This document shows, in pieces, positions 1-55,803 of a DNA stretch of 55,803 bases. The DNA comes from Anaerolineales bacterium. GTDB taxonomy: Bacteria > Chloroflexota > Anaerolineae > Anaerolineales > Villigracilaceae. The stretch is taken from positions 1-55,803 of the forward strand of contig JADGQB010000002.1 in NCBI GenBank assembly GCA_017882145.1, read 5' to 3'. A program made the translations under genes and the position numbers. Numbering within the stretch: position 1 is the stretch's first letter; the number at the start of each line of letters is the position of its first letter. The notes under the pieces are model-generated. The model was not told where the DNA came from, searched no databases, and saw only the letters and a list, made by a program, of their open reading frames with translations.

Positions 1-225
1 ACTTGATCCTCCTGCGTACTGATAAAAACCAGACTTCAACTCGCCTCGACATTGCAAGGATAATAGCAGTCTTTAGGCGAATAGTCAACTACAGACGCAG
101 CGAAACCGAAAATATAGCATTGACGGACAGTACTCTCCATAAACCGTAATATAATCGAGCCCGCTATCTTTCCCTTTAATACAATTTCTTGGTTTCATCC
201 GGTTTTATCGCAATAGGAGATTGGC

Positions 226-1620
226 ATGCCACAGCTATTTAAATTGGAATTGCCGCGCGTTATTCCGCCTCTTGACACAGATTTTCGTCCGGCCGCTCTC
301 GCAAACCGGGCCTTTCGCCGGGATGCGATTGGGAATGGAGTTCCTCTCGTTATTGGGATGGAGCGCAGCAACGGAGATTTTGGACGGTTTGAGACGCTCG
401 TCTTTCCGGAGCATCATCCTCGGGCTGGAGAAGATCTGTACTACGTTGAACGTATCGTGAAATTTTTACTCTGGCAACGCGGCGGATGGAAGATCTACAT
501 TGGCGGCCCGCGCTTTATTGGAGATTACATACGCAAAGTCTATTCCCCAAACGGAGATCGAAAATTTGATTATGCTTTTATGGGTGAACAGGTCTACGAA
601 AAAACTTTCGAGGTGATCTCCTGTGAACCTTCCGAAGTACCGCAGGAGCATGAGGCTGGTAAAGAACTGGGACGCCACCTGGATGGATGCCGCATCGGAT
701 TCGACCTGGGTGCATCCGACCGCAAAGTAAGCGCGGTGGTGGATGGACAGCCAATTTATAGTGAAGAAGTCATCTGGGAACCCCGAAAACACTCTGACCC
801 CGAATACCACATCCGCGAGGTGATGGCTGCACTGAAAACCGCCGCGTCCAAATTACCGCGCGTTGATGCCATTGGAGGAAGTTCGGCCGGGATTTATATA
901 GACAACCGTCCCATGGTTGCATCCCTATTCCGGGCAATTCCGCAGGAACGCTATGGCGAGATCAAGAATATGTTCCTTCGTATCCGTGATGAGCTGGGCG
1001 TTCCTCTGGAAGTGATCAACGATGGGGATGTAACCGCACTGGCAGGCTCCATGTCTCTTGAAGATAATGCCATCCTGGGCATCGCCATGGGCTCCAGCGA
1101 GGCGACCGGTTACGTGGACGTGAACGGTCATATCCTGGGCTGGTTGAATGAAATGGCCTTTGCTCCGGTTGATTTCAGTCCTTCTGCACCAGCGGACGAA
1201 TGGTCCGGGGATATTGGCGTGGGTTCATTGTATTTATCCCAGCAGTGCGTCTTCCGGCTGGCGCCCAAGGCTGGCGTAACTATCCCGGATGGGATTACAG
1301 ATGCCGATAAGCTAAAATTCATCCAGGAAAAATTGGAAGCCGGGCATCCCGGAGCCAACCAAATATGGCAATGTATGGGCATATACCTGGGATATAGCCT
1401 GGCTCAATACGCAGATTTCTACAACATCAAACACGTGCTGATCCTGGGCCGCTGCACATCCGGAAGCGGTGGAGATATGATCCTGGAGGGTGCAAACCAG
1501 GTTTTGAAATCCGAATTTCCGGATCTGGCAGCCAGAGTCAACGTTCAACTCCCTGATGAAAAAAGCCGCCGGGTGGGACAATCTATTGCAGCTGCAAGCC
1601 TCCCTGCTATTAGAAGATAA
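226..1620 (+). CDS. ROK/ASKHA-fold sugar kinase-like protein, divergent and long (464 aa)
   Basis: Long ORF. ASKHA-type motifs: 'RIGFDLGASDRKVSAVVDG', 'EVINDGDVTALAGS', 'GIAMGSSEATGYVD'. The usual ROK CxCGxxGC zinc motif was not seen. Confidence 0.75.
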   Translation: MPQLFKLELPRVIPPLDTDFRPAALANRAFRRDAIGNGVPLVIGMERSNGDFGRFETLVFPEHHPRAGEDLYYVERIVKFLLWQRGGWKIYIGGPRFIGDYIRKVYSPNGDRKFDYAFMGEQVYEKTFEVISCEPSEVPQEHEAGKELGRHLDGCRIGFDLGASDRKVSAVVDGQPIYSEEVIWEPRKHSDPEYHIREVMAALKTAASKLPRVDAIGGSSAGIYIDNRPMVASLFRAIPQERYGEIKNMFLRIRDELGVPLEVINDGDVTALAGSMSLEDNAILGIAMGSSEATGYVDVNGHILGWLNEMAFAPVDFSPSAPADEWSGDIGVGSLYLSQQCVFRLAPKAGVTIPDGITDADKLKFIQEKLEAGHPGANQIWQCMGIYLGYSLAQYADFYNIKHVLILGRCTSGSGGDMILEGANQVLKSEFPDLAARVNVQLPDEKSRRVGQSIAAASLPAIRR

Positions 1621-1633
1621 AAAGGAGTTATTC

Positions 1634-2485
1634 ATGAAATTTCACTTACCTACAGCTGAAATATTCATCCCGGACGGATTGCAGGTCGAGGAAGCGCTCG
1701 CCCGCACCACCCACATGTGCATCTCCGCGCATCAGGATGATATCGAGATCATGGCCGCTGGCCCGATCCTGGATTGTTTCCAGCAAAATGACCTTTGGTT
1801 TACTGGAGTGGTCGTCACGGATGGGCGCGGAAGCCCGCGCGACGATCTATACAAAGAATATACCGATGAAGAGATGCGTCTCGTCCGCTTCAAAGAGCAG
1901 AAAAAAGCTGCCATCCTGGGTGAATATGCTGCCCAGGTGCTGCTTGATTTCCCCAGCAAGGCCATTAAGGATGCTTCGAAAACGGAGCCGGTAGCCGATC
2001 TCGCCTCATTGATAAAAATAGCCAGCCCAAGATTTGTCTATACTCATAACTTGGCCGACAAACACGATACGCATGTGGCTGTAGCCTGCCGGGTCATCAG
2101 CGCCATCCGCAGCCTGCCAGAATCAGAACGCCCAAAGAAACTGTTTGGTAGTGAGGTTTGGCGTGACCTGGACTGGATGATGGATGATGACAAAGTTGCC
2201 TTTAACCTGACCAAACATGAGAACCTTCAATTAGCCCTGCTGGGAGTGTTTGATTCTCAGATTTCTGGAGGCAAACGCTACGATCTGGCCAGTATGGGAC
2301 GCCGGCGTGCCAATGCCACCTATTATGCATCCCATGGCGTTGACCTCGCTCTGGGTCTTTCCTATGGAATGGATTTGAGTCCGTTGATAATCGACACAAG
2401 CAAAGATATTACCGAATATGTTCAAGGCTATATTCAAAGATTCACGGACGATGTAAAGGACCGGCTTGAACGTACCGGAAAGTGA
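1634..2485 (+). CDS. PIG-L family deacetylase (LmbE-like)
   Basis: 'ISAHQDDIEIMAAGPILDCF' (the AHxDD motif) and 'YTHNLADKHDTHVAV'. AAAGGAG RBS upstream of ATG 1634 (ORF track start 1556 is probably too early). Confidence 0.85.
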   Translation: MKFHLPTAEIFIPDGLQVEEALARTTHMCISAHQDDIEIMAAGPILDCFQQNDLWFTGVVVTDGRGSPRDDLYKEYTDEEMRLVRFKEQKKAAILGEYAAQVLLDFPSKAIKDASKTEPVADLASLIKIASPRFVYTHNLADKHDTHVAVACRVISAIRSLPESERPKKLFGSEVWRDLDWMMDDDKVAFNLTKHENLQLALLGVFDSQISGGKRYDLASMGRRRANATYYASHGVDLALGLSYGMDLSPLIIDTSKDITEYVQGYIQRFTDDVKDRLERTGK

Positions 2486-2658
2486 TGGTTCGATTGTGAA
2501 GCCTTCTCAACCAGAACAACGATTTCAGTATATCCAGGCTGTAGATTCGCCATGTTATAATTTTGAACGGTTCTGAAGAAAAAACCGAATCCGGCTGTCA
2601 CTATTTATTGTTACTTTCGTCCAGGCTGATTCAGAGATTCGTGCTAGGAGCTTAAGAG

Positions 2659-3594
2659 ATGAGCGCAATTATTGCCATTGATATCGGCGGTACCCAATTA
2701 AGAGTTGCCGTTTATCCACGAAACAGTACCACCCCGATTAAAATCCAGCGTGTGCCTTCGCGGGGTTTGGAAGACGGCGTATTCGACCGGTTGACGGCAC
2801 TGATCGACTCGGTTTGGCCGGATGAACCGGTCGACATCCTCTGTGCGGCTGTACCCGGCCCGCTTAATCCTTATACAGGCATCATCATCGAAACCCCAAA
2901 TATTCCCGCCTGGAAGAATTATCCATTGGCCGAATTGTTATCAAAAAAGTATAACGTTCCGGCTTATATCGGGAACGATGCCAACCTGGCTGTTTTAGGC
3001 GAATGGCTCTATGGAGCCGGGAAAGGCCATCATGACATTGTTTATCTCACCATCAGCACCGGGATCGGTGGCGGGGTGATTTGCGGTGATAAACTGATCG
3101 AAGGTTTCCGGGGCATGGCAACCGAGTTGGGACATATCACCGTGATACCGGATGGACCGGTGTGTTCATGCGGTGTGCACGGTCATTTGGAGGCGGTGGC
3201 TTCCGGTCCGGCCATCGCAAAGTATGTATGCGAACAGATCGCTGCTGGCCGAGAATCCAGCCTGGGTTGCGGGCCTTTAACCGCCCGGCAGATATCCGAA
3301 GCCGCCCATCAGGGGGATGAGTTGGCCAGGGAAGCCTTCGTCCGTGCTGGAGAATTTATCGGCCAGGCTACGGCGGATTTCCTGCATATGTTCAATCCTT
3401 CCATCGTCATTCTGGGTGGCGGCGTATCCTTCAGTGGAGCCTTATTACTCGACCCGATCAAGGATTCCATGCGTCGTCACGTCATGGATAAAGCTTATTT
3501 GGATGGGCTGGAATTCACAACCGCCAAACTAGGCGATGATGCCGGCCTGCTCGGATCTCTGGCACAGGCACATATCAAACTTTCTGAAAAATAG
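2659..3594 (+). CDS. ROK family glucokinase-like protein
   Basis: 'IAIDIGGTQLRVAVY', 'NDANLAVLGEWLYGAGK', 'STGIGGGVICGDKLIEG', zinc motif 'CSCGVHGHLE', 'ILGGGVS'. Confidence 0.9.
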   Translation: MSAIIAIDIGGTQLRVAVYPRNSTTPIKIQRVPSRGLEDGVFDRLTALIDSVWPDEPVDILCAAVPGPLNPYTGIIIETPNIPAWKNYPLAELLSKKYNVPAYIGNDANLAVLGEWLYGAGKGHHDIVYLTISTGIGGGVICGDKLIEGFRGMATELGHITVIPDGPVCSCGVHGHLEAVASGPAIAKYVCEQIAAGRESSLGCGPLTARQISEAAHQGDELAREAFVRAGEFIGQATADFLHMFNPSIVILGGGVSFSGALLLDPIKDSMRRHVMDKAYLDGLEFTTAKLGDDAGLLGSLAQAHIKLSEK

Positions 3595-3619
3595 CACCCC
3601 TCGCGCAAGGAGAATTCTT

Positions 3620-4942
3620 ATGGAACCGATGAAATTACCAGGGCCAAAGGCCAGAGCACTGATCAAGCGCGATTCGGCCGTCATCTCCCCATCATATCCG
3701 CGCGGGGTGCCGTTTGTCATGGATCACGGGCTTGGCACACAGGTCTGGGATGTGGACGGCAACCGTTTTCTCGATTTTGCTGCCGGGATCGCAGTCACAT
3801 CCACCGGTCACAGCCATCCGAAAGTGGTCAAAGCAATACAAGAACAAGCCGCGAAATTCATCCACATTTCTTCTGATTTCTACCATGAACAATGGATCGA
3901 GTTGGGTGAAAAATTGAATGAGATCGCCCCATTTGAAGAAGCTGCAGCCTCATTCATGTGTAACTCCGGTACCGAAGCTGTTGAAACCGCCATCAAACTG
4001 GCACGCTATCATACCGGACGGACCAATTTCATCGGCTTTACCGGTGCGTTTCATGGGCGGACAATGGGAGCTGTAACGTTTACTGCCAGCAAGCCCACGT
4101 ATCACCGCGGCTTTTATCCGCTGATGAACGGCGTCGTACATGCCCCGTTCCCCAACCCCTACCGGCCCGTTCTTGAGCGCCAAACGGGTGAGGATTATGG
4201 AGAAACGGTTGTCCGCTACATCGAATCAGAAATTCTAGGACACATCCTGCCGCCAGATGAGGTGGCTGGCATCCTCGTGGAGACCATTCAGGGCGAAGGC
4301 GGATATATCGTTCCACCTGCGGGTTTTTATCCCGCCCTGCGCGAGCTTTGCGACAAGTACAAAATTCTGCTGATTGCAGATGAGGTGCAATGCGGAATGG
4401 GCCGCACCGGGAAATGGTGGGCGATGGAACATTTCGATGTTGAACCGGACATCATTACCATCGCTAAGGGCATTGCCTCCGGGATGCCCATGGGTGCCTG
4501 CCTCGCCCGTAAATCCGTGATGGATTGGCCGCGCGGCTCGCACGGCAACACTTTTGGTGGCAACCCGTTGGCGTGCGCGGCCGCCATGGCAACCATTGAT
4601 TTGATCGAAAATGAGTTCTTGGAAAATGCCGCCACAGTTGGCCAGTACACACAGGATGCTTTGCACGAAATCATGGTGCGGCATCCCTCCATCGGTGAAG
4701 TGCGCGGTATCGGTCTGATGATTGGTGTTGAATTTGTCAAAGATCGCAAGACTAAGGCTCCGGATGAAACCCTTTGCAATCGTGTGGTTGAATTGGCGTT
4801 CGAACGCGGCTTGATCCTGCTTTCGTGCGGCAAGAGTGTCATCCGTATCGCCCCGCCTTTAAGCATCTCGCAAACGGAAGTCGACGAAGGACTGAAAACC
4901 TTCGAGGAAGCAATCACGCTGGCTGAAAAAGAAGGCAAGTAG
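3620..4942 (+). CDS. Class-III PLP-dependent aminotransferase (4-aminobutyrate/acetylornithine type)
   Basis: 'NSGTEAVETAIKLARYHTGRTNFIGFTGAFHGRT', 'LLIADEVQCGMGRTGKWWAMEH', PLP-lysine region 'ITIAKGIASGMPMGA'. RBS AAGGAG before ATG 3620. Confidence 0.9.
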   Translation: MEPMKLPGPKARALIKRDSAVISPSYPRGVPFVMDHGLGTQVWDVDGNRFLDFAAGIAVTSTGHSHPKVVKAIQEQAAKFIHISSDFYHEQWIELGEKLNEIAPFEEAAASFMCNSGTEAVETAIKLARYHTGRTNFIGFTGAFHGRTMGAVTFTASKPTYHRGFYPLMNGVVHAPFPNPYRPVLERQTGEDYGETVVRYIESEILGHILPPDEVAGILVETIQGEGGYIVPPAGFYPALRELCDKYKILLIADEVQCGMGRTGKWWAMEHFDVEPDIITIAKGIASGMPMGACLARKSVMDWPRGSHGNTFGGNPLACAAAMATIDLIENEFLENAATVGQYTQDALHEIMVRHPSIGEVRGIGLMIGVEFVKDRKTKAPDETLCNRVVELAFERGLILLSCGKSVIRIAPPLSISQTEVDEGLKTFEEAITLAEKEGK

Positions 4943-4973
4943 AGGACAACCAGCTAAAAGCAGGAAAGAAATT

Positions 4974-5010
4974 CACCCCAGACTCTATTAAAAAGTTGGG
5001 GTGTTTTTTA
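4974..5010 (+). terminator. Rho-independent terminator
   Basis: CACCCCA...TGGGGTG stem followed by TTTTTT, just after the aminotransferase. Confidence 0.75.
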
Positions 5011-5116
5011 TATATGATTCCATCACACCTTAAACATAATTCTTACGCGCCGGCCCAATCAAGGTGATAAAATCTAATCGATCTTAAACCTTCATTCGAA
5101 ACCCTTAAATTTTCCT

Positions 5117-6652
5117 ATGCTCCCCGATTTCCGCGTACGCCAACGCGATTACCTGCTAGAAATTGCGCGTGCCCTGACCCAGGAACTTGACCTGGATAAA
5201 TTGCTCGCGCGCATCCTGCGCATCTCCATCGAAATGCTGGCTGGCCAGGCCGGGATTATTGCCTTAAAAGAAACCAGCGGCTGGCGGGTGGTGGCGGCAC
5301 ATGGTATCCCGGCAGCCTTCCTGAGTTACCTCGAGCCGCTCCTGGCAGAAGAAAAAGCCGCTGAACTCAACCTGATCGAACTCAACCGGATGTTAAAGGA
5401 TCTGACTTACACTGCCAGCATGGGGTTATTGAACGGCGTCGGCATCCCGCTTGCCACTCATGGGGATGTGATTGGCGTCATCTTTATCTTTCGCAGTTAT
5501 CCCGACTTGTTTTCAGCCAATGACAAGCTGCTCTTACAATCATTTGCCGACCAGGCAGCCATTGCCGTGTTCAATGCGCGCCTCTACGGTCAGGTCAGTT
5601 ATGAAAAGCAGCGTTTGGATGCGCTGCTTGATTCTGCCGCAGATGGCATCCTTATCCTGAATGCCGACCGTACCATCGAACGCTGCAACATCGCCTTTGA
5701 ACGAATGTTTGGCCGTCCGCGGGCTGAAATTCAGACCAAAGCCCACTCCGAAATTATCCGTTGGGCGCGCCGTCCGGAGGGCCTGACTCTCGAGGAAGCT
5801 GAGACCGGTGGCTGGCCTTTGACATCCAATGCCTACCTGTATGTTGAGGGCGACCTGGCGCGTCCAGAGCCGCCAAATCTCCCGATCGGGATTACATATG
5901 CCCCCTTGCTGGCTGCGGATGGTACCTTGCGGAATGTTATTGTTACCGTGCGCGACATCACCAAATTCAGGACAGCCGAAGAAATCAAGAATACTTTCGT
6001 CTCCATCGTCAGCCATGAACTCAAGACTCCGGTTGCCCTGATAAAGGGTTATGTCAGCACATTGCGACGTGAAGATGCAAAATGGGACAAAAACGTCGTC
6101 CGCGACAGTCTGGCCGTGATCGAGGAAGAAGCTGACCATCTGGCATCCATGATCGAAGATTTGCTGGATGCTTCGCGTCTGCAGGCAGGCGGGCTGACTC
6201 CAAACCTGTCAGACATTTCTATTCCAACTCTGGCCAAACGCCTGGCCGAGCGTTTCCGGACACAAACTGAAAAGCACACCATCGTAGTGGATTTCCCGGA
6301 AAAATTCCCGATTATCCTGGCGGATGAAGACCGTATTTCACAGGTCATCACCAACCTGGTGTCAAATGCGATCAAATATTCTCCAGGCGGCGAGATTTGC
6401 ATCAGCGGTCAGGTTCGACCGGAGCAAGTAATCGTGTGTGTCAGCGACCACGGTCCAGGCATAGATCCTGGCGACATCCCATACGTTTTTGACCGCTTCT
6501 ATCGCTCCGACAAAGCTGTCCGCAAGACGAAGGGAGCCGGCTTGGGATTGTATCTGGCCAAGGCGATTGTTGAATCGCACGGCGGTCGCATCTGGGTGGA
6601 TCCACATCCGAATTCCGGTGCTTATATCTGCTTCTCACTTCCGAGGAAATAA
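5117..6652 (+). CDS. Sensor histidine kinase (GAF-PAS-HisKA-HATPase)
   Basis: HisKA 'FVSIVSHELKTPVALIKGYVSTL'; HATPase 'QVITNLVSNAIKYSP', 'DHGPGIDPGDIPYVFDRFYR', 'GAGLGLYLAKAIVESHGG'. N-terminal GAF-like and central PAS-like regions. Confidence 0.93.
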   Translation: MLPDFRVRQRDYLLEIARALTQELDLDKLLARILRISIEMLAGQAGIIALKETSGWRVVAAHGIPAAFLSYLEPLLAEEKAAELNLIELNRMLKDLTYTASMGLLNGVGIPLATHGDVIGVIFIFRSYPDLFSANDKLLLQSFADQAAIAVFNARLYGQVSYEKQRLDALLDSAADGILILNADRTIERCNIAFERMFGRPRAEIQTKAHSEIIRWARRPEGLTLEEAETGGWPLTSNAYLYVEGDLARPEPPNLPIGITYAPLLAADGTLRNVIVTVRDITKFRTAEEIKNTFVSIVSHELKTPVALIKGYVSTLRREDAKWDKNVVRDSLAVIEEEADHLASMIEDLLDASRLQAGGLTPNLSDISIPTLAKRLAERFRTQTEKHTIVVDFPEKFPIILADEDRISQVITNLVSNAIKYSPGGEICISGQVRPEQVIVCVSDHGPGIDPGDIPYVFDRFYRSDKAVRKTKGAGLGLYLAKAIVESHGGRIWVDPHPNSGAYICFSLPRK

Positions 6653-6785
6653 ATCCAAATAAGGGATTGCGGAAATAGATCCGTAGGTTGACTTTAAGAA
6701 TATTAATCATTTTTTGAAGTAAAATAGGCCGGTTATCATACTAAACTTCAATCACTAATTTGCAATAAGAAATCGGAAATCAGAG

Positions 6786-8156
6786 ATGCCTCCTCAAAAA
6801 ACTCAAATCGCATGTCCGCGTTGCCGACAACCGGTTGTTGCCCAGATCGAACAACTCTTCGACATCACGTCCGACCCTGGCGCCAAACAGCGCTTGCTGG
6901 GCGGTGTTTCCAACTATGCCGTTTGCCAGAATTGCGGCTATAACGGCCCGCTGGCAACCCCGATCGTTTACCATGACGCTGATAAAGAACTGCTGCTCAC
7001 CTACTTCCCGTCTGAGTTGGGGATGGCGGTCAATGATCAGGAAAAGATGGTCGGACCACTCATTACCCAGGTTACCAACCGCCTGCCGCTCGAAAAACGT
7101 AAAGCTTACCTTTTAAGACCGCAGAGTTTTCTGACTTACCAAAGTCTTGTCGAACGCATCCTAGGAGCTGACGGAATCACTCCCGAAATGATCCAATCCC
7201 AGAAGAAGCGCGTTACCCTGGTGGAGCGCCTGCTCGGTGCGACAACCCCCGAAGCACGTTCAGAAATAATTAAGCAGGAAGCGGTTCTGCTGGACGCCGA
7301 GTTTTTCTCGATTTTCAACCGCCTGATGGAAGGTGCAACAACCAGCGGACAGGAACCATATATTGCCCAGATGGACGCCCTCCAAAAGCAACTTCTGGCC
7401 GAGACGGATTATGGACGCAAGATTGCTGAACAGGCCAACGAGGTGCAGGAGGCCATCAAGACCTTGCAAGCCGCTGGGAAGGGTCTCGACCGTGAGAAAC
7501 TGCTGACCATCCTGATCGAGGCTCCCAATGATGATCGTCTGAATGCCCTGGTCAGTATGACTCGCCCCGGTCTGGATTACACATTCTTTCAATCTCTGAC
7601 CGGAAGGATCGAGAAAAATAAGGGCGACGAACGCAAAAAACTCGAAACCTTGCGTGAAAAGCTGCTGCAGATCACTCAATTGTTCGACCAGCGTACTGCA
7701 AGCGAATTTAAGCGCGCCACTGACCTTCTGAACACCATCCTGGCCGCGGAAGACATCCAACAAGCTACTGCTAATCACATCCAGGAAATCAACGATCCTT
7801 TCGTACAGGTGCTGAACGATGCCCTCCAGGAAGCCAACCAGAAGAACGATGCGGAGCGGATGCCCAAGCTTCAGCAAATCGTCAATGTATTACAGCAAGC
7901 CAGCGCCCCGCCTCCAGAACTGGCCCTGTTGGAAGAATTTCTGGACGCGCCTGACGAGGCAGCTCTTAATAAAATGCTCGAACAACATTCAGATGAGATA
8001 ACCCCAGAACTTAGCTCCATCATTGTTAACATCCTGGGGCGAAGTGAAGAGCAGGCTGGCCCCAACCCACAGGGCGCTGAAGCCCAAACCATCGATAAAT
8101 TGCGGGCTTTATATAAGGCTGTCCTGAGATTCTCAATGAAGAAGAGCATGAATTAA
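6786..8156 (+). CDS. CpXC domain-containing protein with long coiled-coil/helical C-terminus
   Basis: N-terminal 'IACPRCRQPVVAQIEQLFDI...CQNCGYNGPLATPIVYHDADKELLLTYFPSELG' is typical of CpXC proteins. Helical remainder. Confidence 0.75.
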   Translation: MPPQKTQIACPRCRQPVVAQIEQLFDITSDPGAKQRLLGGVSNYAVCQNCGYNGPLATPIVYHDADKELLLTYFPSELGMAVNDQEKMVGPLITQVTNRLPLEKRKAYLLRPQSFLTYQSLVERILGADGITPEMIQSQKKRVTLVERLLGATTPEARSEIIKQEAVLLDAEFFSIFNRLMEGATTSGQEPYIAQMDALQKQLLAETDYGRKIAEQANEVQEAIKTLQAAGKGLDREKLLTILIEAPNDDRLNALVSMTRPGLDYTFFQSLTGRIEKNKGDERKKLETLREKLLQITQLFDQRTASEFKRATDLLNTILAAEDIQQATANHIQEINDPFVQVLNDALQEANQKNDAERMPKLQQIVNVLQQASAPPPELALLEEFLDAPDEAALNKMLEQHSDEITPELSSIIVNILGRSEEQAGPNPQGAEAQTIDKLRALYKAVLRFSMKKSMN

Positions 8157-8205
8157 AATTCATCCCCGCTAGAATGAACCTGGCGGGGAATTTATTGTTT
8201 TTCTT
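8156..8205. terminator. Terminator-like hairpin between convergent genes
   Basis: AAATTCATCCCCGC...GCGGGGAATTT stem with a T-rich tract following. Confidence 0.6.
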
Positions 8206-8210
8206 TCCTT

Positions 8211-8867
8211 CTAATCCACAGACGGGTTTTCCAACCGGATGCCGTGTCCACGAACAGTAATGATATAAGGGTGCGCAGGATCAATGGCGGCAATCCGGTC
8301 GCGCAGGCGGCGCAGGAGTGCATCCAGAGCCTGATCCGATACTCCGATGGCTTGCTCCTCACCCCAGGCATCTGTCACTAATTGATGCCGATCTACAACC
8401 TGACCCTGGTTCTCGAATAAGACTCGTAATACGTGGAATTGCAGAGCGGAAAGCGGCGGATCGATCAGGCGATCATCCACCCACACACGACGTGAACGCA
8501 TATCCAGCCGTAATCGTCCCGGATGAGCCTCAGCTTCGCTTAGTGGGACAGTCGCATCCGATGTAAGGAACAGGAACTGCTGGGCTAGGGCAATTTGCAC
8601 TGTGTCGCCGTCTTTTAGCACCATCTGACCTGCCACAGGGTTGCCATTGCAATGCGTTCCATTCTTGCTATCCAGATCTTCCAGTAACATTCCCTCAGGT
8701 GTTGGGGTAATCCGGGCATGGAATCGAGAAACCATCCGGTCTGCAACCACAATTTCGCAAGTGGTTTCCCGTCCAATCAGCATCGGCTTGTTTAAGGTCC
8801 AACGCTGGCCCTTTAGGGGCCCGTTTTGTGCGATCAACAAAGGCGACTCTGATAGATTCCCTTCCAT
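8211..8867 (-). CDS. FHA domain plus OmpR-type winged-helix DNA-binding protein
   Basis: FHA: 'LIGRETTCEIVVADRMVSRFHARITPTPEGMLLEDLDSKNGTHCNG'. C-terminal wHTH: 'LSALQFHVLRVLFENQGQVVDRHQLVTDAWGEEQ...LRDRIAAIDPAHPYIITVRGHGIRL'. Start taken as ATG 8867. Confidence 0.88.
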   Translation of the reverse strand: MEGNLSESPLLIAQNGPLKGQRWTLNKPMLIGRETTCEIVVADRMVSRFHARITPTPEGMLLEDLDSKNGTHCNGNPVAGQMVLKDGDTVQIALAQQFLFLTSDATVPLSEAEAHPGRLRLDMRSRRVWVDDRLIDPPLSALQFHVLRVLFENQGQVVDRHQLVTDAWGEEQAIGVSDQALDALLRRLRDRIAAIDPAHPYIITVRGHGIRLENPSVD

Positions 8868-9019
8868 GCTTACCTCAATCCTCTCCAAATGAATTATACA
8901 ACAAGAGGACAAAAGACGCTTATAATATAACAAAGAATGAACGGATTCGCAACGCTGGCTAAATACGCCGAACCCCCAGCCACGTTCTGCTTTTTTCGTT
9001 CGCTGCAAATCGGATCAAT

Positions 9020-10012
9020 ATGCCTGTCGCGCTTAAACCCGAAGATGTACTGCGCGGCCGTTATCGCATTCATGAGCGCATCGGCCAAGGAGGCATGGGT
9101 AATATCTACCTTGCCGATGACCTCCGATTGGAAGGTCGCTTTTGCGCTCTCAAAGAAGTCGAACACGACCGCACGGTACCAATAAAGCTACTCAAGGAAG
9201 CCCGGCAGCAGTTCCTGCATGAGGCCACGGTATTGGCGCGGCTGGACCATCCCAATCTGCCTAAAGTCTCGGATTTTTTCTCGGTTGGCCCACGCGATTA
9301 CCTGGTGATGGACTACATCCCCGGTAAAGACCTGCGTACAATAATGTTGGATGCCAAGCAGAACAACACTTTCCTAAGTGAGGAAAACGTACTTAGTTGG
9401 GCTAACCAACTGGCGGATGCCTTAACCTATTTGCACGGGCAGACTCCCCCACTCGTCCACCGCGATGTAAAGCCATCCAATCTAAAGATCACTCCCAATG
9501 GTGTCCTCAAGCTGGTGGATTTTGGCCTGGTTAAAGCACTCGTACCGGATGAGATGACCATTACTGTCATTCAAGGACGCGGTACGGCGCTCTACACCCC
9601 TCTGGAACAATATGGTGGCGATGGATTACATACGGACATTCGCAGTGACATCTACGCCTACGGCTGCACCCTATATCACCTAATGACAAATACTCCGCCT
9701 GCAGACGCCCGCCAGCGTTTCCTTCATCCGGAAAGTCTACCGCAGCCTCGGGGACTCAATCCCGCCATCAGTCCTCGTACGGAACGTGCCATTTTGTGGG
9801 CGATGGAACTGCATCCGGATGATCGCCCGGGTTCAGTTGAGGAATTGCGACAGTTCCTGATTGGGACGCGTGAATTACCTGTCCGGCCGCTTGTTCAAAT
9901 TCGCCCGAAGAACCCTGTCCGTGATTTTGCCATGGGAAAACCAGAACGGGTGCTTGTATGGGCCTCCGTTGGGCTACTACTGGTCAGCCTGGTGGCTTCC
10001 TTGATCCCCTAG
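9020..10012 (+). CDS. Serine/threonine protein kinase (PknB/Hanks type) with C-terminal TM segment
   Basis: 'GQGGMGNIYLADD', 'CALKEVE', 'HRDVKPSNLKI', 'VDFGLVK', 'SDIYAYGCTLYHLMT'. Hydrophobic C-terminus 'VLVWASVGLLLVSLVASLIP'. Confidence 0.95.
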   Translation: MPVALKPEDVLRGRYRIHERIGQGGMGNIYLADDLRLEGRFCALKEVEHDRTVPIKLLKEARQQFLHEATVLARLDHPNLPKVSDFFSVGPRDYLVMDYIPGKDLRTIMLDAKQNNTFLSEENVLSWANQLADALTYLHGQTPPLVHRDVKPSNLKITPNGVLKLVDFGLVKALVPDEMTITVIQGRGTALYTPLEQYGGDGLHTDIRSDIYAYGCTLYHLMTNTPPADARQRFLHPESLPQPRGLNPAISPRTERAILWAMELHPDDRPGSVEELRQFLIGTRELPVRPLVQIRPKNPVRDFAMGKPERVLVWASVGLLLVSLVASLIP

Positions 10013-12812
10013 ACATTTTAAACCAGGCATAGGCACTGCCAAAACCAAGCGCGGCGCCTAACAAAACCACCCCCAGCATTCCAGACCAACCATTTCTATG
10101 CAGATAAGCAGCCGCTCCTGGCATGCGTATGGCAAGATAGGTGTAGGCCAGCAGGCCACCCAGGATAACGCACATCGCCCAGCGCATTCCCCAGCGTGTC
10201 GCTGCGAGCTTATCACCCAGCCAGTAAGCCAGGAATCCGGAAGCACACAGCACAAGTACCGCTGCCAGCCAGCCGGTAAAGCCGGGGTAGCCTTGCGCTA
10301 TAGGCGAGGAAGGGGTAGGTGTTGCAGTGGGTGTGAATGCCACTTCTGTTGGCGTGGACGTAAATTCAGGGATGGGAGTGGGTGTGACTACCGTCACACT
10401 GGACCCCTGGCTGGTGACATTCAATTGCAAGACGAGCGAGGTATTTGCCTGATCACTACTGGCACTGATCGAGAGCAGGCCGGGCCGGTCGATATTGAAC
10501 GACGCTCTTGCAACACCCTGGGTTGTTGTCGAGTTGATTTGCTGGACAACTCCACCGGTTCCATTTACTGAAACATTGAATTGAACCCCGGTTCCGTCAG
10601 GGACCTGGTGTCCGTTATGGTCAACAATGATTCCTGTACGTACCGAAAGGGTATCGCCGACGCGCAAAGAGGGGGTAGAGGTAGGTTGAACAGTCGATAC
10701 GTTTCCGGCTGAGGGGGTTGGAAGGAGTGGCAAATCCAGTAAAAGATCGATCACCTGGGATGGGTCGGGAGAGGTGGCAGAAAGTAAATCATAATTGATA
10801 CCCGTCACGGAGACGGGCAAAGTTCCGGCAGGAGAAAGTTCTCGGAAAAGCAATCTTGCAGCCACTTCCACAAATGGCGCAGATTTACTATACAAACAAT
10901 AATAAGCAGTCACCTTGGAGATATCTGTGGCGTCCAGGAAAAAGGGGGCGTTGAAAGCAAAAACGACAACGTGCTTATTACGTACCAGATCCTGGCGTTC
11001 GGTCAGGAAACGGTGCAAGAGTGTCGTCTGCGGTTGTTCCGGCTCGGCATTGAGCATATTGATAATCACCCAATTCGATTGGTTCAATGAATCTTCGAGC
11101 TCTGGATTCCCTAAACCGCCTGATAGAATCTCTGCTAATGTGTCGAACGAGTAAGAAATAAGCCGTCCGGCTATAACCTGTCCACCAGCCTGGGACCCGT
11201 AAAGCCGGAAGATTGCATTCTGCAATGCATCAACCGCCAGCATTGGCTGATCACCACAAGTGCTGCATTGGTTGCCATTACGAGTGTCGGTTAGAAAGAG
11301 GATATGATCATTTACTAATGGTGCAGTCGGAAGCACCGTTTCCAAATCCAGCTTATCCGGGCTGACGAGAGTTGCTGCTTGTCGCGCAACTTCTACAGTG
11401 ATCGCATCCGATTTCCCCAAATTCGCCAACCCGCTTTCCGGTGGGACAACCGTTGTAGAAGCGAAATCCCCGTAAACCCGGTATTTAGTGGTCAAAATGC
11501 GTAAATCTGCATCGTCCACACGTTTTGCAAAAGCTGAATCTGCAAGATATTTTTGTGTAAAGAAATCCATCGTTTGGATCACCGATGAATAATTATCCTT
11601 AACGTCGCTTGAAACGATATTTCCCATGTTTAGCAGATCATTACCTGCTAAAAAGGCGTCCAATGCCACCAAACGCGCCTGGAATGATTGGCCGCCCGGA
11701 TCATAGAAGAGCCGGACCGTCTGGCTGCCGAGGTCGTCGCTGATCATTAAGCCGCCGGCTGTGCGCCAGGATGCAAAGGCGGGTAGTGACAGGATTTGGG
11801 ATAGAGCCTGAGGATCAAAACTGACCGGGCGTGTTGTCGAACGAATGATGCCTTGAAAACCCTGATAGCGGATATGAGAGACCAGCAGACCATCCGCGAC
11901 GCTCGGCGGAGTCTGGGCATTGCCTGTTACGGCAAAAAAAGGCGCCAGCTCAATTTGTTTCAACTGTTCCAGGGACTTACGCACCGTAGCCGGTTCCTCC
12001 CCGGCAGGGCGATCGGCGCTCCCGCGACCAGGGAAATGATCGGCAATTACCGCGATTCGCCCGTTGGAACCATTATGAAGACCGGAGATATATGCACTTC
12101 CCATCGCCCCCACCCAATAAGGATTGCCTCCAAACACATTCGCGTCCAAACCGTTCGATAAAGTGGCTTCAGGTGATTCGAGTACATCCAATGATGGGCC
12201 AAAGTATAAATTAAAACCGATGCTTGAAAGCTCCTGGCCCGCCACTACACCGACTTTTTCGGCCAGAGATGGATCCCAGGTGGCACCCAGGGCCATTAAA
12301 TCGGGAAGAGGGGTAAGACCGTTTAGGATCTGGTCATTTGGATAGCCATCCCCATCCTGGGAAACACCAATAAAAAGAGGGATGTAATTTGCCGGAACAG
12401 CCGTAGGAACTGGCAATGGCGTAGGCGTACTGGTATCCGGCGTGGCAGGCTGAATTTCCGAAGCCTTTTTTTCTGCGCCCTGCAACTGTGCGATCAACTG
12501 GTAGGCAGATTTCACCGTATCCGGTGCAGCGGCAAAATTGTCATTTCCGGCGAGTAAAACCACCCCACCAACATGATATCTTGTGATCAAATCATAGATC
12601 TGGGACTGCTCGTTCATGGTTGATCCGGTAAATGCAACCAGGAACAATTGCCCGACCCTTTCCTCAGGCGTCATCTTGCCAAGCATTATTTGCGCATCTG
12701 CAGCTGCTGAACTGTTTTGATGAGCACTTGAGGCGCGCACATATTTCGCCGGACTGATGGAATACCACAACGATACCAATAAAAGCAGGGATACAAATAT
12801 TCGAATTTTCAT
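9984..12812 (-). CDS. Glycoside hydrolase family 3-like secreted/membrane protein with Ig-like domain and C-terminal TM helices
   Basis: Signal-like N-terminus. GH3/NagZ-like 'KMTPEERVGQLFLVAF', 'DHFPGRG', nucleophile-like 'GGLMISDDLGS'. Ig-like stretch, Thr/Pro linker, two hydrophobic C-terminal segments. Confidence 0.8.
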   Translation of the reverse strand: MKIRIFVSLLLLVSLWYSISPAKYVRASSAHQNSSAAADAQIMLGKMTPEERVGQLFLVAFTGSTMNEQSQIYDLITRYHVGGVVLLAGNDNFAAAPDTVKSAYQLIAQLQGAEKKASEIQPATPDTSTPTPLPVPTAVPANYIPLFIGVSQDGDGYPNDQILNGLTPLPDLMALGATWDPSLAEKVGVVAGQELSSIGFNLYFGPSLDVLESPEATLSNGLDANVFGGNPYWVGAMGSAYISGLHNGSNGRIAVIADHFPGRGSADRPAGEEPATVRKSLEQLKQIELAPFFAVTGNAQTPPSVADGLLVSHIRYQGFQGIIRSTTRPVSFDPQALSQILSLPAFASWRTAGGLMISDDLGSQTVRLFYDPGGQSFQARLVALDAFLAGNDLLNMGNIVSSDVKDNYSSVIQTMDFFTQKYLADSAFAKRVDDADLRILTTKYRVYGDFASTTVVPPESGLANLGKSDAITVEVARQAATLVSPDKLDLETVLPTAPLVNDHILFLTDTRNGNQCSTCGDQPMLAVDALQNAIFRLYGSQAGGQVIAGRLISYSFDTLAEILSGGLGNPELEDSLNQSNWVIINMLNAEPEQPQTTLLHRFLTERQDLVRNKHVVVFAFNAPFFLDATDISKVTAYYCLYSKSAPFVEVAARLLFRELSPAGTLPVSVTGINYDLLSATSPDPSQVIDLLLDLPLLPTPSAGNVSTVQPTSTPSLRVGDTLSVRTGIIVDHNGHQVPDGTGVQFNVSVNGTGGVVQQINSTTTQGVARASFNIDRPGLLSISASSDQANTSLVLQLNVTSQGSSVTVVTPTPIPEFTSTPTEVAFTPTATPTPSSPIAQGYPGFTGWLAAVLVLCASGFLAYWLGDKLAATRWGMRWAMCVILGGLLAYTYLAIRMPGAAAYLHRNGWSGMLGVVLLGAALGFGSAYAWFKMSRGSRKPPG

Positions 12813-12846
12813 GCCAAATTATGTTTCCAAAATCGCCTGGAGCGAA

Positions 12847-13596
12847 TCACGAGCTTCTTCCCAGCAGGCGCAGTGCCAGCTCCGGATCGTCGGTGAAAAT
12901 GGCATCCACTCCAAGGCCAATCATACGCTTTAGATCCTGCTCAGCATTAACCGTCCAGACCTGCACACGCTTTCCACCGGCATGAACTCGATCAACCAAT
13001 CCGGGATTAACGTTCGTGAAGTGTGGGTGCAGAGCGAAATAATCACCACGCCAACCATAGTTCCGTCCCCAGAATCCCAACCAGTTTTTCATCGTCAAGA
13101 GTCCTTGCGGGACTTCAGGTAAAAGCAAGCGGGCTTTTCTCAAATTGCGGGGGAAAAAAGAGGAAAATAGCATTCGGTCCTGCAATCCGTGTTTCCTGAC
13201 TTTTTCAACCACCTTCGATACCAGGTCATCTGCGGGAGTGGCATAGTTGGTCAGTTCGACATCTATATGCAGCTGCTTGCCTGCTGTCTCGAATACCTCA
13301 TCCAGGGTTGGAATGCATTCGCCACGGAACTTCTCAGAAAACCATGTCCCCGCATCAAGATCTCGCAACGATGCAAAGGAGTGTTCCGATATTTTGCCTG
13401 TCCCATTCGTAGTGCGCTCAACCCTACGATCATGATGAACAATGATTTGTCCATCCGAGGATAATTTCACATCGAATTCAATGGCATCTGCACCTATTTC
13501 GATTGCCGATCTAAAGGCTGCCAACGTGTTCTCCGGAGCATGGGTTTTGTCACCACGATGCGCGATCACGATTGGGCAAGGTAAATCCATCCACAT
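12847..13596 (-). CDS. Glycerophosphodiester phosphodiesterase family protein
   Basis: 'IAHRGDKTHAPENTLAAFRSAIEIGADAIEFDVKLSSDGQIIVHHDRRVERTTNGTG'. Confidence 0.93.
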   Translation of the reverse strand: MWMDLPCPIVIAHRGDKTHAPENTLAAFRSAIEIGADAIEFDVKLSSDGQIIVHHDRRVERTTNGTGKISEHSFASLRDLDAGTWFSEKFRGECIPTLDEVFETAGKQLHIDVELTNYATPADDLVSKVVEKVRKHGLQDRMLFSSFFPRNLRKARLLLPEVPQGLLTMKNWLGFWGRNYGWRGDYFALHPHFTNVNPGLVDRVHAGGKRVQVWTVNAEQDLKRMIGLGVDAIFTDDPELALRLLGRSS

Positions 13597-13598
13597 AA

Positions 13599-14936
13599 TT
13601 AAATATCAACAAAATAAGCCTGCGCAGAACGATCAATCATATCTTTGTTCATGGCTGGTTCTATGGCTAGATAGCGGGCAATATCGAGCATCTGGTCACA
13701 CAAATCACGCGGGTGAGAAGCGCGCAGTTTACGATTCCGTTTGATATAGTACTCCTGAAGCAGGTAAGCCAGCGCCTGGTCGCTGTATGGGACCCCCTTT
13801 TGCTGGGAAACTCGCTTGAAGATTTCGCGATAATCCTCGTATGTAGGATCGGTTATTTCGATCTTGTGCCGGAGCCGGCGCAGGAAGGCTTCATCCACCA
13901 GGTCGCGCGGTGGCAGGTTGGTTGAAAAAACCACAAGAACATCGAACGGGATTTCGATTTTACGGCCAGTGTGAAGGGTCAGGTAATCTACCCGGTTTTC
14001 AAGCGGAACAACCCAGCGGTTCAGCAAATCACGCGGCCGGACCTGCTGCCTGCCGAAATCATCGATCAAGAGAATCCCACCATTCGCTTTGACCTGGAAG
14101 GGTGCTTCGTAAAACTTGTTGGTATCGTCAAAGACGAGGTCAAGACCTGCCAGAGTTAATTCGCCTCCAACCATGATAAATGGTCTGCGAATTTTGACCC
14201 ACCGTGGATCGCGCCGACCACCACTTCTTAAGCCGCCGGTACCATTTGTGGCAGTATCCGTTATAGGGACGCGTTGATGGTTCACCGAATCGTACAGTTT
14301 TATCACTTGCCCACCCAGATAAAGCGCAAATGGAATGTACATTACCTGACTCAGCACCAGGTTCCCAAATGCCTTGGCAACGCTGGTTTTCCCATTGCCG
14401 GGAGGGCCATAAAGGAAGATGGATGACCCGGAGTTGAGCGCTGGGCCAAGTCGTTGAAAAGTAGTTTCGGATAGCACCAGGTTGGAAAGGATCTGCCGCA
14501 TTGTCCGGCTTGTTATCGCCACCCGTCCACGACTCTGGCGACGGATGGATTCGTTATATACATCAATCGGTACGGGCGCAGGCCCGGCATACTGGCTGCG
14601 GTCCAGGGCTTCACGGGCTCGCATAATCCCGGCGATGGTAATGGCGTACATGTAGGAACCTTCACCCAGGCCAACTTGCGAGGATTTTACCTCAATAAGC
14701 TTTTCGCGCTTGAGCGACTCAAGAATTTGATCGACAATCCCAGCAAAAGGCAGGGCAAGTTCTTCTGCAGCCCGAAAACCGCTTAGGTACCCTTGATAGT
14801 AAAATATTTTCAATGTCAGATCCTGTAGCCATAAAAGAGACAGACCGGTATCCTCCAATTTGGTTATCGGTGGAGGAAAGAAAGGTGAGCCTTGGGCCGC
14901 AGGCGTTCCCTGATTTTGTGAGGCCGTATTTATCAT
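13599..14936 (-). CDS. AAA+ ATPase with N-terminal winged-helix-like region
   Basis: Walker A 'LYGPPGNGKTSVAKA', Walker B-like 'GGILLIDDFGRQ', sensor 'VVFSTNLPP', 'FLRRLRHKIEI'. Confidence 0.8.
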   Translation of the reverse strand: MINTASQNQGTPAAQGSPFFPPPITKLEDTGLSLLWLQDLTLKIFYYQGYLSGFRAAEELALPFAGIVDQILESLKREKLIEVKSSQVGLGEGSYMYAITIAGIMRAREALDRSQYAGPAPVPIDVYNESIRRQSRGRVAITSRTMRQILSNLVLSETTFQRLGPALNSGSSIFLYGPPGNGKTSVAKAFGNLVLSQVMYIPFALYLGGQVIKLYDSVNHQRVPITDTATNGTGGLRSGGRRDPRWVKIRRPFIMVGGELTLAGLDLVFDDTNKFYEAPFQVKANGGILLIDDFGRQQVRPRDLLNRWVVPLENRVDYLTLHTGRKIEIPFDVLVVFSTNLPPRDLVDEAFLRRLRHKIEITDPTYEDYREIFKRVSQQKGVPYSDQALAYLLQEYYIKRNRKLRASHPRDLCDQMLDIARYLAIEPAMNKDMIDRSAQAYFVDI

Positions 14937-15105
14937 ATATCAACTCCCTGGTTTGCAGAAGTTCAATGAATTACCAACTGCTCCATTCCAGAATAATAAA
15001 TCAGACAGGCCGTTTGGATCCTCTCTGGAACAGATCCAATACAAACAAAGATTGGCTTGAGTATAAACTATTAATAGACCTTGGCGAAGTAACTTTTCGA
15101 TAGTG

Positions 15106-15903
15106 TTAGGCCGGAAGCAGGTCTCTCAATTGGCGCAGTACGTAAGTCGGCCGGATAGGCGAGTCTGCCAGGGCAGATTCAGAAGTGGCACCGGTTAGCA
15201 TCAGTGCAGCCGACATACCTGCGTGCAAGCCCATAAGCACATCCGTCTCCAGGCGGTCGCCGGTCATCAGGCAATCTCCAGCCGGCAGGTTCGCCAGGTT
15301 CAGGGCAGCTTCGATCATGTAATGCGAGGGCTTTCCAACCACGGCCTCAACCTGTGTATTTGTACAGGCCTCAATGGCTGCAATGATGGCCGCACAGTCT
15401 GGCTCACCGCCTGATGGCACTGGGCAATAACGGTCCGGGTTGGTGGCAAAGAAGCGCGCCCCTGCCCGGATGGCGTCAAAAGCGATCTGAAGCTTGCGGT
15501 AAACAAAGGTGCGGTCGAAGCTGGCAATCACTGCATCCACGTTGTGTGCCTGCTCTGTCAGTTCGAACCCCCCCCGTCGCAATTCAGCACAAAGCGGCTC
15601 CTCGCCGACAACGAACAGGCGGGCGCCTGGCATGCGTTTCTTCAGAAAATCCACCATTACAAGCGTTGAATTCAAAATGTCGTCAACTGAGGTCGGCACA
15701 CCCAGACGGGTAAGCTTGGCTGCATACTCTTCACGCCCATGCGTGGGGTTGTTGGAGATGTAGATTGTGCGTAAGCCGCGGCTCCGCAGCACCGCCAGGG
15801 TTTCGCCCGCCGTGGGGAGCAATGCATCTCCAAGGTAAACTGTTCCGTCAAGGTCAAAAATATAGCCGGAAAAGAATCGTGTTGGGGTGGGTAAATTGCT
15901 CAA
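15106..15903 (-). CDS. HAD-IIA family hydrolase (NagD/4-nitrophenylphosphatase-like)
   Basis: 'GYIFDLDGTVYLGDALLP', 'YISNNPTHGREEYAAKL', 'VEAVVGKPSHYMIEAAL', 'CLMTGDRLETDVLMGLHAGM'. Confidence 0.9.
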   Translation of the reverse strand: MSNLPTPTRFFSGYIFDLDGTVYLGDALLPTAGETLAVLRSRGLRTIYISNNPTHGREEYAAKLTRLGVPTSVDDILNSTLVMVDFLKKRMPGARLFVVGEEPLCAELRRGGFELTEQAHNVDAVIASFDRTFVYRKLQIAFDAIRAGARFFATNPDRYCPVPSGGEPDCAAIIAAIEACTNTQVEAVVGKPSHYMIEAALNLANLPAGDCLMTGDRLETDVLMGLHAGMSAALMLTGATSESALADSPIRPTYVLRQLRDLLPA

Positions 15904-16838
15904 CGCATTCCGCCGATTGTCGCGCGAATAACCTTATAACCTTCCTTTTCGAAAGCGGACGCGACCTTATCCTGGAGTTTTTCTCCGGGAGTCAAAGCGA
16001 CCATATAGCCTCCCCTGCCCCCTCCTGTGACTTTCGCGCCAAAAGCCCCATTATCGAGGGCCTTCTTGCACAGGTGATCTAGGATTTCGTGAGACATTTC
16101 CATTTCCACCAGGATTTTGTGATTTTCCGACATGATCCTTCCCACGTTTTCCAGGTCGCCAGCTTCAAGCACCTTTTTCATTTCATAGGCCTGGTTAGTG
16201 ATCGCCTTGAGACGAGACCAATAAAGTTCCGGATTATCCTTCTTTTGCTGCTCGGTAAAGACGTCCAGCAGCGCCGTATTTGCTGTAATACCGCTGTTTG
16301 CCAGTACTATCTCAAAAGGTTTCGGGGTGGGTATCTTTTCAAAGTTTTGTTGCTTATTTTTAAGATAGAAAAGAAGAAGACCGCCATAAGTTGAGGCCGT
16401 ATTATCAACCCCACTTGCTATCCCATGGTATGGAAACTCTCCCTGCCAGGCAACCCGGTTGATCTCCTCGATCGAATAGCCCAAATTGAACTCCTCATTC
16501 AATGCGCGCGCCAGCGAAACGCAGCTGGCTGCGCTTGCCCCTACCCCACTTCCAGCTAATAAGCTCCCACCAACTGAGATCTTGATTGGATTATTTTTGA
16601 CATCAATATTCATTACTTCAAGAATCCTATCAATTGAGCGAGCCTGTTGTTCCTTTTTCTTTTCCTTATATCCGGGAACCTCGATCCGGTTATCTTCCAA
16701 GATCCACCCTTCGCCTTCGGTTTTTTCGACCGTTGTAACCGTTTCGAAGGAAATTGCCGAGACAATTGCCGGAACTTCTTCCAGAACAAATTGATCCCCA
16801 ATTAAGATCGTCTTACCAAAACCAGTTCCACTAGCCAT
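15900..16838 (-). CDS. GHMP kinase, mevalonate kinase-like
   Basis: 'GKTILIGDQFVLEEVPAIVSAI', 'LLAGSGVGASAASCVSLARALN', 'GVDNTASTYGGLLLFY', 'GAFGAKVTGGGRGGYMVAL'. Confidence 0.8.
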   Translation of the reverse strand: MASGTGFGKTILIGDQFVLEEVPAIVSAISFETVTTVEKTEGEGWILEDNRIEVPGYKEKKKEQQARSIDRILEVMNIDVKNNPIKISVGGSLLAGSGVGASAASCVSLARALNEEFNLGYSIEEINRVAWQGEFPYHGIASGVDNTASTYGGLLLFYLKNKQQNFEKIPTPKPFEIVLANSGITANTALLDVFTEQQKKDNPELYWSRLKAITNQAYEMKKVLEAGDLENVGRIMSENHKILVEMEMSHEILDHLCKKALDNGAFGAKVTGGGRGGYMVALTPGEKLQDKVASAFEKEGYKVIRATIGGMR

Positions 16839-18048
16839 GCGATTCTCCTTTTAGAATTTTTTCCATTTCATCGATCAGGTTTTCTTCTTTACCTATGGCC
16901 ACTGTGGTGGCTGCCGTTAGGCTATGACAGGCATCAGAAAACCCTCCTAGTCTGTTCGTTGCTTCAGGAAGTAATATATTGAGTCCCATTGCTCTTCCCG
17001 CCCTGATTTCTCCTTCCATATAAGATGAAACTCGCATGGAAATCTTTACCTGGTTAAACGTTATGGCGTCGAAGCCAGGGATTTCATCAGGGATGATCTG
17101 GAATCCTGCGATATATTTCTGCGGATCTATATATTTAGTATCCTTGATTGCATCACAGAACGCACCGATCATTTTTACTCCCATCGGAAACAGGCGTTTT
17201 TCAACGTGAAACCATTGGATATGAGGCGCTTGAGACAAACCTCCGGCTTGAAGCCTTGCGATCTCTTCGTTAAATATCCTCGTCCTGATTGCCTTTAATT
17301 CATCCACCATCCGGTCTGACTCTGGTGAGACTCCTTCAAGGCAGACATTAATCCCCATATCCGGTCCTTTTTGGTAATAGCCTACTCCTCCCAATATATC
17401 CAGATAATCTCCGAATTCAATAACGGGGATGTCACCATTGGGACCTTTTAGCAGGTATAGCTCCCCGCCCTTGTTTTCTCTGATCTCGATCTTGCCTTGT
17501 TTTACGGCTTCCAGTGCAGCATCCCGGTTTTGGCTCACCAATCGTCCATCCACAAAAAAACCGTCCCCCACCGCGCCCACGGCTGCGATATAGGCCATGT
17601 CGCAATTTACCGGATCCATGGTCTTTGCATATAGATAACAGGTTGTAGATGCGGATATATCCCGATCCCCTTTCAAACCAAATAAATCCGGGTCAAGGTT
17701 GAGAACTCTCGCATCGGTCGAAGCTTCTGCAACATGGTGGTCCAGGATCAGTGTCAGGTTTCTACCCTGGTTTAATTCGGATATCAACGGCGCGATTCTC
17801 CCCGCAAAATCGGCAAAAACGATAAGGCCTCCCTCCTGTTCGAAAACCTTTTTTAATACCGCCGGATAAGGCTTTTCCAGGCAGAAGCGACGTACCTCAT
17901 ATCCCTGCCTTTCAAAAGCACGTGTGAGTATGGCCCCGGAACTAAGTCCATCGGAATCGTTGTGGTGGAAGATCTGAACGGTCTTTTGAGGACAATTCTT
18001 GACTTCCAAAATTGCCTGTTGCATGGCATTGATTAAGGTATTCAACAT
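16831..18048 (-). CDS. DHH-family phosphoesterase (RecJ-like superfamily, distinct from the recJ at 18988)
   Basis: 'VQIFHHNDSDGLSSGAILTRAF', 'LIVFADFAGR', 'LTLILDHHVAEAS' DHH-type motifs. Confidence 0.8.
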   Translation of the reverse strand: MLNTLINAMQQAILEVKNCPQKTVQIFHHNDSDGLSSGAILTRAFERQGYEVRRFCLEKPYPAVLKKVFEQEGGLIVFADFAGRIAPLISELNQGRNLTLILDHHVAEASTDARVLNLDPDLFGLKGDRDISASTTCYLYAKTMDPVNCDMAYIAAVGAVGDGFFVDGRLVSQNRDAALEAVKQGKIEIRENKGGELYLLKGPNGDIPVIEFGDYLDILGGVGYYQKGPDMGINVCLEGVSPESDRMVDELKAIRTRIFNEEIARLQAGGLSQAPHIQWFHVEKRLFPMGVKMIGAFCDAIKDTKYIDPQKYIAGFQIIPDEIPGFDAITFNQVKISMRVSSYMEGEIRAGRAMGLNILLPEATNRLGGFSDACHSLTAATTVAIGKEENLIDEMEKILKGESHG

Positions 18049-18253
18049 TATTCTCCAATACTACACGAATAACTGATGATTTCTAAGAAATCTCGATCAA
18101 AAACCGAAGCAACTAAAATGGAAAATCTTGGGTGTAATCTCAAATCGCGACCAGGAAAGGAGATGAATTCGTATTGCCGAGATCGGAAGTAATTATACTA
18201 TTCACAATTGGGATTCGGACTTTTTCACCCTGCATTTCGAATATAATTCGATT

Positions 18254-18937
18254 ATGAACCTTTCAGTAATTATTCCTATTTTCAACGAAGTCAAGACGAT
18301 TCAGACCATTCTTGCTCGCGTTCTGGCGACCGGGCGGATCAATGAAATCATTTTGGTGGATGACGGCTCAAAGGACGGTACCCGCGCCTTGCTGGCGACA
18401 TTGGATGGTCGCCAGGGCATCCGCGTAATACTTCACGAGCTGAACCAGGGAAAAGGCGCAGCTGTTCGTACGGGTATTGCCGCTGCGACCGGTGACGTAA
18501 TTCTTATCCAGGATGCCGACCTGGAATATGATCCGCGTGATTATCCCGTATTACTCAAGCCAATCGAAGAGGGTCTGGCAGATGTGGTTTACGGTTCGCG
18601 CTTCCTCGGTGGACCAAGGCGTGCGGTAATGTTTTGGCATATGATCGCCAACAAAATGCTCACATTTGCCACAAATATACTCTATAACACAATCCTGAGT
18701 GATATGGAGACCGGTTATAAAGTTTTTCGTCGTGAAGTATTGCAGGGAATTGTATTGCGGGCCAATCGCTTTGATTTCGAGCCAGAATTTACCGCCAAAA
18801 TATTGAAAAACAAAGCATGCATTTATGAAGTGCCGATTTCATTTAATCCACGCAGTTATGCAGAAGGCAAGAAAATCAAAATGAAGGATGCTTTTATAGC
18901 CATCTGGGCATTGCTAAAATACAGATTCGTAGATTAA
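18254..18937 (+). CDS. Family 2 glycosyltransferase (polyprenyl-phosphate glycosyltransferase-like)
   Basis: '[21 protein letters not shown]', '[12 protein letters not shown]', '[13 protein letters not shown]', '[20 protein letters not shown]'. Confidence 0.92.
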
Positions 18938-18951
18938 CTTTTAGAATAACG

Positions 18952-18983
18952 AACGCCTCCCCATCTGGAAAGGGAGGCGTTTT
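18952..18983. terminator. Bidirectional terminator between convergent genes
   Basis: AACGCCTCCC-catctggaaa-GGGAGGCGTT followed by T residues. Confidence 0.8.
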
Positions 18984-18987
18984 GCAA

Positions 18988-20712
18988 TCAATCGGGAATT
19001 CCTGAGGCTCTTACATCTTTCAGGTTGAGTTGCAGCGAAGTACGTCCGTTATATTCATTTGTCTCAAAGGTGTAGATCAGATCTACTTTGAGAGGAAGCT
19101 CGGGTTGGAGATGGCCAAGACGGAATCCGATGGCATCAAACGTCACATGACCGTCTGTAACAACAAGTTTTAAGTGTTTTCCTTCTGAACCAACCGAGCG
19201 GACACTGGTGACGCGCACATTCCGGGTAACGAAAACTGTTTCCGGGTTGCCGTAACCGGTTGGCTGGAGATATTCCAGGTGCTTAAGTAGCTCTATTCTT
19301 AAATCCGACAAAGCCACTTCGGCATCCGCATTCAGCGTCTGGCGCAGGTCCATTCCACCCAATTGTTCCAGCGCAATCATCTGCAATCTTTCCTTAAGGG
19401 CAAACAAGTTTTCGTTACGCACAGAGAAACCGGCCGCTGCAGCATGTCCCCCATGCCGGATGAGCAGATCCTGGCAAAGGTCGAGTGCTTTGGTAATATG
19501 GAATTCCGGGATGGAACGACACGAACAGCGCGTGGTTTCTTTGAGGACCTGGCCAACTACGGCTGGTCGATAATATGTCTCCACCAGGCGTGCCGCCGCC
19601 AACCCTACTACTCCGGAATTGAAATCAGGGTGGACAGCGAAAAGCAGGCAGGCGGCCGGATCTTCCGACAGGGCGATTGTCTCAGCTTCTTGCTGGATCT
19701 TTCGGGTGAGTTCCTGTCGCAGGCGGTTCTGGATATTCAGCTGTTGTGCTAATTCTCCGGCGCGTTGGACTTCAGTAGTTGTGAGAAGTTCAAAGGCTGC
19801 CTCGGCAGATTCCAACCGACCGGCGGCATTCAAACGCGGGCCAAGCATAAAACCGATGCTGGTCGCCGTGGTTCGCGGCAGAGACAAATCAGCTACCGCG
19901 GCCAGAGAAAACAGCCCCTGGCGTTTTGTCTCCCGGATTTTCTGCAGACCTTTTCGAACCAGAACGCGGTTTTCGCCAATTAATGGCGCCAGGTCTGCCA
20001 CCGTACCTAGCGCGACAAGATCAAGGAAATCCTCCAGTTGAATATCTGTATCTTTTCTTTCCATGGAGGCAAATAGCGCCTGTGTGATCTTATAAGCAAC
20101 GCCCACCCCGGCCAGGTCTTTATCGGGATACCGGTCACCGGTTTGCTTGGGATTGATAACAGCCAGTGCGACAGGTAAAACGCCCTCGGCAGGTTGGTGA
20201 TGGTCGGAGATGATCATATCCAATCCGATTGATTGCGCGTGTGCGGCCTCGGCTGGCGAACGGATGCCGCAATCCACGGTGATTACCAACCCGGTGCCAT
20301 CGGCCTTGAGCAAGGTTAGCGCTTCGGGGTTGAGGCCATAACCTTCTTCGAACCGGTTGGGGATATACTGCTTCGCATTACCTCCCAGGCTCCGAATTGA
20401 CTGCACAAGTAATGCTGTGGCAGTTACCCCGTCTACATCATAATCTCCATAGATTGCGATCTTCTCCTCCTGATCGATGGCGGTCCGGATGCGGGCAATG
20501 GCTTGATCCATCCCCATCATTTGGAAGGGGTCGGTATTAACATTTGTTTCAGCCCTCAAGAAAGCGCGGGCTTCGCCATCGGTTGCATAACCGCGATTGA
20601 AAAGTACCTGTCGAAGTACAGGAGAAAATGCCGCCAATGCTTCATTGGCTTGGGGAGTCAGCGGTTGGGCAATTTGCCAGCGTTTCTTTTGCATTTGATC
20701 CGAATCTTTCAA
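18988..20712 (-). CDS. recJ: Single-stranded-DNA-specific exonuclease RecJ
   Basis: 'IAIYGDYDVDGVTATALLVQ', 'LVITVDCGIRSPAEA', 'DMIISDHHQPAEG', 'RLNAAGRLESAEAAFELL', 'GGHAAAAGFSV'. Confidence 0.95.
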   Translation of the reverse strand: MKDSDQMQKKRWQIAQPLTPQANEALAAFSPVLRQVLFNRGYATDGEARAFLRAETNVNTDPFQMMGMDQAIARIRTAIDQEEKIAIYGDYDVDGVTATALLVQSIRSLGGNAKQYIPNRFEEGYGLNPEALTLLKADGTGLVITVDCGIRSPAEAAHAQSIGLDMIISDHHQPAEGVLPVALAVINPKQTGDRYPDKDLAGVGVAYKITQALFASMERKDTDIQLEDFLDLVALGTVADLAPLIGENRVLVRKGLQKIRETKRQGLFSLAAVADLSLPRTTATSIGFMLGPRLNAAGRLESAEAAFELLTTTEVQRAGELAQQLNIQNRLRQELTRKIQQEAETIALSEDPAACLLFAVHPDFNSGVVGLAAARLVETYYRPAVVGQVLKETTRCSCRSIPEFHITKALDLCQDLLIRHGGHAAAAGFSVRNENLFALKERLQMIALEQLGGMDLRQTLNADAEVALSDLRIELLKHLEYLQPTGYGNPETVFVTRNVRVTSVRSVGSEGKHLKLVVTDGHVTFDAIGFRLGHLQPELPLKVDLIYTFETNEYNGRTSLQLNLKDVRASGIPD

Positions 20713-20727
20713 GGGTAAGGGAATGGT

Positions 20728-22398
20728 TTAGTGGCAGATTAATAGGGAACAATCTGCCTTCCGCAGCAGGAAATTGACCGCGCTGTCCGAAATGACTTGC
20801 TTCAAAGCCGTACCGCTGTAGCTGCCGATTACGACCAGATTGATCTGGCATTCCTGGATGGTATCCAAGAAAATATCGAACGATCCACTTATTAACCTAT
20901 AGTCAGCCTTGATTTCGTGTAAACCAAGATACGATTGTGCATACTCCTGCACGGAATGGGAATCCTCATCGGCGATGGTTAGAACGGTTAGCTTTGTATG
21001 CCACTTCTCGGCCAGGTAAGCGGCTACGAAAAGTGCTTCCTTGGATTTGGCGCTTCCATCAAATGCAAGCAGTGCATTGTCCATGGGACTGACTTTTCCA
21101 GGAACGGTCAGAATGGGGCGCGCCGTGCGCCAGATGATCGAACGTAGTCCTGAATGCAAGCTGGATAGTCCGGGCGGCGGGGGGTGTGCAACATTAAGGA
21201 CGATCAAATCGGTCAGTAAAGCTCGTTCGGAAACCTGGCGGGAAACATTCCCCTTCTCCACCATCAAACTGCCCGGCAGGCTGGCTTCCTGGCAGCGCTG
21301 TTGGAATCGCGCCCTTATCGCCTCAGTTTCACTCTTTTCCACCTTGAGACCGCGTGGAATGATATGCAAGCCATATAAAGTGGAGTTTTCTTTCTGGGCA
21401 ACCAGGATGGCCTGGTCGAGCGCTGGCCAGTTCTCATCCATCCCGGTGAGAGGTACCAGGATATCCACAAAAAGGCGGTCAGTATAGCGAGCGAACATTT
21501 TCGCAGTACGCCAGCTCCCGGTTTCGGAAAGGTCGCTGCTTGGATTTACCTGGGTTGCCAGTTTTTCTGCGGCAACCTCTGGCCGGATGGACCAGCCAAG
21601 TTCAGTTTCCAAATTCGCCCGGTAGGCCGAAACCCATAAATACATATCCGTCTCGGTGCGGCCAGGGAACCAACGCAATAGCCCACGCTCACGAACCGGT
21701 TCGGTGATGGTTGTATATACTTCATCATACCAATGAACGACCGCTTCCGGATATGGAATGTCACGCTGGAAGTCGATGCCCATAAAATAACGGTGTACCT
21801 GTATGTGCTCCAACAATTTGTCATATTGACCAGGTACGGACACGCTCAAATCCACGCCCTGGCGCAGACTGGCGAGCTCGGTTTGAGCCAGGAAGTTGGC
21901 ATACTCGGCCTTGATGATCAAATCATCCGGTTGGAGGTCGGGAGTAATCGGAATATTCGTCTTTACCTCGATGACATGCGCCTCGATGAATTCAAAACCT
22001 TCCTGGCGTGCCACCGAGACACGGTGGTTTCCATCCAGCACAAAATATGCCTCACCCACTTTGTAGACTTCGATCGGCGGCAGGCCTGCACCCACCGGAT
22101 CGTCAACTGCCGCTTTTACGCGCGCCCATCTTTGCTGGTCGTCGTTCTTCAATGGTAAAAAACCGCGATTGAATTCATTATATCGGCCCACACTTCCGAT
22201 AATGGCTTTGAGTGGTATATCATAGACACCCGCCTCGGTACGGACATTCAGCTTGAGTTTCTCTGCCACTTCCTCGTAAGAGAGTAACTCACTTGACCTG
22301 CCGGCCAACCGTGCCAGGATCTCCTGGATGGAGGCTTTCCGGCGGGCATTGGTGAAATCTTGAAGAGCAGAAAAATATTTGGAATCACCCGGAATCAT
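20728..22398 (-). CDS. Fusion protein: ParB/Srx-like N-terminal domain plus universal stress protein (UspA-like) domains
   Basis: N-terminal 'PPIEVYKVGEAYFVLDGNHRVSVARQEGFEFIEAHVIEV' (ParB-like). C-terminal 'DNALLAFDGSAKSKEALFVAAYLAEKWHTKLTVLTIADE...LVVIGSYSG...FLLRKADCSLLICH' (Usp-like), with a second Usp-like segment before it. Confidence 0.8.
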   Translation of the reverse strand: MIPGDSKYFSALQDFTNARRKASIQEILARLAGRSSELLSYEEVAEKLKLNVRTEAGVYDIPLKAIIGSVGRYNEFNRGFLPLKNDDQQRWARVKAAVDDPVGAGLPPIEVYKVGEAYFVLDGNHRVSVARQEGFEFIEAHVIEVKTNIPITPDLQPDDLIIKAEYANFLAQTELASLRQGVDLSVSVPGQYDKLLEHIQVHRYFMGIDFQRDIPYPEAVVHWYDEVYTTITEPVRERGLLRWFPGRTETDMYLWVSAYRANLETELGWSIRPEVAAEKLATQVNPSSDLSETGSWRTAKMFARYTDRLFVDILVPLTGMDENWPALDQAILVAQKENSTLYGLHIIPRGLKVEKSETEAIRARFQQRCQEASLPGSLMVEKGNVSRQVSERALLTDLIVLNVAHPPPPGLSSLHSGLRSIIWRTARPILTVPGKVSPMDNALLAFDGSAKSKEALFVAAYLAEKWHTKLTVLTIADEDSHSVQEYAQSYLGLHEIKADYRLISGSFDIFLDTIQECQINLVVIGSYSGTALKQVISDSAVNFLLRKADCSLLICH

Positions 22399-22623
22399 TG
22401 ATTATTAACACCTATAGGGTTTAACTAGCAGTGCTGTTATATCACGGTTTTCCGAGTGACATAGCACTGGTTCAATATACGAATGTCGCCGACTCCCAAT
22501 AAGGCGGGTTCCATCAGGGTCAGGGCATATCGATCTTTTGGTCGGGAAGCAGCTTGCCTTCGCATGCCTCCCAATTGTATAATAACTTCAAGTTCTTCCA
22601 AACCACTCTGGAGGGAGGTCGCC

Positions 22624-23148
22624 ATGCTTAAAAAAAATATGCGAGCAGTTATTTTGATACTTTTCCTGGTGGGAATAATTCCTCTTGCCCGTGTCTCGGC
22701 GGATGTAGGCCCCAAGCCAAGCATGGAGTTTACTTTCAGCCAGGAATTTTCTGGCACTTCCGTAACGATCACTTCCGGAATCCTCTTCGAGTGCGAACAA
22801 CCGGATTGCCAGGATGCCAGCCCACTTCAAGAATTGGGCCCGCAACGTTTTTCCTGTGCTGCAACTGTTTGTTCCGCGCTATCTTATGGTTTCAGCCCCT
22901 ATCATAAGCTTGAAATCCATTTCTCAGACGGAATCACTCGTACGAGCAACATCTTCAAAACTTCTCAATTTCAAGCCAGCTATAAAGTCATCGTTCGCCA
23001 GAATGACCTGTTGGTGACACCCAGGTTTAGCTTGAATTTTTTTACACCGCTGACCTACGTATTAATTTGCAGTGGTTGCCTGGCCGGGATTGTAATCCTG
23101 GTTATTTTGATCGTTCTGCTCTTGCGACGCTCAGCCAGGAAAAAGTGA
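22624..23148 (+). CDS. Hypothetical signal-peptide protein with one C-terminal TM helix
   Basis: N-terminal signal-like 'MLKKNMRAVILILFLVGIIPLARVSA', C-terminal 'YVLICSGCLAGIVILVILIVLLLRRSARKK'. ATG 22624 preceded by GGAGGG. Confidence 0.75.
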   Translation: MLKKNMRAVILILFLVGIIPLARVSADVGPKPSMEFTFSQEFSGTSVTITSGILFECEQPDCQDASPLQELGPQRFSCAATVCSALSYGFSPYHKLEIHFSDGITRTSNIFKTSQFQASYKVIVRQNDLLVTPRFSLNFFTPLTYVLICSGCLAGIVILVILIVLLLRRSARKK

Positions 23149-23471
23149 TTGCTACCCTGGCTATCACGATCATCATAGAAAGTGTAGTTGCTGCCGCATT
23201 TGCTATCTGGAGGCAGAAACCGCTTAAAAAGCTTTTATTCTCAAGCATCTGTGCCAACCTGTTTACACAATCGCTCCTTTGGATCACATTAATATTATTT
23301 CCGCGTCAATACCTCGTCACACTTATTATTGTTGAGGTCAGCATCTGGGGAATTGAAGCAGTATTTTTCTATCTGCTTAGATTCAATCGGCTTAATCTGA
23401 GGGAGGCATTCCTCCTCAGTCTGGCCATGAACCTGTGTAGTTTTGGAATCGGATGGCTGTTGCCGGTATAG
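23145..23471 (+). CDS. Small multi-pass membrane protein, translationally coupled to the preceding ORF
   Basis: GTG start overlaps the preceding TGA (GTGA). Several hydrophobic helices. Confidence 0.6.
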   Translation: MIATLAITIIIESVVAAAFAIWRQKPLKKLLFSSICANLFTQSLLWITLILFPRQYLVTLIIVEVSIWGIEAVFFYLLRFNRLNLREAFLLSLAMNLCSFGIGWLLPV

Positions 23472-23534
23472 AAAACATTGGATGTCAATGATATACTGGA
23501 TTTACTATACCTTCTGTATTGAATCGAGAGTTCC

Positions 23535-24971
23535 TTGAACAATTCATTTCTTCCTCCAACCGGGGGACAACCTAAACAATTAGACGACATTAATCTTGAG
23601 CAATTACCGCTGAAATTACGGGAAGCCGCCGCGCGTTCCGGCTGGACCTCGCTCGTGGCCGTTCAAGCGCGAGCCATTCCTTATCTACTGGCCGGCCGTA
23701 ACATGATGATCCAGGCCCGCACCGGCAGCGGAAAAACCGGGGTATTTCTCCTGCCCATGCTGGTCAATCTCGATCCAGCCCGGCCAGTTTGCCAGGCCTT
23801 GATCCTGGTGCCAACCCGCGAACTTGCGCGTCAGGTCTGGCAGGAAGCCGAAAAGATCTGCGGTGAAGCCGGACTTCGAACTGTGGCTGTCTATGGCGGT
23901 GTGGGCTACGGTCCCCAGACCTCGGCACTTAAAGATGGTGCCCATATTGTCGTAGGTACGCCTGGGCGCGTGCTTGACCACCTACTCAAACGAACATTCT
24001 CACTCGAACATCTAAAGATGTTGATCTACGATGAAGCTGACCGGATGCTCTCAATGGGTTTTTATCCCGACATGCGCGAGGCCCAACGTTATCTCCCCAA
24101 ACGTGCCGTCCATACCTGCATGTTTTCGGCCACTTTCTCTGATTCGGTTATGCGCACAGCACGTGAATTCATCAAGGATGGGGAATTCCTCAGTCTAAGC
24201 ACCGATCATATCCACGTTACCGATACGGAACATGTCTTTTATATCGTGAAGGGCATGGATAAAGACCGCAGCCTGGTTCGCCTGATTGAAGTGGAAAACC
24301 CCTCAGCGGCCATCATTTTTTGCAACACCAAGGCCCGGGTTCATTATGTTTCCGTAGTTTTGCAGCGCTTCGGCTATGACGCTGATGAACTCAGTGCGGA
24401 TCTATCCCAGTCAGAAAGGGATCGGGTGCTGGACCGTGTGCGCGCCGGGACATTACGCTTCCTGGTGGCTACGGATGTTGCCGCGCGCGGCCTGGATATC
24501 CCCATCCTTAGCCATGTGATCCAGTACGAACCGCCGGATGAGACGGAAGCCTATATCCATCGCGCCGGGCGGACCGGACGCGCCGGAGCCAGTGGCGTGG
24601 CAATCAGCTTGATAAACCTGGCAGAGAAGGGCGCGCTGGACAAAATCGCCCGTGAATTCAGCATTCCCTTCGAGGAACGGACCATCCCCTCTGACGCGGA
24701 TGTGGAAGCCGTGGTAGCTGAACGGACAACAGCCCTGCTCGAAGCCCGCTTGCGCCTGCGTGACAAACTCCAGACCGAGCGATCGCACCGGTTCGCTCCG
24801 CTTGCCCGCAGTTTCGCCGAGAACGAGGAAGAATTACCGATCATCACCATGCTCCTGGACGATTATTATCAGCAGACGCTGCATGCCCCCATCCCCCAGC
24901 CTTCCGGTACTCCCCCGCCGGAGAAAAGACATCAGCCGGCGGCGGGGCGAAACCAGCGCCGTAGGCGATAG
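23535..24971 (+). CDS. DEAD-box RNA helicase
   Basis: 'QARTGSGKTGVFLLP', 'LVPTRELARQ', 'VGTPGRVLDHLL', 'LIYDEADRML', 'FSATFSD', 'VATDVAARGLDIP', 'YIHRAGRTGRAG'. Track start is TTG. Confidence 0.95.
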   Translation: MNNSFLPPTGGQPKQLDDINLEQLPLKLREAAARSGWTSLVAVQARAIPYLLAGRNMMIQARTGSGKTGVFLLPMLVNLDPARPVCQALILVPTRELARQVWQEAEKICGEAGLRTVAVYGGVGYGPQTSALKDGAHIVVGTPGRVLDHLLKRTFSLEHLKMLIYDEADRMLSMGFYPDMREAQRYLPKRAVHTCMFSATFSDSVMRTAREFIKDGEFLSLSTDHIHVTDTEHVFYIVKGMDKDRSLVRLIEVENPSAAIIFCNTKARVHYVSVVLQRFGYDADELSADLSQSERDRVLDRVRAGTLRFLVATDVAARGLDIPILSHVIQYEPPDETEAYIHRAGRTGRAGASGVAISLINLAEKGALDKIAREFSIPFEERTIPSDADVEAVVAERTTALLEARLRLRDKLQTERSHRFAPLARSFAENEEELPIITMLLDDYYQQTLHAPIPQPSGTPPPEKRHQPAAGRNQRRRR

Positions 24972-25035
24972 ATTCACACACAATCGCAGGACAACCGAAT
25001 TTGTTGCCACGATTCATCCTTTATTGGAGATAAGC

Positions 25036-25878
25036 ATGAATAACCTGGATGCATTTCCGCGCACCATCGTTGGCGGTGTCAGCCTGCCGCGTTTGCTGGT
25101 TGGAACCAATTGGTTTCTCGGCTGGTCGCACACCAGCCTCGCAAAAGATAAATTCATCAAGGAGTATCAAACCCGCCAGCGCATTGTTGCTATGCTTAAT
25201 GTATTCCTCGAATATGGCATCGACGCGGTCATGGGTCCGCTCTCCCCGCACTTGGATGATTCCATCCGCGAAGTGGAACAGCAAAGTGGACACCGGATTA
25301 TCCGCATATACACTCCGGAATTCGATCTGAATCCGGATGCGGCGCCAGCAAACCAGGCCGAGGCTGTATTTGACCGGTGTGCCGCGCTGGGTGCAACCTT
25401 TTGCATGCCGCACCAGTCTGTAACCGATGCCTTGATTGACAGGCGTGCCGGGGTGATCCGTGACCTTGACCTTTACACCCGCATGATCCGTGCACGCGGC
25501 ATGCTCCCGGGTCTCTCCACACACATGCCCGAAGCGGTTATCTATGCAGACAAGATGGATGCAGATATTGAAACTTATATCCAGCTTTACAATTCCGCCG
25601 GTTTCCTGATGCAGGTGGAAGCCGACTGGGTGATGAAAGTCATCCGGGAAGCCAAAAAGCCTGTCATGACCATCAAACCACTGGCGGCGGGACGCATTCT
25701 ACCGGTGGTTGGGTTGGCCTTCGTCTGGAACACCATTCGTGACCAGGATATGGTCACAATCGGCACGACTACGCCTGAAGAGGCATGTGAGGTGATCGAG
25801 CTGTCGCTGGATTTGCTCCATCGCCGTATTCCCGAAAACGTCTTGCAGGAAACTCGCAGCAAGAAATCCCTACGCTAA
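25036..25878 (+). CDS. Uncharacterised TIM-barrel-like protein (aldo/keto-reductase-like annotation possible)
   Basis: ORF with ATG 25036 and upstream TTGGAGA. Alternating beta/alpha pattern; no catalytic motif I can place with certainty. Confidence 0.6.
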   Translation: MNNLDAFPRTIVGGVSLPRLLVGTNWFLGWSHTSLAKDKFIKEYQTRQRIVAMLNVFLEYGIDAVMGPLSPHLDDSIREVEQQSGHRIIRIYTPEFDLNPDAAPANQAEAVFDRCAALGATFCMPHQSVTDALIDRRAGVIRDLDLYTRMIRARGMLPGLSTHMPEAVIYADKMDADIETYIQLYNSAGFLMQVEADWVMKVIREAKKPVMTIKPLAAGRILPVVGLAFVWNTIRDQDMVTIGTTTPEEACEVIELSLDLLHRRIPENVLQETRSKKSLR

Positions 25879-25923
25879 CCTTTACGTGACTGCCCAATAA
25901 TCCACCAATTTTTATCCAAAATA

Positions 25924-25952
25924 TTGTATTTTAGACCGGTAGGTTGTATAAT
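25924..25952 (+). promoter_or_regulatory. Putative sigma70-type promoter for the 26035 ORF
   Basis: TTGTAT - 17 bp - TATAAT. Confidence 0.55.
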
Positions 25953-26034
25953 GCAGCCACCTTGCGACCTGGCCTGTCTGCCACGATTAGTATTGTTATC
26001 ACTGGATGCGTTGCATCCGGAAAGGATTGCGACT

Positions 26035-26292
26035 ATGGAGCGTTACATAATTGAATCCCCACATTCTGAGAAGGATTGCGATAAGGCGATTCAAGAAATT
26101 GCAGCGGCCGGTTTTTTGCATCATTTTGAGTGGGGCTGTAAAGATGGCGTTCATAGCGGCTGGGCCATTATCGAGGCAGAGAACCGTGAACATGCCAGAC
26201 AAATCGTTCCCTGGATGATGCGCGAAAAGGCCCGTATCGTGAAGTTGGTCAAGTTCGAGGATGCCGACCCGCTACACAAAAATTCTGCTTGA
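26035..26292 (+). CDS. Small hypothetical protein (85 aa)
   Basis: ATG 26035, 'MERYIIESPHSEKDCDKAIQEIAAAGFLHHFEWGCKDGVHSGWAIIEAENREHARQIVPWMMREKARIVKLVKF'. Promoter upstream, terminator downstream. Confidence 0.7.
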   Translation: MERYIIESPHSEKDCDKAIQEIAAAGFLHHFEWGCKDGVHSGWAIIEAENREHARQIVPWMMREKARIVKLVKFEDADPLHKNSA

Positions 26293-26303
26293 GCAAAAAA
26301 TAA

Positions 26304-26342
26304 ATGAACTCCCGAAGATCGCTTTTCGGGAGTTCATAATTT
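26304..26342. terminator. Bidirectional terminator
   Basis: ATGAACTCCCGAA-gatcgct-TTCGGGAGTTCAT perfect stem between convergent genes. Confidence 0.75.
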
Positions 26343-26372
26343 AAAGCTTATCAAAAGGCCCCAAACTTATAG

Positions 26373-27677
26373 CTATGCCTTGGCGACCTCTTCGAGCATG
26401 GCCGTTGAGAGCGACTTTGGCCGTTCGATCGGCTGGCCCAATGCTCGCGCCCAAACCAGATTGGGTGTCACGCCCAGGGCACGCCCTACACCGAACAATA
26501 CGGTATAGAAATCAAATTCGCGCACGCCATAATAATATTGCAGCGTACCGGAAATGGCATCCACGTTGGGAGCCGGGTTCTTGGCTTTGCCCTGTTCTTT
26601 TAACACGGCCGGGACGACATCATAGACAAGTTCTGCCAACCTAATGAGCGTATCTTCCGGGAAGCGCGCCTTGGCAAACTCCAGTTGTGCAATATAACGC
26701 GGGTCAGTCACGCGCAGAACAGCATGGCCGTAACCGGGAATGACTTTGCCGCCGTTCAATGTATCCCAGGCAAATTTATACAAGTCTTCGCGGCTCGGAA
26801 CTCCACCGAACTTGTCGCGCACATCAATCAGCCAGCCCAGGCATTCCTGGTTGGCAAGTCCGTGTAATGGTCCGGCCAGTCCATTCAAGCCAGCCGAAAA
26901 CGCATAATAGGCATCCGAAAGCGCCGAACCGACCAGGTGCGTGGCATGTGCGGAGACATTTCCGGATTCGTGATCGGAATGCAGGATAAAGTACAGGCGG
27001 GCCAGTTCGGCATAGCCTTTTCGATCAGCTACGCCCATCATGCGGGCAAAATTCGTGCCGTAATCCTGGCGGGCTGAGTATTTGGGCTTTTTGGTTTCGC
27101 CAAAGTATTTAAGGCGGTAGATAAACGCAGCAATGACCGGGAGTTTTGCGGTCAGATCCAACGAGTCTTCCAGGGTCGATTCCCAATAAGCGTCCTTTTT
27201 GACACCCGCATGGTAAGCCTGGGCAAACTTCGAACCGCTCTGTAATGCCAAAACCGCCTGTGAAAAGAGCACCATCGGGTGAGTCTCTTTAGGCATCGAA
27301 CGGATCATCTTGAAGACATGATCCGGGACAAGCGCCCGGGAGGCCCATTCCTTCTCAACTTCTTCAGCCTGGGCACGATTCGGGATTTCACCCGTCATCA
27401 AAAGGTAGTACAGGCCACCAACATAGGGAATCTTGGCTCCGCGCGGTTTTGGGAGCTTGGCGAGCACTTCGGGGATCGCCATACCGCGAAACTTGATGCC
27501 GGTGGCCGGGTCCACAAATGAGACATCCGTCACCAGGGACTTGATATCGCGCATCCCGCCGTAGACCTGGCTGATGGTCACCTTATCCACGACCGTCTCT
27601 CCATGCTCTTTAACCAGCGTCTTGACGCGTTCACGCCAGGCGGGGAGTTGTGCAGCCATCTTTTCATGCAGAATCAT
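26373..27677 (-). CDS. gltA: Citrate synthase
   Basis: 'GMRDIKSLVTDVSFVDPATGIKFRGMAIPEVLAKLP', 'HSDHESGNVSAHATHLVGSALSDAYYAFSAGLNGLAGPLHGLANQECLGWL', 'VIPGYGHAVLRVTDPRY'. Confidence 0.95.
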   Translation of the reverse strand: MILHEKMAAQLPAWRERVKTLVKEHGETVVDKVTISQVYGGMRDIKSLVTDVSFVDPATGIKFRGMAIPEVLAKLPKPRGAKIPYVGGLYYLLMTGEIPNRAQAEEVEKEWASRALVPDHVFKMIRSMPKETHPMVLFSQAVLALQSGSKFAQAYHAGVKKDAYWESTLEDSLDLTAKLPVIAAFIYRLKYFGETKKPKYSARQDYGTNFARMMGVADRKGYAELARLYFILHSDHESGNVSAHATHLVGSALSDAYYAFSAGLNGLAGPLHGLANQECLGWLIDVRDKFGGVPSREDLYKFAWDTLNGGKVIPGYGHAVLRVTDPRYIAQLEFAKARFPEDTLIRLAELVYDVVPAVLKEQGKAKNPAPNVDAISGTLQYYYGVREFDFYTVLFGVGRALGVTPNLVWARALGQPIERPKSLSTAMLEEVAKA

Positions 27678-27732
27678 ATGAAACCTCCTATTGAATTATT
27701 TCAGGGGTGCAGCGGACCGCACCCCTGACTGA

Positions 27733-28671
27733 TCAGATTTTCACGAGGCCTTGCATTACGCTGATGCTTTCCTTGACTGCCGCGGCGGACTTTTCAAGTG
27801 CGGCCTTTTCCTGTGCATCCAAAGTGTATTCGATGATCTTTTCCACACCGTTGCGACCGAGCTGTACCGGCACACCGAAGAACATATCCTTCAGCCCATA
27901 CTCGCCTTGCATGGAGGCTGAAGCCGGAATGATCAGATGCTTATCCTTCAAGATCGCTTCCGCCATCTGCGCCACGGCTACTGCCGGGGCATAGTAGGCC
28001 GAGCCGGTCTTGAGCAGATTCACGATCTCACCGCCACCCTTGCGGGTGCGGTTTACGATCGCTTCCAACTTATCTGCCGGCAGGTATTCGCGCAGGGGCA
28101 CACCGGCTACATTCGAGTGACGGGTAAGAGGGACCATTTCGTCGCCATGCCCACCCATCACATAACAGTCGATATTTTCAACACTGACGCCGGTTTCGAG
28201 CGCAACGAAAGCGCGCATGCGCGCCGAATCCAGGATCCCGGCCTGTCCTACAATCCGTTCTCGCGGCAGCTTGCCGATCTTCATCGCAAGGTATGCCATC
28301 GTGTCCAGTGGATTGGTCAAAACGATGAAAATTGCATCGGGAGAATATTTGAGCGCGCTCAAGGTGGCATCACTGACGATCTTGGCATTGATGGTCAGCA
28401 GATCTTCACGGCTCATGCCCGGCTTGCGCGGCACTCCCGCAGTGATGACTACGATATCGGAGCCCTTCGTGGCAGCGAAATCATTCGTGCCCACCACCGA
28501 TACGTCTTTTCCGACCACCGGCAAGGCTTCCTGCAGGTCAAGAGCTTTGCCCTGAGGCATCCCCTCGACAATATCCACCAGCACCAGGTCGGCAATTTCA
28601 CGTTCTGCCAACCAATGCGCGCTGGTCGAACCGGTCATACCGGCGCCAACAATTGCGATTTTAGATGTCAT
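27733..28671 (-). CDS. mdh: Malate dehydrogenase
   Basis: 'KIAIVGAGMTGSTSAHWLAEREIADLVLVDI', 'VVITAGVPRKPGMSREDLL', 'VLTNPLDTMAYLA', 'GQAGILDSARMRAFVA', 'VMGGHGDEMVPL'. ATG 28671. Confidence 0.95.
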   Translation of the reverse strand: MTSKIAIVGAGMTGSTSAHWLAEREIADLVLVDIVEGMPQGKALDLQEALPVVGKDVSVVGTNDFAATKGSDIVVITAGVPRKPGMSREDLLTINAKIVSDATLSALKYSPDAIFIVLTNPLDTMAYLAMKIGKLPRERIVGQAGILDSARMRAFVALETGVSVENIDCYVMGGHGDEMVPLTRHSNVAGVPLREYLPADKLEAIVNRTRKGGGEIVNLLKTGSAYYAPAVAVAQMAEAILKDKHLIIPASASMQGEYGLKDMFFGVPVQLGRNGVEKIIEYTLDAQEKAALEKSAAAVKESISVMQGLVKI

Positions 28672-28803
28672 AGCGTCTCCCATTCTTACTAAAGATGAAT
28701 TTATACTACATTTTTAGTCCAGTAGGTTGATCCACGACCAGAATTATAAAGGAAGAATGGCATGCTGGGGAAAATACATTGCCCCAGCAGTTTATGCAAG
28801 CCT

Positions 28804-29769
28804 CTAAGCGGTTTCCCGCTCGAGGAAATGTGTAACTTCAATGGCAGCCGCGGCTCCCATCCCGGCAGAGGTAACAACCTGGCGGAAATGGCTGTCGGCA
28901 GCTTCTCCGGCTGCGTATACACCCTCTACACTGGTGTTCATACGTTCGTCCACCTTAATGTAACCGTTTTCCATTTCAAGTTGGCCTTCGAACATCTTGG
29001 TATTGGGAGTATGTCCAATAAATATGAACAAGCCGTCGGTTGGGAAAACACTTTCTTCGCCGGTTTGAAGATTCTTCGTCTTGACCGCTTCCACTTTCTC
29101 ATCACCGACCACCTCGGTCAGAACCGTGTTCCAGACAAATTTCATTTTTGGGTGTGCAAGCGCGCGCTTCTGTAATACAGCACCAGCCCTCAGGCTATCC
29201 CGCCGGTGAAAAATCGTTACCGAACTGGCATAACGGGTCAGGAATAAACCTTCCTCTAGTGCAGAGTCACCACCGCCCACAACGACCACTTTCTTATCTT
29301 TGAAGAACCAGCCATCACACGTCGCACAATATGACACGCCCTTGCCGGTCTGTTGGGTCTCACCAGGAATGTTCAAGTGAATGGGGCTGGCGCCAGTGGC
29401 GATGATCAAGGAATCCGCCTGAAAATCGCCACTATCGGCGGTCACTTTGAATGGTCGGCTGGAGAGATCGGCGCTGTAAGCCGAGTCAAATTCAACGCGT
29501 GCCCCGAAGCGTTCAGCCTGCTTCTGGAACAAGTCGCCCAGTTCCGCGCCGCCTACGCCTTCTGGGAAACCCGGATAGTTTTCAATAGCGAAGGTTAGTG
29601 CTGCCTGTCCGCCCAGCTCAGTCCCGGTCAGCACCAGGGGTTCAAGGTCAGCGCGCGCCGCGTAAAGCGCAGCCGCCAGTCCTGCCGGGCCAGAACCCAG
29701 GATAAGGGTTTTGACATGCCGGGATTCGCTTGAGCTGGAGTTAACATTGATATTGGTCATATCGAACAT
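28804..29769 (-). CDS. trxB: Thioredoxin-disulfide reductase
   Basis: 'LILGSGPAGLAAALYAARADLEPLVL', redox motif 'CATCDGWFFKDKKVVVVGGGDSALEE', 'GVYAAGEAAD'. Confidence 0.94.
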   Translation of the reverse strand: MFDMTNINVNSSSSESRHVKTLILGSGPAGLAAALYAARADLEPLVLTGTELGGQAALTFAIENYPGFPEGVGGAELGDLFQKQAERFGARVEFDSAYSADLSSRPFKVTADSGDFQADSLIIATGASPIHLNIPGETQQTGKGVSYCATCDGWFFKDKKVVVVGGGDSALEEGLFLTRYASSVTIFHRRDSLRAGAVLQKRALAHPKMKFVWNTVLTEVVGDEKVEAVKTKNLQTGEESVFPTDGLFIFIGHTPNTKMFEGQLEMENGYIKVDERMNTSVEGVYAAGEAADSHFRQVVTSAGMGAAAAIEVTHFLERETA

Positions 29770-29858
29770 TCACCACCTTTAAATTAAGTCTCATAATCCA
29801 TTCTATCAGATGCACGAAAGTACCAAAAGTGACAAATATCGCCTTATCTGGCGCAGTC

Positions 29859-29887
29859 TTGCCAAAGCACAAAGCCTCGGCTATAAT
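29859..29887 (+). promoter_or_regulatory. Promoter of tRNA-Val
   Basis: TTGCCA - 17 bp - TATAAT ending about 12 nt before the tRNA 5' end. Confidence 0.7.
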
Positions 29888-29898
29888 CCCGGCACATT

Positions 29899-29975
29899 GG
29901 GCGCGTAGCTCAGTTGGTTAGAGCGCATCACTCACATTGATGAGGTCGGGAGTTCAAGTCTCTTCGCGCCCACCA
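29899..29975 (+). tRNA. tRNA-Val, anticodon CAC, encoded CCA
   Basis: Acceptor GGGCGCG/CGCGCCC. D-loop 'AGCTCAGTTGGTTAGAGC'. Anticodon arm CATCA-CTCACAT-TGATG (CAC). T-arm with GTTCAAGTC; A discriminator then CCA. Confidence 0.93.
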
Positions 29976-29999
29976 AAGAGGCCTTTACGGGCCTCTTTT
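29976..29999 (+). terminator. tRNA terminator
   Basis: AAAGAGGCC-TTTAC(G)-GGCCTCTTTT immediately after the tRNA. Confidence 0.75.
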
Positions 30000-30117
30000 C
30001 GCGTCTGCAGATAAATCGCAACGTAAGCTGGCACTATTTGGTTTAGAATGAATGCAACCTCATTCAAAACAGGTAGGGATAATACCTGGGACCTATCCAA
30101 AAATTCACGAGAAGTTC

Positions 30118-30158
30118 GCATTTTGGGTGTGAGCGACTTCGCCACACACTCAAAATGC
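30118..30158. repeat. Long inverted repeat (about 16-bp arms) upstream of the AAA-RyR/RelA-SLOG pair
   Basis: GCATTTTGGGTGTGAG - CGACTTCGC - CACACACTCAAAATGC. Arms complementary except one G-T wobble and one mismatch. No T-run follows. Confidence 0.8.
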
Positions 30159-30267
30159 AGTTCCTTAATAATTTTCAGATGGGGCTTAGGATATTTGGAA
30201 ATCCATCAAACAAGGCTGTCAAAAGAACTGGATTAAGAGATAATAGGGTCAACCACGGAGGCGGACG

Positions 30268-32907
30268 ATGACTAAAAAAGAACAAATCGTGATCGTTACT
30301 GGCGATATCGCCATGGATTGGAACCTGGCGCGCACCCGCCGCTCCAAGAGCGATATCTCTTTCTGGAGTGCGGATGACACCACCAGTACCACCTGGCAGC
30401 GTGGCGGGGCTGCCCTGCTGGCAGACCTGGTTGAGGCAATCAGCGCGGGTGTGCAGAAGAGCGCTGCGAAACAATTATCCATCCGTCAGACTGCCGCGCC
30501 GTGCAAATCCGGTCTGGTACAGCCAGATAACGATCTTTATCATCATTCATACGCCATGTGGTCCCAGTTCAAGTATGAGAACAAACCGGCCTGGCGGGTG
30601 GAAGAATTCCTGGGCCTGGACCGGGCCAATAGTGATGCCATTCAGGATTGGCAGAAAGTGGTAAACGATACTCCGGAAGCCGATCTGTTAATACTGGATG
30701 ATGCCGACCTGGGGTTCCGAAAGGCTCCGGATCTCTGGCCAGTGGCTCTGCACACCCAGGGAAAAGCTCGTCCCTGGATCTTGCTCAAGATGGCCCGTCC
30801 CCTGGCTCAGGGCCCGCTCTGGGAGCATCTGCATAAGGATTTCTCAGACAGGCTGATCGTGGTTGCCACAGTGGACGACCTGCGCTTGAGTGAAGTCCAG
30901 ATCAGCCGGGAGCTTTCGTGGGAACGCACCGCCCAGGATATTTTCTGGGAGCTTGTCCATAATCCATGTGTCAACTCGCTCTCCCACTGCGCTCACATCC
31001 TTATCTCCTTCGGACCGGCTGGAGTGATCCTGCTCTCCCGCCAGGAAAGCAAGGATCAGCCATTTTTTAAATGTTCACTGTTCTTCGATCCAAAAGGCAT
31101 CGAACGCATGTGGGAAAAGGAATTTCCTGGAGGGATGATCGGCTACAATACCTGCCTGTCAGCCGGCGTGGCGCGCCAGGTTATGATCTCGCCCGACAAT
31201 CCCGATATCCAGGCCGGGATCCAGTCGGGGTTGGCTGCCATGCGCAGCCTGCACCAGGATGGCTATGGCGAACGCGGCATGCCAGCCTCCCAGGCCAGAC
31301 TCGTCTTTCCAATCGCCAGGATTGCGAAAGTTCTGGAAGGATCTGCGAGCCACTTTGCCGAGATCCAGGTTCAGGACCCGATGAATTTCATCCGGCAGAG
31401 CGGCGAGGCTTCCGAGAAACCACTGACGGAAGGCTTCTGGACCATCCTGCAGGACAAGTTCAGGGGAGGACTGGATCAGGTCGCCATGCAGGTTGTTTTA
31501 GAGGGTCCGGAGGTCGCGTTACAGGGTGTGCCATGGGGCCAGTTCGGTAATCTGTTAACGGTTGACCGCCAGGAGATCGAGAGCTACCGCAGCATACGCA
31601 ACTTGGTAGCCGAGTATGCCGGACAAAGACAGGTGGCGCGACCCCTTTCGATCGCAGTCTTTGGCACACCCGGATCGGGCAAGTCCTTTGGCGTCACCGA
31701 GATGGCGAAGTCGCTCCTGCCCGGCCAGATCGAACCGATCACCTTCAATCTTTCACAATTCGACCATCCGGGAGATTTATTGTCGGCCTTCCATCAGGTG
31801 CGGGATATCGGCCTGAGCGGGAAAATCCCGCTGGTGTTTTGGGACGAGTTCGACACTACCTTGGCGGAAACGCCATTGGGCTGGCTGCGTTATTTCCTGG
31901 CGCCCATGCAGGACGGCAAGTTCCAGGAGGGTCAGATCAATCATCCGATCGGGCGGTCTATCTTCGTTTTCGCAGGCGGGACCAGTTCCAGCATGGAAGA
32001 ATTTAACCGGGGCACAGAGGCAGGCTTTAAATCAGCCAAAGGACCGGATTTCGTCAGCCGGCTCAAGGGCTACATTAATGTGCTCGGCCCAAACCCGGTC
32101 GCAGACCGCGCAGGCGACCCTTACTTCATCATCCGCCGGGCGATCCTGTTGCGCTCGAGCTTGAAACGTGGCACGCCCCAACTTTTAGAGAAACATGATG
32201 GAAAGGAATTGCTCAATATCGACCGGGGAGTCCTGCGTGCGTTACTGAAGATCGACAAATACAAGCACGGTGCGCGCTCGATCGAGTCGCTGCTGGCCAT
32301 GAGCCAGTTGACCGGCAAGACTGCTTTCGAGCGCTCCTGCCTGCCGTCCGAATCACAGCTGGATCTGCACGTGGATGGCAAGACCTTCCTCTCCCTTGTG
32401 CAGCAGGTGGAGTTGGAAGGGCCAATGCTCGAAAGCCTGGCAGAAGCTGCTCATGTAGTTTACTGTGAAGGGGAGCAGGCACGCGGTTTTAAATATGGCT
32501 CGAAAACCGATAAACAACGCAAGATCAATAACGCGTTGGTAGCTTATGCCGAATTACCGGAAGAAATGAAGCAAGCCAATCGTTTGAACGTGCGCGACAT
32601 TCCATCCAAGCTGTCCGTGGCCAGATACATTATGATCCCGGCTCGTAGCAATGAACCGGCCTTCAATTTCCCGGGTGATGACCTGGAAATGTTGGCCGAA
32701 GCAGAGCATAAACGCTGGATGCAATCCAAGCTTGACGAAGGTTGGGCATATGCACCCAAGACGGACCGGGCAAAGAAGTTGCATAATTGTCTGGTTGCCT
32801 GGGAGAATCTGCCTGATAAGGAAAAAGAGAAAGACCGTGATCTGGTACGAGGCATCCCGCGGATCCTGGCGCGTGCCGGGTATGCAATCGTCAAAGCCAG
32901 TGCCTGA
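30268..32907 (+). CDS. AAA+ ATPase with N-terminal domain of uncertain fold and two C-terminal RyR-like repeats
   Basis: Walker A 'FGTPGSGKSFGVTEMAKSL' (31663..31686), Walker B 'PLVFWDEFD' (31831..31854). RyR-like repeats 'LAEAAHVVYCEGEQARGFKYGSKTDKQRKINNALVAYAELPEE...' and 'LAEAEHKRWMQSKLDEGWAYAPKTDRAKKLHNCLVAWENLPDKEKEKDRDLVRGIPRIL'. RBS GGAGG upstream of ATG. Confidence 0.85.
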   Translation: MTKKEQIVIVTGDIAMDWNLARTRRSKSDISFWSADDTTSTTWQRGGAALLADLVEAISAGVQKSAAKQLSIRQTAAPCKSGLVQPDNDLYHHSYAMWSQFKYENKPAWRVEEFLGLDRANSDAIQDWQKVVNDTPEADLLILDDADLGFRKAPDLWPVALHTQGKARPWILLKMARPLAQGPLWEHLHKDFSDRLIVVATVDDLRLSEVQISRELSWERTAQDIFWELVHNPCVNSLSHCAHILISFGPAGVILLSRQESKDQPFFKCSLFFDPKGIERMWEKEFPGGMIGYNTCLSAGVARQVMISPDNPDIQAGIQSGLAAMRSLHQDGYGERGMPASQARLVFPIARIAKVLEGSASHFAEIQVQDPMNFIRQSGEASEKPLTEGFWTILQDKFRGGLDQVAMQVVLEGPEVALQGVPWGQFGNLLTVDRQEIESYRSIRNLVAEYAGQRQVARPLSIAVFGTPGSGKSFGVTEMAKSLLPGQIEPITFNLSQFDHPGDLLSAFHQVRDIGLSGKIPLVFWDEFDTTLAETPLGWLRYFLAPMQDGKFQEGQINHPIGRSIFVFAGGTSSSMEEFNRGTEAGFKSAKGPDFVSRLKGYINVLGPNPVADRAGDPYFIIRRAILLRSSLKRGTPQLLEKHDGKELLNIDRGVLRALLKIDKYKHGARSIESLLAMSQLTGKTAFERSCLPSESQLDLHVDGKTFLSLVQQVELEGPMLESLAEAAHVVYCEGEQARGFKYGSKTDKQRKINNALVAYAELPEEMKQANRLNVRDIPSKLSVARYIMIPARSNEPAFNFPGDDLEMLAEAEHKRWMQSKLDEGWAYAPKTDRAKKLHNCLVAWENLPDKEKEKDRDLVRGIPRILARAGYAIVKASA

Positions 32908-32919
32908 GATGGGAGAAAC

Positions 32920-34953
32920 ATGATATTAACCGGCTTGGAACAAGATCATAATTGGGCTTCTCAACAAATCGAAGCCTACCGCCAGGTTTACCCGCGCTAT
33001 GTCAGGATGAGCCAGGTGCTCCAGCAGGTGCTCGAAAAAGCCTGCAAATTATCAGCTCCTCTGGCTATTCTCCAAACCCGCCCCAAAGCCATCCCCAGTT
33101 TCGCCGAGAAAGCCATCCGCAAGAAGAAAGCCGGCCGCTACAGCGACCCGCTGGTGCGCATGACCGATCTATGCGGCGGGCGCGTCATCACCCAGACCCT
33201 GGATGAGGTCCGGGCAGTCTGCGATTTCATCGAGAAGCATTTTGTGATTGATTCCGCCAATAGTGTGGATGTGAGCCAGCGACTCAAGCCCAGCGAGTTC
33301 GGCTACCGTTCGGTCCATTACATCGTACAATTCAAGCGCGAGGTCTTCCCTACCAGGGATATTCCCGTCGATGTCCCGGAAGAGCTCTATCCTGACGAAT
33401 CCAACCCGATGAAGGCCGAGATCCAGGTCCGAACCGTTCTGGAACATGCCTGGGCTGGTTTCGTTCATGATCGGGTTTACAAGAGCGCTTTTACCATCCC
33501 GCCCAGGTGGGAGCGCGAACTGGCAGGGCTGGCAGGTTCGTTGGAACAAACTGACCAGTCCTTCACGCGCATCCAATCCGGGCTAAAGACCTATGTAGCC
33601 AGTTATGGGTCTTATCTGAACGAAGAACAGTTGAAATCTGAAATTGGTATCCTGGAATCTGTACTGACCTGCGATCCGCAAAACCCGGACCTGGCGTACC
33701 GTCTCGGAAAACTCGCCATGGAGTTGGGGGATTGGCAAAAGGCTATCGATATTTTTAGCAAATACGAACACACCGGCTACCAGCCCATTTTACGCGACCT
33801 GGGAGTTGTTCTGTGCAAAGTGAACGCCAGGGATCCGCATGGGGAATCCTACCAACGTGGACAGAAATATTTGGAACTCGCCAGTTCCCCGCCCCACCGT
33901 GATCCGGATGCCCTGGCTTCGCTGGCAGGCACCTGGAAGAACCTCGACGAAGAAAAGACTCGCGAATATTATCGCCAGGCTTTTAGAGTGGATCCAACTG
34001 ATCCGTACGCGGTTAGCAATTACCTGGTCTACGAGATCATCCATCAGCGCGACATGGCGCCGGCCTCCCTGATGGCGCCCAGCCTGGCGGCCGCCATTCA
34101 GCGCAGCCATGACCAGGCTGAGGTTGGCATGAATATGCCCTGGGCCTTTTACAATCTCGGCATCTTCCACCTGCTCTTGGGCCAGCCTTATGAAAGCCTA
34201 TATGCCTATGCGCAAGCCATCCGCCTCAGTACTTCAGACTGGGTGGTCGAAACTTCCCTGCGCTTGCTCGATAAACTGTCGGCTGTTCAGGAGCTGATCC
34301 AGGGCTATGAGTGGGCACGCCGTACTTTAATACTCGGCCGTGCCGTTAAATTCGTTGATAAAACCTCCTTGGAAATGATCAAGAACTATACCAATGCCAA
34401 CAACTCCCCCATTACTGCACCGGTGGTAATTGTAGCTGGCGGTACGAGAGCTGACTTACGGGTTGATGTATATCGTCAGCTCCTGATCGAAGCCTTCGGT
34501 AGTTTTCGAGGAACAATCCTCGCAGGAGGAACAACTGCCGGGGTCAGCGGTCTAGTCGGTGAACTGCAGGCAGCCTACCCGGAGTCCATCTCAACCATCG
34601 GATATGTCCCGGCAATCCTCCCGGATGGAACCCACCTGGATCCGCAATACCGGCAAGTTCGTTCTACCAGCGGGACAGATTTCAGCGCCTTGGAACCTCT
34701 GCAAGTCTGGATGGATCTAATTGCCTCCGGGATTTCGCCCTCCCAAGTAAAACTTATTGGCCTCAATGGCGGGGAGATTGCCGCATATGAATATCGCCTG
34801 GCGCTCATGCTGGGCGCAAGTGTTGGCGTAATCGAGAGTAGCGGCAGGGAAGCTTCACGGCTCTTCAAGGATCCCGATTGGAGGAATTCGAAAAACCTTC
34901 TGAATCTTTCAGCCGACGGCCAGGAGTTGGCAGCGTTTATCCGATCAAAGTAA
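32920..34953 (+). CDS. RelA/SpoT-like nucleotide synthetase domain plus TPR-like repeats plus C-terminal SLOG/LOG-like domain
   Basis: RSD motifs 'DPLVRMTDLCGGRVITQTLDEVRAVCDFIEKHF', 'KPSEFGYRSVHYIVQF', 'KAEIQVRTVLEHAWAGFVHDRVYKS'. TPR-like region about 33640..34370. SLOG-like 'APVVIVAGGTRADLRVDVYRQLLIEAFGSFRGTILAGGTTAGVSGLVGELQAAYPES...KLIGLNGGEIAAYEYRLALMLGASVGVIESSGREA'. Starts 12 nt after the upstream stop. Confidence 0.85.
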   Translation: MILTGLEQDHNWASQQIEAYRQVYPRYVRMSQVLQQVLEKACKLSAPLAILQTRPKAIPSFAEKAIRKKKAGRYSDPLVRMTDLCGGRVITQTLDEVRAVCDFIEKHFVIDSANSVDVSQRLKPSEFGYRSVHYIVQFKREVFPTRDIPVDVPEELYPDESNPMKAEIQVRTVLEHAWAGFVHDRVYKSAFTIPPRWERELAGLAGSLEQTDQSFTRIQSGLKTYVASYGSYLNEEQLKSEIGILESVLTCDPQNPDLAYRLGKLAMELGDWQKAIDIFSKYEHTGYQPILRDLGVVLCKVNARDPHGESYQRGQKYLELASSPPHRDPDALASLAGTWKNLDEEKTREYYRQAFRVDPTDPYAVSNYLVYEIIHQRDMAPASLMAPSLAAAIQRSHDQAEVGMNMPWAFYNLGIFHLLLGQPYESLYAYAQAIRLSTSDWVVETSLRLLDKLSAVQELIQGYEWARRTLILGRAVKFVDKTSLEMIKNYTNANNSPITAPVVIVAGGTRADLRVDVYRQLLIEAFGSFRGTILAGGTTAGVSGLVGELQAAYPESISTIGYVPAILPDGTHLDPQYRQVRSTSGTDFSALEPLQVWMDLIASGISPSQVKLIGLNGGEIAAYEYRLALMLGASVGVIESSGREASRLFKDPDWRNSKNLLNLSADGQELAAFIRSK

Positions 34954-35001
34954 CAATTTTACGAAACATGTGGGAAAAGATAGCTAGTGAAAAAAAGCAA
35001 C

Positions 35002-35031
35002 AAAAAATCGCCCTCATGAGCGATTTTTTTT
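35002..35031. terminator. Bidirectional terminator after the two-gene unit
   Basis: AAAAAATCGC-CCTCATGA-GCGATTTTTT. Confidence 0.8.
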
Positions 35032-35038
35032 GCGGATA

Positions 35039-35944
35039 TTATGGCACCAGTATTTTTAATCGACCGGGGAAAATGGAATATTCCAGATCCTGAATGGCTT
35101 CCGAGAAGATTTCTCCATCGATGTGCGCCGGCGTGGGGCTGTCGACGTGGATTTTGATCCAGGAAGAGTGCTGCTCGTGGATGTCCACCGACTCCACGTA
35201 ACTACCCGCATCCCGTTTCATCGTTTTTGGCAAAATGGCAAACATCGCCCGCCGCGTTCTCCGGACACCATAGACAAAAGTTAATTTTCCATCGAAAAGA
35301 TCAGCATGCGGCGCCATGAAAAACACGCCGCCAGTGCGGGGTCCGTTCCCAACCGTAGCCAGAATGATCGGTCCCTTGTAATGCCCACCCTCCCACTCGA
35401 TCTCGGCCGACCAGAGCGGCTTATCCATGATTCCGCGCACCGCCGCTACCAGATAGCGCAGCATACCCTTTATCCAGGTGATACGCTGCTGTATCAAAGT
35501 AATGTAAGGTTCCAGGCCAATGGCAGAGTTATTGGCAAAATACAAACCATTAACCGAGCCAACATCCATGCAGCGCGTCTTCCCGGCCGCGATCACCTGG
35601 GCAGCAGTAACCAGGTCTTTTGGTAACCCCAGGTTGTCCACCAGATCGTTAGCAGAACCAAGCGGCAGAATACCAAACGGGCCGAGCAGTGCCTGACCGT
35701 CTTTGGCAGCGCGTGCCAATCCGTTGACAGTCTCACCGATCGTCCCGTCTCCGCCGGCCGCGATGATGGGCGAAAATCCCTGGCGGGCAGCTTGCTCAGC
35801 CAGCTCGATAACGTGGTGTGGGTGATCGGAGATGACCATTTCGAATTCCACTCCGGCAGCTTTGAGGGCGGCTTCGGCTTCGGGCCAGCGCTTTTCAGCA
35901 TTCCAACGATTTGAATATGGATTGAGGATGATTTTTGCTGTCAT
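35039..35944 (-). CDS. Diacylglycerol/lipid kinase family protein (YegS/DgkB-like)
   Basis: 'KIILNPYSNRWNAEKRWPEAEAALKAAG', 'IIAAGGDGTIGETVNGL', 'GILPLGSANDLVDNLGLP'. Confidence 0.92.
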   Translation of the reverse strand: MTAKIILNPYSNRWNAEKRWPEAEAALKAAGVEFEMVISDHPHHVIELAEQAARQGFSPIIAAGGDGTIGETVNGLARAAKDGQALLGPFGILPLGSANDLVDNLGLPKDLVTAAQVIAAGKTRCMDVGSVNGLYFANNSAIGLEPYITLIQQRITWIKGMLRYLVAAVRGIMDKPLWSAEIEWEGGHYKGPIILATVGNGPRTGGVFFMAPHADLFDGKLTFVYGVRRTRRAMFAILPKTMKRDAGSYVESVDIHEQHSSWIKIHVDSPTPAHIDGEIFSEAIQDLEYSIFPGRLKILVP

Positions 35945-36798
35945 GATGTCTTCATTTTACCATTCTTGACTTGGACAAGCCCCACCGCTCCCAGGATCAA
36001 AATGCAGCCCACACTTTGAACTGGAAGTAGGGTTTCATGCAGGAACACCCATCCAAACAGGACTGCAAAAACTGATTCCATGCTCATAATGAGCGCCGCA
36101 TCATTTGCAGGGGTATGCTTCTGGGCAATCACCTGGAGTGTGAAGCCAACTGCAATCGAAAGCACCCCCGTGTACAGAATGGCAGGCAGGATCGCCAGCA
36201 TATCTGCCTGGGAGGGGCGTTCAAAGAGTATGCCCGTACCAAGGCTGAGTAAGCCGCATACGGCAAATTGTCCGAGAGCAAATGGAAGCGCATCCATTTT
36301 CCCCTGGACCTTGTTAACCACGACCACGTGCACCGCCCAAAAAACGGAACCGATCAATATCAGAAAGTCTCCCGGTCGAATCTTGAAGCTACCCCCGGTA
36401 CTGAGAAGGTATCCGCCGGTGATCGCCATCAGAACAGCCGCCCCTGTCAGTGGGGATGGGCGTTCCTTCCAGGCCAACCACAGTAATAACGGCACAATAA
36501 CAACATACAGGCTGGTAATGAAACCGCCGTTCCCGGCGGTCGTTGTTGCCAACCCCGCCTGCTGCAAGCCAGACCCAATAAATAAAGCGGATCCTGCCAG
36601 TCCAACATAAACCAGGTTATTACGATGAAACGCGCCGCGTAATTTTGCGAATGGCAACAACAGAATTGCCCCCAGCAGGAATCGCAGCCCGTTCAAGAAA
36701 AATATGCTGCCATGTCCGGCAGCCAGGCGTAAAACTGCGAAAGCGCTGCCCCATAGAATGGTCACGAACAGCAAAGTAAAGTCGGCTTTAAGACGCAT
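35941..36798 (-). CDS. DMT-superfamily transporter (EamA domains)
   Basis: Ten hydrophobic segments in two EamA-like halves: 'LLFVTILWGSAFAVLRLAAG', 'MSMESVFAVLFGWVFLHETLLPVQSVGCILILGAVGLVQ'. Confidence 0.9.
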   Translation of the reverse strand: MRLKADFTLLFVTILWGSAFAVLRLAAGHGSIFFLNGLRFLLGAILLLPFAKLRGAFHRNNLVYVGLAGSALFIGSGLQQAGLATTTAGNGGFITSLYVVIVPLLLWLAWKERPSPLTGAAVLMAITGGYLLSTGGSFKIRPGDFLILIGSVFWAVHVVVVNKVQGKMDALPFALGQFAVCGLLSLGTGILFERPSQADMLAILPAILYTGVLSIAVGFTLQVIAQKHTPANDAALIMSMESVFAVLFGWVFLHETLLPVQSVGCILILGAVGLVQVKNGKMKTS

Positions 36799-36830
36799 AA
36801 AAAATCCTGGGCGTCTTTCCCTCCGCCCAG
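36799..36830 (-). terminator. Terminator hairpin whose U-run abuts the EamA start codon
   Basis: Minus strand reads CTGGGCG-GAGGGAAAGA-CGCCCAG-GA-TTTTTT-ATG. Confidence 0.65.
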
Positions 36831-36846
36831 ACTGATGTCAGTCTCC

Positions 36847-37809
36847 TTATTCCTGCCAGGCAGTCGCCTGGTCCAGGGCGGATTTTTCTTCAGTGGTCAG
36901 ATGCACATTTAGAGCCCCCAGGTTATCCTTCAATTGTTCAGGTGAATTTGCCCCGATAATCGGACTGGTGATAATTGGGTTTGTCAGCAACCAGGCCAGG
37001 GCTACCTGGGAAACACTTACCCCCTTGCTTTTTGCCAGGGTATCCATCTGATCGAGCAGGGTCCAGTTGCGCTCGTTAAAATATCTTTTTGCCCCATTCG
37101 CGCGTTTACTGTTCGGTAGAAGATTACGGCGATATTTTCCGGTCAGAAAGCCGCCCGCCAGTGGGCTGTAAGGGATTACGCCGATATCATAGGTTTTACA
37201 CACCGCAGCCAGTTCGCGTTCGAATTCCGCCCGGTGGATCAGGTTGTAGTGCGGTTGCAGGCTGTCAAAGCGGCCCAGGCTGCTCCGGTCAGAGCTCCAA
37301 AGCGCCTGCATTAATTCCCAGGCCGCATAGTTCGAGGCCCCAAAATGGCGGATTTTACCTTGCTTGACCAATTCGTCGAAAGCCCGCAGGGTTTCCTCGA
37401 TCGGGGTATTCGTATCCGGCCAATGCGCCTGATACAGGTCCAGGTAATCCGTCTGCAACCGCTGCAGGGAATCTTCCACGGATTTTTGGATGTGCTGTCG
37501 TGAGAGGCCTTCGTTTTCCGGCCCGCCGCCCATATTTCCACGCACTTTCGTTGCCAGGATCACCTTGTCGCGCCCGATTCCGCTCTGGTTCATCCATCGC
37601 CCGACGATTTGTTCGGCCACTCCGCCGGGATTGCCATTGGCCCAGCGGGAATAAATATCTGCAGTATCAATGAAATTAATACCCGCCTCGAATGCGGCAG
37701 ACAGTACTCTGTGTGCGGTGGATTCGTCGGTTGTCCAGCCAAATTGCATTGTACCCAGGCACAATGGGGATACATTCAAACCGGTCAATCCAAGCGCACG
37801 ATATTCCAT
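36847..37809 (-). CDS. Aldo/keto reductase
   Basis: '[27 protein letters not shown]', '[28 protein letters not shown]', '[11 protein letters not shown]', '[17 protein letters not shown]'. Confidence 0.95.
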
Positions 37810-37838
37810 TTAGACTCTCCTGACACGGGAAATCATAT

Positions 37839-38246
37839 TTATTTCCACAAGCGCGTAGCTTGACCGAGAATGGCCTGCATGGTTTTTCGCATCCGTTCCT
37901 TTTCGGCTTCGCTTATATACGGCTGTTTGATGAGTGATTCGTAGATCGCAACAGCTTCGTTGCGGCGCCCGAGTTGGGCCAGGAATTGCGATTTTTTCTC
38001 GGAAACCTCATAGTGGCTGTAGATTTGTTCAATCTCAATGCCTTTATCAAACCAGGACAACGCTTCCTCTATATTTCCCATCCGATCATAAACAACTGCC
38101 AGCGTGGCACATGCGTTGCTCTTATCAATATCGGAAATATCGCTCAGGAATAACTTGTACAGGCATACTTCGGCTTCCTTCCATCGACCAGCTTTGATCA
38201 ATTGGTCGGCTTGCTGCGTTTTGCTTGCGAATTCTTGATAATCCAT
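37839..38246 (-). CDS. Small TPR-like protein
   Basis: Helical repeats: 'AEVCLYKLFLSDISDIDKSNACATLAVVYDRMGNIEEALSWFDKGIEIEQ', 'QLGRRNEAVAIYESLI'. Confidence 0.65.
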   Translation of the reverse strand: MDYQEFASKTQQADQLIKAGRWKEAEVCLYKLFLSDISDIDKSNACATLAVVYDRMGNIEEALSWFDKGIEIEQIYSHYEVSEKKSQFLAQLGRRNEAVAIYESLIKQPYISEAEKERMRKTMQAILGQATRLWK

Positions 38247-38429
38247 TACGACTCCGCTTTTTTACGTTCTCTTGGGATACAACCTGCCTGCCAGCTGATA
38301 TTTTCCTTCTTTTATGCAATAATTAATAGGAGGCCATTCATACAATATGTTAATTCTACTCTAATTACCTTGATATTGCTCTGCTGCCAAGTCCGCGCTA
38401 TAATCAATTTACTAGTAAGGAGAAATGAT

Positions 38430-38660
38430 ATGGCTGATCAGACTGAACACACCCGTAAACACTTTGAAGGTAAAATTCCGGAAGAAACCCGCCAGCACTT
38501 TCGCTCAGCGCGTGAGGAGTTCCGCAAGAGCATGGAGGGCATGTTGCCGCCTGAGTTCATGGAGCACCGCCGTAAAGCTCGCAAAGAGATGCTTCTGGCT
38601 TGGCGCAGCATGATCGACGCCTCGCTGGAACGGATGGAAGAACGGACAAAGAAAGCCTAG
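38430..38660 (+). CDS. Small highly charged helical protein (76 aa)
   Basis: ATG 38430 with AAGGAGA upstream: 'MADQTEHTRKHFEGKIPEETRQHFRSAREEFRKSMEGMLPPEFMEHRRKARKEMLLAWRSMIDASLERMEERTKKA'. Terminator follows. Confidence 0.7.
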   Translation: MADQTEHTRKHFEGKIPEETRQHFRSAREEFRKSMEGMLPPEFMEHRRKARKEMLLAWRSMIDASLERMEERTKKA

Positions 38661-38666
38661 CAATAA

Positions 38667-38700
38667 ACACCGCCCCGCCAGAAACGGGGCGGTTTCTTAA
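38667..38700. terminator. Bidirectional terminator
   Basis: ACCGCCCCG-ccagaaa-CGGGGCGGT then TTCTTAATTT. Confidence 0.75.
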
Positions 38701-38709
38701 TTTATTAAA

Positions 38710-40407
38710 TCATGGGTGGAAACGTCGCGGGGTCCCGCGGCTGAAAAAGATCAACCAGATCAGGGTCACACCTGCCCCTCCTGTTAGGATACCGGCATAT
38801 AATTCCTTTCCGGCATTGTAGAGCATCACGCTTCCAATCAAGAAAGCAATAAAAACCAGGCCGCCTGTCAACCGGTTCACAGCCCTTTCCAGGTATATCA
38901 TCTGGCGGCTCACTGCCGGCACTTGGACCGTCAGGTCGCCACGCTCGATCTGGCTCAGCACCCGTCCCATTTTCGACGGGATCGCAATTAACTCTTTCAG
39001 GATATTACCGGCTTCATCCAGCCAGACGCGCCAGTTTGACCCGACTTCCTGCGAGACCAGTTTGGTCGCATAGGGTGCAAGCTGGTTCCAAAGGTTGAAG
39101 TCCTTGTCGAGACCCGTGCACATTCCCGAAAGGATGGCTACCGTCCGTCCCAGCATTAGCAGGTTCTGTGGAAGCTGAAATGGCATGCTGTACATCAGGT
39201 CACGGAAGCGGTCCGCAAAACTGAACATCTCTTCCGGGCTGAGCTGGCGCAATTCATCCATGGATTTTCCCCAGAACATGTCAAACATCGAGGCACTCAT
39301 TTGTTCGAGCTGCTTCAAATCCGTGCTGGGCAGCAATACATGTAATGTCTGAAAAGAGCGCACCATGCGGGCAGCATCTTGCGTACCCATGGCGATCAAC
39401 ATTTCGCGCAGGCCGGTGCGCAGGTTATCGGGGACACGTCCAACCATCCCAAAATCCACAAATGTGAGCCGCCAGGCCGGTGAGCCATCCTCGCTTTGGC
39501 CGCCCCTGGGGGTAATGAACAGGTTGCCGGGATGCGGGTCAGCGTGAAAGAATCCATCCTCGAAGATTTGCTTCAGATAAGTGTCAAGAAGTTGCCGCGC
39601 CACTTCCGCGCGGTCAATCCCCGCTGCAGTAATTCCTTCGTAATCCGTGATCTTGATGGCAAACACATCTTCCAGCGTCAGGACCCGGCGTGTCGTATGC
39701 GTCCAAACTACTCGTGGAACATGCACGCGCGCTATATCCTTGAAGTTTTCGCTGAAGATCTCGGCATTGCGCCCCTCGGCCAGGTAGTCCACTTCTTCAC
39801 GGATGGTCGTGGAGAATTCTTTAACCAGGCTCGGCACATCCACTCGTTTGGCGATCGGCGGGTACCTTTGCAGCCAGCCGCCGACCTGACGTAAGGCAGA
39901 CAGATCGACTTCGATCAACTGATCGATGAACGGTCGCTGGATCTTGACCACCACCTCACAAAAATTACCGAGGGGATCATCCACACATAAACGGGCACGG
40001 TGCACTTGCCCGAGCGAAGCCGCCGCCAGTGGAGTTTCCTCGAAGGTCTCATATTTTTCATTGAGCGGCGCCCCCAGGTCTGCTTCCGCCTGTTTGCGGA
40101 TATCTTCAAATTTTTCGGGAGGCACTTCATCTTGGAGACCGGCCAGCTCCTCGGTAATTTCAACAGGCAGGACATCCAGGCGCGCGGACAGGAACTGTCC
40201 CACTTTGATCATTACCCCGCCCATGCGGATGGCCAGGCTGCGGAATTGCGCAGCAACGCGCCGGTAGCGGTTGGAAAGTGTCCGCCGTGACAAAGCCCGC
40301 AAGCCAATACGTGGTAAAACGACTTCCCAGAAAATGAAATTGATTGCAACACCCGCAAAAAAAAGGATGATACGCCGGTAACGGGCGCGTAATAGTGAAA
40401 CCTTCAT
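38710..40407 (-). CDS. ABC1/UbiB (AarF) family protein kinase-like protein with C-terminal TM segments
   Basis: 'GGVMIKVGQFLSARLDVLPVEITEELAGLQDEVPP', 'PLAAASLGQVHRARL', 'EDGFFHADPHPGNLFI', 'LTFVDFGMVGRV'. Confidence 0.94.
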   Translation of the reverse strand: MKVSLLRARYRRIILFFAGVAINFIFWEVVLPRIGLRALSRRTLSNRYRRVAAQFRSLAIRMGGVMIKVGQFLSARLDVLPVEITEELAGLQDEVPPEKFEDIRKQAEADLGAPLNEKYETFEETPLAAASLGQVHRARLCVDDPLGNFCEVVVKIQRPFIDQLIEVDLSALRQVGGWLQRYPPIAKRVDVPSLVKEFSTTIREEVDYLAEGRNAEIFSENFKDIARVHVPRVVWTHTTRRVLTLEDVFAIKITDYEGITAAGIDRAEVARQLLDTYLKQIFEDGFFHADPHPGNLFITPRGGQSEDGSPAWRLTFVDFGMVGRVPDNLRTGLREMLIAMGTQDAARMVRSFQTLHVLLPSTDLKQLEQMSASMFDMFWGKSMDELRQLSPEEMFSFADRFRDLMYSMPFQLPQNLLMLGRTVAILSGMCTGLDKDFNLWNQLAPYATKLVSQEVGSNWRVWLDEAGNILKELIAIPSKMGRVLSQIERGDLTVQVPAVSRQMIYLERAVNRLTGGLVFIAFLIGSVMLYNAGKELYAGILTGGAGVTLIWLIFFSRGTPRRFHP

Positions 40408-40508
40408 CGTGCCTCCATAAATTAACATTCAGATTGTATCACCAAGAAAAAGTATCTCGAATGGGCACGTTGCTTGCGCGTCCGGCTATTTTCCAGTATC
40501 CTTGAGCC

Positions 40509-40910
40509 ATGCAGCCAAGAATCAGTATTATCACGCTCGGTGTTTCCGACCTGGATCGATCGGTTGCCTTCTACCGGGAGGGTCTCGGGTTGCCTACCAG
40601 CTATAAAGAAGGTGAAGGGATCGCCTTTTTTCAGTTGAAGGGCACCTGGCTGGCGCTTTATCCTTACCAGGCTCTGGCCGAGGAAGCCGGACTGCCGCCG
40701 GAACGTGGCCTTTTCGGTGGGATAACCCTTGCGCATAACGTCGAGAGCAAGGAAGAAGTCCACCGCGTCATCGACCAGGCTCTGGCTGCCGGAGCCTCGT
40801 TGCTCAAACCGGCCGCCGATATGTTTTGGGGTGGCTACTCAGGCTATTTTGCTGACCTGGATGGTCATCCCTGGGAAGTAGCCTGGAACCCGTTCATCAG
40901 CATCGAATGA
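40509..40910 (+). CDS. VOC (glyoxalase/bleomycin resistance) family protein
   Basis: 'ISIITLGVSDLDRSVAFYREGLGLP', 'GGYSGYFADLDGHPWEVAWNP'. Confidence 0.93.
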   Translation: MQPRISIITLGVSDLDRSVAFYREGLGLPTSYKEGEGIAFFQLKGTWLALYPYQALAEEAGLPPERGLFGGITLAHNVESKEEVHRVIDQALAAGASLLKPAADMFWGGYSGYFADLDGHPWEVAWNPFISIE

Positions 40911-40928
40911 CAATTTAAGAGGTGGTTG

Positions 40929-42347
40929 ATGGAAAAGATAACCTTTCCAAAAGATTTTATCTGGGGTTGCGCGGCATCTGCTTACCAGGTGGAAGGTGCC
41001 TGGAACGAAGCCGGCAAAGGCCCTTCCATCTGGGATACTTTTGTTCACACACCCGGCAAGATCGCTAATGGCGAGACCGGGGATATAACGGTGGACCATT
41101 ATCACCGCTACAAGGAAGACGTGGCTTTGATGAAGGAACTTGGCCTGGACGCATACCGCTTCTCAACCGCATGGGCCCGCGTCCTCCCCGAAGGCACCGG
41201 CACCGCCAACCAGGCCGGGTTGGATTTCTACGACCGGCTGGTGGATGAGCTGCTCAAGCAAAAGATCGAACCGTACCTTTGTCTGTTCCATTGGGACCTG
41301 CCGCAGGCGCTGCAAGATAAGGGCGGCTGGACCAGCCGCGACACCGCCTACGCCTTTGCCGATTATGCCCAACTCCTGACCAGGCACTTGAGCGACCGCG
41401 TCAAGGTGTGGATGACACACAACGAACCCTGGGTGGCTGCCATGGCTGGCCATTTTTCCGGTGAGCATGCTCCGGGATTGAACGAACCGCTTGCCGGTTT
41501 CAAAGCCCTGCACCATATCTTCCTTTCCCACGGCCTGGCGGCTGAAGCTATGCGCGCCTCGGCCAAACAACCCCTTAAGGTAGGGATCACGTTAAACTTG
41601 AATCCTGTCCATCCCGCTTCCGAGTCAAAAAGAGATCGCGAGGCTGTCAAACGGATGGATACAGCCCTGAACCGCCTGCAGCTCGACCCATTCCTGAAAG
41701 GGACTTCCCCAGTGCAGGATTTCGCCCTCGGGAAAATACTCAACAAAAGCATTGTCCAACCTGGCGATCTGGAAAAAATGCACACATTGGATATCCTCGG
41801 GATCAACTATTACACCCGTACGGTCGTGAAATACGATCGTAAATTCCCGGTGGTGGCTGCCGTACAGGTTCAACCGGAAGGGAATGAATATTCCGGCATG
41901 TGGGAAATCTACCCCGAAGGCATTTACGAGGTTTTGACACGCGTTTGGAAAGATTATTTTTCTCCTCTTCATGCGGGACTTATGCCCGCCAGCCCCCGTT
42001 CTGTGGGGGAAAAGGTGGATGACTCGGGTGTGAAGGTGCCGGAAATTATGATCACTGAGAACGGCATCCCCGTTCCTGATGGGGTTGATTACGATGGTCG
42101 CATCCGGGACGAACGCCGTATCCGCTATATCTGCAACCACCTCGTCCAGGTTCATCGCGCCATGGAAGCGGGCGTTCCGGTGAAGGGTTACTTCCATTGG
42201 TCGCTGATGGACAACTTCGAATGGGCTCTCGGCTATGGACCGCGTTTCGGTTTGATCTACATTGACTACAAGACCCTCGACCGCACTATTAAAGACAGCG
42301 GTCTTTGGTTTGCCAAAGTAATCCAAGACAACGGTTTCGAATATTAA
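40929..42347 (+). CDS. Glycoside hydrolase family 1 beta-glucosidase
   Basis: 'FPKDFIWGCAASAYQVEGAWNEAGKGPSIWDTF', acid/base 'WMTHNEPWVAAMAGH', nucleophile 'IMITENGIPVPD', 'GYFHWSLMDNFEWALGYGPRFGLIYID'. Confidence 0.96.
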   Translation: MEKITFPKDFIWGCAASAYQVEGAWNEAGKGPSIWDTFVHTPGKIANGETGDITVDHYHRYKEDVALMKELGLDAYRFSTAWARVLPEGTGTANQAGLDFYDRLVDELLKQKIEPYLCLFHWDLPQALQDKGGWTSRDTAYAFADYAQLLTRHLSDRVKVWMTHNEPWVAAMAGHFSGEHAPGLNEPLAGFKALHHIFLSHGLAAEAMRASAKQPLKVGITLNLNPVHPASESKRDREAVKRMDTALNRLQLDPFLKGTSPVQDFALGKILNKSIVQPGDLEKMHTLDILGINYYTRTVVKYDRKFPVVAAVQVQPEGNEYSGMWEIYPEGIYEVLTRVWKDYFSPLHAGLMPASPRSVGEKVDDSGVKVPEIMITENGIPVPDGVDYDGRIRDERRIRYICNHLVQVHRAMEAGVPVKGYFHWSLMDNFEWALGYGPRFGLIYIDYKTLDRTIKDSGLWFAKVIQDNGFEY

Positions 42348-43250
42348 ATGACGCCACACTACCTGGTTGGCGTTGCCTGCGGAATTATTGGTGGCCTCTT
42401 GAATCAAGGCGGCCAACTGCTGCAGAAGAAGGTGGTCAACGATATCCGTTATGACAATCCCAGCCAGGGGTTCATGCGCCGCCTGCTGCGCAGTCCATTA
42501 TGGATGGTCGGGTTCGTGGTCGGACTGGGCGGGGGGACGGCCGGGTATATGGCTGCGCAGAGCTTGATCGGTCCGGCTTTGAGTCCCGGGCTGATGGCCT
42601 CCGGTCTGATCCTGCTTTCCATCGGTTCGGTCAGGCTCAATCACGAGGAATTAAACCGGGCTGAGATCACCGGGATCGTTCTGATGATCCTCGGCATCCT
42701 TTGTCTTGGTTTAAGTGAGCTAAGCATAAATGCCACCCAGGTCAGGACCACTCTGGCTGACCATTCCGCCCAGATCCGGATCGCTCTGTTTACCGCCGGT
42801 TTATTCTTCTGCTGCCTGGTCAGTCGCAGCCTGTCTTTCCGGATAAAAAACCGGAAAGGCCTTCTTATCGCCCTGGGCAACGGCTTCCTGGCCTGTCTGT
42901 CCGATTTCTGGATTAACCCGTTGCTGGCCTTGTTTGTGCTTGTATTGGCCGGACGTGGCACGACTATCCAGACCTTCATCTTCATCCTGGCTGCAATCAT
43001 CCTGACCTTCACTGCCAGCGTGATCACCTGGCAGAATCAGATCGCCTTCAAATACGCCCAGGCCAGCAACATCATCCCGGTAGCTCAGGTACCCATCCAG
43101 ATCTCCCCGATTATTGTCTACTTCTTCATCTTTGCCTTGAACCCTCCACGCACTATCTCGGTCTATCTCATTCTCTCCGGAACGATATTGACGATCATTG
43201 CAGGTTTCCTGCTCGGTCGAAGGCCTGAAACCGCTATCATCCACGAATAA
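42348..43250 (+). CDS. DMT-like multi-pass membrane protein (NIPA/EamA-like)
   Basis: About 9-10 hydrophobic segments, N-terminal 'GVACGIIGGLLNQGGQLLQKKVV'. Immediately follows GH1. Confidence 0.7.
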   Translation: MTPHYLVGVACGIIGGLLNQGGQLLQKKVVNDIRYDNPSQGFMRRLLRSPLWMVGFVVGLGGGTAGYMAAQSLIGPALSPGLMASGLILLSIGSVRLNHEELNRAEITGIVLMILGILCLGLSELSINATQVRTTLADHSAQIRIALFTAGLFFCCLVSRSLSFRIKNRKGLLIALGNGFLACLSDFWINPLLALFVLVLAGRGTTIQTFIFILAAIILTFTASVITWQNQIAFKYAQASNIIPVAQVPIQISPIIVYFFIFALNPPRTISVYLILSGTILTIIAGFLLGRRPETAIIHE

Positions 43251-45805
43251 TGGAGACTCCCATGCGCCGAAGCATTGCCGTCCTTTTCGTTCTAGTCATG
43301 TTGTTCGGTTTTGTAACACCCGTACAGGCCACCAGTACCATCCGCATATTTTATTCCGGCCCGGAAACCAACAGTGTTCATACGGCTTTAACCCTGGCTC
43401 CAAAGGGGACATTCGCATTCGTCACCGACCCGACCCAGGCGGATGTCTTTGTGTTAAATGGGAGCATTCCTGACCCGGCTGCGGTCGCTGCCAGGCTGAA
43501 TGCCGGTGCCGGCCTGCTGCTCATTCTTGGGCCTGATCTGACGGCTCAGACTGTCCAGACCGCTATCGGCGTACCTCTCACACTGGAGCCCCGCAATGCT
43601 GCCGTCAGCTTGACAAACCTGCCGTTGAACGATCCGCTCGTCAAGCAGATCATCTGGAACGGCGCCCCCCAGGTACGGGAACGCTCAAATATTGTTACGC
43701 CCATGTCATCGGTTCAGCCATTGGTGACAGCCTACGAAGATGGGGAATGGGTGCTTTGGTCGGCGCGTGGCGGGAAGGCCTTTATTTTCAATGCCTTTCT
43801 TACCAATGGTTTAAATCCGCAGATCCAGGAATGGGCCTACTTCAACTACCTGATCTACCACCTGGCTGTGCGCGCCGCCGGGCAGAATCCGCTCTCGTTT
43901 GCCGACTACCCCGCTTCCCCTGTCCCACATACTCCTGAACGTAATTTCCTCTTGGGGGTTATGGGGCTGGTGTTGGTGACAACTTTCGCAGCTTTCTTCT
44001 TCGTGCGGCGTTACAGCCTGCGGCATCCTGAGGAGTTGGATAAGATCGTCTCGAACCGGACCATGTTCCAGGTCCATGAAGAATCAACCGAGTGGGAAAT
44101 CGTCGGCTTTCACCGTCCGTTAAGCGGATTCCTGGTGGCTTTGAGTATCGGATTGATCCTGTTCATCCCCCTTATTGTTTATCAAAATTTGATCCTGCCT
44201 ACATACATCCTGCCTTCTGCCCAGGCGCTGGGGATCTGGGGGCGGGTCACTCAGTTCTTCAACCTGGCCTGGACCTTCTTCGATATGGGTACCAGCATCG
44301 CGTTCATCAAATATCTGTCAGAGCACCGGGTCAAGGATCCGAAGAAAGGCATCCAATATGGACAGGTATTTGTCTGGTGGCAGGCCCTTTCGGGAGCAGT
44401 TCAGGTTGCCCTGGTGATCGGGTTGGCAAGCACCCTGGCGCCGCGTTCAGCCTACGCCTTGTATGCCTGGAGCATCATCATCCACTCTTTCATCCAGATC
44501 CCCGGCTTCTACCAGGTGATGAAACATGCTTTGACAGGTTTCCAGCGTCTCGATTACAGTCGTGTGCTCGAGGTCGGATTGAATGTGGTCCTGCCGATGC
44601 TTGTTCAACCCATTTTTGTAACCATCATGTTTGCCTGGGGCAGGTCCCACCCTGTCTTCGGGGGCGCCATGGGTGGACTTCTCGGCTTGGGCCTGGCAGC
44701 TTACGCTGCCGAGTTGGCGACCTTTCTGCTTGGGCTGTGGTTATACAAGCGGGTGGGATACAACGCCCGCATCCTTTTCCTGGCCCATTTCGACTGGGAG
44801 GTGGTGAAAACCAGCTTCAAATTTGGTGTATTCGAAATGCTTGGTTCCGCCGCCTGGTCGTTTGGGCAAGCCGCCGAAATTGCGATCACCCAGGCACGGC
44901 TGATCAACTATGCCGAAATCTGGGGGAATTGGGGACTGGCACAAAACTTCATCTTTGCCTTCAACGTTACTCAGACCCTTAACGATGGGGTTATGCCGGC
45001 CATCTCTGAAGCCATTTCGCATGGAAAACGCATCTTGAGCCAGTATTACACCGTAATGGCTTATAAATACAATGGACTCACGAGCGCCTTTATTGGAGCA
45101 GTGCTACTGGCAGTCGCGCCACGCTTTATTATCGGGTCCACCGGGGTGGAATTCCAGCGCGCCGCCATCTACGTTATTCCGTTGACCATCTGGGGTGCCG
45201 TGCAATTCCCATCCTGGGTGGGCGATAACGTTCAACTGGGAGCCAATAAACCTTATCTTAAATCATTGCTGGTATTTTCCGAACAGCTCATCCGCGTGGT
45301 GCTGGCCTGGATATTGCTGGCGCGTTTCCAGGTGACCGGGCTGATCATCGCCTACTTCGTCGGGTTGTTCTGCAAAGGAGTTGCTGCCTACATCATCAAC
45401 CATAAAGTCTGCTTCCCGCAGCGTTTTTATATCTGGCAATCCCTGGTCGCGCCCTTGCTGGCCGGAGCGGCCCACTACGGAGTGTTATGGCTCATCTGCG
45501 GTTTTATTTGGAAAGGCGATCAGATTACTAGCGTGCTCATTTTCTTGATCGGGATTTTGCCGAGCTTCCCATTGTACATGTTCTTCTATGGCCTCTTTGG
45601 CGGCTGGGATGCCGACACACTCGAAGAATTAAAAAGTGCTGTCTCCATCACGGGTACCTTACGTGGTCTCACCCGCTGGGGCGTCTACGAACCCACCGCC
45701 TTGGGCGCGCGCCTCAGTCCGCTGAATAACCGCTTCCCCATCACCAACCGTCCAGACGCGATGTTGGAAGCGAAAGCATTGACGGATGAAAGGGTAAAGT
45801 TATAG
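43250..45805 (+). CDS. Polysaccharide flippase-like (MATE/MOP superfamily) membrane protein with extra extracytoplasmic N-terminal domain
   Basis: Signal-like N-terminus and about 200-aa Rossmann-like domain ('TIRIFYSGPETNSVHTALTLAP...GAGLLLILGPDL'), then about 12 TM segments with 'FFDMGTSIAFIKYLSEHR'. Starts at the A of TAATG overlapping the upstream stop. Confidence 0.75.
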   Translation: METPMRRSIAVLFVLVMLFGFVTPVQATSTIRIFYSGPETNSVHTALTLAPKGTFAFVTDPTQADVFVLNGSIPDPAAVAARLNAGAGLLLILGPDLTAQTVQTAIGVPLTLEPRNAAVSLTNLPLNDPLVKQIIWNGAPQVRERSNIVTPMSSVQPLVTAYEDGEWVLWSARGGKAFIFNAFLTNGLNPQIQEWAYFNYLIYHLAVRAAGQNPLSFADYPASPVPHTPERNFLLGVMGLVLVTTFAAFFFVRRYSLRHPEELDKIVSNRTMFQVHEESTEWEIVGFHRPLSGFLVALSIGLILFIPLIVYQNLILPTYILPSAQALGIWGRVTQFFNLAWTFFDMGTSIAFIKYLSEHRVKDPKKGIQYGQVFVWWQALSGAVQVALVIGLASTLAPRSAYALYAWSIIIHSFIQIPGFYQVMKHALTGFQRLDYSRVLEVGLNVVLPMLVQPIFVTIMFAWGRSHPVFGGAMGGLLGLGLAAYAAELATFLLGLWLYKRVGYNARILFLAHFDWEVVKTSFKFGVFEMLGSAAWSFGQAAEIAITQARLINYAEIWGNWGLAQNFIFAFNVTQTLNDGVMPAISEAISHGKRILSQYYTVMAYKYNGLTSAFIGAVLLAVAPRFIIGSTGVEFQRAAIYVIPLTIWGAVQFPSWVGDNVQLGANKPYLKSLLVFSEQLIRVVLAWILLARFQVTGLIIAYFVGLFCKGVAAYIINHKVCFPQRFYIWQSLVAPLLAGAAHYGVLWLICGFIWKGDQITSVLIFLIGILPSFPLYMFFYGLFGGWDADTLEELKSAVSITGTLRGLTRWGVYEPTALGARLSPLNNRFPITNRPDAMLEAKALTDERVKL

Positions 45806-46026
45806 ACCCAATAACCCGCTTGCCTCTGCCGTGAACCTTGGAGGTTATTCTATTAATGGTTGTCAACACTGCTGGAACAACCTATAATTACAGAGTACTG
45901 CGCAAATAACCGAACCAAAATCTTGTTATTTTCGAATGCATTGATCAAGGAAAATTCAGTTATTTACGCAAGAAGCAGTAGGGGTAGGCTGGGCAGATTG
46001 CAACAGAAGTACCTCACGAGGATTTC

Positions 46027-46233
46027 ATGGGTGAAATCATCAATCCCTATATCGCTGGAGCTCCGGTCACCGAAACGAAGATGTTTTTCGGCCTGAATGA
46101 TGTCAATAAATTGCTCCCTGCCGTTAAAAAGAAATATTGGAACATTATGGCCGAACTTATCAAGGATTTTTCCATAGAATTTGCCTTCGTGGGTGTATTT
46201 GAGATCGGAAAATTTGCCATCGGTAGACGATAA
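46027..46233 (+). pseudogene. Short ORF resembling the N-terminus of an STAND/AAA-type ATPase, truncated before Walker A
   Basis: 'MGEIINPYIAGAPVTETKMFFGLNDVNKLL' resembles the 'NPYIxGxPV...FFGREDV' lead-in of such ATPases. No P-loop follows. Confidence 0.4.
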
Positions 46234-46318
46234 ATCGTTATAGGTAAATGACCAGGGAATACTTTCTATAATATTTATTGGGTTACAAAAAAAATCAGTT
46301 TAAGCGAGAGGGTAATAT

Positions 46319-47644
46319 ATGAAACCCAAAGTTTTCATCAGCTATGCATCCAGGGATGCGGAGATAGCCAACGCAGTTTGCAAGACACTTGAAGCCGAAG
46401 ACATCTGCTGTTGGATTGCGCCTCGTGACATCTTGCCCGGCGAAGAATACGCGGATGCGATTATTGAGGCGTTAAATAACTGTCAATTATTCCTGATTAT
46501 TCTCTCAGAAGAATCAAATTCCTCCCCACAGGTAAGGCGGGAGGTGGAACGGGCTGTCAGCAAGGATCTGTCCATCTTGACCTTCCGTATCGACAACACC
46601 ATCCTTTCCAAGGCGATGGAATACTACCTTTCCAACCGGCATTGGCTGGATGCTTCCAATGCGGTCTTATCGAAACAATTGCACAGTTTGAAAGATGCGG
46701 TTCGTAATCTCCTTGAGCAGTCCTCTTCTCCAAAGGATGAAACCAACCTATCCAAGCCGGTCGAGGATATTGAACCAGTGCTGCCGGTTTCCCCAGTGCT
46801 GAGTACAACTCCTGCTTCACTGCCACCTTCCAAACCACTCAGGACACACAAAAATAACGTTACTATCTGGATCTTAGTACCTACTCTTTTTATTATCCTT
46901 GTAACGATCGTGTATTTCGGGTTGGCTGGTAAAGGCGATTTTCCCATTTTTAGCCGGCAAACCGCGACAATGACACCCATTCCAACCTCCACGATCGACT
47001 CCTTCGCAACGGCTCAATCATTCACTGCAACTTTGGCAGCGATAACCTCATATAGTTGGGTACAAGAATTTGCTGAGCCAATCCTCTCACAAATTGCTAA
47101 TCGTTCCCCGGATTTCCATGATGATTTTTCAAACCCGGATTGGTCTTCCGGCAATTGGAACTATTTCGCAGGAGCCTCCATCGAAAATGGGCAACTGGTT
47201 ATTGCTGCTACGAATCAGTGGCAAGGCGCAGGTATTACAGCACAAGGGAGTGATTTTGTTGGCAAGTTCAAATTCACTATGACAAAAGCCACCTCAAAAT
47301 CACTTTCATTTGGTTTCACTTTTAGAGGAGATCCGACCGGAGCTACCGCTAACGATTTCACTTTTGGCGCCGATGGCTGGTGTGGTTTTGGCGAGGTTGG
47401 TTCGGCGACCAGAAATACAATCATCAATGAGTGCAAGACTTCGATGCCCGACCTGGAACAACCCACTATAGTGACTATTATCGTTCAGGGCAATCAGGCT
47501 GCCGCCTACTTAAATGGGGTACCCATGCTCTATCAGGAAGGCGTTTTTCATTCTGGGAATGAGATTGCGATTGGTACTACGATAGCAATCGGGACAGCTA
47601 CAGTTTCCCTTGATGACTTTGAACTTTGGAACTTGAACAGGTAG
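46319..47644 (+). CDS. TIR domain protein with TM helix and extracytoplasmic lectin-like (concanavalin-type) domain
   Basis: TIR: 'KPKVFISYASRDAEIANAVCKTLEAEDICCWIAPRDILPGEEYADAIIEALNNCQLFLIILSEESNSSPQVRREVERAV'. TM 'VTIWILVPTLFIILVTIVYFGLAG'. C-terminal 'HDDFSNPDWSSGNWNYFAGASIENGQLVI...VSLDDFELWNL'. Confidence 0.85.
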   Translation: MKPKVFISYASRDAEIANAVCKTLEAEDICCWIAPRDILPGEEYADAIIEALNNCQLFLIILSEESNSSPQVRREVERAVSKDLSILTFRIDNTILSKAMEYYLSNRHWLDASNAVLSKQLHSLKDAVRNLLEQSSSPKDETNLSKPVEDIEPVLPVSPVLSTTPASLPPSKPLRTHKNNVTIWILVPTLFIILVTIVYFGLAGKGDFPIFSRQTATMTPIPTSTIDSFATAQSFTATLAAITSYSWVQEFAEPILSQIANRSPDFHDDFSNPDWSSGNWNYFAGASIENGQLVIAATNQWQGAGITAQGSDFVGKFKFTMTKATSKSLSFGFTFRGDPTGATANDFTFGADGWCGFGEVGSATRNTIINECKTSMPDLEQPTIVTIIVQGNQAAAYLNGVPMLYQEGVFHSGNEIAIGTTIAIGTATVSLDDFELWNLNR

Positions 47645-47694
47645 GAGTAGAAGGGATTTCCTATTAACCTCCGGCTTCCTTTCATGTTTTTTTA

Positions 47695-48564
47695 ATGAAA
47701 AATTCAAAGGAATTTTTTTTCAGCCATGCTGGTCATCGCATTGGATATGCCTTATATGGGGATCCTGGCGGTAAGCCAGTCTTCTTCTTCCACGGCACGC
47801 CCGGGTCGCGTTTCTTTCGCCCTACGGATGAGATTACAACCAGGCTGGGGGTGCAGCTGATCACAGTCGACCGTCCTGGTTACGGGCTATCTTCCTTCCA
47901 ACCGGGTCGGTGCATCCTGGACTTTCCTGAGGATATCCGCCAGCTCGCAGACCATCTCGGCATCCTGGAATTTGCAGTTGCCGGCCACTCCGGTGGCGGG
48001 CCGTATGTGGCAGCTTGCGCTTATGCCTTGCCCGAGCGTGTCACGGCCGCCGCGTTCATATCCAGTGCCGGACCGGTGGAAGCGCCTGAAGCAACCCTGG
48101 GCATGTCTGCAATTAATAAGGCCGGTTTCACCTACGGGCGCTATCTGCCCTGGCCGCTCTGGCGACTTCTTATTTGGTTAATCTATCATCGCAAGCGGGA
48201 CGATCCCGCCGCATCGCTGCAGCGGGAAACTGGTCACCGCCCGACCGCCGACGAGCAGCAGATCAACCGGCCGGAAGTGCGGGAAGCCTGTCTCAAGTCC
48301 GAAGTGGAAGCGTTCCGCCCGGGCCTGCGCGGGTTTGCCTGGGATGCGCGCTTGTTGACATCTCCATGGGGTTTTAGTCTGGACAAAATCAAGGTTCCGG
48401 TGTATCTATGGCACGGCTCGGCTGACAATTTGACATCCATAAGCATGGCGCGTTTTATGGCGGGTCAAATATCCAATGCCCGGCTCACAATTTGCGAAAA
48501 CGAGGCTCATCTGTTGCTCTTCCCCCACTGGGAAGAAATCCTCACCCAACTTATCTCGGAGTAA
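47695..48564 (+). CDS. Alpha/beta hydrolase
   Basis: 'GKPVFFFHGTPGSRFF', nucleophile elbow 'FAVAGHSGGGPYVAA', 'VPVYLWHGSADNLTSI', 'ENEAHLLLF'. Confidence 0.94.
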   Translation: MKNSKEFFFSHAGHRIGYALYGDPGGKPVFFFHGTPGSRFFRPTDEITTRLGVQLITVDRPGYGLSSFQPGRCILDFPEDIRQLADHLGILEFAVAGHSGGGPYVAACAYALPERVTAAAFISSAGPVEAPEATLGMSAINKAGFTYGRYLPWPLWRLLIWLIYHRKRDDPAASLQRETGHRPTADEQQINRPEVREACLKSEVEAFRPGLRGFAWDARLLTSPWGFSLDKIKVPVYLWHGSADNLTSISMARFMAGQISNARLTICENEAHLLLFPHWEEILTQLISE

Positions 48565-48566
48565 TC

Positions 48567-51470
48567 ATGCCCACATTGCACCTCGTCTCTCACACCCATT
48601 GGGACCGCGAGTGGTATCGCTCGTTTCAATCTTTCCGTTTGAAGCTCGTTCATCTTATCGATGGATTGCTGGAGCTGCTGGATAGCGACCCCCAGTTCAA
48701 ATATTTCATGCTCGACGGCCAGACCATCGTGCTGGATGATTACCTGGCCATCCGTCCCGAGCAGGAAGCCATCCTGCGAAACCACATTCAGCAAGGTCGC
48801 ATCCTGATCGGTCCCTGGCACATTCTGCCGGATATGTACCTGGTAGGACCCGAATCGCACATCCGCAACTTGTTGAAGGGCGATCAGACCGCCCGTAAAT
48901 TTGGTCCGAAAATGATGGTCGGCTACATCCCCGATCCGTTCGGACATCCCGGACAGGTTCCCCAGATCCTGCGCGGTTTCGGTATTGAAACGGTCTGCCT
49001 GTGGCGCGGGTTGGATGAAGAGCCGGCCGAATTCTGGTGGCAGGCTCCTGATGGCAGCCGGGTATTGATGGCCTACCTGCGTGACGGTTATTCCAACGGT
49101 GCCGCGCTGCCGGCCAATAACCCTGCTGCTTTTGCCAGCACGCTTAAAGCCGCCGGAGATTCCCTTTTAGCTCACTCGGGCGTATCAGATGCTCTGATCA
49201 TGTTTGGCACTGACCACATGGAACCTCCGCCGGAGACTTCCAAAGCGATCGCCTATGCCGATACAGTGCTGGGTGATACGCATGTAGTTCATTCAACCCT
49301 GCCAAAGTACGTCGCGGCAGTCCAGGCGGATATCAAGAAACAAAAACTGGCTCTCCCAGTCGTCTTGGGTGAATTGCGCGCCTGTAAGCGCAGTCACCTG
49401 CTGCCAGGCGTACTTTCCACCCGTATATGGATCAAACAGCGCAACCATGCCAGCGAAACCCTGCTCACCAAATGGGCAGAACCCTTCACCACCTGGCAGG
49501 AGCTTGCCACCCCGGCCCAATCCTCTCTCCTTAACCATAAATCCGCAATCCTCGCCCAGGCCTGGCGCTTGCTGATGGAAAACCACCCGCATGATTCCAT
49601 CTGCGGCTGTTCCATCGATCAGGTCCACGATGAAATGAAAGTACGTTTTGACCAGGTTGACCAGATTGGCGAAGAGCTTACCCACCAAAGTCTGGAAACA
49701 ATGGCGGCCAATATCAGTACGGATTCTGTCAACGGCCAATCGGCCATCGTGGTCTTCAATCCTTCTTCCAGCTTGCGCAGTGATATTGTCACTGCCACCA
49801 TCGAAATGCCGCTGGGGGTGGATGATTTCGATCTGTTGGATGAAAACGGCGCCAGCTTGCCCTACCAGGCGCATGGTCTCGGCAGTCGGGAGTTGATCAG
49901 CATGGCTTTGGATGCCAGGGGCTTGCAGTCCGCATTCAGCTCCATTAACGATGGGCGCGTCGCTGGCATGTCGATCCAGGATGTCAGGATCAGGCGTGAA
50001 GACTCGCAAGTCTATATCGAAGCCGTCATGTCTGACGAAGGCGAACCCAACCTGGGAGCCTGGAAAGCCGGGCGCAAGCAAATCGAGGAAATCCTGACCG
50101 ATCCAAGTGTCACAGAGTACCACGTTCACGCCCGCTCCACCCCCATCACACAAATCGTTCTCGCAACCCCGCCAGTTCCCGGACTCGGTTACCGCACGCT
50201 GTGGGTGCGCCCGCGTCCCAACCAGGAAAAAACACCCATCCGGGTTGGAGGCTTGTTGGTCAGAATCCTTATGCCCCTGGCAAAACTGCCGATCCTCGAA
50301 AAATTGGCCACCCGCAAGCGCGCCAGCCGGCCGCCCTATCGGATCGAAAATGAATTCTTCAGCGTTGAGGTCAAAAAGGACGGTACGTTGACGCTGTTGG
50401 ATAAGCGCGACGGCCAGCGCTATCCGGGCTTGAACCGCTTCATGGATGGTGGCGATTGCGGCGATGAATATAACTACTGCCCACCCGCTTCAGACCGGTT
50501 CACTTCGCCACTTATGAAACATGTGACCCTGGCCCGTGGCCCGGTCCAACAGTCTCTGGAAATCGAATTGGAACTCAAGACGCCTGTTTCGCTGGCTGCC
50601 AGCCGGGAGTCCCGCTCGGAACAGCAGGTTAGGATCTCGTTCATGACAACCGTCACTCTTACGAAGGCTGTGCCGCGTGTGGATATACGCACAACCCTGG
50701 AAAATACTGCCCGGGATCATCGCCTTCGGGTTCATTTCCCGGCACCCTTTAGCACTTCTGCCGGCAGCCACGATGGCCATTTCGAAGTGGTCGAACGCAA
50801 GCTGGGATTGCCTGCCTTTGATAAAACCTGGATCGAGCAGCCCAGGCCTGAGGTACCGCAGCGCGCCTTCACGGATGTATCGGATGGCAAGTCCGGGCTG
50901 ATGCTGGCCAACCGGGGGCTGCCGGAAGTGGAAGTACTTAAGAATTCACAGGCAAATGCAGAAATTGCATTAACACTCCTGCGCTGCGTCGGTTGGCTCT
51001 CAAGGGACGATTTTCCTGCGCGCAAGGGTCACGCCGGGCCATTCCTGGAAACGCCCGGCGCACAGATGCAGGGTAAATGGAACTTCGAGTATTCCATCAT
51101 CCCCCATACCGGTAACTGGCAGACTGCCTTCCGGCAGGCGTACGCATTCGAGACACCCCTGCGGGCGGTTGGTACCGGAATCCACCATGGAAGCCTGCCC
51201 GCCATCAGCTCCTTCATGGAGTCCAGCCCCGAAGCTTTTGTAGTCACAGCGGTCAAGGCCAGCGAGGATGGCCGCGGCTGGCTGGTGCGCGGCTACAATA
51301 TCACCGGCGAGTCGATCAACGTTACGCTCAAACCATGGAAGACGTTCAAACAGGCTGAACAGGTCAATCTGGCTGAAGAAAAACTGTTTCCCCTCAAGGT
51401 CGACAATGCCGGTGCTGTGAGCCTGCCGGTGCGCGGCCACGAAATAGTCAGCGTACTCTTCCAGATATAA
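48567..51470 (+). CDS. Glycoside hydrolase family 38 alpha-mannosidase-like
   Basis: 'LHLVSHTHWDREWYRSF', 'YFMLDGQTIVLDDYL', 'VGYIPDPFGHPGQVPQILRGFGI', 'MENHPHDSICGCSIDQVH'. ATG 48567. Confidence 0.94.
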   Translation: MPTLHLVSHTHWDREWYRSFQSFRLKLVHLIDGLLELLDSDPQFKYFMLDGQTIVLDDYLAIRPEQEAILRNHIQQGRILIGPWHILPDMYLVGPESHIRNLLKGDQTARKFGPKMMVGYIPDPFGHPGQVPQILRGFGIETVCLWRGLDEEPAEFWWQAPDGSRVLMAYLRDGYSNGAALPANNPAAFASTLKAAGDSLLAHSGVSDALIMFGTDHMEPPPETSKAIAYADTVLGDTHVVHSTLPKYVAAVQADIKKQKLALPVVLGELRACKRSHLLPGVLSTRIWIKQRNHASETLLTKWAEPFTTWQELATPAQSSLLNHKSAILAQAWRLLMENHPHDSICGCSIDQVHDEMKVRFDQVDQIGEELTHQSLETMAANISTDSVNGQSAIVVFNPSSSLRSDIVTATIEMPLGVDDFDLLDENGASLPYQAHGLGSRELISMALDARGLQSAFSSINDGRVAGMSIQDVRIRREDSQVYIEAVMSDEGEPNLGAWKAGRKQIEEILTDPSVTEYHVHARSTPITQIVLATPPVPGLGYRTLWVRPRPNQEKTPIRVGGLLVRILMPLAKLPILEKLATRKRASRPPYRIENEFFSVEVKKDGTLTLLDKRDGQRYPGLNRFMDGGDCGDEYNYCPPASDRFTSPLMKHVTLARGPVQQSLEIELELKTPVSLAASRESRSEQQVRISFMTTVTLTKAVPRVDIRTTLENTARDHRLRVHFPAPFSTSAGSHDGHFEVVERKLGLPAFDKTWIEQPRPEVPQRAFTDVSDGKSGLMLANRGLPEVEVLKNSQANAEIALTLLRCVGWLSRDDFPARKGHAGPFLETPGAQMQGKWNFEYSIIPHTGNWQTAFRQAYAFETPLRAVGTGIHHGSLPAISSFMESSPEAFVVTAVKASEDGRGWLVRGYNITGESINVTLKPWKTFKQAEQVNLAEEKLFPLKVDNAGAVSLPVRGHEIVSVLFQI

Positions 51471-51471
51471 A

Positions 51472-51508
51472 CAATAGGGCGACCGGTGGTCTCCCTGATT
51501 GTTTTTTT
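51472..51508. terminator. Terminator after GH38
   Basis: CAATaGGGcGACC-ggt-GGTCtCCCtgATTG followed by TTTTTTT. Confidence 0.75.
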
Positions 51509-51518
51509 ATATTTAGCT

Positions 51519-51848
51519 TTAGAGGGAATTCATATACCGAAACGCTGACACGATCGCGATGGTAGATCCAACCATCCAGACTACCAGGACTGCATAAGAG
51601 TAAGTATCGATGCGCAGGTCCGGGATGAAAGAAAACCCGATTGCCTCCAGGATGAGCAGCAGGCTGGATATTAGCAGTCTTTGCCCTCCGTATTTATTCA
51701 CCGGGTACCAGATCTCAGGGTGTTCCATCGTCTTCCGGACCCTGAAGCCGTACAATCCATTTGGTGGTATCCGTCCCAGGATCAGGGGTACACAAATCGC
51801 TGCCAGCACCACCCCGCTGACAACGAACATGATCTCCAACGTGATCAT
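51519..51848 (-). CDS. SdpI-family small membrane protein
   Basis: 'GRIPPNGLYGFRVRKTMEHPEIWYPVNKYGG' with flanking TM helices. Confidence 0.8.
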   Translation of the reverse strand: MITLEIMFVVSGVVLAAICVPLILGRIPPNGLYGFRVRKTMEHPEIWYPVNKYGGQRLLISSLLLILEAIGFSFIPDLRIDTYSYAVLVVWMVGSTIAIVSAFRYMNSL

Positions 51849-52243
51849 TTGCTTTGCAGATTTCCGGACGGATGGGTTGGTTTGAGCAGTTCGCCAACCC
51901 GCCGGCGAAACACTTCCAGATCGAATGGCTTGGCCCAGAGGTCATTTGCCCCGGCTTCCACCACCCGTTCCCTCTCCGTCTCAGCGTTCATCGCCGAAAG
52001 CAGGACAATGGGTACAGTGACATTCAGAGGGGGCTGGCGTAATCTCCGGCATAGTTCAAGGCCGTTAATATCCGGCATCATCACGTCCAGGATGGCCATG
52101 TCGGGCATTTTTTGAATAACCGATTGGATTGCCTCGATCCCGGTGTAGGCAAGCCGTACTTGATAGCCTTCAAGTTCAAGGATCTTGGACATTAACGATA
52201 GGTTCATTTCATTGTCATCAACAACGAGAATTGTATAGGTCAT
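51845..52243 (-). CDS. Single-domain response regulator (receiver)
   Basis: 'YTILVVDDNEMNLSLMSKILELEGYQV', 'MPDMAILDVMMPDINGLELCRRLR', 'VPIVLLSAMNAE', 'DLWAKPFDLEVF'. SD GGGAGGT before ATG 52243. Confidence 0.93.
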   Translation of the reverse strand: MTYTILVVDDNEMNLSLMSKILELEGYQVRLAYTGIEAIQSVIQKMPDMAILDVMMPDINGLELCRRLRQPPLNVTVPIVLLSAMNAETERERVVEAGANDLWAKPFDLEVFRRRVGELLKPTHPSGNLQSK

Positions 52244-52345
52244 CCGTTTCACCTCCCGAATACCTAATAGAATACTCTATTAAAGGCCAAATCGTCAACC
52301 CATAAAACCTCCAGGTCAGCTATAATAAATAATCCCGGAGGAATT

Positions 52346-52972
52346 ATGGCCAACGTTTATGCATCCCAACACCCGCTCGTAGCCCATAAATTATCCCGCT
52401 TGCGTGATAGGCGCACCGAACCGAAGAAGTTTCGCGAACTGGTGCGCGAGATCGCCGCTTTGCTGGCGTACGAGGCCACCGCCGATCTCCTGACCATGCC
52501 CCGCCAGATCGAGACACCTCTGGCAATGACCAACGGTTTGGAATTGAAGGAGAAGATCGGGCTGGTCCCGATCCTGCGCGCCGGACTGGGGATGGTGGAA
52601 GGGTTCTGGGAACTGATGCCATCCGCCGAGGTCTGGCACATTGGGCTGTACCGGGACGAGAAGACTCTCCAGCCGGTGCAATATTACAATAAGCTGCCCA
52701 TCGAGCCAACCGTCTCGGTCTGTATCATCCTGGATCCGATGCTGGCGACCGGGGGTTCCGCAGTTGCCACTACTGACATCGTTAAGCGCTGGGGCGTCAG
52801 GAAGATCAAGTTTGTCGGCCTGATCGGCGCACCGGAAGGAATCGCCGTGATGCAAAAAGCCCATCCGGATGTTCCCATCTACCTGGCAGCCATCGATGAC
52901 CATTTGAACGAGCGCGCCTATATCGTGCCGGGGCTGGGCGATGCGGGCGACCGCCAGTTTGGAACCGGATAG
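52346..52972 (+). CDS. upp: Uracil phosphoribosyltransferase
   Basis: '[40 protein letters not shown]', '[32 protein letters not shown]', '[12 protein letters not shown]', '[24 protein letters not shown]'. Confidence 0.97.
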
Positions 52973-52987
52973 CAGGAGTGAGTAGGC

Positions 52988-53461
52988 ATGGATTATGAGA
53001 CTCTGAAAAAACTCAACAATTTTATCGTGAAAGCCAAAGCCGCCACCTATGTAGGCGGCGGTGCAAGAGGCGCCGCTTGCCGGCCGGGTTCGCACGACCT
53101 GGAGTTCGCGGACGGCGATTGGTCTTACCTGGATAGTTACTTCGGCGGCCGGGATTTCATCGGCGAGGAAGTTGTTTACTTTCATGAAACACCCTTGTGG
53201 GCCATGAATTATTACGGCCGCATCCTGCGCGCAGACCTGATCACGCCCGCCCAGGCCGGGGAAGTGATCAAGGCCAGCCTGTCAGAACTGTACACCGAAA
53301 GCCGCTTCCTGGGCGGGTTCGAATACCAGCACAGGGAATTCAAGTATGTGGATACCAATGAAGGGGATGCGACTTCTTTTCGCGGCCGGGAGTTTATTAG
53401 CCGCGAAGGCGAACTGGCCTATGAATTGGTCTACCACGGCGGATTGATATTGGAAGATTGA
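52988..53461 (+). CDS. DUF5680-like protein
   Basis: 'FIVKAKAATYVGGG...ACRPGSHDLEFADGDWSYLDSYFGGRDFIGEEVVYFHETPLWAMNYYG'. Confidence 0.8.
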   Translation: MDYETLKKLNNFIVKAKAATYVGGGARGAACRPGSHDLEFADGDWSYLDSYFGGRDFIGEEVVYFHETPLWAMNYYGRILRADLITPAQAGEVIKASLSELYTESRFLGGFEYQHREFKYVDTNEGDATSFRGREFISREGELAYELVYHGGLILED

Positions 53462-53463
53462 AT

Positions 53464-53497
53464 AAAAACTCGGGGGTCTTTACAACCTCCGAGTTTT
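53464..53497. terminator. Terminator 1 (bidirectional-looking)
   Basis: AAAACTCGGGGGT-ctttaca-ACCTCCGAGTTTT. Confidence 0.75.
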
Positions 53498-53514
53498 GGT
53501 TGATCATCTGTAGG

Positions 53515-53540
53515 GGCGACCTTTATGGTCGCCTTTTTTT
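53515..53540 (+). terminator. Terminator 2 (tandem)
   Basis: GGCGACC-tttat-GGTCGCC-TTTTTTT. Confidence 0.75.
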
Positions 53541-53551
53541 GTGGGTAATCC

Positions 53552-55594
<2,043 letters not shown>

Positions 55595-55803
55595 AGGGTA
55601 TCCGGGAAGTTTATTAGTCGGATGAGGGCAGCGATTCTATCACATCTGAGCGCATTGTTCATTCGCTAACCTTGATAGATTCATCTTCGCAAGGCTGGTA
55701 AAGAACCCTCTGATTATAGAACTATTGTTCTTTTCTGACAAGGGTTTTGAGAAAATTGCCGGGCTTTAATTGGATAGGTTTTACGTTCACCGCGCGGCTC
55801 TCA

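Follow-up and report, generated by a model that had tools for sequence, protein, structure and literature searches.

Among the systems closest to the locus analysed here is Thoeris, and related parts are found in several others. Conflict systems built from SLOG, SLATT and RyR domains were reportedly predicted in general terms from comparative genomics by Burroughs et al. in 2015, and RelA/SpoT toxins are known in the form of toxSAS and CapRel. To our knowledge no host function has been assigned to bacterial RyR domains. In 2026 the first phage RyR proteins were found to bind cADPR immune signals or to cleave them: RyDEP, a PF02026 protein, binds and cleaves 2'/3'-cADPR with H75, W78, H100 and D117 as its key residues, six of eight tested phage RyR homologues bind 2'/3'-cADPR signals, and two of the eight gave no stable complex with cADPR in EMSA (PMC13232231). 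Thoeris ThsA, a SIR2-SLOG protein, is activated by 2'/3'-cADPR (PMC11204291). In animals the RyR Repeat12 domain binds ADP and ATP analogues, and in human RyR3 the adenine stacks on Trp880 while the phosphates meet Lys884, Arg895 and Arg1018 (PMC12627627).

The window, a stretch of 55,803 nucleotides of contig JADGQB010000002.1 from an Anaerolineales bacterium, belongs to a fragmented assembly (4.15 Mb in 448 contigs); features given below lie on its forward strand unless stated otherwise. Two reading frames follow one another on this strand with a gap of 12 nt, at exactly the coordinates given in the first-pass annotation. ORF1 (30268..32907; 879 aa, ATG start) has the architecture ribokinase-like, AAA+, RyR, RyR and is preceded by the ribosome-binding site GGAGG (30257..30261), while ORF2 (32920..34953; 677 aa) runs from a RelA/SpoT synthetase domain through TPR to a probable SLOG domain. 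Both are long and conserved, ORF1 having 236 relatives in GTDB genomes, and they are therefore not chance reading frames. The upstream boundary is a tRNA-Val (cac) gene located with ARAGORN (29899..29975), after which a stem-loop and T-run form a likely terminator (29977..29999). Downstream, a bidirectional terminator, not assigned to either strand, with a 12-bp stem and A/T flanks separates convergent genes (35002..35029). The boundaries proposed from the first reading are thus present on both sides.

The surroundings are of housekeeping character (lactate/malate dehydrogenase, thioredoxin-reductase-like oxidoreductase, diacylglycerol kinase and EamA transporter) with no defence island, which counts against an immune-signalling reading. 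Two of the flanking proteins have matches of about 64-77% in genomes of the same genus, so that the contig can be assigned to the Anaerolineales source genome; in a search for an empty site that would mark integration at the tRNA, the neighbours encoding the trxB-like oxidoreductase and the diacylglycerol kinase lay on separate contigs in same-genus genomes, so that no such site could be shown. The GC content of the module, 0.53-0.57, shows no clear difference from its flanks, and no remnant of an RCK channel was found in the gap upstream of ORF1. Within the window, the TIR gene nearest to the ORF1/ORF2 operon is 11.4 kb downstream of it (46319..47644; TIR_2, 8e-20). It encodes a putative signal source, a TIR-TM protein, and sits among metabolic genes; its TIR domain is 41-47% identical to TIR domains encoded beside several ORF1/ORF2 homologues.

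The N-terminal region of ORF1 (approximately residues 5-335; 30280..31272) was assigned a ribokinase/PfkB-like fold using AlphaFold2 (mean pLDDT 87, pTM 0.80 for the ORF1 model) and Foldseek, with matches to 3q1y, 3ie7 and 3hic at E-values around 2e-8 and target TM-scores of 0.49-0.56; the rmsd to ribokinase/PfkB folds is about 8 Å over some 390 columns. This domain had been overlooked in the first reading, as had the larger gene neighbourhood. PfkB sequence homology of the region was found neither with HMMER against the PDB nor with Pfam on 34 members nor with hhalign against eight PfkB proteins, and the claim was dropped at the level of sequence and kept at the level of fold. At the position of the PfkB GAGD aspartate, assigned by eye, ORF1 has G-Y, with Y293 found in 38 of 53 relatives. 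Since the aspartate is absent, we expect the domain to bind a ligand rather than to be active as a kinase.

Residue conservation in ORF1 was assessed in an alignment of 53 relatives. To judge from its sequence, ORF1 carries an intact AAA+ ATPase domain (approximately residues 430-712; 31555..32403) as first proposed, although the whole-domain Pfam AAA matches are weak and fall under the cut-off. The domain forms a conserved block in which the Walker A motif GTPGSGKS (residues 466-473; 31663..31686) retains K472 and S473, and the Walker B motif LVFWDEFD (residues 522-529; 31831..31854) retains D526, E527 and D529, in 53/53 homologues. R598, R623, R624 and R670 are likewise invariant.

The two RyR-like repeats noted earlier are firmly matched by Pfam (E = 4.6e-24; 85 bits against a cut-off of 27.4). 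The first (32422..32601; PF02026, E = 2.4e-8) is diverged, with H729, Y732, N754 and N771 at the positions of interest, while the second (32686..32892; PF02026, E = 6e-15) shows RyDEP-like spacing: H814, W817, H839 and D856 correspond to RyDEP H75, W78, H100 and D117 with a constant offset of 739. The equivalent H, W and D are kept in 48 of the 53 ORF1 relatives and all four residues in 37. Foldseek also matched the C-terminus of the AlphaFold2 model to RyR Repeat12 structures, namely 6uhi and the nucleotide-bound 9l9b and 9ls7. Compared with the RyR3 pocket, ORF1 has the tryptophan as W817 (50/53 relatives) and the first lysine as K821 (44/53), and in the same residue comparison equivalents of Arg895 and Arg1018 are absent, which counts against a cADPR-type ligand. 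The comparison with RyDEP is the more informative of the two: because its residues are present at the same spacing, we predict that the RyR region of ORF1 binds ADP-ribose-type signals and perhaps also hydrolyses them.

ORF2 begins with the RelA/SpoT-type synthetase domain (residues 11-225; 32950..33594) expected from the first reading. It matches PF04607 (RelA_SpoT) with an E-value of 2.4e-15 and 57 bits against a cut-off of 27, and aligns with small alarmone synthetases of solved structure (3l9d, 2be3, 5ded). Alignment with 5ded and 3l9d shows the substrate, Mg and catalytic motifs R-x-K, D-x-x-G-x-R, GYRS-x-H and E-x-Q-x-R to be kept, and R54/K56, K64, D83/G86/R88, Y129/R130/H133 and E167/Q169/R171 are invariant in 7/7 homologues. 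We take these to line up with R46, K48, K56, D72, R77, Y116 and E139 of Bacillus subtilis RelQ. From the intact motifs we infer synthetase activity, whether alarmone formation or RNA pyrophosphorylation. The same part of ORF2 is matched by the PADLOC candidate PDC-S33 (E = 8e-18).

The remainder of ORF2 broadly agrees with the TPR and SLOG assignments first made. A TPR superhelix (approximately residues 235-476; 33622..34347) is indicated by Pfam TPR (E = 6e-9), by TPR-S (3e-4, under its curated cut-off), by the structural model and by Foldseek; among the matches listed, the fold search with this model, built from four sequences with a pLDDT of 68, returned TPR proteins only. A probable LSDAT/SLOG domain (residues 500-677; 34417..34950) bears the conserved glycine-rich motifs GGT-x-AGV and GG-x-IA-x2-EY and matches PF18171 (LSDAT_prok, the SLOG of TRPM) with E-values of 3e-4 in ORF2 and 7e-5 in the homologue from locus L023, the scores of 20.6 and 22.5 bits both lying below the curated cut-off of 25.4. 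Matches of the SLOG region to TAL effectors were rejected, since they add up weak repeats and contain no individual stretch that is significant.

A GTDB-wide scan found 236 ORF1 relatives, and 80 loci were kept for the study of neighbourhoods. Neighbouring genes were counted with home-made profiles over all ORFs of the loci, giving totals of 81, or 82 for TIR and DUF4062. The nearest named relatives in the scan are Anaerolineae/Chloroflexota MAGs, and the kept loci come from Chloroflexota, Acidobacteriota, Bacteroidota, Planctomycetota, Actinomycetota, Chlorobiaceae, deltaproteobacteria and one methanogen-labelled archaeal MAG. The usual partner of ORF1, present in 43/81 loci, is a small SLOG-type gene, SLOG1, which was assigned by motif (consensus GHR...EGADR...GGTGE) and has no significant Pfam match. 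No other gene follows ORF1 directly as often as SLOG1 does (28 loci, with gaps mostly of -4 to 24 nt), and in 10 loci it is fused to the ORF1 C-terminus; such fusion and adjacency indicate a joint action of ORF1 and SLOG proteins. Three loci have SLOG1-type proteins bearing extra regions; the one scanned, L099, gave a weak SLATT/DUF4231 match, and the others cluster with it. A two-TM RCK channel with TrkA_N and usually RyR occurs in 26/81 loci, TIR genes in 29/82 and DUF4062 genes, mostly NACHT-WD40, in 24/82. These associations support the tie to nucleotide-signalling conflict systems that was first suspected.

By these counts an ORF2-type gene is a rare companion of ORF1, found in 4/81 loci (the window, L031, L032 and L050) and directly adjacent in only two. 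The adjacency survey proposed at the outset therefore gave a divided answer, adjacency being rare for the ORF1-ORF2 pair and not for the wider system. Likewise, the self-contained module of the first-pass annotation stands as regards its boundaries and spacing, and falls as regards the pair as a functional unit, with a shared locus in 4/81 cases and three of the seven ORF2 genomes lacking ORF1. As a general rule the self-contained unit was rejected, 77/81 ORF1 loci being without an ORF2-type gene. ORF2-type genes and SLOG1 are never found in one locus (Fisher p = 0.044, on small numbers), a pattern suggesting that ORF2 takes the place of SLOG in the ORF1 system. Neither BLAST nor hhalign detected similarity between SLOG1 and the SLOG domain of ORF2; the claim of direct similarity was dropped, the two representing different SLOG branches or being too distant for the relationship to be seen.

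An independent search with an ORF2 profile across 396 genomes of the class added three homologues (L168, L169 and L170), each adjoining an RCK-RyR channel in a genome from which ORF1 is absent. An RCK channel is in fact encoded in cis in all six ORF2 loci outside the source genome, and usually bears RyR; the L031 copy is truncated ahead of its RyR part, and in L050 it lies beyond the ORF2 homologue. The linked channel has TrkA_N/RCK domains, in which it resembles the CASTOR/POLLUX channels, and is without a TVGYG filter. The source genome has its own RyR channel, unlinked on another contig (C287), which is sister in the tree to the ORF2-linked channel of L050 (support 99/95) and also carries all four RyDEP residues (H538, W541, H563 and D580). 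In four of the seven ORF2 homologues (L032, L050, L168 and L169) a C-terminal RyR is part of the protein itself. NUDIX genes, encoding possible ADPR hydrolases, stand beside ORF2 in L032, L050 and L169, and outside the source genome five of the six ORF2 homologues have TIR genes in their vicinity. The distribution of ORF1/ORF2 is patchy: no ORF2 homologue was found in 10 other genomes of the same genus. None was found on viral contigs, and a plasmid search with ORF2 returned RelA/SpoT-domain matches only. The domains, their conserved motifs, the gene fusions and the neighbourhoods are all matters of direct observation.

Set against the described systems, ORF2 is like ThsA in joining an effector domain to a probable C-terminal SLOG sensor, and like Thoeris in having TIR genes near most of its homologues. 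It differs in that the effector is RelA/SpoT with a TPR linker rather than SIR2, with no SIR2-SLOG or macro-TM ThsA at hand; RyR domains, AAA+ and the RCK channel are additional here, and a TIR gene is missing from the operon. ORF1 and the anti-Thoeris protein RyDEP share PF02026 and four residues at equal spacing (PMC13232231), yet RyDEP comes from phages and serves to remove signals of the host, whereas the ORF1 repeats lie within an AAA+ protein of the host itself. The SLOG, TIR, SLATT and NACHT neighbours of the predicted SLOG/SLATT/RyR conflict systems recur at ORF1 homologues. With the small alarmone synthetases YjbM/RelQ and YwaC/RelP, and with toxSAS/CapRel, ORF2 shares the synthetase fold and motifs, but its synthetase, of predicted product, is fused to TPR and SLOG and in some relatives to RyR. 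The RyR and probable SLOG parts belong to the same Pfam families as animal RyR Repeat12 and TRPM LSDAT, which are found in calcium channels, whereas the bacterial modules sit on an ATPase and a synthetase. No published description of an AAA-RyR protein combined with a RelA/SpoT-TPR-SLOG protein was found in the literature searched, and PADLOC has no model for AAA-RyR or channel-RyR proteins, its only candidate being that for the RelA/SpoT part.

We give an even chance to the view that ORF1/ORF2 is a rare composite of a widespread RyR/SLOG nucleotide-signalling conflict system operating by the logic of Thoeris. The ligand, the direction of control and the immune role are inferred as follows. 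A TIR protein would respond to infection or stress by making an NAD-derived signal, for example a cyclic ADP-ribose, which, by the residues and homologues described, would be bound by the RyR domains of the RCK channel and of ORF1, by the SLOG part of ORF2, or by both. Binding at SLOG, passed on by the TPR superhelix, would switch on the RelA/SpoT synthetase, and this, if its intact motifs are a guide, would make an alarmone or pyrophosphorylate RNA and so stop growth; the RyR/RCK channel encoded elsewhere in the source genome would be a second, membrane effector. ORF1 may be an ATP-driven controller, its RyR repeats sensing or hydrolysing the signal and its AAA+ motor setting a threshold or remodelling a partner. 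Counting against this view are the lack of a TIR gene in the operon, the unlinked position of the RyR channel, the SLOG score below the Pfam cut-off and the two phage RyR homologues that gave no stable cADPR complex. More tentatively, and in our view somewhat improbably, the whole may be a host immune system in which cADPR-type signals acting via RyR and SLOG gate an RCK channel and a RelA/SpoT synthetase under the control of an AAA+/RyR ATPase, a counterpart of animal cADPR-RyR and ADPR-TRPM2 signalling and a possible target of phage RyDEP.

The main rival to a TIR-derived signal makes ORF2 the source of the messenger, an adenosine- or guanosine-based alarmone for which RyR in both ORF1 and the RCK channel would be the receptor, with SLOG/TPR sensing the trigger. 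The intact synthetase motifs are consistent with this, as is the binding of ADP and ATP analogues by RyR Repeat12 (PMC12627627). So too are the constant proximity of ORF2 homologues to an RCK channel and the fusion of four of the seven to RyR, as expected of a maker and its receptor, and the three ORF2 genomes that have the channel without ORF1. The idea thus accounts for the link between ORF2 and the channel, but not for RyR loci devoid of RelA/SpoT: most ORF1 loci and channel loci have no such gene (present in 4/81), although their RyR pocket is retained. A RelA/SpoT product is therefore an improbable candidate for the ligand that RyR domains share, and we consider the proposal unlikely.

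Two further readings are less probable again. That ORF2 is a toxSAS-type growth inhibitor which ORF1 restrains or refolds, with no small messenger, would suit the shared strand, the 12-nt spacing, the precedent of RelA/SpoT toxins and the PDC-S33 match (E = 8e-18). The closest solved structures to ORF2 are ordinary alarmone synthetases, however, and pairing is not obligate, three ORF2 genomes lacking ORF1 and 77/81 ORF1 loci an ORF2-type gene; because neither protein is an obligate partner, a plain toxin-antitoxin pair seems improbable. Almost equally improbable is a chromosomal stress regulator, with no part in immunity, in which ORF1/ORF2 adjust alarmone levels or the turnover of NAD/ADP-ribose during metabolic stress, the ORF1 RyR and the NUDIX proteins of relatives degrading ADPR-type metabolites. 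It would agree with the housekeeping flanks, with the NUDIX genes adjoining some ORF2 homologues and with the retention in ORF1 of the H/D glycosidase dyad of RyDEP, but fits poorly with the patchy occurrence and with the association with TIR, NACHT-WD40 and SLOG-SLATT genes typical of conflict systems.

For the family as a whole, a widespread host RyR group that has the RyDEP residues and is linked to SLOG, TIR and an RCK channel opens to direct test the idea of bacterial RyR as an immune-signal receptor, along with that of bacterial roots for the animal cADPR-RyR link. If the reading of ORF1/ORF2 as a Thoeris-like signalling composite is true, ORF2 would bring an alarmone synthetase that arrests growth into the set of signal-gated effectors.

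SLOG1, the small SLOG-type gene that usually partners ORF1 (the ribokinase-like, AAA+ and RyR protein), is fused to the C-terminus of the ORF1 homologues of loci L054, L060, L066, L067, L072, L081, L088, L097, L109 and L110. At L036, L075 and L099 the adjoining proteins combine SLOG1 with probable SLATT/DUF4231-like membrane regions (domain scan for L099 only).

The window's genome also encodes, on a different contig (L022, G000:C287, 1569-3407, minus strand), an RCK/TrkA_N channel with an RyR domain, which retains all four key residues of the phage RyR protein RyDEP (H75, W78, H100 and D117). The channel adjoining the ORF1 homologue of L031 (8462-9883) ends just before the RyR region and is followed by a DUF4062-like fragment; the shortened channel and this fragment are a rearranged effector.

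TIR domains adjoining several ORF1/ORF2 homologues share 41-47% identity with the TIR part of a protein encoded in the window (46319-47644, plus strand), which besides its TIR domain has a single transmembrane segment and a further domain at the C-terminus. Glycosyl hydrolase genes lie close to this TIR gene. At L043, L075 and L100, a gene of around 400 residues adjoining ORF1 shows weak similarity to nucleoside deoxyribosyltransferase or CAP12-type TIR. At L050, a sigma-54 activator gene (12767-14455) immediately follows ORF1.

Homologues of ORF1 are also seen in a metagenome-assembled genome labelled Methanomicrobia (archaea; L033), with RyR repeats and NACHT-WD40 neighbours, and on Methylobacterium plasmid pA (L029), where transposase genes and a large gene of the SIR2 family lie nearby. 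A viral-collection contig (L136, 4254-7145) carries ORF1's ribokinase-like/AAA+ part but no RyR.
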